Shown: positions 1-18,380 of the stretch, one piece after another | Position numbering within the stretch: the first letter of the stretch is position 1 | Layout of the letters: the number at the start of each line of letters is the position of its first letter | Assembly (NCBI GenBank): GCA_017610545.1 | Contig: JAFCBV010000001.1 | Location: forward strand, 1-18,380 | Length of the DNA stretch: 18,380 bases | Direction: 5' to 3' | From: Candidatus Nanohalarchaeota archaeon | GTDB lineage: Archaea > EX4484-52 > B79-G9 | Program-made: the position numbers and the translations under genes | The notes under the pieces: generated by a model | What the model was told of the DNA's origin: nothing | The model's input: the letters and a program-made list of their open reading frames with translations, nothing else | Databases searched by the model: none

Positions 1-10
1 AGATTAAATA

Positions 11-25
11 TTTTTTTTTTTTTTT
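11..25 (+). other. T15 homopolymer tract
   Basis: Fifteen consecutive T on the + strand, preceded by an AT-rich stretch. It could be the oligo-T terminator of a rightward gene ending just outside the window, because archaeal intrinsic termination uses T-runs on the non-template strand. It lies beyond the 3' end of the leftward peptidase gene, where it reads as an A-run, so it is not an obvious terminator for that gene. Confidence 0.4.
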
Positions 26-56
26 CGTGTCGAGCACTATTGCACATAACACGCGA

Positions 57-1244
57 TTAAAGAACATTCAACCCTTTTTTTGTAAGCAAAAACGTATTTT
101 CTATCCTGATTCCGAACTTGTTTTTGAAATAGATTGCAGGCTCAAGCGCAAAGACCATATTTTCCTGAAAGACTGTGTTTTTGTACGGCGCCCTCTCTGA
201 GATACGCGGATACTCATGGACATCAAGCCCGACCCCGTGCCCAAGGCCGTGAAAATTGGAAAAACTTTCTTTTTTGTATCCTGCTTTCACAAGAAAGTCT
301 TTTGCATATTTATGTATCTCAAGGCAGGTCTTTCCGACAACAACAAAATCCAAAAGCCCGTCAACAAGGCGCGCAACCGTATCATGCGCCTGAAGCATTT
401 CTTTGTCCTTGCATAAAATATGTGTTCTCGTGAAATCCGAATTATAGAAATCCTTTCGGGCGCCAATGTCCGACATCAGGATTTGGCTGTATTTCTGGTT
501 GCATGCAAAATAATGTATGTTTGCAGAATTAGCATCACCTGCAACAATCGGGGTAAAAGCAGGCTCTGCGTTGTTTAAGGCAAACTCCTGTTTGACCTTC
601 TTGATGAGCGCACCCTCATCAAAAAGCCGCATCTTTTTTTGCACCACATCAAGAGCCTTTTTTGTAATGCCTGCGGCCAAGCGCATTTTTGATATTTCTT
701 CCTTGTCTTTTATGCCTCTTATTTCAAGCATGTTTTTTGAAATGTCGCAGAAAACAGGCCTTTTTAGTTTCCCCCGGAGTTTGTTCCACTGGTTAAACGA
801 AAAGCCGGTGTCAATGCCAATCCGCCGCATGTGCCTTTTATTCAAAAACGCATGTATCTTTTCCTTGCGCGCGTCTACAACATCAAGCGCGCACTCTTTT
901 TCAGCGCGCAGCACGTCTGCTGTAAACAATACCGCATCTTTTTTTGTTACAAGAACCGCATGAGACCAGACATCAAAAAACCCACTAAGATAATAAGTGT
1001 TTTCAGAGGAAAGGTCATTTAATGACTCACCTGAAAAAAGAAGTATTGCATCAAGCTTTTTTTTATCAAGAAATTTTCTGGTGTTCTCAATTCTTTCAGG
1101 ATTTACAATCGTTGAAACTCTGCCCTTCAGGGCGGAGTTACCGATTGGAAAGCTTGAAACCGAACCAATCAAACCCCGTCCTTTAGGGCGGGGTCGCATA
1201 GAGGTTTCATGATCTTGTTTTTTCATCAGAGACATTCCCCGCAT
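57..1244 (-). CDS. M24 family metallopeptidase (Xaa-Pro aminopeptidase/prolidase-like) with an N-terminal repeat-encoded insert
   Basis: Cytoplasmic metallopeptidase of the pita-bread fold, expected to remove or cleave next to N-terminal residues, often beside proline. The dinuclear metal ligands of M24 are all visible: D259 and D270 (DIGA...SDFTRT), H336 (HGLGHGVG), E368 (ALEPAIYF) and E382 (RIENTF). H343 (DVHEYP) also fits the family. Residues about 48-175 form the creatinase-like N-terminal domain and about 180-395 the catalytic domain. Residues 12-47 (HETS to STIV) are encoded by a mobile repeat and have no M24 counterpart; the usual sequence resumes at NPERIENTRKFL. Three in-frame ATGs (1244, 1235, 1226) are possible starts. 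GGGG at 1237-1240 sits about 10 nt before the ATG at 1226, which may be the true start. The gene begins about 20 nt after the radical SAM stop, so the two are probably co-transcribed. Substrate cannot be told from sequence. Confidence 0.88.
   Translation of the reverse strand: MRGMSLMKKQDHETSMRPRPKGRGLIGSVSSFPIGNSALKGRVSTIVNPERIENTRKFLDKKKLDAILLFSGESLNDLSSENTYYLSGFFDVWSHAVLVTKKDAVLFTADVLRAEKECALDVVDARKEKIHAFLNKRHMRRIGIDTGFSFNQWNKLRGKLKRPVFCDISKNMLEIRGIKDKEEISKMRLAAGITKKALDVVQKKMRLFDEGALIKKVKQEFALNNAEPAFTPIVAGDANSANIHYFACNQKYSQILMSDIGARKDFYNSDFTRTHILCKDKEMLQAHDTVARLVDGLLDFVVVGKTCLEIHKYAKDFLVKAGYKKESFSNFHGLGHGVGLDVHEYPRISERAPYKNTVFQENMVFALEPAIYFKNKFGIRIENTFLLTKKGLNVL
1105..1214 (-). mobile_element. 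Hairpin repeat, copy 1 (IS200/IS605-like MITE/PATE candidate), in frame inside the M24 gene
   Basis: A 110-bp repeat matching the copies at 2071-2231 and 14447-14604. On the minus strand it runs from GATCATGAAACC to ACGATTGT. It carries two subterminal palindromes, CCCCGCCCTAAAGGACGGGG and CTCCGCCCTGAAGGGCAGAG, which resemble the terminal hairpins of IS200/IS605 elements. It lacks about 51 bp (17 codons) present in copy 2, between the SVSS and PTGN codons, and the loss keeps the reading frame. No transposase is present, and no target duplication is evident, as expected for that family. Its identity as a PATE-type element is inference. Confidence 0.75.
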
Positions 1245-1262
1245 TACATGAACAGAAGTGAG

Positions 1263-2738
1263 TTACATTTTGTCGCGCAGGGTTTTTATAAGCACATCAA
1301 GCATTTTTCGGTTGTAGAGGGCGCCATCCTTATTTGATAAATCATCATATGTCTTTTTATCAAAGCAGGGAATAAGATTTACACCAAGTTCACGGCATGC
1401 GCAAGAAAGCGCAATGAAGCTTTCCGAGTCTGGTTTGAAGTATGCAAAGACCCGTTTGTATTTATGGCGCGAAAGATATTTTTGTAGCCGCTCTTTTGTC
1501 ACATCAATATACTCTTTTTTGATTTTTTTGTTTTCCTGCCACTCAGGCCAGTCGTAGTTGGCAAAAGGATACTTTGCCTCAAACTCGCGCGGAATAACGC
1601 CGGGATTTGATATCATAAGCTGGTGCAGTTCATTGTATTGCGGGAGCGAGACAAGGCGCCTGAGTATCTCTTTATGCGTTCTTGACATAGAATATGGTTT
1701 TTTGAAACTACAGGGGAGAAAAAGGGCATATTTTTTTGTTTTTGGCGTTTCATAAAAACGGGCGATGTAGTCCTGCCAAACAGCATAGTGCGGGTGGACG
1801 AGATTTTCTTTAGTTGCCCCAATCAGCCGTTCGTGTTTTGCAAAGCGCGGATAGTCAAGGTAATCATCAAAGTACAACTCGATTTTTTTGTTTTGTCTAA
1901 ATGCACGCGTAATTTTTTCGAAGCATTTCTTATCAAGAGGATTCCAGGCGCCGGAAAGCCACATATCAAACAACGGCGCAGGCGCGCGCGCAAACGTATT
2001 GATTACAGCAACAAGGTCGCTGTACTTAAGCGCAAACGCAACAGATGCAGAAAGCGACTTTTTGATATCTACAACCGTTGTAACTCCATCATTTCGGGGG
2101 GAGTTGCCGGTTGGAGAGTTTTGAGCTGTGCTCGAAAGCTTCGAACGAAGCGAATGCGAAGTGAGATGACTTGAAACCGAACCAATTAAACTCCGTCCTT
2201 TAGGGCGGGGTCGTACAGAGGTTTCATGATCCGCCACATAAGGTGGATTTACCAAAAGATAAGTCCTTACATAAAAACCAGCGTCTTTCAAACGTTGCGC
2301 AGCGTTTACAGAATCCTGTACGCAGAACCCCTTGCGCATTTTTTTTAGAATCGCGTCATCAGCGACTTCAAGGCCCAGGCAAAAGTAAATTTTTGGTTTT
2401 GCGTCTCCGAAAGCATCGTTTTCTTTTTTGAGCTGTGCAAGGCTTTTTTCAGTTATATATTCGGGCCTGCATTCAACAAAAAGCTCTTTTATGCCTTTTT
2501 TTGCACAAACTTCAAGGAGACATTTCATGAATTTTTCTGAAATTTGAGCTTCATCCAAAAAGCTGCCTGAGTTGAAATATTTCAGCCGCGTAGTGCCGGG
2601 CACAATTTTTCTCTCAAGATTGCTCTTTAGGCGAATAAAATCAGGTTCACACACACGTTCTTTTTTGCTGAAACTGCAAAAAATGCATTTATTCCATGAA
2701 CATCGGCCACATTCCTCAATAATCACAGATTCTTTCAT
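1263..2738 (-). CDS. Radical SAM archaeosine synthase: RaSEA-like domain fused to an ArcS-type lysine-transferase core
   Basis: Residues 1-170 and 224-300 read as the RaSEA (MJ1487-type) radical SAM family. They show C10/C13/C18/C21 near the N-terminus for the 4Fe-4S cluster, then YFNSGSFLDE (54-63), ELFVECRPEYITE (85-97), LGLEVADDAI, KGF and YLLVNPPY (160-167). Residues 341-355 (PCSFKKPYSMSRTH) match PC-X3-KPY-X2-S-X2-H, the signature of archaeosine synthase ArcS, followed by the ArcS-like LMISNPGVIPREFE (374-387). ArcS attaches lysine to preQ0-tRNA and RaSEA cleaves the adduct to archaeosine; normally they are separate subunits. The TGT-like and PUA parts of full ArcS are absent. Residues 171-223 come from a mobile repeat inserted in frame, apparently in a loop after NPPYVAD. 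The gene is divergent from tgtA across 50 bp, which supports the pathway. Start is ATG at 2738 with a weak GAGATG upstream. Family match is firm; joint activity is inferred. Confidence 0.8.
   Translation of the reverse strand: MKESVIIEECGRCSWNKCIFCSFSKKERVCEPDFIRLKSNLERKIVPGTTRLKYFNSGSFLDEAQISEKFMKCLLEVCAKKGIKELFVECRPEYITEKSLAQLKKENDAFGDAKPKIYFCLGLEVADDAILKKMRKGFCVQDSVNAAQRLKDAGFYVRTYLLVNPPYVADHETSVRPRPKGRSLIGSVSSHLTSHSLRSKLSSTAQNSPTGNSPRNDGVTTVVDIKKSLSASVAFALKYSDLVAVINTFARAPAPLFDMWLSGAWNPLDKKCFEKITRAFRQNKKIELYFDDYLDYPRFAKHERLIGATKENLVHPHYAVWQDYIARFYETPKTKKYALFLPCSFKKPYSMSRTHKEILRRLVSLPQYNELHQLMISNPGVIPREFEAKYPFANYDWPEWQENKKIKKEYIDVTKERLQKYLSRHKYKRVFAYFKPDSESFIALSCACRELGVNLIPCFDKKTYDDLSNKDGALYNRKMLDVLIKTLRDKM
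2071..2231 (-). mobile_element. Hairpin repeat, copy 2 (IS200/IS605-like MITE/PATE candidate), in frame inside the RaSEA-ArcS gene
   Basis: A 161-bp copy with the same ends as copy 1. The palindrome near 2192-2211 (CCCCGCCCTAAAGGACGGAG on the minus strand) is well formed; the other, AACTCC...GGAGTT at 2091-2107, is partly decayed. The central part holds overlapping inverted repeats around CGAAAGCTTCG. The minus-strand frame is open throughout and adds 53 residues (HETS to TTVV). On the + strand all three copies follow a Y-rich flank (TTT, TCT or TTT) before ACAA/GCAA. Confidence 0.75.
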
Positions 2739-2756
2739 GACATCTCTTCTAAAGTG

Positions 2757-2768
2757 AATAATATAATA
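2757..2768. promoter_or_regulatory. Shared bidirectional TATA for raSEA-arcS and tgtA
   Basis: AATAATATAATA sits at the centre of the 50-bp gap between the divergent ATGs at 2738 and 2789. It is 19-30 bp from each start, so both transcripts would be leaderless or nearly so. The + side also carries AGTTC-AACTC-AACTC directly before the ATG. Confidence 0.55.
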
Positions 2769-2788
2769 CTTTTAGTTCAACTCAACTC

Positions 2789-4480
2789 ATGTTTGAAATA
2801 CTTGAGCGCGATGCTGCAGGGCGGATAGGGCGTTGGTCTTTCGGCGGTCATAAGATTACAACCCCCGAAATCGCAATTGTTATTAATCCAAACAGGCTGA
2901 CAATTGAGCCAAAGGATCTGCAGAAAGAGTTTGGTGCCAAAATCATAATTACAAATGCGTACATAATAAAGCGCTCAGACACATTCAAAGATATTTCTTC
3001 ACGCGGCCTTCACAAGCACTTTAAGTGGACGGGCCCTATCTACACAGACTCAGGGACGTACCAGATGCACTCACGAGGGCACGTACAGATACGCCCGGAA
3101 GAGACCCTAAACATCCAAAAAGCAATAGGCTCTGATATTATAACCCCCCTTGACGTATTTACAGAACCATCAAGTTCACATAAGGATGCACTTGATGCCG
3201 TGAACAAGACAGCACAACGCGTGAACATGGCGCGTGAACACGTGAAAGAGCAGCAGCTTGTTGGGCCCATACAGGGGGGTCTGTATTCGGACCTTAGAAA
3301 GCGGTCTGCAGAAGCCACAGTCAAGGCAAACCCAGATGTGTTTGCCATCGGAGGAATAGTGCCTTTGATGGAGCAATATCGTTTTCGGGAACTTATTGAA
3401 GTAATTATCGCATGCAAGAGCGCCATTCCGTCAAACAGGCCGGTTCACGCCTTCGGGGCAGGACACCCAATGGTGTTCTCACTTCTTGTTGCTTGCGGTG
3501 TGGATATTTTTGACAGCGCAGCATATGCCCTTTATGCCCGGGATGGGCGATATATGACACCATACGGTACCCTCAAGGTAGATGGGCTTATAGATCTCCC
3601 CTGTGAATGTCCTGTTTGTTCTTCACATACACCACGTGAACTTGACGTTAACTTGATCGCGCGCCATAACCTCTATGTTACCTTTGCTGAAATAAGGCGC
3701 ATACATCAGGCAATCAGGGCCGGAAGGCTGTGGAACCTCGTGGAGCACAGGGCACACACAAATCCTGCGCTTTATCAGGCATACAAGACAATGGTTTCAA
3801 AATACACGTTCTTTGAAAAAAAAGAATGCCTGACAAAAAAACAACCGTTTTTGTATTTTGAAAAAGCAAGCTTGCGTAACCCCTATGTACGCAGGGCAAT
3901 TAACCGCGCAGCAAAAATCAAGAGCAAGAAGCGCTTTTTATGGTACGGTAAAAAAATACCGGATGGCTTATGCATACGCCACCCGTTTTCATCTTCGATT
4001 CCGGTAGGTGAACAAAACAAGACCTTTTCATACACCGAGCCGCGTGAACTTGTACTACGCGCACTGCAATTTCAGTATGGTGAAAAAGCAAGTCTCATAT
4101 TATCAAAAAACAGCCGCATGGAGGTCTCAAAAAAGACAGGCAGGGTACGTCGTGCCTTCCTGGGAGATGATTTGCTTGGAACAATAAGGGCAAATGACGG
4201 TGTTTTTGTGCCAACCGTTTTTGGGGCAAAGAAAATAATTTCGAAAACCGGAAACGACTATTCTGTTATGATTTCGGACGACGCCGTGCCTTTTGCAAAA
4301 AACGGAAAAAGCGTTTTCTCAAAATTTGTTGTTTCGGCAGGCAGGAAAATACGGCCTCTTGATGAGGTTTTTGTTGTTGATTCAAAGAAAAATGTTATTG
4401 CATGCGGCACCGCGTTTTTAAATTCAATAGAGATGCATGAGTTCACAAGCGGAATTGCTGTCAAGGTACGGCACTCATGA
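2789..4480 (+). CDS. tgtA: Archaeosine tRNA-guanine(15) transglycosylase (ArcTGT)
   Basis: Exchanges guanine-15 in the tRNA D-loop for preQ0, the first tRNA-level step of archaeosine synthesis. The 563-residue length fits full ArcTGT (about 580). Visible: the base-binding region DSGTYQ (D87), IQGG (161-164), AIGG (186-189), the nucleophile region FDSAAYALYA with D242, and a complete zinc site C272-x-C274-x2-C277-x2-H280. The middle holds the archaeal-specific C1/C2 region, and about 487-561 is a C-terminal PUA RNA-binding domain (PFAKNGKSVF...AVKVRH). This zinc site and the nucleophile separate it from the degenerate TGT-like part of ArcS. It is divergent from the RaSEA-ArcS fusion with a shared TATA, so the two archaeosine genes may be co-regulated. 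Its TGA abuts the TGA of the converging OB-fold gene (TCATGA at 4475-4480). The start follows the TATA by about 21 bp. Confidence 0.95.
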   Translation: MFEILERDAAGRIGRWSFGGHKITTPEIAIVINPNRLTIEPKDLQKEFGAKIIITNAYIIKRSDTFKDISSRGLHKHFKWTGPIYTDSGTYQMHSRGHVQIRPEETLNIQKAIGSDIITPLDVFTEPSSSHKDALDAVNKTAQRVNMAREHVKEQQLVGPIQGGLYSDLRKRSAEATVKANPDVFAIGGIVPLMEQYRFRELIEVIIACKSAIPSNRPVHAFGAGHPMVFSLLVACGVDIFDSAAYALYARDGRYMTPYGTLKVDGLIDLPCECPVCSSHTPRELDVNLIARHNLYVTFAEIRRIHQAIRAGRLWNLVEHRAHTNPALYQAYKTMVSKYTFFEKKECLTKKQPFLYFEKASLRNPYVRRAINRAAKIKSKKRFLWYGKKIPDGLCIRHPFSSSIPVGEQNKTFSYTEPRELVLRALQFQYGEKASLILSKNSRMEVSKKTGRVRRAFLGDDLLGTIRANDGVFVPTVFGAKKIISKTGNDYSVMISDDAVPFAKNGKSVFSKFVVSAGRKIRPLDEVFVVDSKKNVIACGTAFLNSIEMHEFTSGIAVKVRHS

Positions 4481-4837
4481 AGCCGAGACTTTTGTTGCAA
4501 TAATCTCTAAATCATTTCTGTATTCAGCCACAGTTCCTGTTACACAGACCTGTTTGCCCTTTTTTATGTTTTCTATATTCTCTTTTGTTGCCCTGCTTTG
4601 AAATAACACAACATCTGTCTTTGTTCCGTCATCAATCTTCAGAAAAAAAGTCCCTTTTTCACTGCTACCCGCGCTACTTATTTTCCCGCAAAGAATCACT
4701 TTTTCACCAACAAGAGCCTTTGATAGTTCGGCACCCGTTATCGGCATAGGATCAAGATTGGTGTCTGCAAGATAAATGATGACAATGCCGACAATAGCAA
4801 CAAAAATACATAATTTTGTAATGTCTTTTTCATTCAA
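4475..4837 (-). CDS. Small membrane-anchored OB-fold protein
   Basis: With the chosen TTG start this is 120 residues. One N-terminal hydrophobic helix (ITKLCIFVAIVGIVIIYLA) is followed by an OB-fold, nucleic-acid-binding type domain: GEKVILCGKISS, GTFFLKIDDGT, DVVLFQ, KKGKQVCVTGTVAEYRNDLEI. This resembles the tRNA_anti/OB family found in small archaeal proteins that pair a membrane helix with an OB domain. TTG at 4837 is preceded by AAGGGTG at a usable distance; GTG at 4846 is an alternative. The frame stays open to an ATG at 4930, but that region is better explained by the 45-codon ORF upstream, whose stop is 13 nt before this start. Whether the OB domain faces the cytoplasm and binds nucleic acid is unknown. 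Confidence 0.7.
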   Translation of the reverse strand: MNEKDITKLCIFVAIVGIVIIYLADTNLDPMPITGAELSKALVGEKVILCGKISSAGSSEKGTFFLKIDDGTKTDVVLFQSRATKENIENIKKGKQVCVTGTVAEYRNDLEIIATKVSAS

Positions 4838-4850
4838 AATAAACACACCC

Positions 4851-4988
4851 TTAGCCACCAAACGTAATTTTTTCAAGAAGCATATCGGTCGCGCCATGTA
4901 GGACAATGGTCGTGTCCGGATTCGCGCCATATTTTTGAAACTTCACTTTTTCTTCACGTAGAATCTTAATTCCAATGAAACATCTCAT
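4851..4988 (-). CDS. Small 45-residue protein ending in Gly-Gly, unknown function
   Basis: The ORF starts at ATG 4988, with GAGG three bases upstream, about 27 bp from the TATA at 5015-5024, and stops 13 nt before the OB-fold gene. The protein begins MRCFIGIKILREEKVKF and ends LLEKITFGG. Two short beta-like stretches, a GANPDTTIVL segment and a terminal GG loosely recall beta-grasp ubiquitin-like modifiers (SAMP/ThiS/MoaD), but it is only about half their usual length and lacks an obvious central helix. The resemblance is weak, and it may instead be only a leader ORF. The call rests on promoter spacing, fit to the downstream gene and composition. Confidence 0.4.
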   Translation of the reverse strand: MRCFIGIKILREEKVKFQKYGANPDTTIVLHGATDMLLEKITFGG

Positions 4989-5014
4989 GAACCTCACGTT
5001 AACTTGCGCAACAC

Positions 5015-5024
5015 TTTTAAATTA
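5015..5024. promoter_or_regulatory. Shared TATA between the small leftward ORF and the AAA ATPase
   Basis: TTTTAAATTA, near-palindromic, 27 bp from the leftward ATG (4988) and 40 bp from the rightward ATG (5064). The rightward gene has GGGG (5054-5057) before its ATG. A second AT-rich element, AATAAATAAATA (about 5034-5045), could serve the rightward gene instead. Confidence 0.45.
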
Positions 5025-5063
5025 TGTTGCCAGCAATAAATAAATACGATTACGGGGATTTTT

Positions 5064-6113
5064 ATGACTTCTGAAACAAGCAATTGGTTTTCAAAGACAG
5101 GCTGGTCAAAAAATCCATTCGCTCTTGAGATCCGTCCTGAACTTTTTGTCGGATGTGCCGGCATAATCTCTGAATTAGAAAACGGTATGTCTGCAGGACA
5201 GAAATATGCGGTTGTTCTTGGACCAACAGGAGCCGGAAAGACAACACTCCTCAAGAAGCTGGCGATGCAGAGCCCTTGTTTCTATTTGCCAAAACCCCCT
5301 GCAACAAAGGACGAACTCTTAAGTGTATTTAGCCAGATTTATTTCGGTACCGGTATAGCGCGCAAGCTTTTTGGGCCAAGAGACGTCAGCCTGTACAATT
5401 TCGCTGAAAATGCAAACAAAAAGTACAAAGGAAAGCCACCAATACTGTTGATTGATGAGGCAAATGAATCTGACATCGATGTTCTTGAGTGGTTTCGTGC
5501 GCTTATAGACCAAATTGAAGGGCAGTCAGCAATCTTCGCAGGTCTGCCATCGTTCAAACCAACACACCTGGATAAACTCGAAACGCTTTCACAAAGAGTT
5601 ACTATTTCAATAAACATGAATTCGCTCACAAAGGACGAGGTATTTGAGCTTATTCGAAAACGCATAGAAAGCGTTGGAGGTCGCGGAGTAGACCCATTTA
5701 CATCAGATACGATATTTAAAATATATTCCAAAACAGGAGGGTTTCCGCGGGAGGTCATAAAAATATGCAACAGCCTTGTCCTGAAAGCAAGTACCAGAGA
5801 TGCAGCAATAATTGATATTTCATATCTGGACGGGGCCGAGCCCACAAATTTTGATGCAGATGAACTGCTATCGACCCTTACACAAAAGCAGGTGCATCTG
5901 CTTGAGATCCTTTCAAAAGAACCTCTTACCCCCACAGACATTGTTTCAAAGGCAGACCTGCCGGAATACAAAACAAAGGCGCATGCCCTTCGGGGAGTAA
6001 ACAACATGCTTCGCCGCCTTGAGGCTTCAAATCTTGTTTGTAGGGAAAAGAAAGGCAAAAGATACAAATACGCTCTTGAGCCAAAAATCAAAACCTTGCT
6101 TGTGAAAGCATAG
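5064..6113 (+). CDS. AAA ATPase with C-terminal winged helix (Orc1/Cdc6- or TniB/ExeA-like)
   Basis: 349-residue P-loop ATPase. After a short lead (NWFSKTGWSKNPFALEIRPELFVG) come Walker A GPTGAGKTT (53-61), Walker B ILLIDEAN (127-134) and a sensor-2-like GGFPRE (225-230), comparable to the GxPR of the Cdc6/TniB/ExeA group. Residues about 270-345 form a winged helix (LTQKQVHLLEILSKEPLTPTDIV...LRRLEASNLVCREKKGKRYKY), suggesting DNA binding. The lead motif NPF...ELFVG resembles stand-alone archaeal ATPases of the ExeA/Orc type. Start ATG is preceded by GGGG at suitable spacing. The PRC-barrel gene follows after 52 bp with its own promoter signals. Role (replication initiator paralogue, transposition-type regulator or other) cannot be decided; no other transposition gene is nearby. 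Confidence 0.8.
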   Translation: MTSETSNWFSKTGWSKNPFALEIRPELFVGCAGIISELENGMSAGQKYAVVLGPTGAGKTTLLKKLAMQSPCFYLPKPPATKDELLSVFSQIYFGTGIARKLFGPRDVSLYNFAENANKKYKGKPPILLIDEANESDIDVLEWFRALIDQIEGQSAIFAGLPSFKPTHLDKLETLSQRVTISINMNSLTKDEVFELIRKRIESVGGRGVDPFTSDTIFKIYSKTGGFPREVIKICNSLVLKASTRDAAIIDISYLDGAEPTNFDADELLSTLTQKQVHLLEILSKEPLTPTDIVSKADLPEYKTKAHALRGVNNMLRRLEASNLVCREKKGKRYKYALEPKIKTLLVKA

Positions 6114-6126
6114 CGGGGTCCAAACG

Positions 6127-6163
6127 TTTATTAACTTTAGCTCGAATATTTATGTTGGTGATG
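6127..6163 (+). promoter_or_regulatory. TATA and ribosome binding site for the PRC-barrel gene
   Basis: TTTATTAA at 6127-6134 lies 32-39 bp before the ATG at 6166. GGTGATG at 6157-6163, close to the consensus complementary to the archaeal 16S 3' end, precedes the start. Confidence 0.5.
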
Positions 6164-6165
6164 TC

Positions 6166-6429
6166 ATGGTTGAGACAAGAGTAAGAACGCGAGAACTCAC
6201 AGGAAAGACAATAGTCAGTGATGAGACAGGCAAAAAATTTGGCAGTGTCGGAGATATCTCATTTGTTCCGGAAACAGGAGAACTTATGAACCTTCTTTTA
6301 ACTGAGCCAACAAGAGCAACATCAGATCTTCAATTGCAGCAGGATGATCAGGGACGGATAATAATTCCATTTAGTGCCGTTAAGTCTGTTGGCGATTTTG
6401 TTATTGTGAGTGAAAAAGACATATTTTAG
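6166..6429 (+). CDS. PRC-barrel domain protein
   Basis: 87-residue single-domain protein with the PRC-barrel pattern: GKTIVSDETGKKFGSVGDISFVPETGELMNLLL, then a polar loop, GRIIIPFSAVKSVGDFVIV. Stand-alone archaeal PRC-barrel proteins are common, and some euryarchaeal ones are linked to cell division (CdpB-type). There is no signal peptide or membrane helix. It lies 52 bp after the AAA ATPase in the same direction, with its own TATA and a GGTGATG ribosome site, so it may be transcribed alone. It converges with radA. Confidence 0.85.
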   Translation: MVETRVRTRELTGKTIVSDETGKKFGSVGDISFVPETGELMNLLLTEPTRATSDLQLQQDDQGRIIIPFSAVKSVGDFVIVSEKDIF

Positions 6430-6466
6430 AAAACACGCACTTAAGACACAGTTGATCAACAGAGCA

Positions 6467-7477
6467 TTATTTGTCTCTTATTCCATCTTTATTGACTTTG
6501 AATATTACTTCTCCTTCAGGGAGATTTGGTGAATCAACTATTTTGCCTATTCGAAGGTCTCCTTTGCTTTTTCTAAGATATACTCTGTACGTGGCAGCAT
6601 GATGCAGAATGTGCCCTCCAATAGCTGTTGTCGGGTCTCCAAACATTACATCCGGGCGCGACATCACTTGATTTGTGATGTATATTGCCAGATTGTATGT
6701 GTCTGCAAGCTTCTGCAGATTGTGGATGTGCTGATTTATTTTCTGTTGCCTGTTCGCAAGAGTTCCACGGCCAACATAATCCGCCCTAAAGTGTGCTGTT
6801 ATAGAGTCTACGATTAGGAGTTTCACATTATTTTCTTTGATTATATCTTTGGCTTTTTCTGCGAGAAGCATTTGATGATCCGAATTGTACGCTCTTCCGA
6901 CATGAATGTTTTTAAGAACACTTGTCGTGTCCATTCCAAGGGCTTCGGACATGTCTTTGATACGCTCTGGCCGGAAAGTATTTTCGGTATCAATAAATAT
7001 GACTGAGCCACCTACGCCACCTTCTTCTTTTGGGCGCTGGGCATTAACCGCAAGCTGGTGTGCGAACTGGCTTTTTCCGGAACCAAACGCTCCATAACAT
7101 TCTGTTATTGCCTGGGTTTCTACACCTCCGCCAAGAAGATTGTCAAGTTCCGTACTGCCTGTTTTTATTTTACCAACCCTGTTTCTTCGCTCAAGAGCAT
7201 CTATGCCTGTTTCAAAGCCCATTGAGAGTGCAGAGCGCGCTGCGGCAATGGCTTTGGCGGCAACCCCGTCTCCGACATCCGCGATTGCTGCAATCTCACC
7301 CGCGCTTGCGGTTGCAATCGTCATAAGTTCGTTGTAGCCTGCTTCTTTCAGTTTTTCGGCTGTTTTTGGTCCGATGCCCGGTAACGATTCAATATCTATT
7401 TTTCTGTCTTCATCAAACGTTTCTGCTTCATTTATCTTTTCATCTATACTTTCTTCTATGAGTTCTTCTTCTTCCAT
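6467..7477 (-). CDS. radA: DNA repair and recombination protein RadA
   Basis: RecA/Rad51-family recombinase that forms filaments on single-stranded DNA and drives strand exchange. From ATG 7477 the protein has 336 residues: an acidic N-terminal leader, a helix-hairpin-helix domain ([17 protein letters not shown]), the polymerisation linker [12 protein letters not shown], Walker [10 protein letters not shown], Walker B KLLIVDSI, loop regions around [14 protein letters not shown] and a C-terminal [18 protein letters not shown] typical of RadA. The frame is open to 7531, but that start would overlap the upstream gene by 35 bp. ATG 7477 has GGGGTG 8 nt upstream and lies 19 nt after the rpa stop, so it is preferred. 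Co-transcription with the single-stranded DNA binding protein makes functional sense. Confidence 0.96.
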
Positions 7478-7496
7478 CAAAAACACCCCGTAAATA

Positions 7497-8522
7497 TTAT
7501 GCGGCTTCCTGCTTTTTCGGTGCTGCGCCAAGTGTGCCCAGCATCTTGTTTATTTCATTTGTTGTATCAACAGCCTTTGCAGAATTCACAGACAGCTCAA
7601 GGCGTCCTGTGAAACTGTTCTTTTTCACAAAGCCCGAAACATAAAGCTCCTTTCCGAGAAGGTTAGCAGCCGTTACAAGCTCAAGAGAACCCTTTTCGAC
7701 AATGATTTTCTCTATATCTTCGGCACTCAGGCCCAAAAGAGACTCAACACCTTTATTGAAGAATGCGGCGTTCATAGTCGAGGTTCCGTCATCAAGTATG
7801 CATGAAAGAACCATGAATTTTGAGGGCTCAACCTTGCCGTGCTCATTACATGAGCCGTTCTGAAGCTTCTTTCTGCACTCAGGACACATATGATAGACGA
7901 TTTGCCTGTCATAAATATGAACAAGATACGCTTTTGCAGAAACATTGTCTCTTTCTTGTGCGCTGTCAAAATCTTTTGCCTCGTTTCTCACATCACGTGT
8001 GTCATTGAAAGCAACAGCGTCAATCTTTATTCCTTCGTCTTTTGGAACTTTTCTTAGATTTCCGCCTTTACCAATTCTCGCTTCAATAGAGCCACGGTTG
8101 TCTTCTTTTGTATAGGCCCCCATTATTTCAAGAATATCATCTTTCTTTATTTTGCTTAAGGCTTCTGTCTTTTCATTCCATAGAGACATGCGTATTGTGC
8201 CTGTTTCATCCCCGAGAAATATGCTTGCGACTTTACCTTCGCCTTTGTCTGTCTTGAACTCACGTACATCCCCGATTCCGGTTACCTTTCCAAAGAAAGA
8301 GACATTACTCATGCCTGAAGGGATGTCCTTTATTTTGATTGTTTGTTGTTTGGGCTCAAGAAGGTCTATGTCATGTTCACGCGCAATCAGAAAAATCGCG
8401 CCCTCGCGCGAGACCATACCGCTGAACTCAAGCTCCTTTTCCTCAACTTCCTTAAGAACGTCTTTTTCTGACATTTTAGCGTTCTTCGCAATCAAACCGA
8501 TAATTTCTTTTTCGTCTTCCAT
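7497..8522 (-). CDS. Replication factor A-like single-stranded DNA binding protein
   Basis: 341 residues. An N-terminal helical region (1-55, [21 protein letters not shown]) is followed by OB-fold 1 (about 68-155; [35 protein letters not shown]). A second OB domain (about 195-315) contains a zinc finger C213-x2-C216-x8-C225-x2-H228, the RPA-type insertion. Binds single-stranded DNA in replication and repair. The gene starts about 22 bp after a palindromic TATA (8544-8553), consistent with a short leader, and is followed by radA at 19 nt. Compared with euryarchaeal RPAs of several OB folds this is a compact form. Confidence 0.9.
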
Positions 8523-8543
8523 GCAGATGAGTCTCTCTTGCGC

Positions 8544-8553
8544 TATTTAAATA
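8544..8553 (-). promoter_or_regulatory. TATA box for rpa-radA
   Basis: TATTTAAATA, a perfect palindrome, 22-31 bp before the rpa ATG at 8522. It lies in the 58-bp gap between the histone gene stop and rpa, which suggests that cdc48-histone and rpa-radA are separate transcription units. Confidence 0.6.
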
Positions 8554-8580
8554 TGTTGCGAGAGTAGCATGCCGATAGAA

Positions 8581-8793
8581 TTAGAATCCTTTTTTCTTTG
8601 CAGCAAGCTTTATGTCGTCTGCAAAAACGGTTTTTCTTCCTGCATGAATTGCGAATTCGGCAGCATCATTTGAAATTATTGCAGAGATGTTCTCGAGCAG
8701 CAACCCTAGCTCAAGCGCAGCATCTTTTGACACACGCTTTGCACCTGCTTTTTTCATCAGGCGCTCCATTGTTGAAAGCCCTAGTTCAGCCAC
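8581..8793 (-). CDS. Archaeal histone-fold protein
   Basis: 70-residue single histone fold: helix 1 LSTMERLMKKAGA, RVSKDAALELGLLLENISAIISNDAAEFAIHAGRK as the long central helix, then KTVFADDIKLAAKKKG. The RVS...D and KTV...DI loops are the conserved DNA-binding and pairing positions of HMf-type histones. The start is GTG at 8793, preceded by GAGGCG and only 9 nt after the cdc48 stop, so it is translated from the cdc48 transcript unless an internal promoter exists. The N-terminus (AELGLSTMERLMKKAG) is a little more acidic and longer than in HMfB, but this is within family variation. Confidence 0.92.
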   Translation of the reverse strand: MAELGLSTMERLMKKAGAKRVSKDAALELGLLLENISAIISNDAAEFAIHAGRKTVFADDIKLAAKKKGF

Positions 8794-8802
8794 ACAATCG
8801 CC

Positions 8803-11061
8803 TCATCCTACATAACTCACGCTTTTTGCATCTTCACGAATTTTGGTTTCTTCGACTTTCTTCTTGAATGCATTTATTTCTTCTTTACTTGCAGAGGCCT
8901 TTACTTTTTTCAGCGCAGCAAGGAAATATTTCATTGGAACTTCTTTTGCATCCATATTATGTCGCAGTGCCAAAAGCGCAGCTTCTCTTGTAACCGACTC
9001 AATATCTGCACCGACAAAGCCCTTTGTGCCTGTTACAAGAACCTCAAAGTCTACGTCCTTTGAAACAGGCATCTTCTTTGTATGGATTTCGAATATCTTT
9101 TTTCTTGTGTTTGCATCAGGCACAGGAATGTGCACGTGGCGGTCAAACCTTCCGGGGCGAAGCAAAGCATGGTCAATCATATCCGGCCTGTTTGTTGCAC
9201 CTATTACGACAACACCTTCAAGCCCTTCAAGCCCGTCCATCTCACTCAAAAGCTGTGTCACGACCTGGTCTGTAACAGACGTTGCGTGCGAGCCGCGTTT
9301 GGGTGCAAGGGCATCAATTTCATCAAGGAATATGATTGATGGCGCAACCTGCTTTGCGCGCTTGAACATCTCGCGGATATGCTTTTCGCTTTCACCGACC
9401 CACTTACTCAAAAGCTCAGGGCCTTTTATGGAGATGAAGTTTGCCTCAGACTCGTTTGCAACAGCCTTTGCAAGAAGTGTTTTTCCGGTTCCCGGAAGCC
9501 CATACATGAGTATTCCTCTTGGCGGTCGTATGCCCATTTTCTTGAACGCTTTCGGGTGCTTGAGAGGCCACTCAACCATTTCCTTTAGGTTTTGCTTCAT
9601 TTCTTCAAGGCCGCCGACATCACTCCACTTAACTTTCGGAATCTCAACAAGAACCTCTCTCATCGCAGATGGCTCAACCTGGAGCAGAGCATTTTTGAAG
9701 TCTTTCATATCAACTTCAAGATTTTTCAAAATCTCCGGCGATATCTTCGCGTCTTTAAGATTAATTTTAGGAAGTATTTTTCTAAGCGCAGACATAGCGG
9801 CCTCGCGCGCAAGGGCGCCAAGGTCAGCACCGACATAACCATGTGTGGTGTCTGCAATCTTGTCAATATTTACATCTTTTGCAAGAGGCATACTTCTTGT
9901 ATGGATCAGTAGAATCTCTTTCCTGCCGTTTCGGTCAGGAACGCCTAGTTCAATCTCCCGGTCAAGCCTGCCGGGTCTTCTAAGTGCAGGGTCAAGTGCG
10001 TTCTGCCTGTTTGTCGCGGCAATGACAATTACCTGCCCTCTGCTCTGAAGGCCGTCGAGGGACGTCAATAATTGGGCAACCATCCTGCGTTCAACTTCGC
10101 CCGTAACCTCTTCCCTCTTAGGTGCAAGAGAATCAATCTCATCAATAAATATTATTGTCGGTGCATTTTCCTGCGCCTGCTTGAATATTTCGCGTATCTT
10201 CTTCTCGCTTTCGCCGTACCACTTTGATGTTACCTCAGGCCCGTTTATTGCAATGAAGTTCGCGCCGGACTCATTCGCGACAGCGCGCGCAAGAAGCGTT
10301 TTTCCGGTTCCGGGAACGCCATAGAGAAGAACACCTTTTGGCGGATCAATACCAACGCGTTCAAAAAGCTCAGGGTGCTTAAGCGGAAGCTCTATCATCT
10401 CACGAACCTTTTTTACTTCTTCGCGAAGCCCGCCAATATCTTCATAAGTTATTACCGGAAGAGTGGCCTCCTCTTCTTTGACCTCAACTGCCTGCGGCAA
10501 TACCTCGACAGTTGTCATATCTGTTATCCTGACAATGCCTTTGGGCGTTGTGCCTGCAACAATGAAGCGCATCTCTGCAAGGCCGAATGAGAACATGTCT
10601 TCTATATTGATATCAAACAAATCCTCGAGCGGAAATGATTGCCTTTGCCGCCTTGTTGCAGGGGCAATGATGTCTCCTTTTGATGCAACGCGCCCAAGAA
10701 GCATACGCTTTATCTGATCTCCCTGTACCTGAAGAAGCATACCTTTTTCAGCAGGGGCAACAGTGACCTTTTTTGCCTCAGTCACATCAGCTTTTCTGAT
10801 TATTACGTTCTCGCCGATTGATGTGCCTGCGTTTCTTCGCAAGTACCCGTCCATGCGAATTACATCAAGCCCGACATCAGACGGATATGGGCGAACAGCT
10901 ATTGCGCCGGTCTTTCTTTTTCCCTCGACCTCGACAACATCGCCTTCGTGCAGGCTGAGCTCCTGCATCTTTCTCGTATCCATGCGGACAATTCCGATAC
11001 CGATATCAGATTGCGCGTTGGATGGAATTTCGCCGACCTTAAGCTGTATTTCCTTTGCCAA
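8803..11061 (-). CDS. Cdc48/VCP-type AAA ATPase
   Basis: 752-residue double-ring unfoldase. An N-terminal double-psi barrel and 4-stranded domain (1-190) precedes D1 with Walker A GVPGTGKT (248-255), Walker B IIFIDEID (303-310) and arginine-finger region RRPGRLDRE, and D2 with Walker A GLPGTGKT (521-528), Walker B IIFLDEID (576-583) and LRPGRFDR. It extracts and unfolds proteins, and in archaea it can feed the proteasome. The C-terminus (SVSYVG) does not end in a clear HbYX motif. The start is TTG at 11061, chosen because the protein then begins MAKEIQLKV as in relatives and GGTGAT lies 5 nt upstream. The following histone gene starts 9 nt after its stop. It is divergent from radB over about 160 bp. 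Confidence 0.96.
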
Positions 11062-11191
11062 AATATCACCTTTAGAGACTTAGAGCATAGCCCATTAGGT
11101 TTTGTATGGAACCGCAATATTCTTGCGCCCTGCAGATTTGCGCCTAATAAAGGAGCTCTTATCACAAACAATTGATTATTATCACTTAATG

Positions 11192-11200
11192 TTTTAAATA
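11192..11200 (+). promoter_or_regulatory. TATA box for radB
   Basis: TTTTAAATA lies 21-29 bp before the ATG at 11221. The ATG at 11200 overlaps this element, which argues for 11221 as the true, probably leaderless, start. Confidence 0.6.
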
Positions 11201-11220
11201 TGCCCTCAAAACAAAGGCAT

Positions 11221-11907
11221 ATGCAAAAGCTTGCACTTAAAGTAACAGGCATTGATTCTCTTCTTGGCGGCGGGCTTGAGCCAGAAATAATAACAACAGT
11301 CTATGGCGCAAGCGGGTGCGGCAAGACAAATTTTGCTCTTCAGGCAGTTCTATCGTGCATAAAGGCAGGTAAAAAAGCGGTATTTATTGACCCTGAAGGA
11401 AGCTTCTCTGTAGAAAGATATCTTCAGGCGCACACAAAAGAAGGGCTTGAAAATGTTATTTTATATTTGCCAAAGACATTTGATGAGCAGGCAAAGGCAA
11501 TAACAGAGACTGCAAAAATTTCCAAGACAGATCGAATCGGCTTGATTGTGGTAGATTCAATTGTTGCGCTTTATCGCATTCATACACATGAAGCCGATAT
11601 TGCAAAGGCGAATAGCATGCTCTCAAAACAGTTCGCCGAGTTGTCAATGATTGCGCGCGAGCACAAAATTCCGGTTCTTGTCACAAATCAGGTCTATTCT
11701 GATTTTGATTCCGGCGAGCTTGAGTTGGTCGGGCGCGATATTCCAAAGTATTCTTCAAGATGCCTCATACACATTGAAAGGGCAAGTGGAACAAGGCGCA
11801 AGGTAACAATCATCAAGCACCGTTCCCAGCCAGAGGGCGGGAGCGCAGAGTTCCTGATAAAGAACGAGGGGCTTGTTGATGCCGGGAAGAAGTTTGGTAT
11901 ATTTTAA
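11221..11907 (+). CDS. radB: DNA repair and recombination protein RadB
   Basis: RecA-fold paralogue without the N-terminal helix-hairpin-helix domain, found mainly in euryarchaea and related lineages; thought to assist RadA and junction processing. From ATG 11221 it has 228 residues, the usual RadB length. Visible: GIDSLLGGGLEPEIITTVYG, Walker A GASGCGKT, a Walker B-type GLIVVDSIV, VTNQVYSDF and a basic RRKVTIIKHRSQPEGG segment. An upstream ATG at 11200 would add seven residues but falls inside the TATA box. It is divergent from cdc48 and convergent with topA. With radA and rpa nearby it belongs to a recombination-rich neighbourhood. Confidence 0.93.
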   Translation: MQKLALKVTGIDSLLGGGLEPEIITTVYGASGCGKTNFALQAVLSCIKAGKKAVFIDPEGSFSVERYLQAHTKEGLENVILYLPKTFDEQAKAITETAKISKTDRIGLIVVDSIVALYRIHTHEADIAKANSMLSKQFAELSMIAREHKIPVLVTNQVYSDFDSGELELVGRDIPKYSSRCLIHIERASGTRRKVTIIKHRSQPEGGSAEFLIKNEGLVDAGKKFGIF

Positions 11908-11972
11908 GAAGTAGTGAGTAGATAGTAGAACTGCAAAAGGCATTCTGGAAACGCGGATCCAATATAAAAGAC

Positions 11973-14051
11973 TCATTCCTTTGCAACACGCTCTTTATCA
12001 GTCTCATTAGCAGGTTTATTGCTTGCCCAGTCCTTCTTTGTTTCGCACTTGGGGTCAAGGCACATCTTCCACCCGCGCGAACCCTTTCGATACACAGCGA
12101 TTATGGGCGTGTTGCACTTATCACAAATTTTATTTTGAGGAACAATCTTTCCTACCCGCGGCAGAGGAAATGCAGTCTTGCAGTTCGGGTATCCCGAGCA
12201 GCCGACAAACCTTCCGCGCCCGCGAAGAATTATCATTTTCAGGTCTTTGCCGCATTTCGGGCAGGGGCCAAGGATACTTTGCGCGTCCTGCGTCTTGTCC
12301 TGTGCAACAAGAAGAGCTTCTCCAATTTCCTTTTCGTGCGCCCTGAAGAGTTCAAGAAGTTTTTTGAGTTCGTCTTTTGCTCCATTGATTACTTTTTCGT
12401 CAGTTGTTTTTCCGTGTTCAATCTCTTCCATCTCGTTTTCAAAGCGCCTTGTCAGCTCAACAGAAATTATTTTTGGGCAGTGCTTTTGCAGGGTTTCAAC
12501 AACCTGCATACCAAGATCCGTCACTTCAATTCTCTTGTTATGAAGATATCCGCGCTTGTATAGTGTGCCGATGATGTCTGCTCTTGTCGCTTTTGTTCCG
12601 ACATTCTCTTTTTCAAGTGCGCGCACAATTGAGGCTTCATTATATCTTGCAGGAGGCTTTGTTTCTTTTGACAAAAGTTCAATCTTTTTTACATCAATCT
12701 TTTCGCCCTCTTTCATTTCAGGAAGTATGATTTCATCAAGGCGCACATAAGGTGCATAGAGCGCGAACCAATTCTCTTCTACAGTGCGCTTTCCCTGCGC
12801 AATGAAAATGTGATCTCCGATTGCGATTTTTACATTGAGTGACTCGCGTATTGCAGGCGTGCCAAAGACAGAGAAAAATCGTTTTACAATCAAATCATAT
12901 ATTTTTTTGTTTTTTGTGTCAAGTGACACAGTTGGCAATTCTCCTGTGGGATATATCGAAGGATGCGCATCATCAGTCTTTTTGCCCTCGTTTGGAATCA
13001 TCTTTGTCTTCATGACAACAAGTGCATGCTTTTTGTACTCCGGGCTTTTGCCGAGTTTTTCAACAATACTTTTTAAGCCGAGTTTTTGTGGCAGCTTTTG
13101 CGAAGAGGTTCTCGGATAGCTGATAAGCGCCTGCTCATAAAGCTTCTGTGCAACTCCCTGCGTGTCGCGCGGCGTCATACCGAAAAGTTTGTGCGCTTCC
13201 ATCTGGAGATCTGAAAGATTGAATGGTGTCGGCGGGTTCTGCTTGTATTCTTTCTTGTTTACCGAGGAGACAATAGCTTCTTTGCCTGCACAATCAGACA
13301 CAATTTTTTCTGCCACATCTTTTTCAAAAATGTCGCCTTTTTCATGCCCTGCTTTAAACTTTTCGTTTATGAGTTCAACATTCCGGAAAGGCACAGGAAC
13401 AAACGCCTTAATTTCTTTCTCTCGCACTGCAAGAATTGCAAGAGCAGGACCTTGTACTCTTCCCGCACTCAGGATTTTGTAGCGCCCTGCTGACTTAAGG
13501 GCAAGCGATAGCGCACGGCTCATGTTAATGCCGAAATAAAAATCAAGAATATGGCGCGTGACTCCTGCATTCGCAAGCCCGAATATAATATGCGGCGCTT
13601 GGTTGTCATATGCTTCTGAAAGGTCTGAAGCAGTCATGGTCGAGAACTTCATCCTCTTTGCGTCTTTTACACCACAGGCAAAGCGCAGGATATTGTATGC
13701 TATTGTTTCTCCCTCAACATCAAGGTCGCATGCAACGACGAAACTGTCTGCCTTTTTTGCGAGCACCTTTATGTTGTTAAGATAGGGTTTTGCGAACGAT
13801 GCCGTATCATTTGTCTCGTAAGTCGGTTTCCATTCAACATCAAAAATAGGGTATGTCCATGCCTTTGTTTTTGCGGCCACACCATACAAGTGCCCGACAG
13901 CGCACGCGACCTTTATTTCTACACCGTTTCGCGTGAGAGAATATGTCGTTACTTTCCCTTTTTTTTCAGGTGTTGGTGCGCCATCTGCAAGGCTGTACGC
14001 AATCTTTTTGGCTGCGCTCGGCTTCTCTGCAATTATGAGTTCATACGACAT
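11973..14051 (-). CDS. topA: DNA topoisomerase I (type IA)
   Basis: 692-residue type IA topoisomerase that relaxes negative supercoils by single-strand passage. The TOPRIM domain shows E9 (IIAEKPSAA) and the metal triad D109-x-D111-x-E113 (CDLDVEGE). The catalytic tyrosine is Y312 in ISYPRTSS. NEASIVRALEKENVGTKATRADIIGTLYKRGY (471-502) is the conserved central motif. Two C-terminal zinc ribbons follow, C597/C600/C618/C624 and C643/C646/C664/C669, then a charged tail. It has no helicase domain, so it is not reverse gyrase. ATG 14051 lies 25 bp after a TATA (14076-14084), implying a leaderless or near-leaderless message. It converges with radB, leaving 65 bp between stops with no clear terminator hairpin. 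Confidence 0.96.
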   Translation of the reverse strand: MSYELIIAEKPSAAKKIAYSLADGAPTPEKKGKVTTYSLTRNGVEIKVACAVGHLYGVAAKTKAWTYPIFDVEWKPTYETNDTASFAKPYLNNIKVLAKKADSFVVACDLDVEGETIAYNILRFACGVKDAKRMKFSTMTASDLSEAYDNQAPHIIFGLANAGVTRHILDFYFGINMSRALSLALKSAGRYKILSAGRVQGPALAILAVREKEIKAFVPVPFRNVELINEKFKAGHEKGDIFEKDVAEKIVSDCAGKEAIVSSVNKKEYKQNPPTPFNLSDLQMEAHKLFGMTPRDTQGVAQKLYEQALISYPRTSSQKLPQKLGLKSIVEKLGKSPEYKKHALVVMKTKMIPNEGKKTDDAHPSIYPTGELPTVSLDTKNKKIYDLIVKRFFSVFGTPAIRESLNVKIAIGDHIFIAQGKRTVEENWFALYAPYVRLDEIILPEMKEGEKIDVKKIELLSKETKPPARYNEASIVRALEKENVGTKATRADIIGTLYKRGYLHNKRIEVTDLGMQVVETLQKHCPKIISVELTRRFENEMEEIEHGKTTDEKVINGAKDELKKLLELFRAHEKEIGEALLVAQDKTQDAQSILGPCPKCGKDLKMIILRGRGRFVGCSGYPNCKTAFPLPRVGKIVPQNKICDKCNTPIIAVYRKGSRGWKMCLDPKCETKKDWASNKPANETDKERVAKE

Positions 14052-14075
14052 GGTTCTATAGAGCGGTCGGGAATG

Positions 14076-14084
14076 TTTATAAAA
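14076..14084 (-). promoter_or_regulatory. TATA box for topA
   Basis: TTTTATAAA on the minus strand, 25-33 bp before the topA ATG. Confidence 0.6.
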
Positions 14085-14129
14085 TGTGTTGTGCGCAATA
14101 TATAAGATAATGATATATTGTATTAAAAA

Positions 14130-14282
14130 ATAAGAGGTGGGCAGGCAGACAAAAAAAGATGAGTGCCCAGCGACTGCCTGTCAAAAAAGAGGTGACTGAA
14201 GAGGGTGGCAGGGAGGTGGATGATATTTTTTTAAAAAAGCACGCATACCCTGCCGTAAATGTAAAACGAGGTGTTATGTGAT
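14130..14282 (+). ncRNA. Candidate structured RNA with four GAGGTG motifs
   Basis: A purine-rich + strand segment just after a TATA-like stretch (ATATATAAGATA, about 14096-14107). GGCAGGCAG (14140-14148) can pair over 9 bp with CTGCCTGTC (14174-14182, one G-U). An alternative pairing GGGCA/TGCCC (14139-14143 with 14164-14168) is exclusive of it. A second stem pairs GGCAGGG (14207-14213) with CCCTGCC (14248-14254). GAGGTG, the core complement of the archaeal 16S 3' end, occurs near 14135, 14190, 14214 and 14269. Only mini-ORFs are present, for example 40 codons at 14159-14281 and an ATG-TGA. I do not recognise an RNA family. No gene follows on this strand, so it would be a stand-alone RNA or a decayed leader. 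Confidence 0.3.
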
Positions 14283-14446
14283 AGAAAAGTAAGATTATTC
14301 GAACCGTCATGCTGTCCTGTGACAACAAAGGTTTAAAAACGAATTCTGTAATGGAAATAACATGATTTAACAGTTAACGCCCGCAAAGCAAAAGGTGGTT
14401 TGCGCGTGTAACTACTTTGATTATGGGTTTGTGAATATAAATATTT

Positions 14447-14604
14447 GCAACCGTTGTAACTCCATCATTTAGAAGTGGGTTGCCGGTTGGAGCGTTTTGA
14501 GCTGTGCTCGAAAGCATCGAACGAAGAAAAGGCGAAGTGAGATGACTTGAAACTGAACCAAACAAACCTGTCCTAGAGGACGGGTCGCATGGATGTTTCA
14601 TGAT
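14447..14604 (-). mobile_element. Hairpin repeat, copy 3, intergenic
   Basis: A 158-bp copy. Its central 70 bp is about 93% identical to copy 2 by eye, from TTGCCGGTTGGAG to GATGACTTGAAAC. The GC hairpin on the left of the minus strand is altered (CCCGTCCTCTAGGACAGG) and is 2 bp shorter than in copy 2, which shifts the frame there. An 81-codon frame runs through it, but I see no gene context; this looks like an unconstrained, partly decayed copy. Confidence 0.75.
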
Positions 14605-14646
14605 TTTTACTTTGCGCACATATATTGTTTAATGATATGTTGGTGG

Positions 14647-14653
14647 AAAAAAA
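14647..14653 (-). terminator. T7 run after the tRNA-like sequence
   Basis: Seven T on the minus strand, 33 nt downstream of the tRNA-like 3' end, followed by CCACCAACATAT. Nearly the same T-run plus CCATCAACATAT follows the small-protein module at 15041-15058. Confidence 0.4.
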
Positions 14654-14685
14654 GAGCGTTTAAGACACACAATAAAGAGGTTGTA

Positions 14686-14754
14686 GTGTCCCCATAGGGA
14701 GTTGAACCCTGAAACGGCTGGGGAGGCCGAATCGTCCGCCAAGACAGGGGACAC
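14686..14754 (-). tRNA. Degenerate tRNA-like sequence, possible tRNA-Gly(CCC) or pseudo-tRNA
   Basis: The 5' GTGTCCCC and 3' GGGGACAC pair over 8 bp as an acceptor stem. The T-arm is convincing: AGGG-TTCAACT-CCCT with a canonical TTCAACT loop and intact GGTTCAA box. A middle arm CGGC-CTCCCCA-GCCG fits an anticodon arm with U33 and anticodon CCC, though position 37 would be C, which is unusual. The D-arm is poor (GTC/GAC with a 6-nt loop containing GG), U8 is absent, the variable loop is only about 2 nt, and the whole is 69 nt with no encoded CCA. A T-rich TATA-like element (TTTTTTTATC) lies about 15 nt upstream and a T7 run downstream. It may be a decayed tRNA or an unusual one. Confidence 0.4.
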
Positions 14755-14767
14755 GATGATGTGTGAT

Positions 14768-14800
14768 AAAAAAAGTCAACCAGAAACCTCAGTTTCTGGT
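14768..14800 (-). terminator. Hairpin plus T7 terminator
   Basis: A perfect 9-bp inverted repeat (ACCAGAAAC / GTTTCTGGT, 4-nt loop, 14779-14800) is followed on the minus strand by TGAC and seven T (14768-14774). It would end a leftward transcript from the 14810-15000 region, where no intact gene remains. The T-run could also serve as the TATA-like element of the tRNA-like sequence. Confidence 0.6.
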
Positions 14801-14823
14801 GAAATTTCAAAAAGGGTACGGGC

Positions 14824-14871
14824 TTAACCCGCCACAGCGAAAACAGCCTCAAATCCAGGCCCCGCATTCAC
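14824..14871 (-). pseudogene. Possible remnant of a PGF-CTERM surface-protein sorting tail
   Basis: The minus strand encodes NAGPGFEAVFAVAG and then a stop. PGFEAVFA-(I/V)-AGLL is how I recall the archaeosortase A (PGF-CTERM) signal of several archaeal surface proteins. Allowing one or two single-base shifts, the next codons read as a hydrophobic run ending in Lys (AVPFLK), which would complete such a tail, and the hairpin terminator follows directly. No upstream reading frame in this frame survives (TAG two codons before). It is short, so chance is possible. Confidence 0.25.
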
Positions 14872-15052
14872 CTCCTATTTACCCGCCATTAATTGAAAAG
14901 AAAGCATAGGCTAATGAAGGAGTCTTCATTGTCATCGCTATTCTTAATGAAACGGTTTATGTTGGTAGATTGTGTTTGCTCTAAAGCCATATAAGTTTTT
15001 CCCTCGCGTTTTGGGGTTCTGAGAGCGGTATCATTACATTATATGTTGATGG

Positions 15053-15080
15053 AAAAAAGAAAGTAGGGCAAAGACGCCCT
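15053..15080 (-). terminator. Hairpin plus T-run terminator of the small-protein module
   Basis: AGGGC / GCCCT with a 6-nt loop (15065-15080) is followed on the minus strand by TACTTTC and six T (15053-15058). The stem starts at the last base of the stop codon of the 28-residue ORF. Confidence 0.55.
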
Positions 15081-15166
15081 TATGATTTTGGTTTATTCTG
15101 TCCGTGTGCTGCCTTTCGGGCAGCCACAACTTCTTCATTTGATATCTTTTTATTTTTCGCCATCAT
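15080..15166 (-). CDS. Small basic 28-residue protein, unknown function
   Basis: Starts with ATG-ATG at 15166/15163, preceded by a strong AAGGAG site, 18 nt after the stop of the 69-residue gene. The peptide starts MMAKNKKISNEEVVAARKAA and ends in GQNKPKS, so it is hydrophilic and lysine-rich with one likely helix. The good ribosome site, operon spacing and a terminator at its stop codon support real translation. I do not recognise a family. A partner role for the upstream winged-helix-like protein is a guess. Confidence 0.55.
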   Translation of the reverse strand: MMAKNKKISNEEVVAARKAAHGQNKPKS

Positions 15167-15183
15167 TATTCTCCTTAAGAACT

Positions 15184-15393
15184 TCAAGAAAGAAGACCTT
15201 GTGTTCTAAGGTTTGTCTCCAACGTATTTTTTGAATCTGCGTCCAAACCCAATTTATTCAAAACCTCGGTCGTTATGCCTTTGTTTGATCGATGGGCGTT
15301 ATACAAAAAGCCCATGATAGGAGCAATCTCGCCCCTATGTTCTGTGTTGTTCAGAAAGTTCGTTGCATCTGTTATTGATTTGTTCGAGTTCAT
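15184..15393 (-). CDS. Small helical protein, possible winged helix-turn-helix
   Basis: From ATG 15393, preceded at 8 nt by GGAGG, the product is 69 residues: MNSNKSITDATNFLNN, then IAPIMGFLYNAHRSNKGITTEVLNKLGLD and SKNTLETNLRTQGLLS. The spacing (short helix, SNKGIT turn, second helix, recognition-like helix, GLLS) recalls a minimal winged helix such as in MarR or plasmid-type regulators, but no motif is decisive. Longer starts up to 15453 lack a ribosome site. A TATA-like TTTAAGG near 15454-15460 and a 19-bp palindrome at 15482-15500 lie upstream. The 28-residue gene follows in an apparent operon. Fairly sure it is a gene, unsure of function. Confidence 0.6.
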   Translation of the reverse strand: MNSNKSITDATNFLNNTEHRGEIAPIMGFLYNAHRSNKGITTEVLNKLGLDADSKNTLETNLRTQGLLS

Positions 15394-15481
15394 TACATAT
15401 TCCTCCATACAACCACACAGTTTTAGAACTAAGTGATATCTCATCCCCGTCATACCTTAAAGAAAGAACGACAGAGAGTCT

Positions 15482-15500
15482 TGCTTTGTTTAACAAAGCA
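15482..15500. promoter_or_regulatory. 19-bp palindrome, candidate operator
   Basis: TGCTTTGTTTAACAAAGCA: two perfect 9-bp arms around a single T. It lies about 20 bp upstream of the TATA-like element of the small-protein module and about 105 bp beyond the 3' end of the PadR gene. The geometry suits a dimeric winged-helix repressor; the binder is unknown. Confidence 0.4.
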
Positions 15501-15605
15501 GTAATGTGGTTGTGAACATAAAAACCAACCCAAACAACGTGGGTGGCAATAACTATTGAGTGGTATCTTTAGAAATAAACACTTATTAAGCTTTCGGCAG
15601 TGCGT

Positions 15606-15902
15606 TTAGAGCCCAAGAAGCTTCACAATTTTCGTCTTTAAATCGTCTGCAAATGCAGTACCATCGTGCGTCAAAGAATAAACCTTTCTTTTCCTGTTGC
15701 CGTCGCTCTCTTCATGATATGCCACAAGGCCTTTTTTTTGCATTGTGTCAAGAAGAGGATACACCTGCCCGCAGGAAAGCACCTTTCCTGTTGCCTCGCG
15801 AAAGCTCTTCATAATGTCGTATCCGTGCGCAGGCCCCCGGGAAAGAATGAGCAGGACATACAGCTTTGCAAGGTTTGTGATAAAAGACTCTTCTCTTTTC
15901 AT
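15606..15902 (-). CDS. PadR-family transcriptional regulator
   Basis: 98-residue winged-helix protein: LYVLLILSRGPAHGYDIMKSFREATGKVLSCGQVYPLLDTMQKKGLVAYHEESDGNRKRKVYSLTHDG is the PadR N-terminal domain almost end to end. It has only a short C-terminal helix (FADDLKTKIVKLLGL) for dimerisation, which makes it a PadR subfamily-2-like form. It usually represses a nearby or divergent gene in response to a small ligand. ATG 15902 is 22 bp after TTTATATAT, so its message is probably leaderless. The TATA faces both ways, so a divergent unit starting near 15942-15954 would be its natural target. Confidence 0.92.
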   Translation of the reverse strand: MKREESFITNLAKLYVLLILSRGPAHGYDIMKSFREATGKVLSCGQVYPLLDTMQKKGLVAYHEESDGNRKRKVYSLTHDGTAFADDLKTKIVKLLGL

Positions 15903-15923
15903 AATCTGTTTTTGGAGCGAACA

Positions 15924-15932
15924 TTTATATAT
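15924..15932. promoter_or_regulatory. TATA box for padR, possibly bidirectional
   Basis: TTTATATAT, 22-30 bp from the padR ATG (15902) and 22-30 bp from the rightward ATG at 15954. An imperfect dyad ATAAT-GT-ATTAT follows at 15939-15950 and might be a regulator site. Confidence 0.5.
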
Positions 15933-15953
15933 TCTCTGATAATGTATTATTTA

Positions 15954-16076
15954 ATGAGATATAAACATAAAATTTTTTCGAAAGAGACCCGTTCACACTT
16001 CTTGAAACGTATGACGGGATCACCGTGTAATTTAAGGGTCGCTTCCGTCTTTGAGATCTTATTGGAATATGAATAA
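15954..16076 (+). CDS. Possible 40-residue small ORF divergent from padR
   Basis: ATG 15954 (or in-frame ATG 15942) to TAA 16076. The product starts MRYKHKIFSKETRSHFLKRM, is basic at the start and ends VFEILLEYE. There is no ribosome site, but the start is at leaderless distance from the TATA shared with padR. I see no family motif. It may be chance. The rest of 16077-16240 holds only the hairpin at 16118-16134 and the serS T-runs. Confidence 0.25.
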   Translation: MRYKHKIFSKETRSHFLKRMTGSPCNLRVASVFEILLEYE

Positions 16077-16117
16077 AACTAACTAATCGCTCATACCTGT
16101 CATGATGGCGAGCGGTC

Positions 16118-16134
16118 TTTTTCTAAAAGAAAAA
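16118..16134. other. Perfect AT-rich hairpin
   Basis: TTTTTCT and AGAAAAA pair over 7 bp around a 3-nt AAA loop. It could act as a weak terminator for either strand. It lies 42 bp after the small ORF that faces away from padR. Confidence 0.3.
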
Positions 16135-16188
16135 CGTGTTGTGTAAAGATAAAACAGAAATCTGAGTGGCTTTCCCGAATTGGGGTCT

Positions 16189-16201
16189 AAAAAGCTAAAA
16201 A
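16189..16201 (-). terminator. Tandem T5 runs after serS
   Basis: On the minus strand two T5 runs separated by AGC lie 40-52 nt after the serS stop codon, the usual form of an archaeal oligo-T terminator. Confidence 0.4.
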
Positions 16202-16240
16202 CATGCTGTGACATGGTATGACAACCAGGAAATGCTGTTT

Positions 16241-17539
16241 CTAGCTCTTTCGGATCTCCTTTAACCCACCCATGTACGGCACTAGAGCATCAGGAACCAT
16301 CACATTTCCGTCTTTTTTCTGGTAGTTTTCAAGAATTGCGACAATCGCCCTCGAAATCGCGATTGCTGTGCTGTTAAGTGTGTGCACAAGCCCTGCAGGG
16401 GACGCCCCCTCTTTTTCGCGGTATTTTGCATTAAGCCTTCGCGCCTGGTAATCTGTGCAGTTTGAGCATGAAACAGCTTCCCTGTATTTTCCCTGTCCCG
16501 GGAGCCATACTTCAAGGTCGTATTTTTTTGCAGCGACAACACCAATGTCGCCAGTACAGATATTTACAATACGATACGGAATTTTCAGACCCTGAAAAAT
16601 TTTCTCAGCAATCAAAATCATTTTTTCGTGCTCGTCGTAGCTTTTCACTGGATCTGCGAAGACAAACATTTCAATCTTCTCGAACTGGTGGACGCGGAAA
16701 ATGCCTTTTGTATCCCTGCCATGGCTTCCTGCCTCGGTTCGAAAGCATGACGAATAACCCGCATATTTTTTTGGAAGCTCTGATTTTAGCAAAACCTCGT
16801 CCATATGGATGCCTGCGAGCGCCTGCTCGCTTGTACCGACCAAAAAGAGCCTTTCATTTCCATCATTATTTTCAATCTTATAGATATCTTCCTCACCGGC
16901 AGGCAGAAACCCTGCGCCCTGCATTACGCGCTCGCGAAGTATCATGGGCGGTATGGTGAGTGTAAAGCCCTCTTTTGCAAGGATATCGAGTGCGTATTGC
17001 ACTAGGGCGAACTCAAGGCGTACAGCAGCATCTTTTAAGTAATAGAACCGTGCTCCCGCAACCTTTGCAGCGCGCTCGATATCAAACAGATCGAGCGCCT
17101 CCCCGATGTCAATATGATCTTTTGCCTTAAAGTCAAACTCAGGGATTTTGCCCCATTTCCTTATTTCCTTGTTTTCGTCCTCGTCCTTGCCTGTCGGGAC
17201 GCTTTCATGAAGTATGTTCGGCAGCTTTAGCATGTGTGTGTCGAGTGCATGTCTCACATTATTTGTCTCTTTTTCGGTGCTTTCGATATCAGAGGCTATT
17301 TTTCGCATGTCTTTAATATCTTTCTCAGCGTTCTTTCCATCTTTTTTCAGTTTTGCAACGCTTGCGCCTATATCATTTCTCTTTTTTCTTAGTTCATCAG
17401 TCTTTTTCTGAAGAGTGCGCCATTTTTTGTCTTTTTCAACCACATCATCAAGAATTTTGATGTATTCTGCGTTATTGCGCCTCTTAAGGTTGGTCTTAAC
17501 CTCTTCATAATGCTCTCTTACTCGCTTTATATCAATCAT
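16241..17539 (-). CDS. serS: Seryl-tRNA synthetase
   Basis: Class II synthetase that charges tRNA-Ser (and tRNA-Sec where present). At 432 residues it is the common form, not the rare methanogen-type SerRS. The N-terminal coiled-coil arm that grips the long variable arm is about residues 28-100. TSEQAL (236-241) is the serine-binding loop, motif 2 is around FRTEAGSHGRDTKGIFRVHQFEKIE (266-290), and motif 3 is LNSTAIAISRAIVAILENYQ (388-407) with its invariant Arg at 397. ATG 17539 is about 22 bp from a TATA (17561-17572) shared with the divergent gene, so it is probably leaderless. TTTTTAGCTTTTTAG runs follow its stop. Confidence 0.96.
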   Translation of the reverse strand: MIDIKRVREHYEEVKTNLKRRNNAEYIKILDDVVEKDKKWRTLQKKTDELRKKRNDIGASVAKLKKDGKNAEKDIKDMRKIASDIESTEKETNNVRHALDTHMLKLPNILHESVPTGKDEDENKEIRKWGKIPEFDFKAKDHIDIGEALDLFDIERAAKVAGARFYYLKDAAVRLEFALVQYALDILAKEGFTLTIPPMILRERVMQGAGFLPAGEEDIYKIENNDGNERLFLVGTSEQALAGIHMDEVLLKSELPKKYAGYSSCFRTEAGSHGRDTKGIFRVHQFEKIEMFVFADPVKSYDEHEKMILIAEKIFQGLKIPYRIVNICTGDIGVVAAKKYDLEVWLPGQGKYREAVSCSNCTDYQARRLNAKYREKEGASPAGLVHTLNSTAIAISRAIVAILENYQKKDGNVMVPDALVPYMGGLKEIRKS

Positions 17540-17560
17540 ACAGCCCTATATCTCGCACAG

Positions 17561-17572
17561 AGATTTATATCT
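17561..17572. promoter_or_regulatory. Shared TATA between serS and the winged-helix gene
   Basis: AGATTTATATCT is an imperfect palindrome in the 58-bp gap between divergent ATGs (17539 and 17598), about 22-33 bp from each. Confidence 0.5.
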
Positions 17573-17597
17573 TCTTCTGTAACTGTCGTCGGTACAC

Positions 17598-18380
17598 ATG
17601 CCACACAGCTTTTTTGAGCGATTTTTCCCTGGATTTGTAACAAAGGACGACTTGAAGGAGTCTCAAATAGTTGCATCTGGCGAGATTTCGGTACTTAGAC
17701 AGTCAATTCTTAACGAGCAAAAACATGTTGACAAAAATCTTCACATTTTAGCCACAAAACTAGGCGAAATAGAAGGAAAACTTGATTCTTTTTCTATGGA
17801 AGGCACACCACCTGCACCGAATCGGGATTTTGAGACACTCACGCGCATTACAGTCCAAAACTATGAGGATTTGAAGAAAGAGCGCGAAAAAACAGCCGAA
17901 ATTGAGAAAACGCTTTCAAAGGTCTTATCCTGCATGGATATTGACTCAACTCAACTAAACTCAACTAAACTGACTCAACTAAACTCAGTAAACTCAACTA
18001 AACTCAACCAAAATCAACTAAACTCAACTCTTGTCGAAAACAAAGGTATGACTTCCATGACAAGCCATGATGACTATGACAATTCATTTGAGGGTCGCGG
18101 TAGCTCAATTATGCCAGAATTTGTCGTGAGCACAAAGTTCAAATTGACTCAGGGTCATTATTCCGCCCTTTTCGTATTGTACAACATCCAGGCCGATGCC
18201 CCTGAAAGGGCTGTTTCAATAAGGACGATTGTAAAAGAGATATATGGGCCGAAAGCAGGGCATTCAAAAGAGTCGTTTTTATCAAGAATAATAAGAGAAC
18301 TTGCTAAAAACGAGCTTGTTGTTAAGGGTCCAAGAGGCAGGACAACGCGCGTATATCTGTCTAAAGAAGGAATTGCATTT
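17598..18380 (+). CDS. Winged-helix protein with coiled-coil region and repetitive linker (3' end outside window)
   Basis: Open from ATG 17598 to the window end, 261 codons, no stop seen. Residues 1-66 (MPHSFFERFFPGFVTKDDL...) and 84-113 are charged and helical, probably coiled coil. Residues 116-144 are a low-complexity linker built on a (Q/K)LNST pentapeptide encoded by a 5-bp DNA repeat. Residues about 180-261 form a winged helix: FKLTQGHYSALFVLYNIQ, then SIRTIVKEIYG, SFLSRIIRELAKNELVVKG, and a wing GRTTRVYLSKEG. This suggests a DNA-binding regulator held by a flexible linker to a self-association domain. No ribosome site is visible; the TATA at 17561-17572 implies a leaderless message. 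I do not recognise the family of the N-terminal part. Confidence 0.7.
   Translation, partial: MPHSFFERFFPGFVTKDDLKESQIVASGEISVLRQSILNEQKHVDKNLHILATKLGEIEGKLDSFSMEGTPPAPNRDFETLTRITVQNYEDLKKEREKTAEIEKTLSKVLSCMDIDSTQLNSTKLTQLNSVNSTKLNQNQLNSTLVENKGMTSMTSHDDYDNSFEGRGSSIMPEFVVSTKFKLTQGHYSALFVLYNIQADAPERAVSIRTIVKEIYGPKAGHSKESFLSRIIRELAKNELVVKGPRGRTTRVYLSKEGIAF
17943..18030 (+). repeat. 5-bp microsatellite (AACTN), about 17 units, inside a coding region
   Basis: Alternating AACTC and AACTA units with a few 4-bp or altered units. Because 5 is not a multiple of 3, the repeat is read in all three phases and yields the LNST-type pentapeptide. The frame downstream, which encodes the winged helix, is intact in this sequence. 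Confidence 0.85.

Follow-up and report, generated by a model that had tools for sequence, protein, structure and literature searches.

The DNA analysed in this work is a stretch of 18,380 nucleotides (the window) from a Candidatus Nanohalarchaeota archaeon, whose genome assembly comprises 953,128 bases in 184 contigs and is 82.65% complete. Near the start of the window, a gene predicted to encode a single protein with a RaSEA-like half and an ArcS-core half stands head to head with a complete arcTGT gene, and it carries in frame a copy of a palindromic repeat that recurs elsewhere in the window. The features discussed below are as follows.

1263..2738, minus strand: fused RaSEA-like / ArcS-core gene, 491 residues plus stop
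1857..2738, minus strand: radical SAM barrel, residues 1 to about 294 including the insertion, from Radical_SAM, TIGR01210 and fold matches; border approximate
2676..2702, minus strand: cluster motif C13-X4-C18-X2-C21; CX4CX2C in 59 of 60 homologues
2067..2228, minus strand: in-frame palindromic-repeat insertion, 162 bp, residues 171-224; edges ambiguous by the three bases GAT on both sides
1263..1844, minus strand: ArcS core, residues about 299-491; DUF5591 match at 1404-1778, fold match to AF0587 (2q07)
1674..1715, minus strand: ArcS signature PC-X3-KPY-X2-S-X2-H, residues 342-355; exact in 57 of 60 homologues
2739..2788, no strand: A+T-rich spacer of 50 bp between the two divergent genes, presumed promoter region
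2789..4480, plus strand: arcTGT (tRNA-guanine(15) transglycosylase), complete with PUA; TIGR00432 at E 6e-140, over the cut-off, and Pfam TGT, TGT_C2 and PUA
1101..1213, minus strand: second copy of the repeat, lying in frame within the N-terminal part of a PepQ-like ORF (57-1244); 95% to the 113-nt consensus
14441..14604, minus strand: third copy of the repeat, in the long form that has an inner cassette; outside long ORFs

The window and 10 of 28 relatives' loci, most of the latter with about 1.5 kb of flank, show this head-to-head arrangement with arcTGT. Neither tRNA genes nor Rfam matches at gathering score were detected within the 18,380 nt. As a separate observation, positions 17934-18034 hold a tandem 10-bp repeat (ACTCAACTAA-like), with seven 28-nt copies in register.

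Domain architecture of the fused protein

Pfam profiles assigned Radical_SAM (PF04055) to residues 12-172, with an E-value of 7.5e-9 that is over the cut-off, and DUF5591 (PF17884) to residues 321-445 (E 1.1e-21, 77.7 bits against a cut-off of 26), and no Pfam match to a TGT-like or PUA part was obtained in the 491 residues. Among the NCBIfam models, TIGR01210/RaSEA matched residues 5-172 only (E 3.4e-23), and its 82.4 bits fall short of the curated equivalog cut-off of 212.15 bits; two ArcS models (NF040592 and NF053620) matched residues 304-443 and 299-439 (E 5.2e-24 and 2.2e-23), with scores of 82.7 and 84.5 bits that miss the whole-protein cut-offs of 440 and 600 bits, and just part of each family is matched by the fused protein. 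In fold comparison, the barrel, modelled as residues 1-240 of an orthologue free of the insertion, matched radical SAM enzymes, the best solved fold being a queuine lyase, and the C-terminal core matched AF0587 (2q07). Both the CX(3-9)CX2C motif and the barrel that mark radical SAM enzymes are present, as are the signature PC-X3-KPY-X2-S-X2-H and the DUF5591 core that mark ArcS. The protein of the window (P0001) deviates at only 2 of the 73 columns in which the other 59 aligned homologues reach 90% conservation or more.

The original prediction, which had read this frame as a minimal fusion of RaSEA with the ArcS core lacking the TGT-like and PUA parts, is thus borne out by profiles, fold comparison and the trees described below, its N-terminal half going to RaSEA and its C-terminal half to the ArcS core. 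The motifs it had named lie where it placed them, namely NSGSFLDE at residue 56, ECRPEYITE at 89, LLVNPPY at 161, the ArcS signature and LMISNPGVIPREFE at residue 374. Its cysteine cluster at 10-21 holds for C13, C18 and C21; C10 was rejected as a cluster ligand, since it is not conserved in a 13-row alignment. Two features had been overlooked, the 54-residue repeat insertion and the missing C-terminal cysteine module. The 491-residue frame is a true fusion of a RaSEA-like radical SAM barrel and an ArcS core (DUF5591), and by the curated cut-offs the predicted enzyme is neither a RaSEA nor a full ArcS.

Distribution of the fusion and the parts that it lacks

The fusion is not unique to the gene of the window: uniqueness is ruled out by 216 homologues and by the genome surveys. 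Both Pfam domains were annotated in 112 of the 120 homologues listed, of the 216 found by protein search with precomputed annotation, and direct profile scans recovered both in all 60 fused proteins of an alignment built from 60 of 121 proteins picked for spread, 28 of which were used for trees. Within the phylum of the host, DUF5591 exceeded its cut-off in 25 of 34 genomes, and in all 25 the same ORF holds the barrel, that of G029 being cut by contig ends. A survey of 257 archaeal genomes with completeness of at least 80% yielded both profiles in one ORF in at least 43 genomes from at least 20 family groups, a count made by reading two listings side by side, with G006 and G029 (contig ends) added from the phylum survey and with the TIGR01210 search limited to E 1e-12. 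A TIGR01210 match over the curated cut-off occurs in 94 of the 257 genomes and in none of the 43 fused genomes listed, where the match stops at profile positions 180-246 of 313; in one of them (G103) the barrel match runs through two stops. Among the matches listed, source names include Nanohaloarchaeota, Aenigmarchaeota, Micrarchaeota, Nanoarchaeota and one Asgard record. A scan of genome contigs with P0001 gave no more than one bacterial locus at 26% identity. The original prediction knew of no described example, and we found no published description of a fused RaSEA/ArcS in the freely accessible literature on archaeosine, RaSEA and DUF5591, including PMC8204110; the form itself, however, is common in the phylum.

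Profile searches of the host contigs returned no separate arcS or raSEA in this 82.65% complete genome. The sole other matches were rejected as second copies: one of 10.2 bits (C53:10505) and one of 38.1 bits on C163, which lies in a 537-aa ORF of Elp3 size.

In the barrel tree, one branch (SH-aLRT 99) parts the 28 fused from 20 separate sequences. The core tree sets 20 separate ArcS cores against the 28 fused ones together with one separate protein of 219 aa on a long branch (G055) and, since this separate core falls inside the fused group, a single origin is not established for the ArcS-core half. The 219-aa core lies downstream of a RaSEA-type gene on one strand (L116, C48:6722-8529), and a 559-aa ORF of that genome also matches DUF5591. 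The two tandem genes resemble the minimal pair in unfused, operon form; the position of the core in the tree is unsure.

Two further observations were made in the surveys. Members of one family group (f33: G062, G102, G140, G157, G174, G242 and G259) each have, alongside a long ArcS, an ORF of 233-335 aa that gives a second DUF5591 match. RaSEA matches also fall in open frames of 3013 aa (G135 C1:279024-279947) and 3441 aa (G170 C1:1572268-1572501); in four further genomes of that genus, the RaSEA frames measure 357-370 aa.

Compared with RaSEA (TIGR01210), the fused form shares the radical SAM barrel, the cluster cysteines, the NSGSFLDE-like and GLE motifs in the alignment and the ArcS partner, but it scores below the cut-off, forms its own tree branch, is joined to the ArcS core and has no C-terminal CxxC...CxC module. 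Among 20 canonical RaSEA sequences, the C-terminal CxxC occurs in 16 and the CxC in 18; the two together occur in none of the 60 fused proteins (CxxC in 2, CxC in 3). The cluster spacing, which varies from CX3 to CX9 before CX2C in the 20 canonical sequences, is CX4CX2C in all but one of the 60 fused proteins, the exception lacking the cluster motif, and the exact ArcS signature is absent in 3 of 60. With ArcS (archaeosine synthase alpha), the fused form has in common the motifs PC-X3-KPY-X2-S-X2-H and SNPGVIPRE and the AF0587 (2q07) fold; it differs in its divergent core, in its scores below the NCBIfam cut-offs and in the loss of the TGT-like and PUA parts. Since ArcS proteins of 306-325 aa exist elsewhere, these last parts do not define all ArcS.

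Proposed role in archaeosine synthesis

According to a study on archaeosine synthesis (PMC11298593), ArcTGT places preQ0 at position 15 of tRNA, ArcS of Thermococcus kodakarensis adds lysine and RaSEA then turns preQ0-Lys into archaeosine; the two proteins form a complex, and ArcS does not transfer lysine without RaSEA. Therefore, given this dependence, we hypothesize that the product of the fused gene is a minimal single-chain archaeosine synthase that takes over after the product of the divergent arcTGT. We consider this likely. The architecture, conserved motifs, predicted fold, distribution and insertion come directly from the sequence analysis, and both catalytic steps, the tRNA substrate and the activity of the copy that bears the insertion are inferred. 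The neighbouring arcTGT would insert preQ0 at position 15, the C-terminal ArcS core would attach lysine to the preQ0 nitrile, and the N-terminal radical SAM barrel would cleave the lysine adduct to give the archaeosine amidine. The single chain may thus stand in for the ArcS-RaSEA complex of other archaea: the same two activities are needed together in T. kodakarensis (PMC11298593), but reside there in two proteins. By this analogy, the coupling of lysine addition and radical cleavage in one chain appears well motivated.

Several findings speak against this reading. The RaSEA and ArcS cut-offs of NCBIfam are missed, 3 of 60 homologues have no exact signature and 1 of 60 no cluster motif, and the separate 219-aa core sits within the fused group of the core tree. 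ArcS of M. jannaschii is reported (PMC11298593) to use other nitrogen donors, without lysine. Since both the RNA-binding parts of ArcS and the C-terminal CxxC...CxC module of RaSEA are absent, the chemistry may differ. Finally, no strong QueC match was found in the host genome, where the best scores 25.8 bits, so that preQ0 would have to come from elsewhere, probably by uptake or another route; across the phylum, strong QueC matches (E under 1e-50) occur in 3 of 34 genomes and fused genes in 25.

The loss of the RNA-binding domains raises the possibility that the fused enzyme acts instead on a free 7-deazaguanine base, on a nucleoside or on a short RNA, feeding salvage. No TGT-like or PUA part is left in the protein, the scarcity of strong QueC in the phylum fits salvage, ArcS of T. 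kodakarensis can transfer lysine to the preQ0 nucleoside (PMC11298593), and the queuine lyase that is the best solved fold for the barrel is, by its title, a free-base enzyme. A common barrel fold, however, tells little about the substrate. The adjoining arcTGT delivers preQ0 already in tRNA and, as reported in PMC11298593, ArcTGT neither exchanges preQ0-Lys in tRNA nor supports insertion of the finished base. We therefore regard action on free substrates as improbable, and a tRNA-acting single-chain synthase as the better account.

A palindromic repeat inserted in frame

The 54 residues inserted in P0001 are missing from P0002, which is otherwise 91% identical, and from all 21 readable orthologues (26 relatives' loci, of which 5 were dropped by a motif filter). 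Residues 171-220 are predicted to be disordered, and the AlphaFold model of P0001 with the insertion retains the fold (pTM 0.85). From the predicted secondary structure, the insertion would occupy the loop after a barrel strand (YLLVNPPY), and the inserted peptide is probably disordered and neutral. A reading of residues 171-224 as a functional domain was rejected, given this disorder and the repeat copies elsewhere. P0005 (470 aa) carries another stretch there, about 26 aa long and beginning NHEN; the site may be a tolerant one that has also received a second repeat family. In P0021 (510 aa), a long insertion follows the first helix region, and its neighbours in the alignment lack it.

With the copy of the window as query, 34 matches were obtained in the host genome, and 38 with the 113-nt consensus; copies lie on host contigs C171, C27, C92, C43 and others. 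Matches occur in 8 of the 34 genomes of the phylum, seven of them, the host included, belonging to one family. The consensus folds as two adjacent hairpins (z -4.68 against shuffles) and, in an alignment of 12 hand-picked near-full copies, pairing is preserved by changes on both sides at 16 of the 34 predicted pairs. The fused gene carries the long form, which has an inner cassette of about 51 bp and recurs among other copies. Several copies are split after consensus position 23 (23/24) with foreign sequence between the parts (for example G000 C102:1471-1640 and C168:9626-9735), as nested insertions or exchangeable inner cassettes. By eye, no clear target-site duplication was found at the copies, whose flanks read (N)AT on both sides with triplets agreeing in some copies only, and the repeat peptide gave no tblastn match in a plasmid collection.

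One of the six frames of the consensus is open, HETSMRPRPKGRGLIGSVSSFPTGNSALKDGVSTVVN, and all in-frame copies at the loci fetched, a subset of the matches, use it. Besides the fused gene, a copy adds 37 aa to the B5 domain of PheT, absent in five relatives (L140-L144); another lies just past the likely start of an amine-oxidase-like gene and is common to a second species of the genus; others lie close to the N-terminus in a T2SSE-type ATPase and in the PepQ-like neighbour, or at the C-terminal end of a cytidylate kinase (G005) and a ribosomal L18 protein (G007). The copies in the fused gene and in PheT are clearly internal, and those at the termini could be extensions, their start or stop being uncertain. 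In the amine-oxidase-like gene, the insertion (dN 0.31, dS 0.19 over 33 codons) is open but apparently neutral, without constraint at the protein level, and the rest of the gene has dN 0.05 and dS 0.43 over 482 codons. Insertion into genes is the minority among the 26 repeat places read: six, representing five insertions, are in frame in ORFs of at least 395 aa, one is in the 5' part of a 359-aa frame and the remainder are in short ORFs or in none.

These copies bear on two alternatives. The family could indeed be a fused archaeosine synthase of which the copy in the window is decaying and inactive, the insertion being tolerated since function was lost. A predicted disordered stretch of 54 aa beside a barrel strand, absent in 21 of 21 readable orthologues, agrees with this, but the frame is open across 491 codons with 2 of 73 conserved columns deviating, the modelled fold is kept, and similar in-frame copies occur in PheT, which must work, and in the amine-oxidase-like gene, whose other codons are strongly constrained; decay thus seems unlikely. 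The fusion or the insertion might also be an artefact of mis-joined, repeat-bearing contigs, for repeats break assemblies and this genome is in 184 contigs. The fusion, however, turns up again in protein records and in many other genomes, the insertion keeps the frame exactly and is flanked on either side by orthologous sequence, and the repeat is found in other genes, with one in-frame copy common to a second species, which makes an artefact extremely improbable. A fused enzyme that probably still works with the repeat in place is our preferred reading.

Review passages (PMC10969869) describe Rickettsia palindromic elements (RPE) as dispersed repeats that add a conserved peptide in frame to unrelated genes. 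By that description, the two are alike in being dispersed, roughly 110-160 bp long and in frame in unrelated genes, and the repeat described here has the RPE-type features of a palindromic, stable fold, multiple dispersed copies and in-frame insertion in unrelated genes; it differs in its archaeal host, its two tandem hairpins and its inner cassettes. No archaeal counterpart of RPE was found in a literature search. On balance, we lean towards the view that one family of small symbiont-type archaea has an RPE equivalent of its own, which would be a first for archaea: a two-hairpin, one-frame repeat by which housekeeping proteins that still work gain about 37-54 residues. Among these would be PheT and a single-chain archaeosine synthase of DPANN type without the RNA-binding domains of ArcS or the second cysteine site of RaSEA. 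This repeat family is more surprising than the fusion.

As a natural minimal archaeosine synthase, the fused chain would predict that the chemistry can do without the C-terminal cysteine module of RaSEA and without the TGT-like and PUA parts of ArcS. It would also provide a small protein in which to study a two-step tRNA modification that elsewhere is the work of a two-protein complex. From the repeat it seems that, in reduced archaeal genomes as in Rickettsia, selfish DNA may lengthen proteins and leave the genes intact, and its filled and empty sites are available for testing what such peptides do.
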